DNA from: an uncultured Clostridia bacterium
GTDB lineage: Bacteria > Bacillota > Clostridia > Christensenellales > CAG-314
Length of the DNA stretch: 47,439 bases
Assembly (NCBI GenBank): GCA_947601445.1
Contig: CANQGD010000011.1
Location: 1 to 47,439 of the forward strand
Direction of reading: 5' to 3'
The position numbers and the translations under genes were made by a program. The stretch's first letter is position 1, and each line of letters opens with the position of its first letter. This document shows positions 1 to 47,439 of the stretch, piece after piece. Under the pieces are notes generated by a model, which was not told where the DNA came from, ran no database searches, and saw only the letters and a list, made by a program, of their open reading frames with translations.

Positions 1-106
1 CATGAATTTTTGCAAACGACGCATAAAATATAACCCAAACAAGGGTAAAAGCAGTCGTGAGAATGACAAGCCGACGGAAAAAACATTTGTTCTCGTACAA
101 TTGTTA

Positions 107-132
107 GAGGCTGCCGCTTTTGCGGCAGCCTC
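107..132 (+). terminator. Perfect 11-bp hairpin, likely end of an upstream gene
   Basis: The arms GAGGCTGCCGC and GCGGCAGCCTC pair perfectly around a TTTT loop. The following sequence (GATTGTATATTT) is only moderately T-rich. No gene is visible in bases 1-106, so this probably closes a transcript that enters the window from the left. The hairpin is certain as a sequence feature; termination is inferred. Confidence 0.6.
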
Positions 133-357
133 GATTGTATATTTAATTGCTTCGGACAAGTGTTTTACGGCAGACGATTAAAAGGTATCGACGATCAAAC
201 AATAATCTGTCTCGACAAGCGGAGAGCGCAACTTTCGGCGTTCTCCGTTTGTATTTTTAACGTTCGGTATATTTTCGTTATATTGTCGGTAGAATGGACT
301 CTCCGAATGTCGGCAAACGTTGTTTCGGCGAAATTTTGTCGTTAGCACGCAAATTGC

Positions 358-388
358 TTGACTATTTTATTAAAAAATGTGATATTAT
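358..388 (+). promoter_or_regulatory. Sigma-A-type promoter for the 418 lipoprotein
   Basis: A TTGACT -35 box at 358-363 is followed by GATATT at 381-386 (17-bp spacer) or TATTAT at 383-388 (19-bp spacer). The start of transcription would fall about 20-25 bases before the TTG start codon. Bases 133-357 hold nothing else that I can support. Confidence 0.55.
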
Positions 389-417
389 TAGCAAATGCTT
401 ATCGGTGGTGAAGGAAT

Positions 418-3081
418 TTGAAAATTTTCAAAAAGTGGACAATGGTTTTTCTGTTTGCAACGCTTGCCGTTTGTCTTGCGATGCTTTTTGCTTGCACTCC
501 CCCGAGTCCGGTCGAACCGACGCCTTCCGAGCCTACCGATACCGACAAACCGACTCAACCGCAAACGGAATTTTCGGTGACGGTTGCGTCTTATGACGAA
601 ACTATGGGTAGTGTGAAGGTAGACGCACCCGCAAACGGAGATAAATATCAACAAGGCGAGTCCGTTACGGTGACCGTTACTGCGGCAGAGGGTTGCAAAA
701 TAGAAAGTTTTCTTGTCAGCGGACGCGTAAGCGCACATCTGACAAACGGCAAATACACTTTCCCTATCACGCAGGACACGACAATCACCGTGACATTTGC
801 TTTGTTGCAAACCTTTGAGGACGATACTATCGGTGCAGACGTGCTTGCGTCGCTTAGCGGTTCGGCTTTATTTTCGGGTATAATGTCAGAGTGGGACCCC
901 TCTACGGGCGAATCATACTATTCCGTCTATAACACCCTTTTCGACGAGCAAAACGACGCAATATACTACGAAAGTTTCTTCCTCGATCAATTGACTTCTG
1001 CCATGTTGCTCAAAAACGTGGACGGCAAGGCAAATTTGGTGCTGCACGACGAATACGGAAAAGTGTATTACGAACCTTCCGAGGACGACTTTGCCGATTA
1101 TGACAATCCTTTCAAAGAGGTTGTCCAAGCCGATTTCGAACGCGAATCCGAAACGGAATGGACTTTGAAAAATCTCGAACTTGCACGGGAAATAACAGCT
1201 GTACTTACCACTTACGAAGAAAACGTCACCAAGTTTAAGGTTACCGTAGTTTCCGATCAAGCTGTAAGCCTTTCCATAAATTGTTACGACGAGTATTTTG
1301 ATTTGCAGCGTGTGTACAATTTTGACGTAACAAATCAAGGTACGGCGCATATACCGCAATATTGGTTGGAAAACTATCCGGAAACGGAAGCGCACGACGT
1401 TTTGCGAGAAGCATTGCAACGTGCGTCGCTTGCCAAAAGCTATACCGTCAACTATCACAGTGAGGAATACGGGCAGGAAGATCTCGACTATCAGCTTTTT
1501 TACACCGAGAACGGTATTTACGAAAATCTTACCGATTGGGAAAACGGCTATGTAGAGCGTCCCGACGGAAATGTGTGGGCGTTTTATCTGAACGACGAGG
1601 GCGAGTTTTACTTTTCTCCCGATTTTCAGAAAAATTTGACTTTGAAAGATTTGGGCGCGGATTTCGTGGTGCAGGAAGCGAGTTTGTCGCTGTTGGAATA
1701 CAAAGGTGACGGCGTATACACTATGCGCCCGATAGACACGATTGCCGGCGAATATTATTCTGTATTGCCGGGCTATTTTGCGCAGTATTTTGCCACGGGT
1801 TTGGACGAACCTCGTTATTTTTCCACGGCGACTTCTTTTGAAATAGAACTGCGTGACGGCGAGTTGTATCGCGTGCAATTTAGCTACAATTTCTACGGTC
1901 AGATCAGCGAAGACGTAACGCTTATTTTCGATAAGTTCGATTCTACCGAACTGCCGATTTCCCTTTCCAAACAATTTATCGACGGCACCGTGAGCGGCGA
2001 TTATTGCGGAAATTGGGCGGACGATTCTTTTGAATACGCCCTGACCGTCACTCCCGACAGCATAAGAATCAACGGCGACCCTGCGGAGAATATTGCCGCG
2101 TCGCAACAGGGAGGTTATACGTTTACCGTTGGCGGAGCAAGCTATCAAATGTTGCTCAACGAAGACGTGTTGGTGCTTTCAACGGGTAGCAAAATCGTAT
2201 ATTTGCATCGCAGCGTATGTCCTTGGTTGGATTTTGTCGGAATATACAGCGGTTTTGACGGCGCCGACGTGCCGTACAGCGTGGTGATAGGAGAGAAAGG
2301 CTTGACTTTGTTTGTCGGCGGTTCCGTCACCGCGATAGAGGAATTCGAATACGGGTTCGAGTTTTCGCAGGAACAACAGGTGTACATTTACACTTTCGAT
2401 TTTGTCTACAACGGCGCGCACGCGTTTTTGTATTTGAACGCCAACCAAAGCAACCAATTTATTTACGGAGAAGATCACGATGACGACGCTTCGGACAAAA
2501 CGGTGGTGCTTACGATAAGCGAATGTCGTTGGGAAAAATTCCTCGGCGCATACGAAACAACAACCGACGATGGGACGGAGTACCGCGTTGTCATTTCGCC
2601 GTACGGTATCTACATCTACGCGGACGAAATATTATATGAAACGGAAGTCACCCTCTACGACAGTTACGAAGGTTTCACTTTCCGCGTTGACGGAGTGGAC
2701 GATTTGGTTTGCATAGGTCAAAACGGTTACACAAACGAAGTAAAAAGCATCGGTTTGTATTGGGAAAAGAATATTCGTTCCAATATCACACTTGATCGCG
2801 TAATCGATGGCGGAGCGGTGCATCCCACCGACGAACTGTTCAAACCGGAATTTTGGGGCACATGGGTGAGCGAGGACGGTTTGTATACCGTCGTCATTAC
2901 CGCAAACGTTCTCACAATCAACGGCGAAGAAATCACCGCTTCATACGACGGCTACGGCGGTTATCAAATCGTTTGGGGCGAATATGTCGCAATGGAACTT
3001 GCTCCATGGGCAGGCGAAGGATATTTGGTGATGTCAAATGCCGATATATCGAAAGAAATATATTTTCAAAAACAAATTTGA
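418..3081 (+). CDS. Large repeat-containing surface lipoprotein
   Basis: Predicted 887-residue lipoprotein exported by Sec and anchored by a lipidated cysteine. The TTG start at 418 gives a basic n-region (MKIFKKW), a hydrophobic core and a lipobox-like LFAC with Cys26; the alternative ATG at 442 would remove the positive charges, so TTG is preferred. A Pro/Thr-rich linker follows. Residues about 52-127 resemble the divergent InlB B-repeat fold (GSVKV...GDKYQQGESVTVT...TITVTFA). The C-terminal part carries four imperfect repeats beginning near residues 533, 602, 704 and 812, of the form W..F.G.Y...DG..Y.VVI...GI.I, each ending in an acidic/aromatic stretch. No catalytic motif is recognised. 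Monocistronic: it has its own promoter and secG has another. A surface binding or adhesion role is likely but not shown. Confidence 0.7.
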   Translation: MKIFKKWTMVFLFATLAVCLAMLFACTPPSPVEPTPSEPTDTDKPTQPQTEFSVTVASYDETMGSVKVDAPANGDKYQQGESVTVTVTAAEGCKIESFLVSGRVSAHLTNGKYTFPITQDTTITVTFALLQTFEDDTIGADVLASLSGSALFSGIMSEWDPSTGESYYSVYNTLFDEQNDAIYYESFFLDQLTSAMLLKNVDGKANLVLHDEYGKVYYEPSEDDFADYDNPFKEVVQADFERESETEWTLKNLELAREITAVLTTYEENVTKFKVTVVSDQAVSLSINCYDEYFDLQRVYNFDVTNQGTAHIPQYWLENYPETEAHDVLREALQRASLAKSYTVNYHSEEYGQEDLDYQLFYTENGIYENLTDWENGYVERPDGNVWAFYLNDEGEFYFSPDFQKNLTLKDLGADFVVQEASLSLLEYKGDGVYTMRPIDTIAGEYYSVLPGYFAQYFATGLDEPRYFSTATSFEIELRDGELYRVQFSYNFYGQISEDVTLIFDKFDSTELPISLSKQFIDGTVSGDYCGNWADDSFEYALTVTPDSIRINGDPAENIAASQQGGYTFTVGGASYQMLLNEDVLVLSTGSKIVYLHRSVCPWLDFVGIYSGFDGADVPYSVVIGEKGLTLFVGGSVTAIEEFEYGFEFSQEQQVYIYTFDFVYNGAHAFLYLNANQSNQFIYGEDHDDDASDKTVVLTISECRWEKFLGAYETTTDDGTEYRVVISPYGIYIYADEILYETEVTLYDSYEGFTFRVDGVDDLVCIGQNGYTNEVKSIGLYWEKNIRSNITLDRVIDGGAVHPTDELFKPEFWGTWVSEDGLYTVVITANVLTINGEEITASYDGYGGYQIVWGEYVAMELAPWAGEGYLVMSNADISKEIYFQKQI

Positions 3082-3185
3082 CGACTGTTTACGCAAAGCA
3101 ATCTTATGCAAATATCAATCGTGTCGATATACGGTTGCCCGCTTTATAGCGGATACTCTTAAATTGTGTTTTTTGCGTCAAACAG

Positions 3186-3214
3186 TTGCCAAACTGCGCA
3201 CAATGTGTTAAAAT
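3186..3214 (+). promoter_or_regulatory. Promoter for secG
   Basis: TTGCCA at 3186-3191, a 17-bp spacer, and TAAAAT at 3209-3214. The predicted start of transcription is near 3221, about 55 bases before the GTG codon of secG. Confidence 0.65.
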
Positions 3215-3276
3215 GTACAAGTATGACAAACAATAAGGGCAATTTATGCCCTGTTTCATAGACGGAGGTCACAAAA

Positions 3277-3582
3277 GTGTTGAATTTTTTGGCGTTTGCT
3301 GTTGCCACAGCTGATATAGTTGCAGCTATTCGTATAGCTCTTGTAGCGATCATTTTGATTTGCACCGGTTTCATTATATTTGTGGTTATGAAGCAATCGG
3401 GAAATTCCGACGGTACCGAGGCTTTTACAGGCGGTTCCAAAAACGACGATAACGAATCTTACTACGGAAAAAATGCCTCTTCTCGCACAGAGGCGCGCTT
3501 GAAACTGTGGACATATATATGTTCGGGAGTGCTTGCGCTGTGTTGTATCGCGCTTATCGTTATGGCAGCGGTAATTGTGTAA
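3277..3582 (+). CDS. secG: Preprotein translocase subunit SecG
   Basis: A 101-residue protein with two transmembrane helices (about residues 17-37 and 80-100) joined by a polar, Gly/Ser/Asn-rich loop, the standard SecG layout. SecG binds SecYEG and assists SecA-driven protein export. The helix 1 boundary (IILICTGFIIFVVMKQSG), the GTEAFTGG segment and the SSRTEARLKLWT lead-in to helix 2 match the family. The GTG start is set by GGAGGT at 3264-3269 with a 7-base gap. Position directly upstream of rnr and smpB is the classic Bacillota arrangement and supports the call. A strong terminator follows, so rnr may be transcribed mostly separately. Confidence 0.9.
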   Translation: MLNFLAFAVATADIVAAIRIALVAIILICTGFIIFVVMKQSGNSDGTEAFTGGSKNDDNESYYGKNASSRTEARLKLWTYICSGVLALCCIALIVMAAVIV

Positions 3583-3599
3583 ACTGCAAAATATCTTTT

Positions 3600-3633
3600 G
3601 GCGGCTAACCGAGTTTAGTCGCCGTTTTTTTTT
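3600..3633 (+). terminator. Rho-independent terminator after secG
   Basis: A nine-pair stem (GGCGGCTAA / TTAGTCGCC, one G-U pair), a six-base loop, then nine consecutive T. It lies between secG and rnr and will limit read-through. Confidence 0.85.
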
Positions 3634-3807
3634 GTTGTCAAACGCGATTTGTTTTTGTGTGCCGATGGCGGCGAAGCGTTTTTCGTCGCAAGGATCGTTT
3701 CGTTCGGTGTGAAAAACAAAGTATATGGGGTGCCGCGATATTGCTTTTGATTTATCCGATCTGAAACAATGCAATCAATTTTGATTTTAAGGACAAACTA
3801 CAAATAA

Positions 3808-5922
3808 ATGAATTTTTCGGAACAAATTTACAACTTGATAAACAATATGCAATGCGAGTGGGTAACTGCGCGGCAATTGTACGGAATACTGCAAGTCAAG
3901 TCCACGGCAGAACGGGTTGCCGTCAAGGAAGCGCTTTCGCAGTTGGAATCCGACTGCCGAATTGTGGGAGACAAGCGCAACAACCGTTTTCGTAAGGTGA
4001 ACGAAAAGGATTTCGGCAGGGCTGTATTTCAAGCGCACAAAAACGGTTACGGTTTTCTGACTCGGGAGGACGGTGATGATTTGTTTGTTCCCGCATCCAA
4101 AACCAACGGCGCCTTTCATCGCGACAAGGTGTTGTTTCGCAGATTGAACGGCACCAAGGATGAGGCGGAAATCGTCAAGGTGTTGGAGCGAGGAATGACG
4201 CACGTCGTGGGAATATACGACAAAAGCAAAAACGCCCGTTTCGTCGTGCCGGACGAACAGCGTTTTATCAGCGATATTTATATACTGCCCAAAAGAGACC
4301 TCGGTGCAAAAAACGGTCAGAAGGTAGTGGCGCGCGTTATGCGTTGGCAGGATGACAACCGATTGAATCCCGAAGGGGAAATAGTGGAAATATTGGGCTA
4401 CCCCGACGACAAAAACGTGGACGTGATGTCGGTTGCTGCAAGTTACAATTTATCCCAACGTTTTCCCGAAAATGTTCAAGCTCGTGCGGAGACTATTCCT
4501 CAAAGCGTTTCTCAAAAGGATATGATCGGCAGACGTGACTTGCGCAATGAAACTGTTTTTACGATAGACGGAGAAGACGCGAGGGATTTGGACGACGCCG
4601 TCGGTATCGCCATAAATCCCGACGGAACTTACCGACTCGGCGTGCATATCGCCGATGTAACTCACTACGTTCCGCCGAACGGGGACATTGATAACGAAGC
4701 TTTTTTGCGCGGAACAAGCGTTTATCTGCCGGAAACGGTATTTCCGATGCTTCCGCGCGAGTTGAGCAACGGAATATGTTCTCTTTATGAGGGGGTGGAC
4801 AGACTTACCTTGACTTGTTCGATGAATATCGATTCTCACGGCAAAGTGCTAAACTTCGATTTGTATCCTTCCGTAATCAACAGCCGTCATCGAATGACCT
4901 ACGCCGTCGTGCAAAAGATTTTGGACGGCGACGGCGCCGCAACTTCGCAATATTCGGACATAGCGGATGATTTGCGCCTTATGGAAAATTTGGCAAAAAT
5001 CCTGCGCGACAGACGTAATCGTCGCGGAAATATCGAATTTGCCGCAAAAGAAGTGGAGTTTGTGCACAACGAGCGCGGCGAGGTGGTAGACGTGCGTTTG
5101 GCGGAAAACAGCTTTTCTCATCAATTGATAGAAGAATTTATGATAGTTGCAAACGAATGTGTTGCGCAGTATGCCGAAAATTGCGGCTATCCGTTTGTCT
5201 ATCGGGTACATGCCAAACCGAACGAAAACAAACTTGACGTGTTGTTTGCATTGCTTAACGGTCTGGGAATAAACGTCAGGCGCACTCGCGAGATGCACAA
5301 TTCGGTGCTTCGCGACGCGCTGCTCAAAGCAGAGCAAACTCCGTATTTCAATCTGGTAAACGATGTTATGCTCAGGACCATGCAAAAAGCAAAGTACAGC
5401 GATGTCAATTCGGGACACTTCGGGCTGGCTTCGCGTTGCTACTGTCATTTTACGTCTCCCATTCGCAGGTATCCCGACTTGACTGTGCATCGCGTATTGA
5501 AGACGGCGTTATCGGGAAAAATGACGGACAAGGCGATGGCTTACTACGAGGAACGTTGTCACGAGGCGGCAATACAAAGCAGTCTTTGCGAAAAACTTGC
5601 CATCGAAGCGGAACGTAAAGCCGACGACATAAAAAAATGCGACTATGCTTCCCGTCTTGTGGGAGAACAGTTCGACGCGCTTGTTTCGGGAGTGACGGAA
5701 CGCGGAATATTCGCCGAACTGCCGAATACGGTAGAGGGGTTTGTGGCAGCGGAGCAATTGGGCGCCGATCTCAACTACGATGCCGAGCGGTTTTGTTTGT
5801 ATAATAATTTCGTACGTTACAGCATAGGCGACAGAGTGACGGTTAGAATTTCTTCCGTAAACAAGCAAGCCTGTCGGATAGATTTCGATATTGTGTTACC
5901 CGAAACCGCAAAAAAGCGATGA
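3808..5922 (+). CDS. rnr: Ribonuclease R (3'-5' exoribonuclease)
   Basis: 704 residues with the full RNase R architecture: an N-terminal winged-helix domain (about 1-65), cold-shock OB domains (about 70-235), the RNB catalytic domain, and a C-terminal S1 domain (about 618-700) with a short basic tail. The metal-binding signature IDGEDARDLDDAV places the acidic residues at D254, D260, D262 and D263, and the RNB motif HFTSPIRRYPDL is intact. The enzyme degrades structured RNA and works with tmRNA-SmpB on non-stop messages, which fits smpB two genes downstream. Start ATG at 3808, with AAGGA about 14 bases upstream. No convincing promoter was seen between the secG terminator and this gene. Confidence 0.96.
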   Translation: MNFSEQIYNLINNMQCEWVTARQLYGILQVKSTAERVAVKEALSQLESDCRIVGDKRNNRFRKVNEKDFGRAVFQAHKNGYGFLTREDGDDLFVPASKTNGAFHRDKVLFRRLNGTKDEAEIVKVLERGMTHVVGIYDKSKNARFVVPDEQRFISDIYILPKRDLGAKNGQKVVARVMRWQDDNRLNPEGEIVEILGYPDDKNVDVMSVAASYNLSQRFPENVQARAETIPQSVSQKDMIGRRDLRNETVFTIDGEDARDLDDAVGIAINPDGTYRLGVHIADVTHYVPPNGDIDNEAFLRGTSVYLPETVFPMLPRELSNGICSLYEGVDRLTLTCSMNIDSHGKVLNFDLYPSVINSRHRMTYAVVQKILDGDGAATSQYSDIADDLRLMENLAKILRDRRNRRGNIEFAAKEVEFVHNERGEVVDVRLAENSFSHQLIEEFMIVANECVAQYAENCGYPFVYRVHAKPNENKLDVLFALLNGLGINVRRTREMHNSVLRDALLKAEQTPYFNLVNDVMLRTMQKAKYSDVNSGHFGLASRCYCHFTSPIRRYPDLTVHRVLKTALSGKMTDKAMAYYEERCHEAAIQSSLCEKLAIEAERKADDIKKCDYASRLVGEQFDALVSGVTERGIFAELPNTVEGFVAAEQLGADLNYDAERFCLYNNFVRYSIGDRVTVRISSVNKQACRIDFDIVLPETAKKR

Positions 5923-5947
5923 ATAATTGTTTCGTTTGTGTTTTCGG

Positions 5948-5977
5948 TTGACCTAAAATTTACTTTGAGGTTATAAT
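5948..5977 (+). promoter_or_regulatory. Promoter upstream of the small membrane protein and smpB
   Basis: TTGACC at 5948-5953 and TATAAT at 5972-5977, spacer 18 bp. A small CGGTT/AACCG hairpin followed by a T-rich stretch (6004-6023) lies in the leader and could attenuate transcription; its function is not established. Confidence 0.6.
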
Positions 5978-6056
5978 ATGTACGTTAAAGCGGTGTGTCG
6001 AAACGGTTAAAAACCGAATTTTTCTTTTCGACAAGACCAAAAGGCGGACAGTACAA

Positions 6057-6467
6057 ATGTTGGATAAAATTCTACCCTGGATAGGCGGCATTTTTGCCGG
6101 AGTGGGAGTGATGCTTATTTTTTTCGATGTGATTGCCACAATCAAACGTCGAGATAAAACCAAAACCAACATAGCCGGATTGGTGATTTTGTCAATTGCC
6201 GTATTGGGCTATGTGATAACGGACTTGATATTACCCGCAGTAAAAGAGGAAAACGGATGGCCCGCCATTGCGTCGCTGTTGTGGATTGTGCTGTTTTGGG
6301 TATATGTTATTTTAGATGCAATAGTCACTTGGGGCGATATAAAAATAGCCCGCCGCAAAAAGAAGGAATTGCGTGCCTCCACGGCGGCAACGGTTGTCGA
6401 AACAAGTAGCGATGAAGACGCGGCGAACAAAGATGAGTCCGCCGAAAACGAGGAAAACGGTCGGTAA
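6057..6467 (+). CDS. Small three-helix membrane protein of unknown function
   Basis: 136 residues. Three hydrophobic segments are visible (about residues 7-27, 40-63 and 72-92), followed by a lysine/arginine cluster (KIARRKKKELR) and a highly acidic tail (SSDEDAANKDESAENEENGR). The charge pattern suggests an inside basic patch after helix 3 and a cytoplasmic acidic tail. ATG at 6057 is preceded by AAGGCGG with a 9-base gap. It sits between rnr and smpB, ending 10 bases before the smpB start, so it is probably co-transcribed with smpB. I do not recognise a family, and a link to trans-translation is not supported beyond neighbourhood. Confidence 0.65.
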   Translation: MLDKILPWIGGIFAGVGVMLIFFDVIATIKRRDKTKTNIAGLVILSIAVLGYVITDLILPAVKEENGWPAIASLLWIVLFWVYVILDAIVTWGDIKIARRKKKELRASTAATVVETSSDEDAANKDESAENEENGR

Positions 6468-6477
6468 ACAAAAACAG

Positions 6478-6933
6478 ATGAAATTGATTTCCACCAACAA
6501 AAAAGCATACCATGACTACAACGTGATAGAATCGTTGGAGTGTGGAATAAATCTTATCGGTTGCGAGGTAAAGTCTCTGAGACGGGGCGAAGTGAACCTT
6601 GCCGATTCCTATTGCCGTATTGTCAACGGAAATCTTATTTTGGTAAACTGTCACATAAAAAACTATGACAAGGGAAGCTATTCCAATGTCGCGTCCATGC
6701 GAGACAGGCGCTTACTTGCTCATAAACGGGAAACTATGCGTATGTTGGGCAAAGTAAAGGAAAAGGGTTATGCAATAGTGCCGCTCAAACTGTATTTCAA
6801 GGATAGTCTTGTAAAGGTCGAAGTGGCGCTCGTCAAAGGTAAGCGCGACTACGACAAAAAGGACGCGATAGCAAAAAAAGATTCCGATCGCGATTTGCAG
6901 AGGACTATGAAGGAACTTTCCGAACGCGGTTGA
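6478..6933 (+). CDS. smpB: SsrA-binding protein SmpB
   Basis: 151 residues. SmpB binds tmRNA and brings it to stalled ribosomes. Family hallmarks are NKKAYHDYNVIE at the N terminus, GCEVKSLRRGEVNLADSY, the KGKRDYDKKDAIAKKD motif and a basic helical tail. I chose ATG 6478 because it gives the usual short lead before NKKA; ATG 6433 (15 residues longer, overlapping the upstream gene) is an alternative, and the ORF-track start at 6373 is implausibly long. Neither start has a strong ribosome site, suggesting translational coupling. tmRNA itself was not found in the window. Confidence 0.93.
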   Translation: MKLISTNKKAYHDYNVIESLECGINLIGCEVKSLRRGEVNLADSYCRIVNGNLILVNCHIKNYDKGSYSNVASMRDRRLLAHKRETMRMLGKVKEKGYAIVPLKLYFKDSLVKVEVALVKGKRDYDKKDAIAKKDSDRDLQRTMKELSERG

Positions 6934-6953
6934 AATTCTGTATCAAAATAATC

Positions 6954-6980
6954 AAGCTCGCCTTTTGGGGCGAGCTTTTT
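6954..6980 (+). terminator. Terminator after smpB
   Basis: Stem AAGCTCGCC / GGCGAGCTT with a six-base loop and a T run at 6976-6980. It lies between convergent smpB and typA; T-richness favours the plus direction. Confidence 0.8.
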
Positions 6981-7034
6981 AAGTTTGCAATAGTGTGAAA
7001 TTTTTCGAAACGGCCGTCTTTTATGTGAGCGAAA

Positions 7035-8855
7035 TTATTTTCTGTTTCTCGCCCAAATGCGCATACGTTCCGCATGGTCGAGGATTTGCTTGCGCAGACG
7101 TATCGAAGAAGGCGTCACCTCTACAAGTTCGTCGTCGCCGATAAATTCAAGGCATTGCTCCAAACTCAATATTGTAGGAGTGGTTAGTTTCAGCGCTTCT
7201 TCGGAGCCGCTTGCGCGGTTGTTGGTGAGATGTTTCGTTTTGCATACGTTGACGGTTATGTCATCTTCACGGCTGTTTTCTCCCACAATCATTCCTGCAT
7301 AAACGGGCAAACCCACGCCTACGAACAAACGACATCTTTCTTGTGCGTTAAACAAACCGTAAGCGGTGGTTACGCCGTCCTCCCAACATACAAGACTGCC
7401 GCGTGTGCGCTCCTGTACGTCCCCTTTGTAGGGTTCGTAGCTGTCCAGCACACTGCTCATAACTCCGAAGCCTTTCGTATCTGTCAAAAGTTCGCTGCGG
7501 TATCCGAACAGAGCGCGGCTTGGTATTTTAAATTCCAATTTTGTGCCGCCCTGATTGTCGGGAGACATATTTATCAATTCCGCTTTACGCATACCCAGCT
7601 TGTTCATAACGGCGCCCACATAAATTTCGGGAACTTCAACAACCAAATATTCTACGGGTTCGCAGGTTACGCCGTTTATTTCCTTGAAGATTACTTTGGG
7701 GCGCGATACGGCAAATTCGTAGCCTTCGCGACGCATGTTTTCTATGAGTATACTCAGGTGCAATTCTCCCCTGCCGTACACCTTGAAGCAATCCGCGCTG
7801 TCCGTTTCTTCGACGCGCATGGAAACATTTGTTTCTACCTCTCTGAAAAGGCGCGCCCTCAGATGTCTGCTTGTTACATATTTGCCTTCGCGACCCGCAA
7901 ACGGGCTGTCGTTTACTTTGAACAGCATCGAAACGGTGGGTTCGTCTATGCTGACGAATGGCAAAGGTTCTACGCAATCGATAGAGCATATCGTTTCGCC
8001 GATGTTCATGTCCGAAATGCCGTTTATTGCCACAATGTCGCCCATTGTGCCGCTTTCGCACTCAACGCGTTTCAGCCCTTCGTATTGATAGAGCCGCGTA
8101 ACTTTTGCCGTGTTGAAACTGTTGTTGCGGTGACAGAGGATTACGGGTTGACCGACCGTAACTTTGCCGCGGTTTACTTTGCCGATACCGATACGCCCCA
8201 CATATTCGTCATAGTCAATGTTGCATATCAGCAGCTGCAAACCTGCTTCCGTTTCTCCTTCCGGCGCGGGAATTTCATTTAGAATGGCGTCCAAAAGCGG
8301 TTTCATATCTTTACCCGGCGAATCGAGGCTTTCGCTTGCCCAACCCTGTTTTGCCGAAGCATAAATTATTTTGAAATCGAATTGTTCGTCGTTGGCGCCC
8401 AATTCCATAAACAGTTCCATTATTTGTTCGCGAAGTTCATGCTCGTCAAACTCGCCTTTGTCCACTTTGTTGATAACGACAAGCGCCTTTTTGCCCAATC
8501 CCAAAGCTTTTTTAAGCACGTAACGAGTTTGCGGCATACAACCCTCGATTGCGTCGACAAGCAGCAAAACACCGTCTACCATCGAGAGAATGCGTTCCAC
8601 CTCTCCGCCGAAGTCGGCGTGACCGGGAGTGTCCACGATATTGATTTTTACTCCGTTGTAGTGTACCGCCGTGTTTTTTGCCAAAATGGTTATCCCGCGT
8701 TCGCGTTCTATGTCGTTGCTGTCCATCACCCGTTCCACAACCGTTTCGTTTGCGCGAAAAACTCCGTTTTGTTTGAGAAGTTGATCTACAAGCGTGGTTT
8801 TGCCATGGTCTACGTGGGCTATTATTGCAATGTTTCTTACGTTTTCTCTTTGCAT
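7035..8855 (-). CDS. typA: Translational GTPase TypA/BipA
   Basis: 606 residues, the normal length for TypA/BipA, a ribosome-associated GTPase of the EF-G family involved in late 50S assembly and stress growth. All GTPase motifs are present: AHVDHGKTT (P loop), RGITI (switch I), DTPGHADF (switch II), NKVDK, and a G5-like SAKQGW. The downstream translation-factor domain 2, EF-G-like domains III and V and the TypA-specific C-terminal domain follow (ending MRIWARNRK). On the minus strand, ATG at 8855 is preceded by GGAG with a short gap. It has its own consensus promoter. Confidence 0.96.
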
Positions 8856-8935
8856 ATTGTCTCCGATATTGCCGCATTCGCGTTGCGAGAAGCGTTGTTG
8901 CAGCGTATCCTTAATATCTGTAAACTATATATAAA

Positions 8936-8964
8936 ATTATACTCCAAGGTTCTGTCACAGTCAA
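8936..8964 (-). promoter_or_regulatory. Consensus promoter for typA
   Basis: Read on the minus strand: TTGACT (8964-8959), 17-bp spacer, TATAAT (8941-8936). The -35 region lies inside an inverted repeat (TCTGTCAC at 8951-8958 and GTGACAGA at 8975-8982) that could be an operator. The transcript would have a leader of about 75 bases. Confidence 0.75.
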
Positions 8965-9331
8965 ACAAATAGCCGTGACAGAGTTGTGTTTTTTTCGTAA
9001 TTTGCACAAAACTCCCTTTCGATCGGAAAAAGAGGCGTTTGCTTTTTGGTCGCTTGCGACAGAAACGGCGAAATCGTGTAAAACATATATTCGGCAAATG
9101 CGGCAAATCTTTCCGAACAAATTCGCGAATGTTTTGAAACGTAATACTGTCTGTACCGACTTTTTATATGAGTGACAATTGTTTATCTGATAGCCGCGCA
9201 AATTGGTTGCTTGAAATTTTGTCGTATTTTTCGGAAAATCTTTTAAAAGGCGCTGTTTCGTGACTACGAAACGATCTCGTCACTTTTCGGGAGAGTTGTT
9301 CATATACTAACACATAAACAAAGGAGCGTTT
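8965..9331. other. Intergenic region between divergent typA and glmS
   Basis: Apart from the typA promoter and its inverted repeat, no gene or known RNA is supported. A TATACT -10 candidate at 9303-9308 could serve glmS but lacks a good -35. A short GTGAC/GTCAC dyad at about 9260-9283 resembles the arms near the typA promoter. I saw no glmS ribozyme core. Confidence 0.4.
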
Positions 9332-11107
9332 ATGTGCGGAATTTTCGGAATGACGGGCGTCGGGGCAGTGGCAGGTACGCTCAAAGCATTGAAACTGTTG
9401 GAATATCGCGGGTACGATTCGGCAGGTATCGCCGCGCGCAGAGAGGGGCGCATAGATATATGCAAGACGGAAGGGCGCGTTGCAAAACTCGAAGAACTTG
9501 TTTGTTCTCTGAAAGAAACCGATGTGGCGATCGGTCACACTCGCTGGGCAACTCACGGCGCGGTTTGTACCGCCAATGCGCACCCGTTTTTATCTCAAAA
9601 CGGCAAGTTTGCAATCGTGCACAACGGAATAATCGAAAATTATCTCGAATTGAAAAAGAAATTGGGCGACGACGTGCATTTTACGTCGCAAACGGACAGC
9701 GAAACCGCGGCTCACCTTTTGGAACGCAATTATCAGGGCAATGTACTTGACGCGGTATTGCATACCGCACGACAGCTCAAAGGTTCTTTTGCAATAGTGA
9801 TAACGACCGTTTACGACGAAAAATTGTATGCTATCAAAAGTAAAAGTCCTTTGATAGCGGGCATATCGCAAAAGGGCGCCTGCTTTTGTTCGGACATAAG
9901 ATGCGTTTCTCATTGGGCGACATCGGTTGCCGTAACTCCCGATAATACGGTGGCGGAACTATCGTCCGACGGCGTTCGTTTTTTCGATTTTTCGGGAAAT
10001 CCGCTGTCCGTTCCCTTTTTCGCGCCGGAAAAAGCCGAGGCGTACGAATCCGTCGAGGGCGACTTTATGCTGAAAGAAATCCGTGAAATCCCGGCGAGAC
10101 TGCGTATTGCCAAGGAGGGATATGTAAGAAGCGGCGGATTGCATTTGTCGGCGGAGGAGGCGCGCCGTCTCAAACGTATTTATCTCATCGGGTGCGGCAC
10201 CGCATACAACAGCGGATTGCAAGTAGCGGCGGTGGCAAGACAGTGGTTGAATTTGGATATATTCTCGGTTATCGCAAGCGAATTTATTTACGACAACTAT
10301 ATCGCGGATGGAAGAAGTCTGTTCTTCTTTATCAGTCAAAGCGGCGAAACGGCGGACACGGTGCGCGCGGCGGAACGCGTAACGAAATCGGGCGGTTTGA
10401 CTTATGCTGTAACGAATACTTCGGAGTCCTCCCTGACGTTTGTTTGCAAGCGTACGACAAATATCTATGCCGGCGCGGAATATGCCGTCGCCAGCACCAA
10501 GGCTTACAACTGTCAGTTACAGACGCTGACCTTGTTGCTGTTGGATTTGGGGCGCATGCGCGGAAGCGTTTCCGACGCTTTGTATATGGAAATTTTCGGC
10601 GGAATGAATTTTTTGCCGGAAGCAATCGGGGATATTATAGACAACAGTCGCATTTTGATAAACCTTGCGGAAACTATCAAAGATTGTTCCGCGGTGTTTT
10701 ACATAGGTCGAACGGCAGATTATCCCACGGCGTGCGAAGGCAGCCTCAAATTGAAGGAAATCAGTTATTTGCACAGCGAAGCCTACCCCGCGGGAGAACT
10801 GAAACACGGCACGCTTGCGTTGATGGACCCTGCCGTGGCAGTGGTGGCAATTTCCACTTGCGACGCATTGCGTGACAAAATGGCTTCGTCCATTACCGAA
10901 GTTACGTCGCGCGGCGCACGCGTTATAAGTGTGTCTCCCGATGTGTTTACGGACGCCACACCCGTCATTTTGCCCAAAATTCACCCCGCGCTTGCGGGAA
11001 TAGTGTCCGTCGTGCCGTTGCAACTGCTTGCCTATTACGTGGCAAAAGCGTTGGGGCGCGACGTGGACAAACCTCGCAATTTGGCAAAGTCGGTCACGGT
11101 GGAATAG
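9332..11107 (+). CDS. glmS: Glutamine--fructose-6-phosphate aminotransferase
   Basis: 591 residues. GlmS makes glucosamine-6-phosphate from fructose-6-phosphate and glutamine, the entry step to peptidoglycan amino sugars. The N-terminal class II glutaminase domain begins MCGIFG with nucleophile Cys2 and shows EYRGYDSAG, GHTRWATHG and NGIIEN. Two SIS sugar-isomerase domains follow, with GCGTAYNSG, SQSGETADT, STKAY and the conserved end LAKSVTVE. Some normally conserved positions differ (EFIYDNY where EFRYR is usual), as in divergent Clostridia. ATG 9332 is preceded by AAGGAG with a 5-base gap. The gene is monocistronic. Cell-wall genes murF-like, ddl and murG lie far downstream. Confidence 0.95.
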   Translation: MCGIFGMTGVGAVAGTLKALKLLEYRGYDSAGIAARREGRIDICKTEGRVAKLEELVCSLKETDVAIGHTRWATHGAVCTANAHPFLSQNGKFAIVHNGIIENYLELKKKLGDDVHFTSQTDSETAAHLLERNYQGNVLDAVLHTARQLKGSFAIVITTVYDEKLYAIKSKSPLIAGISQKGACFCSDIRCVSHWATSVAVTPDNTVAELSSDGVRFFDFSGNPLSVPFFAPEKAEAYESVEGDFMLKEIREIPARLRIAKEGYVRSGGLHLSAEEARRLKRIYLIGCGTAYNSGLQVAAVARQWLNLDIFSVIASEFIYDNYIADGRSLFFFISQSGETADTVRAAERVTKSGGLTYAVTNTSESSLTFVCKRTTNIYAGAEYAVASTKAYNCQLQTLTLLLLDLGRMRGSVSDALYMEIFGGMNFLPEAIGDIIDNSRILINLAETIKDCSAVFYIGRTADYPTACEGSLKLKEISYLHSEAYPAGELKHGTLALMDPAVAVVAISTCDALRDKMASSITEVTSRGARVISVSPDVFTDATPVILPKIHPALAGIVSVVPLQLLAYYVAKALGRDVDKPRNLAKSVTVE

Positions 11108-11139
11108 CAATTTATTTCAATTTAACGCCGTGCAATCGG

Positions 11140-11168
11140 TTGACAAAAAACGGCAAATATAGTAATAT
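11140..11168 (+). promoter_or_regulatory. Strong promoter for a candidate small RNA
   Basis: TTGACA at 11140-11145, 17-bp spacer, TAATAT at 11163-11168. The nearest long ORF is more than 400 bases downstream, beyond a terminator, so the promoter most likely drives a non-coding transcript. Confidence 0.75.
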
Positions 11169-11174
11169 TTAATC

Positions 11175-11377
11175 AACAAACGCAACATAGCACAAAGCGA
11201 AGGTTTACGGGAGCATAATTTCGGTGATGGAACTCAAACACAAACCTACCGACAACCAAAGTAACTATTTGCAGACGTCAGTTTTGACGCGCTTTTGTGC
11301 GCATAACTTTGTTGCGTCGGAAAATATTTTGTGACATTTCGGCAAGCATCTATTTTGAGATGCTTGCTTTTCTTTTT
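11175..11377 (+). ncRNA. Candidate structured small RNA, about 200 nt, unidentified
   Basis: The interval is bounded by a consensus promoter and an intrinsic terminator. Its ends pair: ACGCAACA (11180-11187) with TGTTGCGT (11310-11317), then, across an asymmetric internal loop, GCACAAAGCG (11190-11199) with CGCTTTTGTGC (11290-11300, one bulge). Inside, AGGTTT (11201-11206) can pair with AAACCT (11242-11247) and TCGGT (11221-11225) with ACCGA (11248-11252), which together would form a pseudoknot or alternative stems; CGTCA/TGACG (11276-11289) forms a small hairpin. It is not tmRNA, SRP RNA or RNase P by motif. A 6S-like or raiA-like RNA cannot be excluded. A 35-codon ORF (ATG 11227) lies inside but has poor start signals. 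Confidence 0.65.
11342..11377 (+). terminator. Intrinsic terminator of the candidate small RNA
   Basis: A perfect ten-pair stem GCAAGCATCT / AGATGCTTGC with a six-base loop, followed by TTTTCTTTTT. Confidence 0.9.
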
Positions 11378-11490
11378 GCCAAGAAAGCGGCAATCGCAAA
11401 CCTGTCGCACAAATGTCGCAGATACCGCACAAGTTGTTCGTCGGAAAATCAATTGTGCGAAAAAATGTACTTTTTAGGACGATAAATACA

Positions 11491-11530
11491 CAATTTGGGT
11501 ATTGACTTGCCCAAATTGATATGGTAAAAT
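11491..11530 (+). promoter_or_regulatory. Operon promoter with palindromic operator over the -35 box
   Basis: TTGACT (11502-11507), 17-bp spacer, TAAAAT (11525-11530). A perfect nine-base inverted repeat, CAATTTGGG (11491-11499) and CCCAAATTG (11510-11518), straddles the -35 hexamer. A dimeric repressor bound there would block RNA polymerase. The regulator is not identified in the window. Bases 11378-11490 hold nothing else supportable. Confidence 0.8.
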
Positions 11531-11602
11531 CAATATTGCGACAAGTATCGTTTGTATTTAATAGAGTATTTATTCAACGATATAAATATTTGGGAGGAAT
11601 TT

Positions 11603-11890
11603 ATGCTTGGTTTGTTAGCTCTCAATAAGCTCACCGCAACGGACAAAGTGTTTTTCATTGTGTTGGCGGCAATAATTGCCGTTGCGATAGCGATTTATTT
11701 TTTGATTCCCCTGTTCAACAAAAAACAGTATAAAGAGCAACGCGACAATCTCAAAAAGAGAGAAGTTGCGTTCAAGTCGAATATCCGTCGGACCGACGGT
11801 TCGGTTGTCATCGATGAAAACCCCGCCGAAACGCCTGCCGACGTTTCCGCAAACATACAAACCGACGAGGAAAGCGTTAACGACCGATAA
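11603..11890 (+). CDS. Small single-helix membrane protein, first gene of the importer operon
   Basis: 95 residues starting at ATG 11603, chosen over the ORF-track start because GGGAGGA sits at 11592-11598 just upstream. One transmembrane helix (about residues 15-37, VFFIVLAAIIAVAIAIYFLI) is followed by a basic, probably helical stretch (NKKQYKEQRDNLKKREVAFK) and an acidic Ala/Thr-rich tail. The stop codon is 5 bases before the next gene. Family not recognised. Its lead position and tight linkage suggest an accessory membrane component of the importer system, but no function can be assigned. Confidence 0.65.
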   Translation: MLGLLALNKLTATDKVFFIVLAAIIAVAIAIYFLIPLFNKKQYKEQRDNLKKREVAFKSNIRRTDGSVVIDENPAETPADVSANIQTDEESVNDR

Positions 11891-11895
11891 TTGGT

Positions 11896-13191
11896 ATGAA
11901 GAAAGGTAGATTATTTTCCGCAATAATTTATTTCATCTTCACTTTCGGGATAGGAATTATTTTCTCGTTAACATTGCCGGGATACTTTGCGACATTTACG
12001 ATACCCTCCGAAGTGAGTACGGAAGCTCTTGCCGACGGCGATTTTATCACGGCGATTGCGCTTACCGAACCTGCGGGATTTTTCAAAAAGCCCGTGATCG
12101 ATTGCAAATTCGACGACGGCGGCGGAGTGATACTGTATGAAACGGTTATGGAGGTATACGACCGAAGCAGTAGTGACGATGCGAGCGAAAAGGACAAACT
12201 TTCCAACGGAATGTTTTACAAGAGCTACACGGGTTACGTTTACGGAGTGTCCGATAGATACGAAGTGTTTGCAACGGAAAATAACGGCACCGTTTTGACC
12301 GTAACTACTCGTCAGGGACAGGAAGTCGATTTGCCGCTGTTGGACTACGACAGCGACGGCAACGGATCGAACGACGGTATATCCACATATACGCAAAACG
12401 GGTTTATAATTTTGGAAATACGGGAAGGCGAAGTTTCCTCCTTGAAAAAGCTCTCTTTCAAAGACAAAACGGGCACGGTGAAATTCGAGGCGGAAACTGA
12501 GCAAAATCTTGATTTTCAAAGCGAATTTTTCGATTGTTTCGGAGATATTAACGGTTACAATGCGCTGGTGGCGCGCGTAAACGATCCCGAAACGTCTTCA
12601 AGCGAGCGGGACTCCATCAACTCCGCCCGAAACGACTATGTGGAGTCTTGCGTTAAAAATTTGAAACAAAACGCCGACTTTGTATATACGCCCGAATGTG
12701 CCGAATACAAAGCGGCTGTGTCCGTAATAAACGGTCGCGCCAACAAAAAAGCAATTCCGTTCATAATCGTATATTTTGTGGCAATATACGTTATCGCCGA
12801 TTTTCTGTTGGGTTCGCATTATATAATAAAATTTTTCAGGTGGTTTTTGTTCACGGTGTGCAAAATTCCGCGCAAGAATAAGAAGTCGCCCCAAAAGGAA
12901 GAAGTTTTCGGCCACGACTATTACAGCATGGTAACTTTGCGTTTGGACGTATCCGAAGTGCCGGAATTTAACGGCGGCGTGGAAATCAAATACACCAACA
13001 GCGACGCCGAAGTCAAGTTTACTTTGCTTAAAGAAGGTAACTACACGGACACGCAGCGCATAAAAGCGGGCGTATACGTAAACCCGTTTATAGACATCAA
13101 TCGCGACTACGCACCGCTCGATTTGCCCGACAATTTGGAGATTGACGGATTTCAGGTTGAAAAAGTAGTCAAAATAGCAAAACGACAATAA
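11896..13191 (+). CDS. Two-helix membrane protein with large extracytoplasmic domain, unknown
   Basis: 431 residues. A basic start (MKKGR) and an N-terminal hydrophobic helix (about residues 8-32) are followed by a large polar domain of about 250 residues, probably outside the membrane, a second hydrophobic helix (about residues 289-315, AIPFIIVYFVAIYVIADFLLG), a basic stretch (KIPRKNKKSPQK) and a C-terminal domain of about 90 residues rich in beta-prone sequence. I do not recognise a family. The start at 11896 lacks a strong ribosome site and is 5 bases after the previous stop, so coupled translation is likely. It precedes the ABC ATPase by 22 bases, making it part of the importer operon. 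Confidence 0.65.
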   Translation: MKKGRLFSAIIYFIFTFGIGIIFSLTLPGYFATFTIPSEVSTEALADGDFITAIALTEPAGFFKKPVIDCKFDDGGGVILYETVMEVYDRSSSDDASEKDKLSNGMFYKSYTGYVYGVSDRYEVFATENNGTVLTVTTRQGQEVDLPLLDYDSDGNGSNDGISTYTQNGFIILEIREGEVSSLKKLSFKDKTGTVKFEAETEQNLDFQSEFFDCFGDINGYNALVARVNDPETSSSERDSINSARNDYVESCVKNLKQNADFVYTPECAEYKAAVSVINGRANKKAIPFIIVYFVAIYVIADFLLGSHYIIKFFRWFLFTVCKIPRKNKKSPQKEEVFGHDYYSMVTLRLDVSEVPEFNGGVEIKYTNSDAEVKFTLLKEGNYTDTQRIKAGVYVNPFIDINRDYAPLDLPDNLEIDGFQVEKVVKIAKRQ

Positions 13192-13213
13192 TAAAGCGAG
13201 AGGTACAACGCTT

Positions 13214-14287
13214 ATGAGAATATCTATTCAACACCTAACAAAGATTTTCCCCAGCAGGACCAAGGGCGGAGATGCAGTGCATGCAGTGGAGGATATGAAT
13301 ATCGAAATACCTTCCGGCAAATTGGTCGGTCTCTTGGGACCTTCCGGTTGCGGTAAATCTACCACGCTGTTTATGCTCAGCGGTTTGGAAAGTCCGACTT
13401 CCGGCAAAATCATTTTCGACGATCAGGACGTAACTACGCTCGCGGCGGAAAAACGCGGCATCGGATTGGTTTTCCAGAACTATGCTTTGTATCCGCACAT
13501 GACGGTGGAGCAAAACATTCGTTTCCCGTTGGACAACATGCGTATCAAAAAGGAAGAGGGCAATGCTCGCGCTTTGGATGCGGCGCGTTTGGTGCAAATC
13601 GAAGATTTGATGGCGCGCAAGCCCAACGAACTTTCGGGCGGACAGCAGCAGCGCGTTGCGATCGCTCGTGCGCTTGTCAAAATGCCCAACGTGTTGCTTT
13701 TGGATGAACCTTTGTCCAACTTGGACGCGCGTTTGCGTCTCCAAACGAGAGAGGAGATCAAGCGTATTCAGCGCACGACTGGTATTACCACCGTGTTCGT
13801 AACGCACGACCAAGAAGAAGCCATGTCCATCTGCGATATAATGGTGGTTATGAAATTGGGCGTTGTGCAACAAATCGGAGAACCTCAGTCCATCTATGAC
13901 GATCCCAACAACCTGTTTGTCGCCAACTTCCTCGGCACGCCTCCCATTAACATTTTCAAGGGACGTATCGAAGGCGGCAAAGTATTTATCGGCGGCGAGG
14001 CAGTCGGCACGACGGAACACGAAGATCAGGAAGTCTATGTCGGTATTCGTCCCGAGGGCTTCATCTACGACGGCGAAGGCGCATTTACGCTTAATGTGGA
14101 TCACATCGAGGTTATGGGTCGCGACAAATCCGTCGTTGCCACTCATGAAAGTTCCACCAAACCCACGGTACGTTGCATTATCGACAGCGACGTGGCGTTG
14201 CCGGCAAATGCGACGCAACTCAAATTTAATATAAAACCCTACAAACTATTCCTGTTTAATGCAGAGACAGAAGAGAGGTTGAGATAA
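13214..14287 (+). CDS. Sugar ABC importer ATP-binding protein (MsmK/UgpC/MalK type)
   Basis: 357 residues. The nucleotide-binding domain (about 1-235) has Walker A GPSGCGKST, the Q-loop QNYALYPHMT, the signature LSGGQQQRVA, Walker B VLLLDEPLSNLDAR and the switch histidine in FVTHDQEEA. A C-terminal TOBE-type domain (about 240-357) is typical of the MalK/UgpC branch, ATPases that power CUT1 carbohydrate importers. The next two genes are the matching permeases; the stop codon overlaps the first permease start by one base. Substrate cannot be told from the ATPase; in Bacillota such ATPases are often shared between several importers. Confidence 0.93.
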   Translation: MRISIQHLTKIFPSRTKGGDAVHAVEDMNIEIPSGKLVGLLGPSGCGKSTTLFMLSGLESPTSGKIIFDDQDVTTLAAEKRGIGLVFQNYALYPHMTVEQNIRFPLDNMRIKKEEGNARALDAARLVQIEDLMARKPNELSGGQQQRVAIARALVKMPNVLLLDEPLSNLDARLRLQTREEIKRIQRTTGITTVFVTHDQEEAMSICDIMVVMKLGVVQQIGEPQSIYDDPNNLFVANFLGTPPINIFKGRIEGGKVFIGGEAVGTTEHEDQEVYVGIRPEGFIYDGEGAFTLNVDHIEVMGRDKSVVATHESSTKPTVRCIIDSDVALPANATQLKFNIKPYKLFLFNAETEERLR

Positions 14288-15477
14288 TGAAAGACGAAAA
14301 CAAAACGGAAGTCACTCCGACTCCGACCCCTCCGCCCAAAAAGCACAATAAATTTGTGCAGTATTTTATCAATCTCGGGCACCGCATAAAGGGTTGGTTT
14401 GTGGATAAATGGACTGCCATAAAAGATTTTTTCGGCAGTATCAAAACCTACAAACAGCGCAAGTTGGAGGCAGAATTGGTCACCAACGACGGTCCGCAGC
14501 TTACACGCGGTGAAAAATTCCGTCGCGGGCTGAAATCCCAAAGCGGTTGGTTGTTTGTGGCGCCTGCGATTCTGCTCATGGCGGTATTCACCTTTTATCC
14601 CATCATAGCGGCGTTTATCAACAGCTTCAAGCAAGGCTATTCGGGAATGACGGGAAAATTCAACGGTTGGGGCTTTGACAACTTTGTGCGCGTGTTCCGC
14701 GGCGATACGGGAACGGGCGGCGCAAGTTTCGTTCAGTGCCTATTCAACACGTTGATACTTACGTTTATATCGGTGCCGTTGTCCACATTGCTTGCATTGC
14801 TTATCAGCGTTGCGTTAAACTCCATCAAACGTATACAAAAGGCGTATCAAACGATACTTTTCCTGCCCTATCTTACCAACGCATTGGCAATGGGCGCCGT
14901 GTTCGCAACATTCTTCAAAATTATCGGCACGGCAAGCTACACCGAAACTTACGGTATAGTAAATATCGTATTGGGCGTTTTCGGTATCGCGCCCATCGAT
15001 TGGGTAGGGCTCACCTCGCCGCATTGGGAGATAGGTTCGCTCAGCATACCTTGGGCAAAGTACGTAGTCACGACAATTTACGAGGTATGGTCGGGACTGC
15101 CCTTCAAAATATTGATACTGTTTTCCGCAATGCAGTCCATCAACAAGCAGTACTATGACGCTGCCAAGGTGGACGGCGCCAGCCGCAGTACAATTTTGTG
15201 GAAAATAACCACTCCCATGATAATGCCGCAAATCAGCTATTTGCTTGTCACGGGCATTATGGGCGGAATGAAACAGTATTCCGCGGTTGTGGGTATTTTC
15301 GGAGCCACAATGGGTCAGGACTACGACATGGGTACAATGGTAGGTTACTTGTACAACTACATTTCGCTCGGTCAGACAGGCTACGCGTTCGCAGGCTCAT
15401 TGATACTGTTCATTATCATTATGATTATCACTTGGATCAACAACAAAGTGACCAAGAAGCACACAACTTACAGATAA
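14287..15477 (+). CDS. CUT1 sugar ABC permease, MalF/UgpA-like
   Basis: 396 residues. An unusually long hydrophilic N-terminal extension (about 90 residues, with a PTPTPPPKKHNK stretch) precedes the transmembrane domain beginning SGWLFVAPAILLMAVFTFYP. The EAA-loop contact site for the ATPase is YYDAAKVDGASRSTILWKITTPMI. About six membrane helices are visible. Starts one base inside the ATPase stop codon, so translation is coupled. It forms a heterodimer with the next permease. The N-terminal extension is longer than in typical MalF/UgpA proteins. Confidence 0.92.
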   Translation: MKDENKTEVTPTPTPPPKKHNKFVQYFINLGHRIKGWFVDKWTAIKDFFGSIKTYKQRKLEAELVTNDGPQLTRGEKFRRGLKSQSGWLFVAPAILLMAVFTFYPIIAAFINSFKQGYSGMTGKFNGWGFDNFVRVFRGDTGTGGASFVQCLFNTLILTFISVPLSTLLALLISVALNSIKRIQKAYQTILFLPYLTNALAMGAVFATFFKIIGTASYTETYGIVNIVLGVFGIAPIDWVGLTSPHWEIGSLSIPWAKYVVTTIYEVWSGLPFKILILFSAMQSINKQYYDAAKVDGASRSTILWKITTPMIMPQISYLLVTGIMGGMKQYSAVVGIFGATMGQDYDMGTMVGYLYNYISLGQTGYAFAGSLILFIIIMIITWINNKVTKKHTTYR

Positions 15478-15489
15478 GGAGGACGAAAA

Positions 15490-16587
15490 ATGACAAATTT
15501 ACTTTTACTTAGCTCCAAAGCTGTGGGTTGGTTGGTGGCGTTGCTTGTTATATTGATATTGGCTGCCGGCGGCGTTATAACATGGTTGTGTATCAAACGT
15601 TATCGCGAAAAGAACGCTAAATCCGCCGACGCGGTCATCGGGCAATGGAACCTTTCGGGCGGCGAGAACATAGACGTTGCCACAATGGAAAAGAGAGACA
15701 AAACCAAGCGTATCATTAAAGACGTATTTGTGTACATATTTTTGACGTTGTGCGCTGTGTTTGCGTTTCTTCCCTTCTATTGGATGGTGATCACCTCTCT
15801 CAAAACGGAAACGGAATACCGTCTCAGCGTTCCCACCTTTTTCCCGCATCAATTCCAGTGGAAAAACTATTGGATGATTTTCCATCAGGTCACAAGCGCT
15901 TCGGGCAGCAATGCAACCTTTGTTCAGATATTGATAAACACGATAGTAGTGGGTTTGCTTTCCACTATATTGGGCGTAATTATCACGATAGTTACCGCAT
16001 ACGCTCTCGCGCGTATGAATTTCAAGGGCAAAAACGCGTTGTTTGCGCTTATGCTTGCAACAATGATGATTCCCGGCGAACTTTACACCGTGTCCAACTA
16101 TATTACGGTAGCCAAGTTGCATTGGAACAACACCTACACCGTGTTGATACTGCCCTTCCTTGTCAGCGTGTATTACATCTACTTGCTGAGAAACAACTTT
16201 ATGCAAATTCCCAATTCGCTGTATCAGGCGGCAAAGGTGGACGGGCTTTCCGACTTCGGCTATCTTATCAAAGTCATGGTTCCGCTCACTGCGCCCACCC
16301 TTGTGTCGATAACGTTGTTGAAGTTTATCGGCACTTGGAACAGCTACATCTGGCCCCGCTTAGTCAACGGCAATGAGGCATGGCAAATGATCACCAACTG
16401 GGTAACCGGCGGCTTTGTGGATAGACTTCAACCGGACGGATTTTCGCTGTACGGCGGCGGTACCGAGTCTCTCGATACATTGAAGATGGCGGCGGTATGT
16501 ATGGTCAGTTTGCCCTTGTTGATACTGTTTATATTCTGCCGCAAGTACATCATGCGCGGAGTATCGAAGAGCGGTACCAAAGGATAA
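15490..16587 (+). CDS. CUT1 sugar ABC permease, MalG/UgpE-like
   Basis: 365 residues. There is an extra N-terminal membrane helix (LVALLVILILAAGGVITWLCI) and a linker before the usual MalG/UgpE core, which begins with the helix VFVYIFLTLCAVFAFLPFYWM. The EAA loop is LYQAAKVDGLSDFGYLIKVMVP. The protein is about 80 residues longer than typical MalG/UgpE because of the added helix. AAGGAGG at 15477-15483 precedes ATG 15490. The MalF-like and MalG-like subunits with the ATPase make a complete importer core. Confidence 0.92.
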   Translation: MTNLLLLSSKAVGWLVALLVILILAAGGVITWLCIKRYREKNAKSADAVIGQWNLSGGENIDVATMEKRDKTKRIIKDVFVYIFLTLCAVFAFLPFYWMVITSLKTETEYRLSVPTFFPHQFQWKNYWMIFHQVTSASGSNATFVQILINTIVVGLLSTILGVIITIVTAYALARMNFKGKNALFALMLATMMIPGELYTVSNYITVAKLHWNNTYTVLILPFLVSVYYIYLLRNNFMQIPNSLYQAAKVDGLSDFGYLIKVMVPLTAPTLVSITLLKFIGTWNSYIWPRLVNGNEAWQMITNWVTGGFVDRLQPDGFSLYGGGTESLDTLKMAAVCMVSLPLLILFIFCRKYIMRGVSKSGTKG

Positions 16588-16599
16588 TGATTACGCTTA

Positions 16600-16671
16600 C
16601 GCAATGCGGAGTTTTTGTCCGCATTGCGCAAACTAATATTAAGTGACGACTTTCTCATACCGCAAGGTATG
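16600..16671 (+). promoter_or_regulatory. Two intercistronic hairpins before the binding-protein gene
   Basis: CGCAATGCGGA (16600-16610) pairs perfectly with TCCGCATTGCG (16618-16628) around a seven-base loop, without a following T run. A second hairpin, CATACC-GCAA-GGTATG (16656-16671), has a GNRA-class tetraloop. Together they look like an mRNA processing or stabilising element that lets the binding-protein message accumulate above the permease message, as the malE-malF intercistronic element does in enteric bacteria. That function is inferred. Confidence 0.55.
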
Positions 16672-16699
16672 TCAAGTAAATAAAAAAAAGGAGAAAATT

Positions 16700-18190
16700 A
16701 TGAAAAGAAAACTAATCACGAGTTTACTTGTAGTCGTGTTTGTATTGGCGGGATGCCTGACGGTGTTTGCAGCATGCGACGGTAACGGCGATGTCGATCA
16801 TACGATATACTTCTATTCGTCTCAAGGCGACTCTTTGGCGACGATAACGGATGCTGCTGTTAAGCAATTCGAAGAAACTTATCCCGGATGGACGATTGAG
16901 CATACTCAACCTGGCGGCTATGATCAAGTTCTTGAAAAGGTCCGCAGTGACTTGACGGCAGGCACTCAACCCGACCTGGCTTATTGCTATGCCGACCACG
17001 TTGCTCAATACCTTTCGTCCGGTACCGTTGTAGATATGAACAAGTACTTGCTCAGTGAAGACAGCTTCACATATACCTACAATGGCGACGACGGCGAGCA
17101 GACCAAGACCATCGACCGTATCGGTTTCACTCAGGAAGATGTGGATTCCTTCAACAAGGGATACTTTGAAGAGGGCAAGCTCTCCTCTTACGCCGTACCA
17201 GATGACGTAACGCTTCCCTCCGACGCGCTTGTAACCCTTCCGTTCGTCAAGTCCACCGAGGTTATGTTTTACAATCCCGATGCGCTTAAAGAACTCGGAA
17301 TAGGAGTTCCCACAACTTGGGGTGAACTTTGGGATGCTTGCGCATTGGCAAAGGCAAAGTGGCAATCCTGCACTCCGCTTGGATATGACAGTGAAGCTAA
17401 CTGGTTCATTACCATGGCTCAACAGAGAGGTTTTGAATATACCAGCGCTACCGGTAATCACTACCTGTTCAACAACGACGGCGCCAAGGAATGGCTTGAT
17501 GACATTGCGGACAAGTACAACAAAGGTTACATCACCACACAGCAGATTTACGGTGGATATACTAGCGGATTGTTTACCAAAGGTCCAAAGGAAAACGGCT
17601 CTATATTCTGCATTGGTTCCACAGGCGGAGCCAGCAACCAAGCAGGTAGCAATTTTACAACTGAAGTTGCTCCCATTCCCGGCACTCCCGTGGACAAAGA
17701 CGGAAAGCCCGTTGCGAGCAAGACCGCAGAAGGTTTCGATCACATCAATTACAGTTGCATTAGCCAAGGACCTTCCATAGTAATGCTTACCGGTGGTAAC
17801 GGCGCTAGCAACCCCACGGAAAAAGAGATCATGACCTTCCAATTCATCAAGATTCTGCTCAGCAAGCAATTCCAAATTCAGTTCGGTCAAGGCAGCGGTT
17901 ACAACCCCATGCGTAACGATGTTTATGATGATGAGGGATATCAAACATATCTTAATGGAAAGGATGAGGACGGAGTTACTACTCTCGAAGCAAAGAAATT
18001 GATAATCTCCAAGACGAGCGTAGTTGGTAAAACGCTTTCTGAAGAAAACCGTTTCTTCGTATCTCCAGCGTTTGTGGGCTCGTCCGTTGCGCGCGCTCAG
18101 ATGACCAGCGTGGTTCAGTACGTACTGCTCGGACAAAAACAGCCGGATAGAGCGCTTGCAGATGCCTACAAAGCATGCGGCGGCAAATAA
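16700..18190 (+). CDS. Extracellular sugar-type solute-binding lipoprotein
   Basis: 496 residues from ATG 16700, placed by AAGGAG at 16688-16693; the ORF-track start 19 codons earlier is not used. The signal peptide MKRKLITSLL carries two possible lipoboxes (LAGC19 and FAAC26); FAAC followed by Asp matches the neighbouring lipoproteins. The mature protein has the type I/II periplasmic-binding fold of the CUT1 family: TIYFYSSQGDSLATITDAAV, a WTIEHTQPGGYDQVLEKV helix, and PDLAYCYADHVAQYL. It delivers substrate to the two permeases encoded just upstream. Codon use looks optimised, suggesting high expression. The ligand is unknown. Confidence 0.93.
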   Translation: MKRKLITSLLVVVFVLAGCLTVFAACDGNGDVDHTIYFYSSQGDSLATITDAAVKQFEETYPGWTIEHTQPGGYDQVLEKVRSDLTAGTQPDLAYCYADHVAQYLSSGTVVDMNKYLLSEDSFTYTYNGDDGEQTKTIDRIGFTQEDVDSFNKGYFEEGKLSSYAVPDDVTLPSDALVTLPFVKSTEVMFYNPDALKELGIGVPTTWGELWDACALAKAKWQSCTPLGYDSEANWFITMAQQRGFEYTSATGNHYLFNNDGAKEWLDDIADKYNKGYITTQQIYGGYTSGLFTKGPKENGSIFCIGSTGGASNQAGSNFTTEVAPIPGTPVDKDGKPVASKTAEGFDHINYSCISQGPSIVMLTGGNGASNPTEKEIMTFQFIKILLSKQFQIQFGQGSGYNPMRNDVYDDEGYQTYLNGKDEDGVTTLEAKKLIISKTSVVGKTLSEENRFFVSPAFVGSSVARAQMTSVVQYVLLGQKQPDRALADAYKACGGK

Positions 18191-18216
18191 GCCAATAATA
18201 TAAAAAGGAATTCAAC

Positions 18217-19476
18217 ATGAAGAAAATTTCCATTATTCTCGTCATTGCAATGCTGTTCTCGGTGTGTGCGCTCGGATTTGCCGCGTGCAATAAGATCGCC
18301 GACAACACCGAACACCTCACAGCAGTGACCAAGACGTTAAAACTGACCAAGGCGTACGAAGGAAAGAACTTGTTCAGTAGCGACGGTATCGGCGAGGCGG
18401 AACTGCTTGGTGAAAACGATATCACGACAGACGGCGACACGACCACGTTCGGTTTGAAAGTAGGCGGCTCCGTTACCGTGCGTTATGCGGGAGTAGACAC
18501 TCCCGAATCTACCGCAGACATAGAGAAGTGGGGCAAGTCCGCCAGCAAATTCACAAACGAGCGTCTGCACGAGGCTACGGCGATAGTGATCCAGTCCACG
18601 ACGGGAAAAGAGCCGGATGGCGACAGTACCAGTAGCGACAGATATATGTGCTACGTTTGGTACAGGACCGCTGAGCATGATTTCTACATGCTCAACCTCG
18701 AGTTGGTTGAGAACGGTTTCTCCAGAAATAAGGAATCCGCGACCAGCGCGTATTACAACTATTTCCAGAAAGCGGAACAGGCTGCGCGCAAGAGAGAGCT
18801 TCGTCTGTTCTCCAAGTTGGACGACCCGCTGTACTCCGACAAGATCACGGACGCTTCCGTGAAGGACATCAAGCTGAACCCCGGCAACTATTCGGAGATC
18901 GGCAGAGTGCGCCTTGAAGCGTACGTTACTAATGTCAGCGGCTCTAGCTCCCGCACGTATACGATCGCGCAGCTTGACCAAGAGACGGGAACAGTGTACG
19001 AGATGTCTTTGTTCGCCGGCTACAACGGCTATGCAACTTCTCTCACGGTGGGCGCATTGTATCAGTTTGTCGGTTTCCTGCAACAGCGCAGCGGCTCTTG
19101 GCAGCTGTCCGGTGTGAAAGGCGACGACTCTAAAAAGGGCGCAGAGGACACCAGCTGGCGCAAGCAGACTTTCTACTGCATCTGGATGGACCCGAACAAC
19201 GCTCTGTACAAGAACAAGACCAGCTCCTATGCATATGAAGAGCTGAAAGTGACGGACGTGAAACTGGACGGAACAATGCTGACGTTCTCCGGCACATCCT
19301 TGACCTGTAAGGGCGACCCGCTGCCCGACGGCGCGAGCTTCAAAGTGCCTGTGCCTTCCGAATACAATGGTCAGATCAAGGTTGGTTTGACGCTCGTCAT
19401 TAGGTGCGCGTATCGGTTCTCTGCAAGTGCGTACGAGTTCACCGTTTTGGACTTTTCCGACATAACAATAAAATAA
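18217..19476 (+). CDS. Staphylococcal-nuclease-like lipoprotein with C-terminal OB-like domain
   Basis: 419 residues. Lipoprotein signal MKKISIILVIAMLFSVCALGFAAC (Cys24). Residues about 83-200 resemble a thermonuclease (SNase) domain: VRYAGVDTPES keeps R89, D94 and E97, equivalent to the SNase residues Arg35, Asp40 and Glu43. The second catalytic region, normally DRYGR..., reads DRYMCYVWY (residues 141-149) and appears to lack the GR that supplies Arg87. Residues about 225-300 look like an OB-fold (EIGRVRLEAYVTNVSG...GALYQFVGFLQQRSGSWQLSG). The C-terminal segment also has beta-rich sequence. Codons favour AAG and CTG more than most neighbours. It may bind rather than cut nucleic acid, or use another arginine. 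Co-directional and 26 bases after the binding-protein gene. Confidence 0.75.
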   Translation: MKKISIILVIAMLFSVCALGFAACNKIADNTEHLTAVTKTLKLTKAYEGKNLFSSDGIGEAELLGENDITTDGDTTTFGLKVGGSVTVRYAGVDTPESTADIEKWGKSASKFTNERLHEATAIVIQSTTGKEPDGDSTSSDRYMCYVWYRTAEHDFYMLNLELVENGFSRNKESATSAYYNYFQKAEQAARKRELRLFSKLDDPLYSDKITDASVKDIKLNPGNYSEIGRVRLEAYVTNVSGSSSRTYTIAQLDQETGTVYEMSLFAGYNGYATSLTVGALYQFVGFLQQRSGSWQLSGVKGDDSKKGAEDTSWRKQTFYCIWMDPNNALYKNKTSSYAYEELKVTDVKLDGTMLTFSGTSLTCKGDPLPDGASFKVPVPSEYNGQIKVGLTLVIRCAYRFSASAYEFTVLDFSDITIK

Positions 19477-19495
19477 TTTTACAAGGAGATGCAAC

Positions 19496-22400
19496 ATGAA
19501 AAAACAAACAAAATTGGCATTGATGGCATTGTTGGTTGTTTTGGTGTTGAGTTGCGTCGTGGGACTTGTTGCCTGCGATAAGACTGCCGAGGATGTTATC
19601 AGCAGATATATCCTTCCGCAAGCGGAGCAACTCTTGACCGAGGATTTCACCTTGCCGAAGACCATCGGCTCGGAGGATAAGTTGGTTGAAGTAACCTGGA
19701 CATCCAGTAATACCAACGCTATTCAAATTGTTGACGGTGGCGCTGAATATACGGCGAAAGTCACTATTCAGGACGACGTTACTGAAGTAACACTGACGAT
19801 TTCCTCAGGAAAAGCCAGTAAGTCCTTCAACGTGCGTGTTGACGGCTTTAGTGTGTACACTTTCACCGACAACTTCACTTTCCCACAGCGCGGCACTGCC
19901 GTGACGGACTCCTTTGATCTACAAACTGAATTTACGTATCTCGGAAAAAAGGCGACCATCACATGGGAAGTACACGACAAGGCTTCTCAAGCGTTTCTTA
20001 GCGTGACGGGCAACAATCGTTGCGAAGTAACTCTGCCCGATGACGACATCACCTCAGTTAAACTTCGCGCAACTTTCGCTTACAATGGTGAAACTGCACC
20101 CGTTGACTATTCCTTCTCTGTTTCTCCTATTTTCGAACACAGACAGATCGTTCAACGTTATTACAGCGTGACGGATTATCCCCTTGAGCTTAGCGGTTAC
20201 ATCGTTTATATAAACGAGGTGTCCGCGTCATACGGCAATGCGACGTTCTGGATGATCGACGACGATTATTGCAGTGGATATTATATCTATCGTGGAAAGA
20301 TCGACAAGACGCAAGTAGACAAATTTGTTGTCGGCGCTCACGTGACCTTTACCGGCGACAAGACAAAGAATTACAATGATCTGTGGGAAAACAACAGCGG
20401 CGGAACGGCAACTGTCGACGACAAAACGCCTATCAATCCGCGTGATCACGTGTATTCGTTTGACGCAGACCTGATCAGCGGCATTGGCTCCGCCATTTGG
20501 CACGAGTCCACATATGTCAGCCTTTCCGGTTGGAAAGTGAAAGATATTCCCGAAACCAAACCCACTGGATCGGACACCAACCTTGCAACGCTTACGCGCG
20601 ATGGTTTGGATATCACGGTTCGTATTTCCAAGTATGTATTTACGGACGATAAAGTTACAGAACTGACTGCAATGCTCGACGTATACGATACGCTGAAAGC
20701 GGCAATGGAAAAAGGCGACGTTTATGTCAATATCACCGGTTTGCTCGGTAATTTCAATGCTTTCCAAATTCAGCCTGTTTCGGCAAATGACATTACGATC
20801 GTTGAGCAAGAAGGCTCCTGCCTCGAGGGCACCGCGCTCAAGACGGCTGTTTCTGCAGTGAAAACGGCAGTGACGACCAACTTCTCAAGCCTGGTCACCA
20901 CGCATAAGGAAGTAGACATGCCCGTTTCCTCTGGAGACGTTACAATTTCTTACAGACTTGCCGGAGAGGGCATCAAGAACCCCACGGTCACTATCGAGAA
21001 CGGAAAGTTCATCGTTGAACCCGTTGCGACGAAGCGTAACTACGACATTGAAGTGACCTACACAGTAAACGGTCAGAAATACTACGACTTCTTCAAACTT
21101 CCCAACCAAAAGTTGGATGACCAAGGAATTGTAGACAAAGTTGCCGAAGACCTCCGCGCCGTAACAGTTGACCCGATCAAGCAAACGGGCGACACCGATC
21201 TTCCCAAAGTTGACAATCTCGGCGCAAAAATCACCTGGGCTGTCAAGGGCGAAACACCCGATTGGCTTGCGCTCACATCCGACAAGCTCACGATCAACGC
21301 TCTTCCCGACGAGGATACGGATGTTACGCTTGTTGCAACCATCACCCTCAACGGCAAGACCGCCACAGCGGAAATCACCTACACTGTCAAAGCTGCTTCC
21401 GACGTGACGTTCGTTCAAATCAACGAACCCACCCCCGGCGAATATATCTTCGGATTGTATCAAGGCAAAGTTGACAAATGGCTGTATTCCACAGGCACGA
21501 TAGAAAGCAGCGATAAGGGCAACTTCGGTGCAACCACCGAAAATTACGCTTCGGCAGCTACCTACGTGATTGCCGGCAACGAAACAGACGGATACACAAT
21601 TCAACTTAAATCTGACAACACCTATTTCGAATTGGATTCCGATCACCGTATATGCTATGTTGCCGAATCTACCGCAACATGGAAGTGGGACGAAACCTAC
21701 AAAGTGTTTACCTTTACCGTAGGTGATGTTACCTATTATGTAGGCACTTACAACACATTCGAAACATTCTCTGCAAGCAATGTTTCCTATTTGAGCAACG
21801 CCAGCAACTTCCCCGCTCACTTTGGAAAAATGGGCGCTACTCCCGATCCCGATCCGGAACCGGGTCCCGAACCCACACCTGCACCCGATGCTCCTATCGG
21901 AACTCTCTTGGCTACATTCAATCTTGGTGAGAATGTTACGACAGGCGAGCACAGCGACGGCGGTGTAACCTCCGAAGGAGTCGATTATAAAGTAGCTTGG
22001 GATTTGACAAAAAACGGTGAATTTAAGTATACGGTTGGTTCTTTCACATTAAACTTTACCGATATTTCTCAATTCTACCCCTACGCCAATGATAAAGTAG
22101 GCAATAGCTCAATCAAACTCGGTAGCGGAAAAGCAACCGGTGGTTTCACAATTACTGTCGGTGATGATGTTCAAAGCGTAGTTTTCTACGTGGCAGGTTA
22201 CAAAGGTAACGACGGTAAAGTTACTGTCAACGGTGTTGAATACGAAGTTGTAAAACACTCCGATGACGGTGAATATGTGCAAGTTATTGTTGATACAAGA
22301 ACAAACAAGACAGTTGTCTTTTCGACGACATCGAGCGCAACTCGTGCAATGCTCAACACGATTGAACTCTATGGTAACGCCTCCACCCCCGGTGGGGGCG

Positions 22401-24406
22401 GTTCCATAGAACCCGCAAAACACGAATGTAAACACGTATGCGAGACTTGCGGAGGCTGCACAAGTGATTGCACCGACCCTGTTTGCACAGCAAAAAAATG
22501 CCCCGGTCACGATACTCCTCCCGCAGCGCATGTTTGCGGACACGTATGCGAGACTTGCGGAGGCTGCACAAGCGATTGCACCGACCCTGTTTGCACAGCA
22601 AAAAAATGCCTCGGTCACGATACTCCTCCCGCAGCGCATGTTTGCGGACACGTATGCAAGACTTGCGAAGGCTGCACAAGTGATTGCACCGACCCTGTTT
22701 GCACAGCCAAAAAATGCCCCGGTCACAATGACCCGGCAGACGATACCAACATTATAAATATAACCTCCACAACATTGCCGTTTGAGAAGGGATACAACGA
22801 GGAAGAGGCAACGGGTGTATTGAACGGTGTTACATTCGGTTGGGTTCAGTCTATGCGCAATACATATGATGGCAAAGATGCAATTCAGTTTAGCGGAAGT
22901 AAGGGCACACTATTTTACACCAAAACCGCATTGCCCAAGGCGATAAAAGAAATTCATCTTGTAATGGACGGAACTAACAGTTACGGAAGTGAGAATGTAT
23001 TTACTATATTTTTCGCAACAAGCTATGAAGGTCTTGATACTGCGCCCGTAGCTCAACAAGTTGTATTTGACACCGAGGCAGATGTAACAGAATACACGAT
23101 AACTGCTCCGGAAGGCGAATGGACTTTTATCAAGTTCCAAGCAGTAGATTCCCATGCAACCTATTGGAAGAGCATAGAGTTGAGATTAGAAGGAGCAAGT
23201 AGTGGCACAACCCCCGGCGGTGGTGGCACAGACCCCGCACATCAGCATGTTTTGAAGTATGAACAGATTTCCGGAACAACAACTCATAAGGAAAGTTGCA
23301 CGGATCCCGCTTGCCCTGATCATTATGAAGCTACAGTCAATTGCACTCCTGTAGAAAACGTTTGCCCTTGCGGACATGAATTTACCGTTGAAGAAATCTT
23401 GGCAGCTCTCGACAAGCTTAAAGCGGAAGGTTCTTACGGCGCACAAGAAACTTTGCCCGGCACATATAAACTTAAGGGTTTAGTTACAGGCGTAAGTTCT
23501 ACTACCATTTATATGGATGTTAATGGTCATGCTATTCAGGCTTACCAAATCAAGGACGGTAAAGCAAAAGTTGCAGAAGCTGTCGTTGGTTGCAAGGTTA
23601 CTGTTGTCGGTACACTTGCCGATGTATTGCTCAAAGTCAACACCAAAGAATTTGTTTCTTGCACTTTGGAGGCTATTGAGAACGTGGAATACGATATTAC
23701 TTGGAATGTAGAACAAAACGGCAACATTGTTGACAAACCTGCCAAGGCGAATGCCGGCGAAACAGTGACATTCACCATCTCATGCACGGAAGGCTACAAG
23801 GTGGCTAAAGTACTTGTCAATGGTTCGATACTGGTAGCTAAAGACGATGGATCATACGAATTTGTTGTTACAGGAGCGATGACCGTTGAGGTTAAAATCG
23901 TTTCAAACGACACTAAGTTGGAAGAAGAATTGTTTGCTCTTACTTTTGGTAGCGAAGTCAATACCAACGATGACAAAGTAAACGGGTACAACACTGATTG
24001 GACTGCAACGCGTGGTTCCAACTCTTGGCGAATCATTAACTTCAATAATTACGATAATAAATGGACGTTTATTAAATGCGGGCATAAAACTAATGCCTAT
24101 GTTGCTACAATAACCAACACTAATGCTTTTACGCAGGAAATTACATCTGTTGTTGTAAACATGGATTCTGTAGACAACGATAAAACAAAGGCATTTAAGC
24201 TTGAAGTATCCACCAATGCAGACTTTGCGGAAAAGAATATTGTTGAAACAATTGAACTGGATGAAATAAAAGTTGACGACAATATTTTCACACTATCACA
24301 GGCGAGAGCAAATTGTTATTTCAGAATCACCATTGACTGTGATTCTGCTAGTTCCAATGGTTTCAATGTTTTGAATTCTGTAACCTACTACGGTTATCCC
24401 GCATAA
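19496..24406 (+). CDS. Giant modular surface lipoprotein (OB, Ig-like and Cys-rich repeats)
   Basis: 1636 residues. Lipoprotein signal ending GLVAC27. Regions in order: two Ig-like beta domains of the atrophied bacterial Ig style (about 40-215; WTSSNTNAIQIV); two OB-fold-like regions (about 226-300 and 340-440; YPLELSGYIVYINEV and VYVNITGLLGNFNAFQI); further Ig-like domains (about 470-650; ITWAVKGETPDWLAL); a beta-rich region; a Pro/Asp/Glu linker (about 782-800); a jelly-roll-like domain; three 36-residue cysteine repeats (976-1083); another beta-sandwich; an OB-like region (about 1296-1395); an InlB-B-like repeat (about 1399-1470); and a C-terminal beta domain. Such OB-plus-sandwich layouts occur in secreted nucleases and nucleic-acid-binding surface proteins, but no catalytic nuclease motif is seen. 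Strong AAGGAGATG ribosome site. Last gene of the operon. Confidence 0.8.
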   Translation: MKKQTKLALMALLVVLVLSCVVGLVACDKTAEDVISRYILPQAEQLLTEDFTLPKTIGSEDKLVEVTWTSSNTNAIQIVDGGAEYTAKVTIQDDVTEVTLTISSGKASKSFNVRVDGFSVYTFTDNFTFPQRGTAVTDSFDLQTEFTYLGKKATITWEVHDKASQAFLSVTGNNRCEVTLPDDDITSVKLRATFAYNGETAPVDYSFSVSPIFEHRQIVQRYYSVTDYPLELSGYIVYINEVSASYGNATFWMIDDDYCSGYYIYRGKIDKTQVDKFVVGAHVTFTGDKTKNYNDLWENNSGGTATVDDKTPINPRDHVYSFDADLISGIGSAIWHESTYVSLSGWKVKDIPETKPTGSDTNLATLTRDGLDITVRISKYVFTDDKVTELTAMLDVYDTLKAAMEKGDVYVNITGLLGNFNAFQIQPVSANDITIVEQEGSCLEGTALKTAVSAVKTAVTTNFSSLVTTHKEVDMPVSSGDVTISYRLAGEGIKNPTVTIENGKFIVEPVATKRNYDIEVTYTVNGQKYYDFFKLPNQKLDDQGIVDKVAEDLRAVTVDPIKQTGDTDLPKVDNLGAKITWAVKGETPDWLALTSDKLTINALPDEDTDVTLVATITLNGKTATAEITYTVKAASDVTFVQINEPTPGEYIFGLYQGKVDKWLYSTGTIESSDKGNFGATTENYASAATYVIAGNETDGYTIQLKSDNTYFELDSDHRICYVAESTATWKWDETYKVFTFTVGDVTYYVGTYNTFETFSASNVSYLSNASNFPAHFGKMGATPDPDPEPGPEPTPAPDAPIGTLLATFNLGENVTTGEHSDGGVTSEGVDYKVAWDLTKNGEFKYTVGSFTLNFTDISQFYPYANDKVGNSSIKLGSGKATGGFTITVGDDVQSVVFYVAGYKGNDGKVTVNGVEYEVVKHSDDGEYVQVIVDTRTNKTVVFSTTSSATRAMLNTIELYGNASTPGGGGSIEPAKHECKHVCETCGGCTSDCTDPVCTAKKCPGHDTPPAAHVCGHVCETCGGCTSDCTDPVCTAKKCLGHDTPPAAHVCGHVCKTCEGCTSDCTDPVCTAKKCPGHNDPADDTNIINITSTTLPFEKGYNEEEATGVLNGVTFGWVQSMRNTYDGKDAIQFSGSKGTLFYTKTALPKAIKEIHLVMDGTNSYGSENVFTIFFATSYEGLDTAPVAQQVVFDTEADVTEYTITAPEGEWTFIKFQAVDSHATYWKSIELRLEGASSGTTPGGGGTDPAHQHVLKYEQISGTTTHKESCTDPACPDHYEATVNCTPVENVCPCGHEFTVEEILAALDKLKAEGSYGAQETLPGTYKLKGLVTGVSSTTIYMDVNGHAIQAYQIKDGKAKVAEAVVGCKVTVVGTLADVLLKVNTKEFVSCTLEAIENVEYDITWNVEQNGNIVDKPAKANAGETVTFTISCTEGYKVAKVLVNGSILVAKDDGSYEFVVTGAMTVEVKIVSNDTKLEEELFALTFGSEVNTNDDKVNGYNTDWTATRGSNSWRIINFNNYDNKWTFIKCGHKTNAYVATITNTNAFTQEITSVVVNMDSVDNDKTKAFKLEVSTNADFAEKNIVETIELDEIKVDDNIFTLSQARANCYFRITIDCDSASSNGFNVLNSVTYYGYPA
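22421..22744 (+). repeat. Three tandem 108-bp units encoding Cys-rich 36-residue repeats
   Basis: Units at 22421-22528, 22529-22636 and 22637-22744 encode H.C.HVC.TC.GCTSDCTDPVC plus TAKKC.GH and a PPAA spacer. The DNA units are nearly identical, differing at a few positions, which points to recent amplification. Eight cysteines and several histidines per unit suggest metal binding or disulfide-bonded knots. Confidence 0.9.
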
Positions 24407-24434
24407 CTTAAAATCTATTCTGGATTAAGTTTTC

Positions 24435-24464
24435 AAAAGGGCTCCCGAAATCGGGAGCCCTTTT
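24435..24464 (+). terminator. Terminator of the importer operon
   Basis: Stem AAAAGGGCTCCCG / CGGGAGCCCTTTT with an AAAT loop, a strong intrinsic terminator. Its core of 26 bases (24439-24464) is repeated exactly at 24962-24987. Confidence 0.9.
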
Positions 24465-24515
24465 GTATGTACACGTAAGATTTTTTTGTAATTCGCTATA
24501 TTTTAATCAATTGTA

Positions 24516-24544
24516 TTGACAAACCCTATTTAATAGGGTATATT
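24516..24544 (+). promoter_or_regulatory. Promoter with palindromic operator for the HigA-like regulator
   Basis: TTGACA (24516-24521), 17-bp spacer, TATATT (24539-24544). The spacer is almost entirely a palindrome, ACCCTATT-T-AATAGGGT (24523-24539), between the two hexamers. This is the classic position for autoregulation by a small HTH protein. Confidence 0.8.
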
Positions 24545-24626
24545 CAAAGCGGAACGAACTGAAACAATTGATAGATATACTTAGCCGCCAATTGAGCGGC
24601 AAAGACGAGTGACGGAGGTGTTTGTT

Positions 24627-24941
24627 ATGAGTGTATTTGAGGAAATAAAAATAGGTTTACAGCAAGCGATCGATTACGAAAACGGCGTTTTACAAGCCAA
24701 GTCTACCAAATTGTCCGTTTTGCCGCCGGATACATTTACCGCGCAAGAGATCAAGGCTATCCGCACAGGCACGGGCTTGACGCAAGCGACATTTGCCAAG
24801 TTTATGGGGGTTTCCGTCAAGACGGTAGAGGCGTGGGAGTCGGGGCGCAATCACCCCGAGGGAGCCGCATGCCGTTTGTTGGCGATAACAAAAACGTACC
24901 CGTCCTTTCCGCGCACATCGGGCATTGTTACCCGTATTTGA
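24627..24941 (+). CDS. XRE-family HTH regulator, HigA/YiaG-like, orphan antitoxin-type
   Basis: 104 residues from ATG 24627, with GGAGGT 8 bases upstream; the GTG start in the ORF track is less likely. The N-terminal half is helical (MSVFEEIKIGLQQAIDYENG). The HTH lies at about residues 40-85 (TAQEIKAIRTGTGLTQATFA, KFMGVSVKTVEAWESGRNHP), with the wE-G-P pattern of HigA-type antitoxins. These usually follow a RelE/HigB toxin gene; here no toxin is adjacent on either side, so it looks orphaned. It probably represses its own promoter through the spacer palindrome. Flanked by two identical terminator hairpins, which makes it a compact cassette of about 500 bp. Confidence 0.85.
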   Translation: MSVFEEIKIGLQQAIDYENGVLQAKSTKLSVLPPDTFTAQEIKAIRTGTGLTQATFAKFMGVSVKTVEAWESGRNHPEGAACRLLAITKTYPSFPRTSGIVTRI

Positions 24942-24961
24942 TTGAGCAAGACCGAGCTGTC

Positions 24962-24987
24962 GGGCTCCCGAAATCGGGAGCCCTTTT
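24962..24987 (+). terminator. Terminator of the HTH gene, exact copy of the one at 24439
   Basis: GGGCTCCCG / CGGGAGCCC around AAAT, followed by TTTT: 26 bases identical to 24439-24464. The two copies flank the regulator gene directly. Confidence 0.9.
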
Positions 24988-25215
24988 CATTTTCTTTATC
25001 TGATCTCGATTTTCGCCGTTGGCAGCAAATTTTTGCATACGTATGTGCGTATTTTGCCCCTTATTGTCAAATTTATTGAGAGTTTTTCCGCACGCCGCCC
25101 GAATTGCTGCTGCATAGCGAGCTTTTTGTTAGAGTAATCGGTATTTTTTTGCAAAATTTCCAAAGTTGTTCTTTGATTTTTTTGAAATGATACTTCTCAC
25201 CCATTTTTCGGGTTC
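24988..25215. other. AT-rich spacer, no supported gene
   Basis: No ORF of usable length with a ribosome site was seen on either strand. Short minus-strand reading frames (for example a 43-codon frame opening MGEKYHFKKIKEQLWKF) are lysine-rich and interrupted, possibly decayed coding sequence, but the evidence is too weak for a call. Confidence 0.35.
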
Positions 25216-25326
25216 CGTCGCAAAATTTTTATCTCTTAGCCGACTTACACTTGCATCTAACACTGTTTTATAGTAAAATAAATACGTTGAAACAAAGGAA
25301 AAAGCCATGTCCTATTTAGAAAACTT
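25216..25326 (+). repeat. 111-bp direct repeat, copy 1 (promoter plus first codons of the dGTPase gene)
   Basis: Matches 26977-27087 with two mismatches (at 25257 and 25324). It carries a promoter (TTGCAT 25251-25256, 17-bp spacer, TAAAAT 25274-25279), the ribosome site AAAGGAAAAAG and the first codons MSYLEN. Confidence 0.95.
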
Positions 25327-26764
25327 ATCTCAGATAGTAAATACAAAAGATTACCGAAGACTCCATGACAAAACTCAGTTGTTTGGAGTTATGAAAAACG
25401 ATCATTATCGTTCCCGTATTACGCACACTGTTGAAGTGTGTGTAGTGGCTTTACAAATTGCCGCAAAATTGCGTGAGACTGAAAATATCGTTATAGACGA
25501 TTCATTGATAATGGCTATTGCCATGGGACATGATATAGGACATACTCCATTTGGACATGTCGGCGAACGTACTTTAAGCAGTATTTTGAACGGTACTGAA
25601 AACTTAGACGGCGTTGTAAGCGATATTATGCAAAAGTCCGAAAAACACTGGTTTAAGCATAACGTAAATTCTTATCGAATTTTGACCAGACAAGATATGT
25701 TGGATTCGAAAGAATATTTAAATGACAAACGTAAACCTTTGATAGCTTGGCAAGTTTTGGACGGTGTTTTGAAACATACCCAAGTATTCAAAGAGGACGG
25801 ACTTTATGGCGACTTGGACGACCCATACTTATTGAAACGTAATTTTTTGTGTGGTGATTTGGCTCCCAATGCAAAATTTATCCGTAACAAATACTTGTCT
25901 ACTATTTCGTATCATAAAAACAACATTCCGTTGACGGTTGAAGGACAGATTGTTGCTGTTGCCGACGAAATTGCGCAACGGGTAGCAGATTTTGATGATT
26001 GCGTTCGTTTTGGATTGAACGAATATGTAGGAAATTTATCTCGCCGCGTTATAGACAACGAACTCAGAGAGTTGTTGCATTCTTTGTATGCAACTATGTC
26101 TAATGGCGATGATGAAAAAATTGTAAATATATCAAAAAAAGTCTGCGAAAAACTGAAATTTAATTTGTTGGAAGCAGTAAAATTAAACAAAGACCGTTAT
26201 AATGAGAAAGACGAAGTTCAGCTCGATTGGGTAATTGACTTTGATTGTGCCCTTAACAAAACATTTTTAAAAATTACCGATAATGCAATTAAAGACGAAA
26301 AGATCAAGAAATTGGACGATGAACACGACAACGTGATAAAAACTCTTTTTGCGCATTATCATGAAAATGTAGGTGATATTGCAGAGGGACAAATAAACTA
26401 TACATTTGAAGATTTGAAAATATATCTCAGCAAAAATATTCGTAAACTGAATGAAAAAGAAACCGACTGCAAATTGGACGAAAAAGAATTGAAAAAGGCG
26501 TTCATCACTGTTAACCTTTCGAAAAAAGTAAATTTTATCAGTGGAGTGATAGATATTGTCAAGCATCGTTTTACGGGAAAGTGCAATACTACGAAAGAGC
26601 TTTCAAATATATTGAGTTGGCTCGGAGAATACAAACACTTTGAAATTTTAGAACGTACATACTGTATAATTTTAGATAATATTGCATATTATATAGCAGG
26701 AATGACTGACAGTTATGCACAAAAAAAATATAAAAAATGTAAAAAAACGAAAAAAAAATATTGA
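25307..26764 (+). CDS. dGTP triphosphohydrolase-like HD-domain protein
   Basis: 485 residues. Matches the dGTPase (Dgt) branch of HD hydrolases, which split dNTPs into deoxynucleoside and triphosphate. The start RLHDKTQLFGV, SRITHTVEV with H40, the core MGHDIGHTPFGHVGE with H75-D76, FKHNVNSYR, and VADEIAQR with D220 complete the metal site. The C-terminal half is lysine-rich and ends in a poly-Lys tail (KKYKKCKKTKKKY). It is much more AT-rich than the flanking genes, suggesting acquisition. dGTPases are known anti-phage effectors that drain nucleotides, but housekeeping dNTP control is equally possible. Its 5' end and promoter lie in a 111-bp repeat copied downstream. Confidence 0.88.
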   Translation: MSYLENLSQIVNTKDYRRLHDKTQLFGVMKNDHYRSRITHTVEVCVVALQIAAKLRETENIVIDDSLIMAIAMGHDIGHTPFGHVGERTLSSILNGTENLDGVVSDIMQKSEKHWFKHNVNSYRILTRQDMLDSKEYLNDKRKPLIAWQVLDGVLKHTQVFKEDGLYGDLDDPYLLKRNFLCGDLAPNAKFIRNKYLSTISYHKNNIPLTVEGQIVAVADEIAQRVADFDDCVRFGLNEYVGNLSRRVIDNELRELLHSLYATMSNGDDEKIVNISKKVCEKLKFNLLEAVKLNKDRYNEKDEVQLDWVIDFDCALNKTFLKITDNAIKDEKIKKLDDEHDNVIKTLFAHYHENVGDIAEGQINYTFEDLKIYLSKNIRKLNEKETDCKLDEKELKKAFITVNLSKKVNFISGVIDIVKHRFTGKCNTTKELSNILSWLGEYKHFEILERTYCIILDNIAYYIAGMTDSYAQKKYKKCKKTKKKY

Positions 26765-26789
26765 CAATATCATGAATATATGGTAGTAT
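26761..26789 (+). promoter_or_regulatory. Promoter overlapping the dGTPase stop codon
   Basis: TTGACA (26761-26766, including the TGA stop), 17-bp spacer, TAGTAT (26784-26789). It would start a transcript near 26796 with no ORF before the terminator at 26932. Confidence 0.75.
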
Positions 26790-26795
26790 TGTATC

Positions 26796-26966
26796 ACAAA
26801 ATATGTTTATATTTTAATGGATGCCCTTCCATAAGGGAAGTCGAAGTTAAAAAGAAACGAAAGTGTCTGAGTAAACATCGGCGGGCGAGGAATAGATTTT
26901 TCTAGCTGCGTGCGAAACCCTCGTAAAATGTCAAAGTCACCTTCCGAAAGAGGGTGACTTTGTTTT
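26796..26966 (+). ncRNA. Candidate small RNA, about 170 nt, next to the dGTPase gene
   Basis: Bounded by a consensus promoter and an intrinsic terminator, without an ORF. Pairings include ATTTTA (26811-26816) with TAAAAT (26924-26929), CCCTT/AAGGG (26824-26837), ACAT plus CGAGG (26875-26890) with CCTCG plus ATGT (26919-26931), and TAGA/TCTA (26893-26904). The first and third pairings share bases, so they are alternatives. Sequence such as GGCGGGCGAGGAATAGA is purine-rich and not typical of coding DNA. I do not recognise an Rfam class. Confidence 0.6.
26932..26966 (+). terminator. Terminator of the second candidate small RNA
   Basis: Stem CAAAGTCACCTT / AGGGTGACTTTG (12 pairs, one G-U) with loop CCGAAAG, then GTTTTG. 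Confidence 0.85.
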
Positions 26967-26976
26967 GTATATTTAT

Positions 26977-27087
26977 CGTCGCAAAATTTTTATCTCTTAG
27001 CCGACTTACACTTGCATATAACACTGTTTTATAGTAAAATAAATACGTTGAAACAAAGGAAAAAGCCATGTCCTATTTAGAAAATTT
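26977..27087 (+). repeat. 111-bp direct repeat, copy 2
   Basis: 109 of 111 bases match copy 1. It retains the promoter (TTGCAT 27012-27017, TAAAAT 27035-27040), the ribosome site and the start codon. After the repeat ends the reading frame stops almost at once. Its promoter is now the nearest one upstream of the galactokinase-family gene. Confidence 0.95.
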
Positions 27088-27091
27088 GTAA
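27068..27091 (+). pseudogene. Truncated dGTPase start, seven codons (MSYLENL, stop)
   Basis: ATG at 27068 with an intact ribosome site reads MSYLENL and then TAA at 27089-27091. It is the broken second copy of the dGTPase 5' end. It could now act as a short leader ORF for the downstream gene; that is inference. Confidence 0.7.
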
Positions 27092-27152
27092 GTACAAAAA
27101 TACGACGGCTTATTTACCTTTCCGCAGTATTTTGCGATGTTAATTTGAAATT

Positions 27153-28418
27153 ATGCAAAAGTATTCTTCTCCAAATGGCGTAACGAAACGTTTCGTCGAA
27201 TTGTATGGCAGGCGCAATCTCGCCGAATTTAACCGTTATGCCGACGTATTGACAAATTTTCGGCAGTATTTCGGCTACGGTTCGGCATTTTTGTGCAGTT
27301 CTCCGGGACGGGTGGAATTTATAGGCAATCACCTTGATCACAACGGCGGACGCGTCATCGCCTGTACCGTCAATCTGGATATAGTCGCCGCTTTTCACGC
27401 CAACAACTCGGATGTTATCACTATTATGGGAAAAAAGCGCGGCGCAATTCGCGTTCCCGTGGGAGATTTTTCCGTTACAAGTCACAGCGCCGGTCTTGTA
27501 AAAGGCGTGGTGCGCTTTCTATCGGAACAGGGCTTCAAAGTGGGCGGTTTCGACGCGTACACCGACTCCGTTATTCCCTCCGGCGCGGGAGTAAGCAGCA
27601 GTGCGGCTTTCGAATTGTTTGTGGGCAGCGCTCTTTCCGTGTTGTACAACAACGGTGCAATTCCGTCCGACGTACTTGCGCGGGCGGGACAGTTTGCCGA
27701 AAACGTCTATTTCGGCAAGCCGTGCGGTTTGTTGGACCAAAGCGTAATTGCAACCGGCGGCGCGGTGCTGTCGGATTTCCGCGACGGAGTAGTCTGCACC
27801 CGACTTGAAGCCGCAGCGGAAAATGTGTCGCTTGTCCTCATCAACACGGGCAAAAGCCATTCCGATCTCTCCGATCTGTATGCGGCTATACCCGCCGATA
27901 TGCGCGATGTTGCAAGATTTTTTGGCGCGGAACGGCTTGTAAACGTACCGCGGCAGCAGTTTTTCTCTCGCTACAACGACGTCGTTAATGCTTTGGGTGA
28001 GGGCAAAGCGCTGCGCGCAAAACATTTTTTCGACGAATCGGAAAGAGTGGAGCGTATATCCGTGCTGTTGAACGTTGCCGCGTCAGCCGATAAAGGCACG
28101 CTTGATCCTCTCGGCAGCGGCAAAGACCGCGTCGAACAAATAATCTCCCTTATCAACGCTTCGGGAGACAGCAGTCTTTATCAACTGAAAAATTGCTCGA
28201 CGGACGAGTCCGACTCCGTCATTGCCGACGCTGTTTCATTTGCCCGCGGCGTTTGCTTGTGCGGCGCGCGTGTTCACGGCGGAGGTTTTGCCGGAACGGT
28301 GCTGTGTGTTTTGCCAAGTGAAAATCTTGCGTTATTTGTTTCCGCCGCCACCGAAAAATACGGTGCGGACAATGTTTATCCGTTGCGTTTACGTCCTCTC
28401 GGAACGACCGTATTGTAA
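27153..28418 (+). CDS. Galactokinase-family GHMP kinase, divergent clade
   Basis: 421 residues. GHMP motif 1 is SSPGRVEFIGNHLDHNGG, where classical GalK has GRVNLIGEHTDYNGG; motif 2 is PSGAGVSSSAAFELFVG (ATP loop); CGLLDQSVIATGG holds the catalytic Asp; motif 3 is GARVHGGGFAGTVL. The sugar-contacting Glu of the classical motif is replaced by Asn, so the substrate may not be plain galactose. Related sequences with GNH-D-H are annotated as galactokinases in Clostridia. The ATG at 27153 has no clear ribosome site and a stop lies just upstream in frame, so translation may rely on coupling or a weak start. The nearest promoter is in repeat copy 2. Confidence 0.82.
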   Translation: MQKYSSPNGVTKRFVELYGRRNLAEFNRYADVLTNFRQYFGYGSAFLCSSPGRVEFIGNHLDHNGGRVIACTVNLDIVAAFHANNSDVITIMGKKRGAIRVPVGDFSVTSHSAGLVKGVVRFLSEQGFKVGGFDAYTDSVIPSGAGVSSSAAFELFVGSALSVLYNNGAIPSDVLARAGQFAENVYFGKPCGLLDQSVIATGGAVLSDFRDGVVCTRLEAAAENVSLVLINTGKSHSDLSDLYAAIPADMRDVARFFGAERLVNVPRQQFFSRYNDVVNALGEGKALRAKHFFDESERVERISVLLNVAASADKGTLDPLGSGKDRVEQIISLINASGDSSLYQLKNCSTDESDSVIADAVSFARGVCLCGARVHGGGFAGTVLCVLPSENLALFVSAATEKYGADNVYPLRLRPLGTTVL

Positions 28419-28486
28419 ATTTTTGCTTAACTGTCCCTCCCTTTTTATTTTATGTCAAAAAAGTTTAGTAATTTTAATCAAAATGT

Positions 28487-28515
28487 TTGACATTACTTAA
28501 TCGCTGTTGTATACT
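28487..28515 (+). promoter_or_regulatory. Promoter of the polyamine transport operon
   Basis: TTGACA (28487-28492), 17-bp spacer, TATACT (28510-28515). The leader before the regulator gene is about 125 bases and contains small hairpins (GCAGG/CCTGC). Probably autoregulated by the XRE-cupin product. Confidence 0.8.
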
Positions 28516-28647
28516 TGTACCGTTGCCCGTGGCAAACAAATTTATTTTCGTATATGCAGGACTTTGTGCCTGCGCCGTGAAATGCGGCAGTACCGTAAAT
28601 AACTTGTGGGTTGCCGTCGGGTATTTTTTTGTTTCGGAGTGTCGCAA

Positions 28648-29184
28648 ATGGTTGAAATCGGTCGAAAAATAAAACAATACCGTTTGCAATTGGAATTGAC
28701 GCAAGAAGAGTTGGCTCAACGCACCGAACTCACAAAAGGATACATTTCTCAGTTGGAAAACGACTTGTGTTCCCCTTCCATTGCAACGTTGGAGGATATT
28801 TTGAACGTGTTGGGCGTTTCTCTCTACGAATTTTTTGCCGAACCGCAAAAAGAGCAGGTAGTGTACACGCCTTCGGATTATTTTGTGTCGGAAAACGGTT
28901 CGGGAGTCAGTACTTGGCTTATTCCCAATTCGCAGGTAAAGCAAATGGAACCGATCATTCTCACTCTCCAAAAGAACCAAGAAAGCGTCGAACGCCTTCC
29001 TTTCGAAGGAGAGGAGTTCGGTTATGTAATATCGGGAGAGGCGGAGTTATCGGTGGGAGAAGAACGTTACCGATTGAAAGCGGGCGAATCCTTTTCGCTC
29101 AACGGCAAACGCCAACACAAACTGAAAAACGCAAAGAACGAAGAATGTAAAATTTTGTGGGTGACTACCCCGTCAAATTTTTAG
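28648..29184 (+). CDS. XRE-cupin transcriptional regulator of the pot operon
   Basis: 178 residues from ATG 28648, with CGGAG upstream; the ORF-track GTG start adds an unlikely Cys/Phe-rich leader. Residues 1-65 form an XRE HTH (GRKIKQYRLQLELTQEELAQ, YISQLENDLCSPSIATLEDI), and residues about 105-175 a cupin domain (FEGEEFGYVISGEAELSVGE, RLKAGESFSLNGKRQHKLKN) that likely senses a small ligand. This PuuR-like architecture directly upstream of potABCD is a recurring Bacillota arrangement, so it probably controls polyamine uptake. The potA ribosome site overlaps its stop codon. Confidence 0.9.
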   Translation: MVEIGRKIKQYRLQLELTQEELAQRTELTKGYISQLENDLCSPSIATLEDILNVLGVSLYEFFAEPQKEQVVYTPSDYFVSENGSGVSTWLIPNSQVKQMEPIILTLQKNQESVERLPFEGEEFGYVISGEAELSVGEERYRLKAGESFSLNGKRQHKLKNAKNEECKILWVTTPSNF

Positions 29185-29193
29185 GAGGCAACA

Positions 29194-30651
29194 ATGGACG
29201 ACAAAATTATCGAAATCAAAAACGTTTGCAAAAGTTACAGCGACAAACCCGTGGTAAAAAACATCTCGTTGAGTATTCGCCGCGGAGAATTTGTAACTCT
29301 GCTCGGACCGAGCGGCTGCGGAAAAACCACAACGCTCAGGATGATTGCGGGTTTTGAACAGCCCACGAGCGGTACGATACTGTTCAACGGCGAGGACATC
29401 ACTACATTGCCTCCTCACAAACGCAACATAAATACGGTATTTCAAAAATACGCGCTGTTTCCGCATCTGAACGTATTCGGAAATATCGCTTTCGGATTGA
29501 AAATGAAAACCATTCCGGACGGCGAGCCGAAAACGGACAAGAACGGCAAAACCGTGCAAAAAATGCGCCACCTTAACAAGGCGGAAATAAACGACAAGGT
29601 AAACGCCGCCCTCAAAATGGTCGACCTCGAAGATTACGGTCACCGCGCGGTAAACAGCCTCAGCGGCGGACAGCAGCAGCGTGTAGCTATCGCGCGCGCT
29701 CTTGTCAACGAACCCCAAGTGCTGTTGTTGGACGAGCCTTTGGGCGCGTTGGACCTCAAAATGCGCAAGGATATGCAGTTGGAACTTATGCAGATGCACA
29801 AGCAATTGGGCATCACCTTTGTGTATGTAACGCACGATCAGGAAGAAGCCTTGACGATGTCCGATACGATAGTGGTTATGAAAGACGGCGAAATCCAACA
29901 AATCGGCAATCCCACCAAAGTGTACGACGAGCCCGCAAACGCGTTTGTAGCCGACTTTATCGGCGAATCCAACATACTCTCCGGCACAATGGTAAAGGAC
30001 TTTTGTGTGGAAATTTCCGGTCACAGGTTCGAATGTGTGGACAAGGGTTTCAAATTTAACGAACCGATAGACGTAATTATCCGTCCCGAGGATATAAAAA
30101 TCGTAGAAACCGACGACAAAAATTGTCTTGTGGAAGCGGATGTGTTGAGTTGCGTGTTCAAGGGCGATCACTATCAAGTAACGGCGCTTACCTATGGCGA
30201 CGAGCGCAACGAAATAGTAATTCACGACAATGTGGAAGTAAACGCGGGAGACAAAATCGGTTTGTACATCAAGCCGTTCGACTTCCACATAATGCACAAA
30301 TCCCGCCTTATCAACGAGTTGGAAGGAGAAATTTGGGAAGAAAACGTTGTGCAAATGTGCGACGGAAAGTTTCCTTGCGTCAGTAGTCTCGAAGAGGGCA
30401 CGAAAGTGCGCGTCAAGGTGGATTTCGACGACGTTGAGCTGACCGACGACGAGGAGGACGGAACTATCGGCGCCACGATCATTTCTTCCATTTACAAAGG
30501 AAGTTATTGGCAGTATATCGTGCGTACCGATACCTACTATGATTTCTTTGTGGACAACGACTACGAGTGGAGTATCGGCGATCGCGTGGGTATCAAGATC
30601 GCTCCCGACAAAATACTATTAGAGGAGGTAAGGGATGAACAAGAAGTTTAA
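29194..30651 (+). CDS. potA: Spermidine/putrescine ABC importer ATPase PotA, extended
   Basis: 485 residues, about 110 longer than usual PotA. The NBD has Walker A GPSGCGKTT, Q-loop QKYALFPHLN, signature LSGGQQQRVA, Walker B VLLLDEPLGALDLK and VTHDQEEAL. A lysine-rich insertion (IPDGEPKTDKNGKTVQKMRH) sits between the Q-loop and the signature. After the normal TOBE region (PIDVIIRPEDIKIVE) there is a second TOBE-like module (GTIGATIISSIYKGSYWQYI, SIGDRVGIKIAPDKI). The ATPase energises uptake through PotB and PotC. AGGAGG lies 6 bases before the start; the gene overlaps potB by 17 bases. Confidence 0.93.
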   Translation: MDDKIIEIKNVCKSYSDKPVVKNISLSIRRGEFVTLLGPSGCGKTTTLRMIAGFEQPTSGTILFNGEDITTLPPHKRNINTVFQKYALFPHLNVFGNIAFGLKMKTIPDGEPKTDKNGKTVQKMRHLNKAEINDKVNAALKMVDLEDYGHRAVNSLSGGQQQRVAIARALVNEPQVLLLDEPLGALDLKMRKDMQLELMQMHKQLGITFVYVTHDQEEALTMSDTIVVMKDGEIQQIGNPTKVYDEPANAFVADFIGESNILSGTMVKDFCVEISGHRFECVDKGFKFNEPIDVIIRPEDIKIVETDDKNCLVEADVLSCVFKGDHYQVTALTYGDERNEIVIHDNVEVNAGDKIGLYIKPFDFHIMHKSRLINELEGEIWEENVVQMCDGKFPCVSSLEEGTKVRVKVDFDDVELTDDEEDGTIGATIISSIYKGSYWQYIVRTDTYYDFFVDNDYEWSIGDRVGIKIAPDKILLEEVRDEQEV

Positions 30652-31435
30652 GTTTCGCCTTACTCGGCGCGCCTTCGCCTATCCGTATATGATTTTTTTG
30701 CTTCTGTTTGTGGTAGTTCCGTTGGTGATTATACTTATCAATGCCTTCCTTGACGACAACAGCAAATTTACATTTGCAAATTTTGCGGAGTTTTTTACGG
30801 ACGCAGGCGGCGGATTGACGGTTTTGGGCAATTCCTTGATAATCGGGTTGGTAACAACCGTCATTTGCCTTGCAATAGGCTATCCTTGCGCATATTTCCT
30901 TGCCAAATATCATGCTTCTAACCGCGTGTTTGTACTGATGTTTATTTTGCCGATGTGGGTAAACTTCCTTATACGCACCCTTTCTACCAAAGCGATATTT
31001 ATGGCAATGGATGTAGACCTCGGTATGGGTACGGTGCTGTTCGGTATGGTGTACAACTATTTGCCGTATATGATCTTGCCGCTGCATACTACGCTTGTTT
31101 CGATAGATCACAGCTACATAGAAGCGGCAGAGGACCTCGGCGCCGACAAGTTGAACGTTTTCCTCAAAACCGTTTTGCCTTTGTCTGTACCGGGCATCGT
31201 CAGTGGTATCACGATGACGTTTATTCCCGCGATTTCCACATTTGCCATTTCGGAAATTTTGTCGAGCAGCAAAATTTTCCTGTTCGGCGACGCGATCAAT
31301 ATGCACTTTTCCAAAACCACAAACAGCTTCGGCGTTGGCAGCGTTATGAGTTTGGTTATGCTGGTTTTGGTTATCGTGGCAAACGTAATTGTCAACCTCA
31401 CAAGCAAAGATGAGGAGGTGTCGAGCGTACTATGA
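30635..31435 (+). CDS. potB: Spermidine/putrescine ABC permease PotB
   Basis: 266 residues, usual length. About six membrane helices, beginning FAYPYMIFLLLFVVVPLVIIL, with the EAA loop YIEAAEDLGADKLNVFLKTV that docks PotA. AGAGGAGG lies inside the end of potA just before the ATG, and the two genes overlap by 17 bases. It pairs with PotC to form the channel. Confidence 0.93.
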   Translation: MNKKFKFRLTRRAFAYPYMIFLLLFVVVPLVIILINAFLDDNSKFTFANFAEFFTDAGGGLTVLGNSLIIGLVTTVICLAIGYPCAYFLAKYHASNRVFVLMFILPMWVNFLIRTLSTKAIFMAMDVDLGMGTVLFGMVYNYLPYMILPLHTTLVSIDHSYIEAAEDLGADKLNVFLKTVLPLSVPGIVSGITMTFIPAISTFAISEILSSSKIFLFGDAINMHFSKTTNSFGVGSVMSLVMLVLVIVANVIVNLTSKDEEVSSVL

Positions 31436-32247
31436 AAAAACGTAATCTCATCGGTCGCATTTGCGCGGACGGATACCTCGGATTGGTGTTGGCGATTATG
31501 TATTTGCCGATTTTCCTGATCATCGTGTTCAGCTTTTCGGGCAGTAGCCGTTTCAGTTTTGACAGCGGCTTTACATTGGAAAGCTACAAACAACTGTTTG
31601 ATCCCGACTTAAATGCGGGACTGATTTCGGCGTTGAAAAACACTGCGATACTTGCGCTGTCCGCAAGCGTTATTTCTACGATTTTGGGAGCTTTTTCCAC
31701 GATAGGTATCTTTGCGCTCGGGCGTAAATTGAAAAAAATCACCCTTACGGTAAACCAATTGCCGATGATCAACAGCGAAGTGGTGATGGCTGTCAGTCTG
31801 ATGGTGTTTTTTGCGGCGTTCAGCTTTATTTTCCCGCAAGGAATGACTCGTCTAATCATTTCGCACGTGGCATTCTGCACACCCTATGTTGTTTTGTCTA
31901 TTTTGCCGCGCTTGCAGCGAATGGACCCCAATATGTACGAAGCGGCGCTCGATCTCGGCGCAAACCCGTTCAGCGCCATGATAAAGGTGGTATTCCCTTA
32001 TATCATGCCGGGTATCGTCAGCGGTTTTGCAATGGCGTTTACTCTTTCGTTGGACGACTTTATCATCACGCAGTTCAACAAGGGCGACACGGGTATAGAA
32101 ACTCTTTCCACGTATATATACGAGGATGCGCGCGTAAAGAGCCTCGAACCGTTTTGGTTTGCGGTGTTTAGCATCTTCTTTGTCGTGATGTTTACTTTTT
32201 TGTTGGTGATGAACATCAAAAAGACGCAAAAGGAGGCAAAAAAATGA
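31432..32247 (+). CDS. potC: Spermidine/putrescine ABC permease PotC
   Basis: 271 residues with about six membrane helices (first: YLGLVLAIMYLPIFLIIVFSFS) and the EAA loop MYEAALDLGANPFSAMIKVV. ATGA overlap (4 bases) with potB at the start and with potD at the end, so the operon is translationally coupled. Confidence 0.93.
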   Translation: MKKRNLIGRICADGYLGLVLAIMYLPIFLIIVFSFSGSSRFSFDSGFTLESYKQLFDPDLNAGLISALKNTAILALSASVISTILGAFSTIGIFALGRKLKKITLTVNQLPMINSEVVMAVSLMVFFAAFSFIFPQGMTRLIISHVAFCTPYVVLSILPRLQRMDPNMYEAALDLGANPFSAMIKVVFPYIMPGIVSGFAMAFTLSLDDFIITQFNKGDTGIETLSTYIYEDARVKSLEPFWFAVFSIFFVVMFTFLLVMNIKKTQKEAKK

Positions 32248-33812
32248 AAAAAATCGCTTCTTTGCTTTTCGTGATTTTGCTTGTTTGTTTTGCGGCGGCA
32301 TTACTTTCGGCATGCGATGTGTCGGAAAAGGACAGTCTTGTAATTTACAATTGGGCAGACTACATTTTCGACGAGGATTTGGAAGATTTCAAAGATTACT
32401 ACAAACAGGTGACGGGCAAGGATATAGATATAACCTACGTCACGTTTGATACAAACGAAACCATGCTGACGCGTCTCACCAAGGGTGACAGCAATGTAGA
32501 TGTCGTTTGTCCGAGCGAATATGCCATTCAAAAACTTATCGAGATGGATATGCTGATACCGATGTATTATTTCGATGAACAACGATACACGGACGCGTTT
32601 TCATCCAATGTCAATCTCGACCTGTATGAACACAACAGCGATAATGTGGAAGAAGGTATAATCGAAAAGGTGAGCGACACGTTCGGTCAGATCGAAATTA
32701 CCGCACAAGGCGACAATCAAGGCAAAAAAGTCAGCATGGTAGACTATTTTGTCCCCTATATGTACGGCACCTTGGGCATACTGTACAACAAGTATGCTTT
32801 TGACGAATTGGGCATTTACGATGAGCAAATTCTCAACGATTCCAATTGGGGCATTTTGTTCAACGACGACGGTAACGGAAATTTGCTTCACGAGGGGCTT
32901 ACGGGAAATATTCTGATGAAGGACAGTATTCGCGACAGCTATGCCGCCACCGTTTTTTACTTGCTTGAAAGCGGCAGACTCGACGGATTGACTGACGAAA
33001 ACGGAGTACTTTATACGGAAATGTCCGTAGGAGAACTTATCAATGCTGTGGATGACGGTCTGTTGGAAGTTGTAAAAGACGCCTTGACAGAACAGAAAAA
33101 ACAACTGTTCGGCTACGAAGTGGATTTCGGCAAAGACGATCTGCTGATGGGCAATGCTATTGTGGATCTTGCATGGAGCGGCGACGCTATGTATGCGGTA
33201 GAGGAAAGCTGGTCGGACGAATACGACGATTATGAATTGAGTTATTACGTGCCTCATTCTACCGGAAATATATGGTTCGACGGTTGGGTAGTACCCAAAA
33301 CGCACAATCCTGCGCATTTCGACGCGATAAAACTTTTTATCAACTATCTCAATATCCCTGTTTCCGCAGCGCAAAATTTGTTGGAAATAGGTTATTCGTC
33401 GGCGGTCAAAGCGGACGTTCTGCGTAACGATACGGACGCCATGGAAGTACTCGCCGAAGGATACGAATACGACATCGATGACCCCGACAGTATGCAGGAG
33501 TTTGAGATGTATTTCTTTGAAAACAGCTATTTGGACGAAAACGGCGAAATTGTTTGCTACGACGAAATAAGCGATAGCAATTGGCGTTATCCGTTTGCAT
33601 CTGCGGCAAATCACAACGACGATTTTCGCAATATCGACAGCCTCGGCGTGATGCGCGACTTCGGCGACAAAAACAAGGCGGTTGTGACCGCGTGGAACTA
33701 TTCGCGTTCGGCAGGGGTAAACGCATTGCCGTTGCTCGGTTGGACTGCGCTTGCGGTTGCGATAGCGGTGGGCATAGTTGTACTCGTGTATATAATAAAG
33801 AGAAAAAATTGA
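32244..33812 (+). CDS. potD: Polyamine-binding lipoprotein PotD with C-terminal membrane anchor
   Basis: 522 residues, against about 350 for typical PotD. Lipoprotein signal ending LLSAC24. The mature part opens with the PotD/PotF pattern LVIYNWADYIFDEDLEDFKD and continues with DVVCPSEYAIQKLIEMDMLIP, GTLGILYNKYAFDELGI and LAWSGDAMYAVEE. Acidic insertions (about residues 128-160 and 250-285) add length. The C terminus has a second hydrophobic helix followed by positive charges (GWTALAVAIAVGIVVLVYII, KRKN), so the protein is probably anchored at both ends. Last gene of the operon. The ligand is inferred as spermidine/putrescine from the family; binding residues were not checked one by one. Confidence 0.9.
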   Translation: MKKIASLLFVILLVCFAAALLSACDVSEKDSLVIYNWADYIFDEDLEDFKDYYKQVTGKDIDITYVTFDTNETMLTRLTKGDSNVDVVCPSEYAIQKLIEMDMLIPMYYFDEQRYTDAFSSNVNLDLYEHNSDNVEEGIIEKVSDTFGQIEITAQGDNQGKKVSMVDYFVPYMYGTLGILYNKYAFDELGIYDEQILNDSNWGILFNDDGNGNLLHEGLTGNILMKDSIRDSYAATVFYLLESGRLDGLTDENGVLYTEMSVGELINAVDDGLLEVVKDALTEQKKQLFGYEVDFGKDDLLMGNAIVDLAWSGDAMYAVEESWSDEYDDYELSYYVPHSTGNIWFDGWVVPKTHNPAHFDAIKLFINYLNIPVSAAQNLLEIGYSSAVKADVLRNDTDAMEVLAEGYEYDIDDPDSMQEFEMYFFENSYLDENGEIVCYDEISDSNWRYPFASAANHNDDFRNIDSLGVMRDFGDKNKAVVTAWNYSRSAGVNALPLLGWTALAVAIAVGIVVLVYIIKRKN

Positions 33813-34448
33813 TTTTCTCTCCGATTAAATAACAAATAAATTTCAAATTATCAGGGTTGTTTGCAAAGTCAAGCGGGTATTTTCTTTATGTTGCGCTGCT
33901 AAAATATTTACTCATTGCAACGGCAAGTTGGGCTTTTGTAAACGGCTTTACGCGGAAGAAATATTTTGGTAAACACACAGTTTTCGTTTTATTGTAACGT
34001 AAGGCTCTTTGTAAATGTCGGATTGTATTTCATTCGGGGCTTTATGTCAAATGTTGTGGTGTAGGAATTTTCCCGACATATAATTGAATTTACACTCTCC
34101 CACTGCGGTATGGCGGTTGGGAGAGTTGCTTTTGTTCGGCTTTTTGTAATAACAGCAGCTTATCAAGCGTCGCCTTTTACGCCAAAACTGTCAAGTTGAG
34201 TTGAAAATTGTTTCAACAGCATACGTTTTGTGCAATATATTTCTAAGACATTCGCTTTTTCGGCAACTACCGTATGGTTGAGCTGCATATAATTCCGTAC
34301 ATCATCAGATTAACAATAATTCCAAACAAAATTATTTGAATTTAAGATAATTTGCAAACGGTTTACTCACTCGGCGTTATATTTTGTTGTAAATTTTTTA
34401 TATCGTGCTGCAAATAATATGCCCAAAACGAAAGTTACTTCAATAATG
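33813..34448. other. Long intergenic region after the pot operon
   Basis: AT-rich with no credible ORF. A hairpin at 34094-34126 (see the separate entry) is the only clear structure. An AGAGAAAA/TTTTCTCT inverted repeat (33799-33820) overlaps the end of potD and is too AT-rich to call a terminator. Confidence 0.4.
34094..34134 (+). terminator. Possible delayed terminator of the pot operon
   Basis: A perfect nine-pair stem ACTCTCCCA / TGGGAGAGT with a 15-base loop, followed by TGCTTTTG. It lies 280 bases after potD. The T run is short, so termination is plausible but uncertain. Confidence 0.5.
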
Positions 34449-34477
34449 TTGTAAAAAAAGGTGTTTTGTGTTACAAT
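34449..34477 (+). promoter_or_regulatory. Promoter for the GH20-like gene and pfkA
   Basis: TTGTAA (34449-34454), 17-bp spacer, TACAAT (34472-34477). The leader is about 63 bases and includes a small GCCT/AGGC hairpin followed by TTTT. Confidence 0.6.
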
Positions 34478-34547
34478 AATTTTAACGATAAAATGCCTGA
34501 ATAGGCTTTTATCCGATAATCAAGTTTAAATCTTTTGAGAGGCAACA

Positions 34548-36065
34548 ATGAAAGTATTACCTTTTCCTCAAAAGTCCGAAAATATAAGCGGCAGTTTTGT
34601 AATCAACGACAATGCCAAGATTTTTTGCGACGGAGAATTTGTTTCTCAGGCAGAGCGTCTTGCCGATCTTGTATATCACAGTTGCGGTTTCTTTTTACAG
34701 TTTACGGACGTGATACAAGAAGCACAAATTATTTTTGCCAAGGACAGTCAGTTGAATGTCGAAGGCTATGTTATCATGATAAATCAAGGTGTTGCGACTA
34801 TTACAAGCTCCGATAAACGCGGATGTTTTTATGCCGTAGAAACCTTGCGACAAATATTCGATCTTGATTCCGCGCAGGAGCAGATTGTTTGCAACGATTG
34901 TTATATAGAAGATTATCCGCGTTTTAGTTATCGCGGTTTGATGTTGGATATTGCCCGACACTTTTTCGACTTGAATGTTTTGAAACAGTTGGTGGAATTG
35001 ATGTCGCAGGTAAAACTCAATGTTCTGCATCTGCATTTGACCGACGATCAAGGGTTCAGGCTGCAAATTGACAAATATCCGTTGCTTACGGAAATTGCAA
35101 GCGTGCGTGACGGCAGCGAAGTTATCAAGGACGGCGAAAGTTACATCGACGATGTGCCGCATGCAGGATACCTTACCAAGAAGGATGTCAAGGAACTTGT
35201 ATCTTTTGCGGACGCGCACAATGTAACTATCGTTCCGGAGATCGATATTCCCGGACATTTTGTGGCGGCTCTCGCAGCGTACCCTCAATTCAGCTGTACG
35301 GGCACCGTCTCGGAAGTCCGCAAAAAATGGTCCGCGTCCAAGGATATTTTGTGCGCGGGAAACGACGGCGCTTATGACTTTGTAAAAGATGTTTTGGACG
35401 AAATTTGCGAACTGTTTCCGTCGCAATATATTCACTTGGGCGGTGAGAATGTCGCAAAGGATAGATGGTGCAATTGCAAATTGTGTCGTGAACGTATGTC
35501 CGAGTTGAAATTGGACAGTTTCGATGAATTGCAAACGTATATGATAGAGGTTTTTCGCGCTCATCTCGAATCTCACGGCAAAACCGTTATTATCCGAAAC
35601 GACGGCGTAACGAAAAATACCGACAGGCGAATCGTCAGTCAGCTTTGGACTCCGCTCAAACGTCATCGCGCCGCAAAGGAAACGCGCACGGGACGTCAAA
35701 TAATTGTATCTCCGCGCAGACGCGTGCATTTCAATCACGAGTACGACGTAATTTCTCTCGGGCGCACGCTCAAATTGAATCCGTATCGCGGGGTAAAAAA
35801 GGCGGATCGCGTCAATGTTTTGGGTGTGGAAGGCGCTATCTGGACTCAACATATAGAGACGGCGGACAGATTGTTTTTCAACATATTACCTCGATTGGAC
35901 GCGCTTGCGGAATGTGCGTGGAGTAAATGTCGAAAGGATTTTTATCCGCGCTTGCAAAAGCGACTTGTTTACTACGATAAACTCGGGCTAAATTACAACA
36001 GAAAATTTGTGCGTAAGGTGCAGGTCACTGCCGCCGACAACGCTCAGCAAGGAGACACTATATGA
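34548..36065 (+). CDS. GH20 beta-hexosaminidase-like protein with altered catalytic residues
   Basis: 505 residues, no signal peptide, so cytoplasmic. An N-terminal GH20b-like domain (about 1-115) is followed by the TIM-barrel, with family motifs YRGLMLDIARHFF, NVLHLHLTDDQGFRLQI, PEIDIPGHF and GVEGAIWTQHI. The catalytic HxGGDE motif reads HLGGEN (residues 296-301): Asp is Glu300 and the acid/base Glu is Asn301. The sugar-contacting YxD region reads VHFNHEYD (H394, N396), and the usual WTEH is WTQH (Q434). At least three active-site positions therefore differ from working hexosaminidases. The protein may be inactive, sugar-binding, or use a different mechanism. It overlaps pfkA by four bases (ATGA), so the two are co-expressed. 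Confidence 0.82.
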   Translation: MKVLPFPQKSENISGSFVINDNAKIFCDGEFVSQAERLADLVYHSCGFFLQFTDVIQEAQIIFAKDSQLNVEGYVIMINQGVATITSSDKRGCFYAVETLRQIFDLDSAQEQIVCNDCYIEDYPRFSYRGLMLDIARHFFDLNVLKQLVELMSQVKLNVLHLHLTDDQGFRLQIDKYPLLTEIASVRDGSEVIKDGESYIDDVPHAGYLTKKDVKELVSFADAHNVTIVPEIDIPGHFVAALAAYPQFSCTGTVSEVRKKWSASKDILCAGNDGAYDFVKDVLDEICELFPSQYIHLGGENVAKDRWCNCKLCRERMSELKLDSFDELQTYMIEVFRAHLESHGKTVIIRNDGVTKNTDRRIVSQLWTPLKRHRAAKETRTGRQIIVSPRRRVHFNHEYDVISLGRTLKLNPYRGVKKADRVNVLGVEGAIWTQHIETADRLFFNILPRLDALAECAWSKCRKDFYPRLQKRLVYYDKLGLNYNRKFVRKVQVTAADNAQQGDTI

Positions 36066-37057
36066 AAAAAATTGCAGTTTTAACCAGCGGCGGAGACAGT
36101 CAGGGTATGAATGCCGCTGTTTATGCTACCGTTCGCGCGGCTCTTTCAAACGGAATGGAGATTTACGGCATAAATCACGGTTACCGCGGATTGATTGACG
36201 GCGATGTCACTAAACTCGACGCAAAAAGCGTTGAGGGTATCGTTCATCGCGGAGGTACCGTACTCGGCACCGCTCGCTGTCCCGAGATGAAAACTCCCGA
36301 AGGACAAAAAAAGGCAGTTGCCACGCTAAAAAAGTTTGGTATCGAGGGATTGGTTGTAATAGGCGGCGACGGCAGTTTTGCGGGAGCAAAGGTCCTCAGC
36401 ACGGTATACGGTATCAAGGTGATAGGTATCCCCGGCACAATCGACAACGATTTGGCGTATACCGATTATACATTGGGTTTTGACAGTGCGGTTGCAGTGG
36501 TTGTAAACAATGTAAATATGCTCAGAGACACTATGTCATGCAACGATCGCACATGCGTTGTGGAAGTTATGGGACGTGACTGTGGCGATATTGCTATGTT
36601 TGCGGCGCTTTGTTGCGGCGCGGAAGCAGTATGCGTGCCTGAGAAAGGATATGATCCCGATGCGCTTGCGGAAGTAATCAAACGCAATGCTTCAAAAGAT
36701 AAATTCGACAACATAATTATCGTTGCCGAGGGAATACGTTCCGATGGCACGTTGGACAAGGGACACGAGGCGGACAAAGTAATGAAAGATATTCTCGATA
36801 GACTGCCGACTCTCAATATTCGCAGTATTTCTTTGGGACATTTGCAACGTAGCGGCGACGCTACCGTCTACGACAGAAAGCTCGGCATTTTGATGGGAAA
36901 TCTTGCCGTCGAATGTCTTGCCGAGGGCAAAACGGATCGCGTTATCGGCATAAAAAACGATAAGGTGTTCGATGAGGATATGGTTTCCGCATTGTCCGAG
37001 AAAAAACAATTTAATCAACGGATTTACGATTTGGCAAACAATCTCGTAAAATATTGA
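36062..37057 (+). CDS. pfkA: ATP-dependent 6-phosphofructokinase
   Basis: 331 residues, normal length. PFK phosphorylates fructose-6-phosphate to fructose-1,6-bisphosphate, the committing step of glycolysis. Motifs: SGGDSQGMNAAV, GYRGLIDGD, GGDGSFAG (Gly after GGD indicates ATP rather than pyrophosphate use), PGTIDNDL with the catalytic Asp, VVEVMGRDCGDIAM and SLGHLQRSG. The ATG overlaps the stop of the upstream GH20-like gene. A terminator follows. Confidence 0.94.
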   Translation: MKKIAVLTSGGDSQGMNAAVYATVRAALSNGMEIYGINHGYRGLIDGDVTKLDAKSVEGIVHRGGTVLGTARCPEMKTPEGQKKAVATLKKFGIEGLVVIGGDGSFAGAKVLSTVYGIKVIGIPGTIDNDLAYTDYTLGFDSAVAVVVNNVNMLRDTMSCNDRTCVVEVMGRDCGDIAMFAALCCGAEAVCVPEKGYDPDALAEVIKRNASKDKFDNIIIVAEGIRSDGTLDKGHEADKVMKDILDRLPTLNIRSISLGHLQRSGDATVYDRKLGILMGNLAVECLAEGKTDRVIGIKNDKVFDEDMVSALSEKKQFNQRIYDLANNLVKY

Positions 37058-37114
37058 TTTTGGAATACCTATAAGGCAATTGCAGTTTTAACGGAATATA
37101 AATGAATTGAAAAT

Positions 37115-37168
37115 TACGGCTATGCGTCAAACCCGCTCGGGAAATAGGCGCACGGCCGTATTTTTTTT
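37115..37168 (+). terminator. Terminator after pfkA
   Basis: Two-part stem: TACGGC (37115-37120) with GCCGTA (37155-37160), and inner GCG with CGC, followed by eight T. The rest of 37169-37390 holds no supported feature. Confidence 0.75.
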
Positions 37169-37390
37169 GCAAAAACTTTACCGTGAGGGCTCATATTCGA
37201 ACGTTCCGCTGCAAACACATATAATCGTTTGTGCGCAAAGCAGATTAAACTGTGGCAGCACAATCCGTTAAGTACGATATAACTTCCGGTATATGTTTAC
37301 TCGTATCGAAAGTTTATTTTGTCGGAAAGCGCAAATAAGCAGTGGCAAGACTGCGACTATCTTTATCTCCGACAAAATTGCTTCAAAGCA

Positions 37391-37419
37391 TTGCATTATT
37401 CGTAACGGCATGATATAAT
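37391..37419 (+). promoter_or_regulatory. Promoter of the FMN riboswitch-ribU transcript
   Basis: TTGCAT (37391-37396), 17-bp spacer, TATAAT (37414-37419) with an extended TGA just before it. Transcription would start near 37426, just ahead of the riboswitch. Confidence 0.8.
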
Positions 37420-37438
37420 AACAGTACAATACAAATTC

Positions 37439-37552
37439 TTTGGGGCGTGGTGCAATTCCACACCGATAGTGAAAGCCTATGAACGCAGTCTGTTTTGCAG
37501 ACGGCGCCGAGCGGGTGAAATTCCCGAGCCGACGGTATAGTCCGGATGAGAA
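37439..37552 (+). promoter_or_regulatory. FMN riboswitch (RFN element)
   Basis: The conserved core is readable: GGGGCGTGGTGCAATTCCAC, ACCGATAGTGAAAGCC, a variable arm, GGGTGAAATTCCCGAGCCGA, and CGACGGTATAGTCCGGATGA. This closely follows the RFN consensus that binds flavin mononucleotide. With FMN bound it favours the downstream terminator and switches ribU off. Confidence 0.95.
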
Positions 37553-37582
37553 AAGAATAAAATACTTTCTTGTATTTTTGCA

Positions 37583-37609
37583 CCCTTGGGATTTGTCCGA
37601 GGGTTTTTT
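37583..37609 (+). terminator. Riboswitch-controlled terminator
   Basis: CCCTTGG / CCGAGGG stem (one G-U) with six T following, 30 bases after the aptamer and 49 before the ribU start. This is the expression platform of the FMN switch. Confidence 0.85.
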
Positions 37610-37657
37610 CATGCGCGGACAAATTTCAAGATACCGTTTCAAAGAGAAGGAGAATTT

Positions 37658-38539
37658 ATGAAAGAAAAGACAACGCCTATTTCTCAAACAAACACCGACG
37701 GTGTTTTAGATGAACGGTTATCGCAGAAAACGACAACGGATGAGACGCCGACAGAATTTACCACACTGGCAAAGGCTCCCGAAAAAAACAAATTTTTCAC
37801 AACAGGCAATATGGCGGTTATGGGGATACTTTCCGCAATAGCCTACTTGTTGTATTTGTTGCCAAAGCTGATTCCCGTGTTTAATCTGCCCTTTTTCCCT
37901 TCTTGGTTGGATTTGCAAATTTCCGATCTTCCCGCATTGCTTGGCGGATTTGCAATAGGTCCATGGGCTTCCGTTATCATCATTGTGATAAAATGTGCGC
38001 TCAAAATGCCTCTCACCAGCACAATGTGCGTAGGTGAATTGGCAGACATCATTGTCGGTATTGCATTTGTATTACCCGCGTCGATTCTGTATAAATTTAT
38101 GAAAAAACGCAAAGGCGCGATAATCGGTATGCTTGTGGGAACCGTTAGCGCGATATTGTTTTCGATGTTGGCAAATTGGTTGATACTGATACCGTTTTAC
38201 GCAATGCAATTCGGCAGTGGTGACCAAGCCGCGGGCATGCAGACAATTATCCGTGCAGTTTCAACGCTCTATGAAGGTATAACCGTAGAAAGTTTTTATA
38301 CCTACTATTTGTTTTTGGCGGTAATTCCGTTCAATCTGATGCGTTGCGCCATTTGTTCCGTAATTACGTTTCTCATTTACAAACCGTTATCCAAGGCGTT
38401 GCATTGGGAAATTAAGAGTAAAAAGAAAAACACAACGCCGTCATCGGATATACCAACGGCACAAGAGGATGTTTCAAACGAAACAACGGTTTCGTCCGAC
38501 CCCTCCGAAGGCAACGTTCCTTCTTCCGACCTGCATTGA
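37658..38539 (+). CDS. ribU: Riboflavin ECF transporter S component RibU
   Basis: 293 residues from ATG 37658, with AGAAGGAGA just upstream; the ORF-track start lies within the riboswitch terminator. The core is an ECF S component with about six membrane helices, beginning MAVMGILSAIAYLLYLLPK and including LDLQISDLPALLGGFAIGPW. RibU captures riboflavin and works with the shared EcfAA'T module, not present here. Regulation by the FMN switch confirms the substrate. It has an unusual hydrophilic N-terminal extension of about 65 residues and a Ser/Thr/Asp/Glu-rich C-terminal tail of about 40 residues, making it roughly 90 residues longer than typical RibU. Confidence 0.93.
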   Translation: MKEKTTPISQTNTDGVLDERLSQKTTTDETPTEFTTLAKAPEKNKFFTTGNMAVMGILSAIAYLLYLLPKLIPVFNLPFFPSWLDLQISDLPALLGGFAIGPWASVIIIVIKCALKMPLTSTMCVGELADIIVGIAFVLPASILYKFMKKRKGAIIGMLVGTVSAILFSMLANWLILIPFYAMQFGSGDQAAGMQTIIRAVSTLYEGITVESFYTYYLFLAVIPFNLMRCAICSVITFLIYKPLSKALHWEIKSKKKNTTPSSDIPTAQEDVSNETTVSSDPSEGNVPSSDLH

Positions 38540-38597
38540 ATGGCGAGTTGCACATTTGATTAAAAACTACATTCTTGATTGCAAGCCTTGATTTATT

Positions 38598-38629
38598 GCA
38601 CAGTGCCCGATGCGGCGCTGTGCATTTTT
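38598..38629 (+). terminator. Terminator after ribU
   Basis: Ten-pair stem GCACAGTGCC / GGCGCTGTGC (one G-U), six-base loop, then ATTTTT. Confidence 0.85.
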
Positions 38630-38658
38630 CTACTTGCGCAAACTTGTTGCCAACTCGC

Positions 38659-38687
38659 TTGCCAATGATAGTAAATTGTAGTAAAAT
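38659..38687 (+). promoter_or_regulatory. Promoter for tsaE-tsaB-rimI
   Basis: TTGCCA (38659-38664), 17-bp spacer, TAAAAT (38682-38687). The predicted transcription start at about 38694 is next to the tsaE ATG at 38695, implying a leaderless or nearly leaderless message. Confidence 0.65.
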
Positions 38688-38694
38688 ATATAAG

Positions 38695-39120
38695 ATGAAA
38701 TCACTCGCTCAAATAACAACCAAATCCGTCAAAGAGACGGAAAAATTTGCCCAACAGTTCGCAAACAAATTGAGCGGCGGTGAAGTACTGCTGTTAAAAG
38801 GCGATCTCGGCGCAGGTAAAACACATTTTGTAAAGGGGCTTGCCAAGGGCTTGGGTATAAAAGACGTAGTTACCAGCCCCACATTTGCATTGCACAACGA
38901 GTATCACGGACGTCTCACGCTCAATCACTTTGATTTTTACCGTATCGAAAACAGTGAAGAGGTAGAAATGACGGGATTGAACGAATTATTTTACGACAAA
39001 AACGCCGTTTCCGCGATAGAGTGGAGCGAACGTATACCGGAGCTGTTGCCGACGGGCTGCATAACGGTGCAAATTGATAAAACGGACGAGAATGTTCGTC
39101 AAATAACGGTTATACAATGA
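38695..39120 (+). CDS. tsaE: tRNA t6A biosynthesis ATPase TsaE
   Basis: 141 residues from ATG 38695; the track start adds 40 unlikely residues through the promoter. Walker A GDLGAGKTHF, then TSPTFALHNEY, HFDFYRIE and AIEWSERIPELLP are the TsaE signature. TsaE is the ATPase that resets the TsaB-TsaD complex during threonylcarbamoyl-adenosine (t6A37) formation on ANN-decoding tRNAs. No ribosome site is visible, consistent with a leaderless start. Overlaps tsaB by four bases. Confidence 0.93.
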   Translation: MKSLAQITTKSVKETEKFAQQFANKLSGGEVLLLKGDLGAGKTHFVKGLAKGLGIKDVVTSPTFALHNEYHGRLTLNHFDFYRIENSEEVEMTGLNELFYDKNAVSAIEWSERIPELLPTGCITVQIDKTDENVRQITVIQ

Positions 39121-39686
39121 AAGTACTTTTTGTAGATACGACAACTTCCGATCTCGTCGTCGCCGTAATTGAAGAAAAAAACGTTACAGCAGTAATCAAC
39201 AAAGATACGCAACGATGGCACAGTCAATTGCTTTGCGAAAAAGTGAACGAAGCGCTAACCAAAGCAAATACGGATTTTGCCCACTTGGACGCTTTTGCAT
39301 GCGCAATAGGTCCGGGCAGTTTTACGGGAATACGGATAGGCGTAGCCACCGTAAAAGGGTATGCAACGGCGGTTCCTCGCCCATATATTGCGCTGAATTC
39401 TTTGGAAGCTATTGCATGTTCCCCGACTTGCGGACAAAAGGGCAGCGCAGTTATCGATGCCGGCAACGGTTACTATTTTGCCGATTACGTCAACGGAATT
39501 GCTCCTGTTTTGATAAAATACGATGATGAGCGCGCGTCATTTGCGGGACGGGGCACGGCAAGCGATTATCTGGACGGTGCCATAAATTTGATACGTACAC
39601 GTTACTTGGAAAAAAGTTTCGATAACGATTTGAAGCCTTTGTATATAAGGCGTTCGCAAGCGGAGGAAAACAGAAATGATCAGTAA
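39117..39686 (+). CDS. tsaB: tRNA t6A biosynthesis scaffold TsaB
   Basis: 189 residues, an ASKHA-fold protein that dimerises with TsaD. MKVLFVDTTTSDLVVAVIE at the start and IGPGSFTGIRIGVATVKGYA are characteristic. It is somewhat shorter than typical TsaB (about 230), losing part of the C-terminal region. ATGA overlap with tsaE and an 11-base overlap with rimI indicate one coupled operon. TsaD is not in the window. Confidence 0.93.
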   Translation: MKVLFVDTTTSDLVVAVIEEKNVTAVINKDTQRWHSQLLCEKVNEALTKANTDFAHLDAFACAIGPGSFTGIRIGVATVKGYATAVPRPYIALNSLEAIACSPTCGQKGSAVIDAGNGYYFADYVNGIAPVLIKYDDERASFAGRGTASDYLDGAINLIRTRYLEKSFDNDLKPLYIRRSQAEENRNDQ

Positions 39687-40128
39687 ATTGCAATTTTCCA
39701 TGCCCGTCGTATTTCAGCTCGGCAAGATAGAAAAAGAATGTTTCGGCAAGGACGCTTGGAGCATAAACAACATTATCGGAGAATTTAATAACGAATTTTC
39801 ACATTTTTTCGGCGAAGTGGCGGATGACGTCGTCGTAGGATATGTCTGCGTCAGAATTATGTACGAAGAAGCGCAGATTTGTAATATAGCCGTTTTGCCC
39901 AAATATCAGAGACAGGGAATTGCCACGAGATTGCTTGAAACCGTTGCGGAATTTGCCGCAATTCAAAAATGCGAGCGCTCGGAGTTGGAAGTTAATACCG
40001 CCAACATTCCGACAGTGGAGCTGTACAAAAAATGCGGTTATGAAATAGTCGGCACTCGTCCCAATTTTTACAAACGTTCCAAGCGCTTTAAATCGCGCGA
40101 TGCGTATACAATGGTGAAAAAATTGTAA
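39676..40128 (+). CDS. rimI: Ribosomal protein S18 alanine N-acetyltransferase RimI-like
   Basis: 150-residue GNAT acetyltransferase. Acetyl-CoA motif A is visible (ICNIAVLPKYQRQGIATRLL), followed by SELEVNTANIPTVELYKKCG and YEIVGTRPNFYK near the end. RimI acetylates the N terminus of S18 and is regularly encoded between tsaB and tsaD. The start overlaps the tsaB end. Target specificity is inferred from context. Confidence 0.88.
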   Translation: MISKLQFSMPVVFQLGKIEKECFGKDAWSINNIIGEFNNEFSHFFGEVADDVVVGYVCVRIMYEEAQICNIAVLPKYQRQGIATRLLETVAEFAAIQKCERSELEVNTANIPTVELYKKCGYEIVGTRPNFYKRSKRFKSRDAYTMVKKL

Positions 40129-40700
40129 GCAAGCATAGTTGTTTTATTGATACGCTGATGTTTTTTTTGAAAAGTTCTGATTGTGGAGACAGAGATGTAT
40201 TTCTATTTCCACAAGTATATAAAACAAAACGTTAATCTTTTATTCGAAATTTACCGACGGCAGTGTTTTATGCATTGCCGTCGATAAGTTATTCGGGAGA
40301 TTTTTTTGTATACAATTCCGACGGATAATTTGTATACAAATGCGCAGTTTCGCGGTATCCGTAAGGATTTATGTGCACAATTTGCAGCACACATAACATA
40401 AACAAATTACGGTATTTTTAATAAGTATATTTTAATTTCTGTCAATTATCTAAAAAGAATTGTGTTTCAAATTTTTCAATCGACGCATTTATAAATTTTT
40501 ATTTTGTCTTATGCTTACGTTGTTTTCGTAGAAATTTTAGTTTGATTAGTTGGTTTTTTGTGCTTATATATAATACTACGACAGACATAGATTTGAGATA
40601 TGATATTATAATGCTATTATATTGTGATAAATATTGAGAATTGTCGAAATATGGCACTTTTGGGTAAATACGTTCATAAAATATTCATTGGAGCAGACGA
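40129..40700. other. AT-rich intergenic region with a hairpin and twin palindromes
   Basis: CGACGGCA (40255-40262) pairs with TGCCGTCG (40276-40283) without a T run. Two copies of TTGTATACAA follow (separate entry). Several A/T-rich -10-like boxes lie at 40560-40620, but no single promoter for the next operon stands out. No ORF is supported. Confidence 0.45.
40306..40340. promoter_or_regulatory. Twin palindromes TTGTATACAA, 24 bp apart
   Basis: Identical ten-base palindromes at 40306-40315 and 40330-40339, the second extended to twelve bases. The center-to-center spacing of 24 bp is a little over two helical turns. The form (GTATAC core) fits a dimeric HTH repressor such as a GntR-type protein; the regulator and target are unknown. 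Confidence 0.5.
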
Positions 40701-41387
40701 GTGTACTTTATCAAGTCGGGCAGCGGACGACAGCCGATAGTGTGGTTGCACGGTTGGGGTTGCGACGGAAATATTTTTCAACCTATCGCGGCGCGTTTGT
40801 CCGATTTTTCAAACTATTTGGTGGATATGCCGGGTTTTGGCAAAGGTCAATCTTTGCCCGAAAGCGGTTGGTGCGTTGCCGACTACGTCGACGATGTTTA
40901 TAAGTTTCTCGTAGAACAGCGTCTTGAATCCGTAACTATTGTTGCGCACAGTTTCGGATGTCGTGTGGCGACGGTGCTTGCCGCAAAACATCCCGAAGCA
41001 ATATCCCGAATGTTGTTTGTCGCTCCTGCGGGTTTGCGGCGGTTTTCCGTTAAACGGTGGTGGCGCGTGCGTGTTTACAAGCTAAAAAAAAGGTTCGGGC
41101 GCGTTGATTTGACCCATGCTTCCGCCGACTATCTTGCGTGTGACGGCGCTTTGCGCGCGACATTCAACAAAGTTATCAACCAAAATCTCGCAAGTTATGC
41201 TCGGCGTATTCGTTGTCCCGTGCTTATCGTCAACGGATACGAAGACACGGCAACTCCTTTGAGGCAGGCGCAAATATTTAACAAATTGATAAAAAACAGC
41301 AGTCTGGCTGTAATAAACGGCGATCATTTTGCTTTTTTTCGCACGCCCGAGGCGTTTGCCGAAACATTAAGAAACTTTGTGGAGTAA
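40701..41387 (+). CDS. Alpha/beta-hydrolase, unknown substrate
   Basis: 228 residues from GTG 40701, placed by GGAG at 40690-40693. The fold is clear: the oxyanion region WLHGWGCDG, the nucleophile elbow AHSFGCR, an acidic residue in NGYEDTATP and the catalytic His in NGDHFAFF. A basic cap segment (KRWWRVRVYKLKKRFGR) may contact membrane or an acidic substrate. It ends 3 bases before the MurF-like gene and belongs to a three-gene cell-wall cluster with ddl, so an esterase role on wall or lipid intermediates is conceivable but unproven. Confidence 0.85.
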   Translation: MYFIKSGSGRQPIVWLHGWGCDGNIFQPIAARLSDFSNYLVDMPGFGKGQSLPESGWCVADYVDDVYKFLVEQRLESVTIVAHSFGCRVATVLAAKHPEAISRMLFVAPAGLRRFSVKRWWRVRVYKLKKRFGRVDLTHASADYLACDGALRATFNKVINQNLASYARRIRCPVLIVNGYEDTATPLRQAQIFNKLIKNSSLAVINGDHFAFFRTPEAFAETLRNFVE

Positions 41388-41390
41388 GTT

Positions 41391-42857
41391 TTGCAAATAG
41401 CGACATCTGTTTTTAGTGCAATTTGTTTGACCGTTGCGTCAGCCGAATGTTTTCGTGTGTTGCAAGCGGCAAGCTACAAACCGTTGAGGGGATACTGCAA
41501 AATTGCAATATCCGTATATTATTTTTCGTTGATAGCGGTGCAAATCGCAGCGATAATGCTGCATTGCTTCGTGCAATATGCCCTTTATATCAACCCTGTT
41601 CTGTATTTGTCGTTTGCCATTGTTTGGAGTTTGGTAAAGCGCAAAGTCCCGCTGAAACTTACCAAACGGGTGTTGCGCATGTTTGTAACGGAATTGGCGA
41701 TTTTGGTTGTACTTTGCGTAGCCGTCAATCCGGATTGGTGGACGTGGCTTTTGCCGATCACAACTCTTGCCGCTTGGGCGATATGTCTTCCCGTCGATAT
41801 TGCGATAAACCGTCGCCATATCCGGCTTGCGCAGAGCAAACTGTCGCAAAGCGGAGTTATCGTTATCGCGATAACGGGCAGCTACGGAAAAACTTCGGTA
41901 AAGGATATGCTTTCGGCAATACTTTCCGACAGCGTTGCTCCCTCCGGAAGTTGCAACACGCCTTTGGGTATTGCGTCTTTTATCAACAAGACCGACCTGA
42001 CCTGCGCAAAATATCTTGTTTTGGAGTTTGGTGCGCGGCAAAAAGGGGATATAGCCAAACTGTGCAAATTGTATCATCCGTCTTACGGAATTGTCACGGG
42101 TGTTTGCGCACAACATTTGTCCACCTTCAAAAGCCTTGCAAACGTTGTTTCCACAAAAAAGGAATTAGTGGAAAATATACCGAAAGAGGGTTTTTGTGTT
42201 CTCAATCAGCGGGATGAAATCGTCTCGTTCTTTGCGGAAAGCGGTGTGTGTCGCAAAATTTTCTCCTACGAAAATTTACAAATAAACGTCGGAAATGTTG
42301 ATTTTGACGGCACTCAGGCAGACGTAATTTATCTTGACGAATTACATTCAGTAACATTGCCGCAAATTTCCGACTATGTAGGCGATACGTTTGCCATGTG
42401 TTTTCAGATGGCGATAAATTTGGGTCAAAGCGTTTGTCAAACGATAAAAAACGCCGCAAATATCCGCCAAACGCCTCACCGTCTCGAATTAATAAAAGGA
42501 GCATACTGTCACGTGTTGGATGACAGTTACAACGGTAGTATAACGGGCGTTGACGCCTGTTGCAAAACGCTTGCAAAATTTTCTTGCGCGAAAGTCGTAA
42601 TCACCCAAGGCTTGGTGGAGTGCGGCAAAAATCGTCGCGAAATGAATATCCGATGCGGCAAATTTTTAGGCAAAGCGTGCGATACAGCGGTGGTATTGGG
42701 GCGCAATGCGGATTTTTTGGCGGAAGGGTTGCGGAGTGAAGACTGCAAAGTTTTGCGTGCTCGAAGTCTTAGCGAAGCGGTTCAGCTCGCGCTCCCTCTT
42801 GCTCATGGCGGAATTTTGCTGTTTCAAAACGATTTGCCCGATGTTGTCGGATTGTAA
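41391..42857 (+). CDS. Membrane-anchored MurF-like Mur ligase
   Basis: 488 residues. The start is TTG at 41391, supported by GGAG 7 bases upstream. The first about 135 residues are hydrophobic with four or five membrane helices. The Mur ligase part then begins IAITGSYGKTSVKDMLSAIL (ATP loop), followed by SGSCNTPLGIASFINK, LEFGARQKGDIAKLCKLYHP, a central domain with THKEL-like STKKELVENIPKEG, and DDSYNGSITG near the C-terminal domain. MurF adds D-Ala-D-Ala to UDP-MurNAc-tripeptide; here the next gene makes D-Ala-D-Ala. The membrane domain is not found in classical MurF, so the substrate could be a lipid-linked precursor. Confidence 0.87.
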   Translation: MQIATSVFSAICLTVASAECFRVLQAASYKPLRGYCKIAISVYYFSLIAVQIAAIMLHCFVQYALYINPVLYLSFAIVWSLVKRKVPLKLTKRVLRMFVTELAILVVLCVAVNPDWWTWLLPITTLAAWAICLPVDIAINRRHIRLAQSKLSQSGVIVIAITGSYGKTSVKDMLSAILSDSVAPSGSCNTPLGIASFINKTDLTCAKYLVLEFGARQKGDIAKLCKLYHPSYGIVTGVCAQHLSTFKSLANVVSTKKELVENIPKEGFCVLNQRDEIVSFFAESGVCRKIFSYENLQINVGNVDFDGTQADVIYLDELHSVTLPQISDYVGDTFAMCFQMAINLGQSVCQTIKNAANIRQTPHRLELIKGAYCHVLDDSYNGSITGVDACCKTLAKFSCAKVVITQGLVECGKNRREMNIRCGKFLGKACDTAVVLGRNADFLAEGLRSEDCKVLRARSLSEAVQLALPLAHGGILLFQNDLPDVVGL

Positions 42858-42882
42858 TTATTATGAAAATTGAGGTGGAAAT

Positions 42883-43977
42883 ATGAAAAAATCAACCGAG
42901 GAACGTACCGTCGCGCTGATTTACGGCGGAAAAAGCTGCGAACACGACATATCCGTCATAACGGCATGTCTTGCAAAAGGATACTTCAACGGGCGGCTGT
43001 TAAGCATTTATATCAATAAACAAAATCGCGCTTTTCTCGTCGGTAACAATTGGACGCCGTACGCTCATTTGCACAACAAACTGTCGGTCAGAGTTGTTTT
43101 TTTGACGGGAGAGGGGGCAATCGGAGTGATCAAGCGCAAACGTCTTGTCAAAATACCAATCGATGTTGCGGTAAATTGTTGTCACGGTCTGAACGGTGAG
43201 GACGGCTGTATTGCCGCGTTGTGCCAAATGTGCGAAATACCTCTTGTGGGTTCGGATGTGGCATCCGGCGCTGTGGCTATGGATAAAATACTCACCAAGC
43301 AAGTGCTGTCATACTGCGGTTTTCCCGTGGTAAAAGGGGTGGGGATTTCCAATAAAGATAATTCGGGAATTTTAAGCGAATTGTCGTATCCGCTTATAGT
43401 AAAGCCTGCGTTGCTCGGATCAAGCATCGGAGTAAGCGTTGTTCATTCTCCCGAACAGTTGCGACAAGCTCTCAACGACGCTTTCAAATATTGTTCGCGT
43501 GCGCTTGTGGAAGAGGCGCTGTCGGATTTTGTCGAACTAAACTGCGCCGCCATGCGAATGAATGGAGAGGTGATTACAAGCGAAGTTGATTCGCCCGTTA
43601 CGGTGAACGAACTGCTTACTTTCGGAGACAAATATCTGCAAAGCGGCACATCGAAGAAGGCAGTTCCATCCGTTGCGAATACGCTAAAAGAGGATGTTGT
43701 ACGTTTGACGTCGGGAATTTACAATCGACTTGGATTCGGAGGTGTGATAAGAGTGGATTTTTTATACGACAACAAAACGGGACGTTTGTACGTCAATGAA
43801 ATAAACACTACACCCGGCTCACTTGCGTTTGGATTGTGGGAAGGTCGTTTTTCACGTACACAATATGGAGAGGCGCTTGTAGATGAGGCGATAGCCGACT
43901 ATCGCGACATGCAAAGCTACACCTATACATTCGAATCATCTGTTCTGAACGGAGCCGGTGGAATAAAAAAGAAGTGA
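42883..43977 (+). CDS. ddl: D-alanine--D-alanine ligase
   Basis: 364 residues with an ATP-grasp fold. Motifs: LIYGGKSCEHDISVITA (substrate Glu), CHGLNGEDGCIAALCQMC, IPLVGSDVASGAVAMDKILTK, YPLIVKPALLGSSIGVSVV, and the metal-binding end GVIRVDFLY and YVNEINTTPGSLAF. It joins two D-alanines for peptidoglycan. GAGGTGG precedes the ATG. The omega-loop region (ITSEVDSPVTVNELLTFGDK) is a little unusual, so D-Ala-D-Ser or D-Ala-D-Lac specificity is not excluded. Confidence 0.92.
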   Translation: MKKSTEERTVALIYGGKSCEHDISVITACLAKGYFNGRLLSIYINKQNRAFLVGNNWTPYAHLHNKLSVRVVFLTGEGAIGVIKRKRLVKIPIDVAVNCCHGLNGEDGCIAALCQMCEIPLVGSDVASGAVAMDKILTKQVLSYCGFPVVKGVGISNKDNSGILSELSYPLIVKPALLGSSIGVSVVHSPEQLRQALNDAFKYCSRALVEEALSDFVELNCAAMRMNGEVITSEVDSPVTVNELLTFGDKYLQSGTSKKAVPSVANTLKEDVVRLTSGIYNRLGFGGVIRVDFLYDNKTGRLYVNEINTTPGSLAFGLWEGRFSRTQYGEALVDEAIADYRDMQSYTYTFESSVLNGAGGIKKK

Positions 43978-44406
43978 TTTACCTGCGATTTTATGCGACG
44001 TTGCTCACTTTGAACTTGTGCAAAAAGATATAACCGATTTTTGCCGACGGCAGATTGCGTGATAAAAGCGATGGCAGTATTTTGCCGTTCGTCGGCAGTA
44101 CCATAGGCGGCAATGCGCTCTTATACAAATTTACGAAAAACATTAAAATTGTGTAATGTGCCTGTGCGATTATTTGTTTCGTTAAAAAATCTATTATGGC
44201 GTTCTTGCGGGATTGCAATTTAACAACGGAAATCGCATTGTTTGCGTAACGTTTTGAATTTTTTGTCGATTAAACGTGCGCGTTTGCCGAGCCGCGCGTG
44301 AAATTATCAATAGAAACGGATATATTTCGCAGGTGTAACTTTTTGCACAAAAGGGCGCGCCGACCTTTGTAAGGGCGTGTAATAAACAATACGCAGCTGC
44401 CGACTG
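43978..44406. other. Intergenic region, possible remains of a minus-strand gene
   Basis: No convincing ORF. A long imperfect hairpin lies at 44042-44097 (TGCCGACG with CGTCGGCA, inner GGCA with TGCC). Minus-strand frames 44500-44270 and 44218-43991 have no start signals and could be remnants of a decayed gene whose intact 5' end is the small ORF at 44571. Confidence 0.4.
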
Positions 44407-44571
44407 TCATACAGTTACAACAAGAGCGTTCATTGCCTGTTGAAAGTCCGCAAGGCAAAATCGTGGTGCAAAAAAATTGCAAGCCGTTACCGTTTGACAA
44501 GAGCAGTTTGTTCCGGTAAGTTTGCGATAAATGTCGTCCAAGTTAAATTCGTTCGAGCAATCGTATTTCAT
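44407..44571 (-). CDS. Small cysteine-containing ORF, 54 residues, possibly a truncated gene
   Basis: Too short for the ORF track. On the minus strand GGAGG sits 8 bases before ATG 44571, and an extended -10 box (TGATATAAT, 44611-44603) lies about 30 bases further up. The product opens MKYDCSNEFNLDDIYRKLTG, contains TNCSCQTVTAC, and has five cysteines. It matches no family I know. Strong start signals favour real translation; the end, in a run of T codons before unrelated frames, may reflect a frameshift. It is divergent from the WYL regulator, which probably controls it. Confidence 0.5.
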   Translation of the reverse strand: MKYDCSNEFNLDDIYRKLTGTNCSCQTVTACNFFAPRFCLADFQQAMNALVVTV

Positions 44572-44602
44572 TGTTTGCCTCCGTTCTTTTATTTACAACC
44601 CT

Positions 44603-44623
44603 ATTATATCAAATTAAATTTGA
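44603..44623 (-). promoter_or_regulatory. Minus-strand promoter with palindrome for the small ORF
   Basis: Extended -10 TGATATAAT (44611-44603 on the minus strand). The perfect 15-base palindrome TCAAATT-A-AATTTGA (44609-44623) sits just upstream, between -10 and -35. No good -35 hexamer is present, as is usual for extended -10 promoters. Confidence 0.55.
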
Positions 44624-44673
44624 CATTGTGTTGGCTGTTTTATTTAATTTTTTTATACAAATTGTGTAAAAAT

Positions 44674-44702
44674 TTGACAAAATATTGTCAGTATATTATA
44701 AT
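44674..44702 (+). promoter_or_regulatory. Perfect consensus promoter with operator for the WYL regulator
   Basis: TTGACA (44674-44679), 17-bp spacer, TATAAT (44697-44702), an exact consensus match. The palindrome TGACAA-AATA-TTGTCA (44675-44690) overlaps the -35 box. Such a strong promoter is normally held down by a repressor. The 220-base leader holds hairpins at 44808-44824 (GGTACA/TGTACC) and 44862-44880 (ATTTTAC/GTAAAAT). Confidence 0.8.
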
Positions 44703-44931
44703 TTATTTACATTCCGTTCGCAGCCGTCAATCCGTTAACGCAACTGTACGTTTTGTTTTGTTCGTTGGTTGTACGTTTTACGAAATATTTTTCGGCACCG
44801 AGTATTTGGTACATTAACTGTACCTACGTCGACCGCGTCGGTTTTTGTCGGTAAATGCAGCATTTTACGTACGGTAAAATACAAGGCTGCCGCAGCATCA
44901 CAATTTTATTTATTCGCAAAGAGGTGAAACT

Positions 44932-45852
44932 ATGCAAATTCCCATACTTGTAGGTATGTTATCGACCTTGCTATCCGCTGACAGGCTTGTTCGCGCGGAA
45001 GAACTTTCCCAAAAATATGAAATTTCCACCCGCACGGTATATAGATATATGGCGATGTTGTCCGAGGGCGGCGTTCCGATCGAAAGTTGTCTCGGCAGAG
45101 GCGGCGGATGGCGTATAGTGGAGAACTACAAACTCAAAGCCACCTATTTTACTCCCGAAGAGTATGAAAGGCTTATTTTCAGTTTGCAAAGTTCCACTTT
45201 GCAGGATGAAATTACTAAACAAGCCACACTCAAACTGACGGGATTGAACCGATCGCATAAGAGCGCGACGGTACTTAAAAGCGAGCAGTTTATCGTTGAC
45301 GAAGGGGATTCCGCGCTCGGCGAATTGGTCAATACGATTTCCGACTGCATTGCGCAAAAGAAATTGTGCCACATCGAATATCACTCCAAAGAAGGGGTCG
45401 ATTCTGTGCGCGTTATCGAGCCGTACTGTTTGATATTGAAAGACGGCGCATGGTACGTTTATAGTTTTTGTCGATTGAGAAGAGATTTTCGGTATTTTAA
45501 GGTCTCGCGTATCGTCAAATTGGAAGTCGGCGATCGGTTCAGCGGTCGCAGTTATGACGGTGTGGACAGCAGCGTAATCAAAACGGACGTATTGAAAGGT
45601 AAAGAAATGGTGCAAGTACTTCTCTCGATAGAAAGCAGCGCGCTTTCCGACTGCGAGGAATGGCTGGGCGTCGGTGCTGTCGTAAAAATGGGCGAAAGTT
45701 ACCTTGCCAAAGCAACTCTGCCCTATGACGAACTTTTGATCAACAAAATTTTGTCTCTCGGCAGCGGTGTACGAGTGGAAAAACCGCAGCGTTTACGCCT
45801 TGCCGTCATCGAAAGATGCAAGCAGATTGCTGCCGTTAACCGAGACGACTAA
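44932..45852 (+). CDS. HTH-WYL transcriptional regulator (YafY-like)
   Basis: 306 residues. An N-terminal HTH_11-type winged helix (LVRAEELSQKYEISTRTVYR, YMAMLSEGGVPIES) precedes a WYL domain (about residues 140-215: CHIEYHSKEGVDSVRVIEPY, LILKDGAWYVYSFCRLRRDF, RYFKVSRI). The C-terminal WCX-like extension follows. WYL proteins bind nucleic-acid-type or other small ligands and often regulate defence or stress genes. GAGGTGA precedes the ATG. The palindromes in its own promoter and in the divergent small-ORF promoter are likely sites. It overlaps convergent murG by 17 bases. Confidence 0.9.
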   Translation: MQIPILVGMLSTLLSADRLVRAEELSQKYEISTRTVYRYMAMLSEGGVPIESCLGRGGGWRIVENYKLKATYFTPEEYERLIFSLQSSTLQDEITKQATLKLTGLNRSHKSATVLKSEQFIVDEGDSALGELVNTISDCIAQKKLCHIEYHSKEGVDSVRVIEPYCLILKDGAWYVYSFCRLRRDFRYFKVSRIVKLEVGDRFSGRSYDGVDSSVIKTDVLKGKEMVQVLLSIESSALSDCEEWLGVGAVVKMGESYLAKATLPYDELLINKILSLGSGVRVEKPQRLRLAVIERCKQIAAVNRDD

Positions 45853-46939
45853 CCGTCCTTTTTCGCTTGTGATCCTCTATCGGTGTAATGCTTTTCGGCG
45901 CCGAAGCGGATTTTTGCGGGCGGAAACTTTCCAATATCTCAACGACTCGATCCGTTCCGTACAAGTTTTTTTGCGCGCGCTGTTTTGCGTGTATGGCGGT
46001 TCGATTGTCGTAAACTGCGTTTATCGCGTTGTTTAATTCTTCGTCGAGATTGGCTTCGCTCAGCGTCATTCCGCAACCGTTTTTTGCAAACCATTCGGCG
46101 TTTTGCAATTGTTCGCCGCGCGATTGTTTTGTGAGCGGTACGGTAATAAAAGGCACTTGTGCCAACGTCAATTCGGACAAAGTGTTTGCTCCCGCGCGCG
46201 TAAGGCACACATCGGTTGCGGCAAATACGTCGCTCATATCCTTTACAAATTCGGTTTGACGCGCAAAGTCGCATTTGATTTGTTTGTTTTTTCCGCAAAT
46301 TACAAAAATATCAAAACGTCGGGCAAGTTGGGGATTTTTTTCTATGGCGTCATTGAGCCGTTTGGCTCCCAAACTTCCGCCTGTAACGAGAAGTATGGGT
46401 TTACTGCCGTCAAATCCCATTATTTCAAGACCTTTGGCTTTATCTCCGTGCAAAATTTCTTCGCGCACGATCAAACCGACTTGTTTTGCCCGTTTGTCGC
46501 AGGGAAACGCCGAAAGATACACATCGGCAAAGTGCGAACTCATTTTGTTGGATAATCCGACAGACATATCGCTTTCATGTATCACGGTAGGTATACCCAA
46601 ACGTTTGCCCGCAATAACAACGGGCAATCCAACGTATCCGCCTTTACTGAAAATCACGTCCGGGCAAATTTTTTTAAGATGTTTTTTTGCTTCTTTAACG
46701 CTTTTTAACAATCTGATGGGCAACAAAAAATTTTGCCAACTAAATTTTCTTTGCAATTTGTAGGCGGAAATTTTGCAAAATTCTTTTACGGTGCCGTTTT
46801 CTATCAAAGGCGCGAGCAAATCTTGTTCCATTCCGTCGCTGCCTATGTAGTAGAGCGTTTCGTTGGAAAGTTTTTTTATAAGCGCGATATTGGGCGTGAT
46901 GTGTCCCGCGGTTCCGCCGCCCGTAAATACTATTTTCAT
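45836..46939 (-). CDS. murG: UDP-GlcNAc:lipid I N-acetylglucosaminyltransferase MurG
   Basis: 367 residues, GT-B fold. MurG converts lipid I to lipid II on the inner face of the membrane. The N-terminal IVFTGGGTAGHITPNIAL, PDVIFSKGGYVGLPVVIAGK, PTVIHESDMSVGLSNK, VTGGSLGAKRLNDAI and CLTRAGANTLSELTLAQVPF with LTKQSRGEQLQNAEWF are all MurG signatures. A basic tail (DHKRKRTVSRLG) may add membrane contact. No clear ribosome site precedes ATG 46939. Unusually it stands alone rather than in the mra/dcw cluster. Confidence 0.95.
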   Translation of the reverse strand: MKIVFTGGGTAGHITPNIALIKKLSNETLYYIGSDGMEQDLLAPLIENGTVKEFCKISAYKLQRKFSWQNFLLPIRLLKSVKEAKKHLKKICPDVIFSKGGYVGLPVVIAGKRLGIPTVIHESDMSVGLSNKMSSHFADVYLSAFPCDKRAKQVGLIVREEILHGDKAKGLEIMGFDGSKPILLVTGGSLGAKRLNDAIEKNPQLARRFDIFVICGKNKQIKCDFARQTEFVKDMSDVFAATDVCLTRAGANTLSELTLAQVPFITVPLTKQSRGEQLQNAEWFAKNGCGMTLSEANLDEELNNAINAVYDNRTAIHAKQRAQKNLYGTDRVVEILESFRPQKSASAPKSITPIEDHKRKRTVSRLG

Positions 46940-47045
46940 AGTTTTATTTTATGTATTATGTGAGCATATATGCAGTACGGCTGCGATGATCGGCGGCAAG
47001 AGACAAATACTTTTCGAATTTGCGTCATTTAGGCAAGGATACTCC

Positions 47046-47074
47046 TTGTAATTTGTCCAAAAAAGAGTTATAAT
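47046..47074 (+). promoter_or_regulatory. Promoter of the last transcript in the window
   Basis: TTGTAA (47046-47051), 17-bp spacer, TATAAT (47069-47074). Transcription would start near 47081 and give a leader of about 260 bases. Confidence 0.75.
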
Positions 47075-47080
47075 TTGATA

Positions 47081-47340
47081 GAAATATAAAAGCGTTTTCG
47101 ACTGCATGTAAACCGATTGAAAAACGCGCCGGAATAAGGTAGGCTGCGGTATCGACGTTTTGTTTCGTCGATCGTCAGTAAAATGCGGCTACCGACTTAT
47201 GCGTTGTTTGCAGTCAACTTTGTTGCGTGCAAAGTTGTTCCAAAAGCAGGCGAAATTGTCGGCGGGATGATCGCCGAATCACTGTATGCAAATCGGTTCT
47301 TTTGTATTTTATAAAAATTTTTCAAAAAAGGCGGTGCAAA
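47081..47340 (+). promoter_or_regulatory. Structured leader, candidate cis-regulatory RNA
   Basis: Pairings: GACTGCA (47100-47106) with TGCAGTC (47209-47215) closes a domain containing GGTAG/CTACC (47138-47142 with 47189-47193) around ATCGACG/CGTCGAT (47151-47172). Then CAACTTTG/CAAAGTTG (47215-47237) and TCGGCG/CGCCGA (47259-47277) follow. ACTGCATGTAAACCGATTG (47101-47119) recurs imperfectly at 47281-47299 near the end. No T-box, FMN or other known switch consensus is recognised. Confidence 0.5.
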
Positions 47341-47439
47341 ATGAAACTCTCACGCTTTGTTTCCCACGACGGAAAAGAGGTGCAGCTTTACACTTGGGAT
47401 GAAACGGTCAAACCAAAGGCGGTGTTAAAAATCGCTCAC
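47341..47439 (+). CDS. Lysophospholipase-like alpha/beta-hydrolase, 5' part only
   Basis: The first 33 codons before the window ends: FVSHDGKEVQLYTWDETVKP followed by KAVLKIAH. This is the N-terminal pattern of the Hydrolase_4/monoglyceride lipase family (S-DG-L--W, then PKAV--I-HG), just short of the oxyanion HG. GGCGGTG lies 7 bases before ATG 47341. Predicted cytoplasmic. Function is assigned from this short segment only. Confidence 0.7.
   Translation, partial: MKLSRFVSHDGKEVQLYTWDETVKPKAVLKIAH

Follow-up and report, generated by a model that had tools for sequence, protein, structure and literature searches.

A short transcription unit downstream of glmS in uncultured gut Clostridia, with a preserved reading frame and an embedded RNA hairpin

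Small-protein genes that had been annotated as bacterial sRNAs (survey PMC5521070) have a short independent transcript with its own promoter and terminator, and an ORF under selection for coding. A short RNA with a small ORF is also found in the dual-function sRNAs SR1/SR1P of B. subtilis and VcdRP/VcdP of V. cholerae (29 aa). In the hisL, trpL and pyrL attenuators a short ORF contains an early hairpin followed by G-10Y-1G+1, with a terminator near or at the ORF end. The pause hairpins of these three leaders serve attenuation. 6S RNA (RF00013) is a transcript of about 200 nt whose ends pair.

The locus described here lies downstream of glmS on a stretch of 47,439 nucleotides (the window) from an uncultured Clostridia bacterium, and its features are listed in Table 1. 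It shares the short independent transcript, promoter and terminator with the small-protein genes of the survey, but is restricted to one genus, encodes a fast-changing putative peptide and carries a conserved hairpin within the ORF. With SR1/SR1P and VcdRP/VcdP, to which it was compared by description, it has in common a short RNA, a small ORF and a possible RNA-level function; a base-pairing part of the unit would be hypothetical. It resembles hisL, trpL and pyrL in the arrangement of ORF, hairpin and terminator and, unlike them, has no regulatory codon run, no conserved downstream operon and a separate promoter beyond the terminator; the hairpin stem of the unit itself ends at the G-10 base. 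The likeness to 6S RNA consists of the length and the end pairing seen in the window, whereas the 6S model matches another contig and not the unit. The unit is a real transcription unit, and a brief literature search found no earlier description of it, in agreement with the earlier note, which had called it undescribed. On present sequence evidence it would best be filed as a new, genus-restricted small-protein mini-gene with an embedded RNA hairpin.

Table 1. Features of the glmS-linked unit and its surroundings (window coordinates).
Feature	Position	Strand	Basis or remark
glmS (glutamine-fructose-6-phosphate aminotransferase)	9332..11107	+	591-aa ORF; upstream neighbour of every copy found
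Promoter TTGACA-17-TAATAT	11140..11168	+	Consensus scan; aligned promoter in relatives, L117 included
Long-range stem 1	ACGCAACA 11180-11187 with TGTTGCGT 11310-11317		Present in window
Long-range stem 2	GCACAAAGCG 11190-11199 with CGCTTTTGTGC 11290-11300		Present in window
Ribosome-binding region: GGGAG 11209-11213, GGTG 11223-11226; alternative GTG start 11224	11209..11226	+	Read from sequence
Small ORF MELKHKPTDNQSNYLQTSVLTRFCAHNFVASENIL, 35 codons, ATG 11227 to TGA 11332-11334	11227..11334	+	Open frame, codon usage, hairpin phase
Hairpin H1, CGTCA GTTT TGACG, within the ORF	11276..11289	+	Compensatory changes, RNAalifold
G-nnn-UUUU-G-Y-G, fits pause consensus G-10Y-1G+1 (G 11289, U 11298, G 11299)	11289..11299	+	Alignment A1 columns 72, 81, 82
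Intrinsic terminator GGCAAGCATCT-ATTTTG-AGATGCTTGCT plus T-run, 11 pairs	11341..11377	+	Conserved, covarying in relatives
Separate downstream promoter TTGACT-17-TAAAAT	11502-11530		Beyond terminator

The boundaries of the unit were confirmed by a consensus scan and by comparison with relatives. The same glmS neighbour lies upstream of the unit in 14 genomes, and in these 14 the promoter and the terminator, which flank the ORF, are kept; CAAGC is present in the unit terminator in nearly all of them. The genes that follow the unit differ among genomes and have separate promoter-like sites beyond the terminator. The promoter, the perfect terminator and the next operon's own promoter had all been claimed by the earlier note, and these comparisons support its view of a short unit with its own transcript, as opposed to a leader belonging to the next operon. 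In the window no terminator separates glmS from the unit, and the unit terminator would probably serve glmS as well. The promoter is of a type common across the genus. A special-regulon promoter was considered and rejected, as the pattern is found on many promoters of the genus and the backward pattern had only 1 match, which indicates an ordinary promoter type. A nearly invariant 31-nt promoter, TTGACAACATC[AT]GACAAAAATATTATAAT[TC]T, is shared by nine genomes of the genus; its copy in the window's genome is at G000:C8:49037 (L159, G000:C8:48900-50400), just upstream of an elongation factor P-like ORF.

Within the genus glmS was located in 20 of 25 genomes and the unit was found downstream of it in 14 of the 25, each time with a promoter of one kind, a frame of 28-41 codons, a terminator and a leader that varies. 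No unit followed glmS in L016 and none was visible in L025, and another gene stood directly downstream of glmS in L020, L022 and L024; the glmS region of L018 ends at a contig edge. The gene that takes the place of the unit in L020, L022 and L024 resembles galactokinase (GHMP kinase). Ten units were used to build a covariance model, which was searched against the genomes of the genus, the family and 297 genomes of the order and gave no convincing further copy in any of these; in family and order it matched only terminator-like or marginal sites. Among the matches listed, the extra ones within the genus (L116, L122-L125, L127), and also L130, were rejected, their likeness being restricted to a terminator. 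As far as found, the unit thus appears restricted to one genus of uncultured gut Clostridia. The named records of this genus are rabbit-gut metagenome assemblies labelled as uncultured Clostridia.

The statement of the earlier note that the region holds no credible ORF proved wrong when the relatives were aligned. The frame stayed open from the start codon to a point no more than 18 nt short of the terminator in all 14 units, including L006, L009, L015 and L019, for which the start codon was picked after the open frame had been seen. The other two frames (+1 and +2) were open in 11 of 28 cases, and the product of the shuffle probabilities for the real frame was 1.2e-6. The start codon is usually preceded by a ribosome-binding sequence (GGTGATTATG, AGGTGGTTATG, GGTGAGCAATG and similar in relatives), and the window's own ribosome site has poor spacing. 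In eight units the frame begins with [AG]TG-TCN, all four TCN serine codons being represented, and codon 4 is CAA or CAG. With dinucleotide shuffles lacking in-frame stops as the reference, codon-usage z-scores were positive in 12/12 units with a mean of 1.38; the corresponding values were 0.19 for 43 neighbouring intergenic open stretches and 2.64 for equally long glmS windows. Reverse-strand frames of the unit segments also reach z-scores of up to 1.4, and codon usage therefore does not decide the matter by itself. Hairpin H1 could be recognised in 11 units, and in 10 of them it lies 46, 49 or 52 nt from the start codon, always in phase 1; length changes in this part therefore come in threes. 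The stop codon ends at -14 to 0 relative to the terminator stem in 11/14 units, so that the ORF abuts the intrinsic terminator; it lies inside the terminator in L015 and L023, and L011 has no stop before it.

The putative peptides change fast. The window's peptide has 35 aa; those of the relatives have 28-41 aa and are 17-45% identical to it. Their N-terminal half tends to be polar, often beginning with M-S-x-Q, and the C-terminal half is more hydrophobic in most; F-C occurs near residue 23 in 9 of 13 peptides. Searches of the peptide gave nothing significant in Pfam and no match in NCBIfam. Mismatches at the three codon positions were 0.35/0.31/0.36 in the unit ORF and 0.33/0.21/0.58 in glmS of the same genomes. 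The third-position excess expected under purifying selection on amino acids was thus absent from the unit ORF when compared with glmS, and since mismatches are nearly equal over the codon positions, conservation of the amino acids is weak. An additional RNA constraint together with fast peptide change could mask a third-position excess.

RNAalifold on ten aligned units returned two helices only, H1 and the terminator. Three pairs of H1 have changed on both sides, and the loop is closed by A-U, G-C or U-A. Neither its pairing nor its covariation score was reached by any of 500 shuffles, and sliding the partner strand abolished the pairing. In the alignment H1 forms a complete helix in 7/10 units with 42 standard pairs, and synonymous recoding of the ten peptides gave a mean of 20.5 standard pairs and 0.17 complete helices, with the observed values reached in 0 of 5000 trials. 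Because recoding fails to reproduce the observed pairing, H1 goes beyond what the peptide requires; it is not a by-product of the peptide and is held at the RNA level. L011, L015 and L023, which have no clear H1, were left out of the alignment; counted over all 14 units, the share that passes is therefore smaller (a complete 5-bp helix in 7 and one of 4 bp in L117). The stem is kept and the loops differ between units. An alternative hairpin, H2 (alignment columns 70-74/79-83), which overlaps the bases of H1, was weaker and was rejected, its covariation score being reached by 13 of 500 shuffles.

H1 is followed by a motif that fits the pause consensus G-10Y-1G+1 quoted in PMC9291695. With the pause site placed at the Y of UUUUG-Y-G, the -10 base is the last G of the H1 stem. 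UUUUG together with G-10Y-1G+1 follows H1 in 6/10 aligned units, that of the window included, and the 3-nt spacing from H1 to UUUUG is kept in 7 of the 14 units. RNA polymerase probably pauses at this H1-linked motif.

The earlier note had described a structured RNA held together by long-range pairing of its ends, with two outer stems in which compensatory changes might be sought. Both stems are present in the window (Table 1). The region 11140-11377 folded with a z-score of -2.41, terminator included; for the unit body without the terminator the z-score was -1.02, and 50 of 300 shuffles folded equally well, which is chance level. Over 13 units the mean body z-score was only -0.89, and on this account the body has some structure but nothing striking. 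Pairing between the leader and the 3' part was not conserved either, with a mean duplex z-score of -0.6 in the 12 units with a leader, and the leader varies in length (about 10 nt in L014). Relatives do not keep the two stems, and no covariation supporting them was found there. By the shuffles and the duplex z-scores the long-range stems were rejected as a conserved structure, and what stands of the structured RNA is the 5-bp internal hairpin.

The explanation that we regard as reasonably probable is a stand-alone mini-gene that is independently transcribed and encodes a small peptide, with a pause-like hairpin embedded in it. The unit boundaries, the preserved frame, the gene-like codon usage and the covarying H1 are computed results; we infer translation, pausing and the peptide as the working product. 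From a housekeeping-type promoter lying at the glmS end, a transcript of about 200 nt would run to the terminator, and ribosomes would start at the ATG, or at the alternative GTG, and produce a putative 35-aa peptide that changes fast among relatives. H1, which spans codons 17-21, probably pauses RNA polymerase at G-nnn-UUUU-G-Y-G, and the pause may keep polymerase and ribosome in step.

Coexistence of an RNA-level constraint on H1 with a kept reading frame is also what a dual-function RNA would show, in which a peptide is combined with a base-pairing regulator made up of H1 and the preceding A/C-rich stretch; nucleotide identity is moreover spread over all codon positions. As the H1 loops are not conserved there is no evident seed, and we consider this reading unlikely. 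A leader-peptide attenuator, in which translation matters and the peptide does not, would explain the weakly conserved peptide, the pause-like H1 and the stops at or just 5' of the terminator stem. H1 would then bring polymerase and ribosome into step, and read-through would be allowed when a ribosome occupies the terminator-adjacent stop. Whether transcripts coming from glmS and from the unit's own promoter extend into the next operon would thus depend on translation, and the peptide would be free to drift. In E. coli a stop codon adjoining a terminator lowers termination from ~90% to <10% (PMC4824070). No conserved downstream operon dependent on read-through was found in the genomes compared; because the downstream genes vary and have separate promoters beyond the terminator, the mini-gene is the likelier reading, and we judge attenuation of a neighbour rather improbable. 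In Firmicutes, whose transcription and translation often run uncoupled, terminator-adjacent stops are in any case common.

The flat codon-position mismatches, the covarying H1 and the lack of a protein family would also suit a purely non-coding small RNA with an incidental ORF, as the earlier note had proposed. The conserved open frame and its ribosome site, the start and the codon usage contradict this proposal, and the long-range stems on which it drew are not conserved; the unit is probably not purely non-coding, and, less likely than the mini-gene as the attenuator is, this reading appears distinctly improbable. Length and end pairing are superficially like those of 6S RNA, which raises the question of a known class (6S, raiA or other) missed by Rfam. 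Checked as the earlier note had advised, the unit matched no Rfam family, Firmicutes RNAs included, at its cut-off; at E<=10 there were two matches only, both far below cut-off, and the RF00013 model gave no match at the unit. On these searches 6S and the other Rfam families were rejected for the unit, which, moreover, many genomes of the genus lack. The likely 6S RNA of the window's genome lies on another contig (G000:C32:4176-4385), where the 6S model scores 35.7 bits and stays under its cut-off of 46.4; scores of this model are weak in the genus generally. A missed known class is thus largely refuted and, in our estimate, highly improbable. The sole above-cut-off Rfam match in the window is an FMN riboswitch at 37432-37561 (+), with 101.8 bits.

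At this locus a short transcript which would pass for non-coding in a single genome revealed a kept reading frame when its relatives were aligned. The unit, read as a mini-gene, is a compact case in which a reading frame and an RNA hairpin are constrained on the same bases. If H1 does time transcription against translation, the unit would offer a small model for their coupling in Clostridia.
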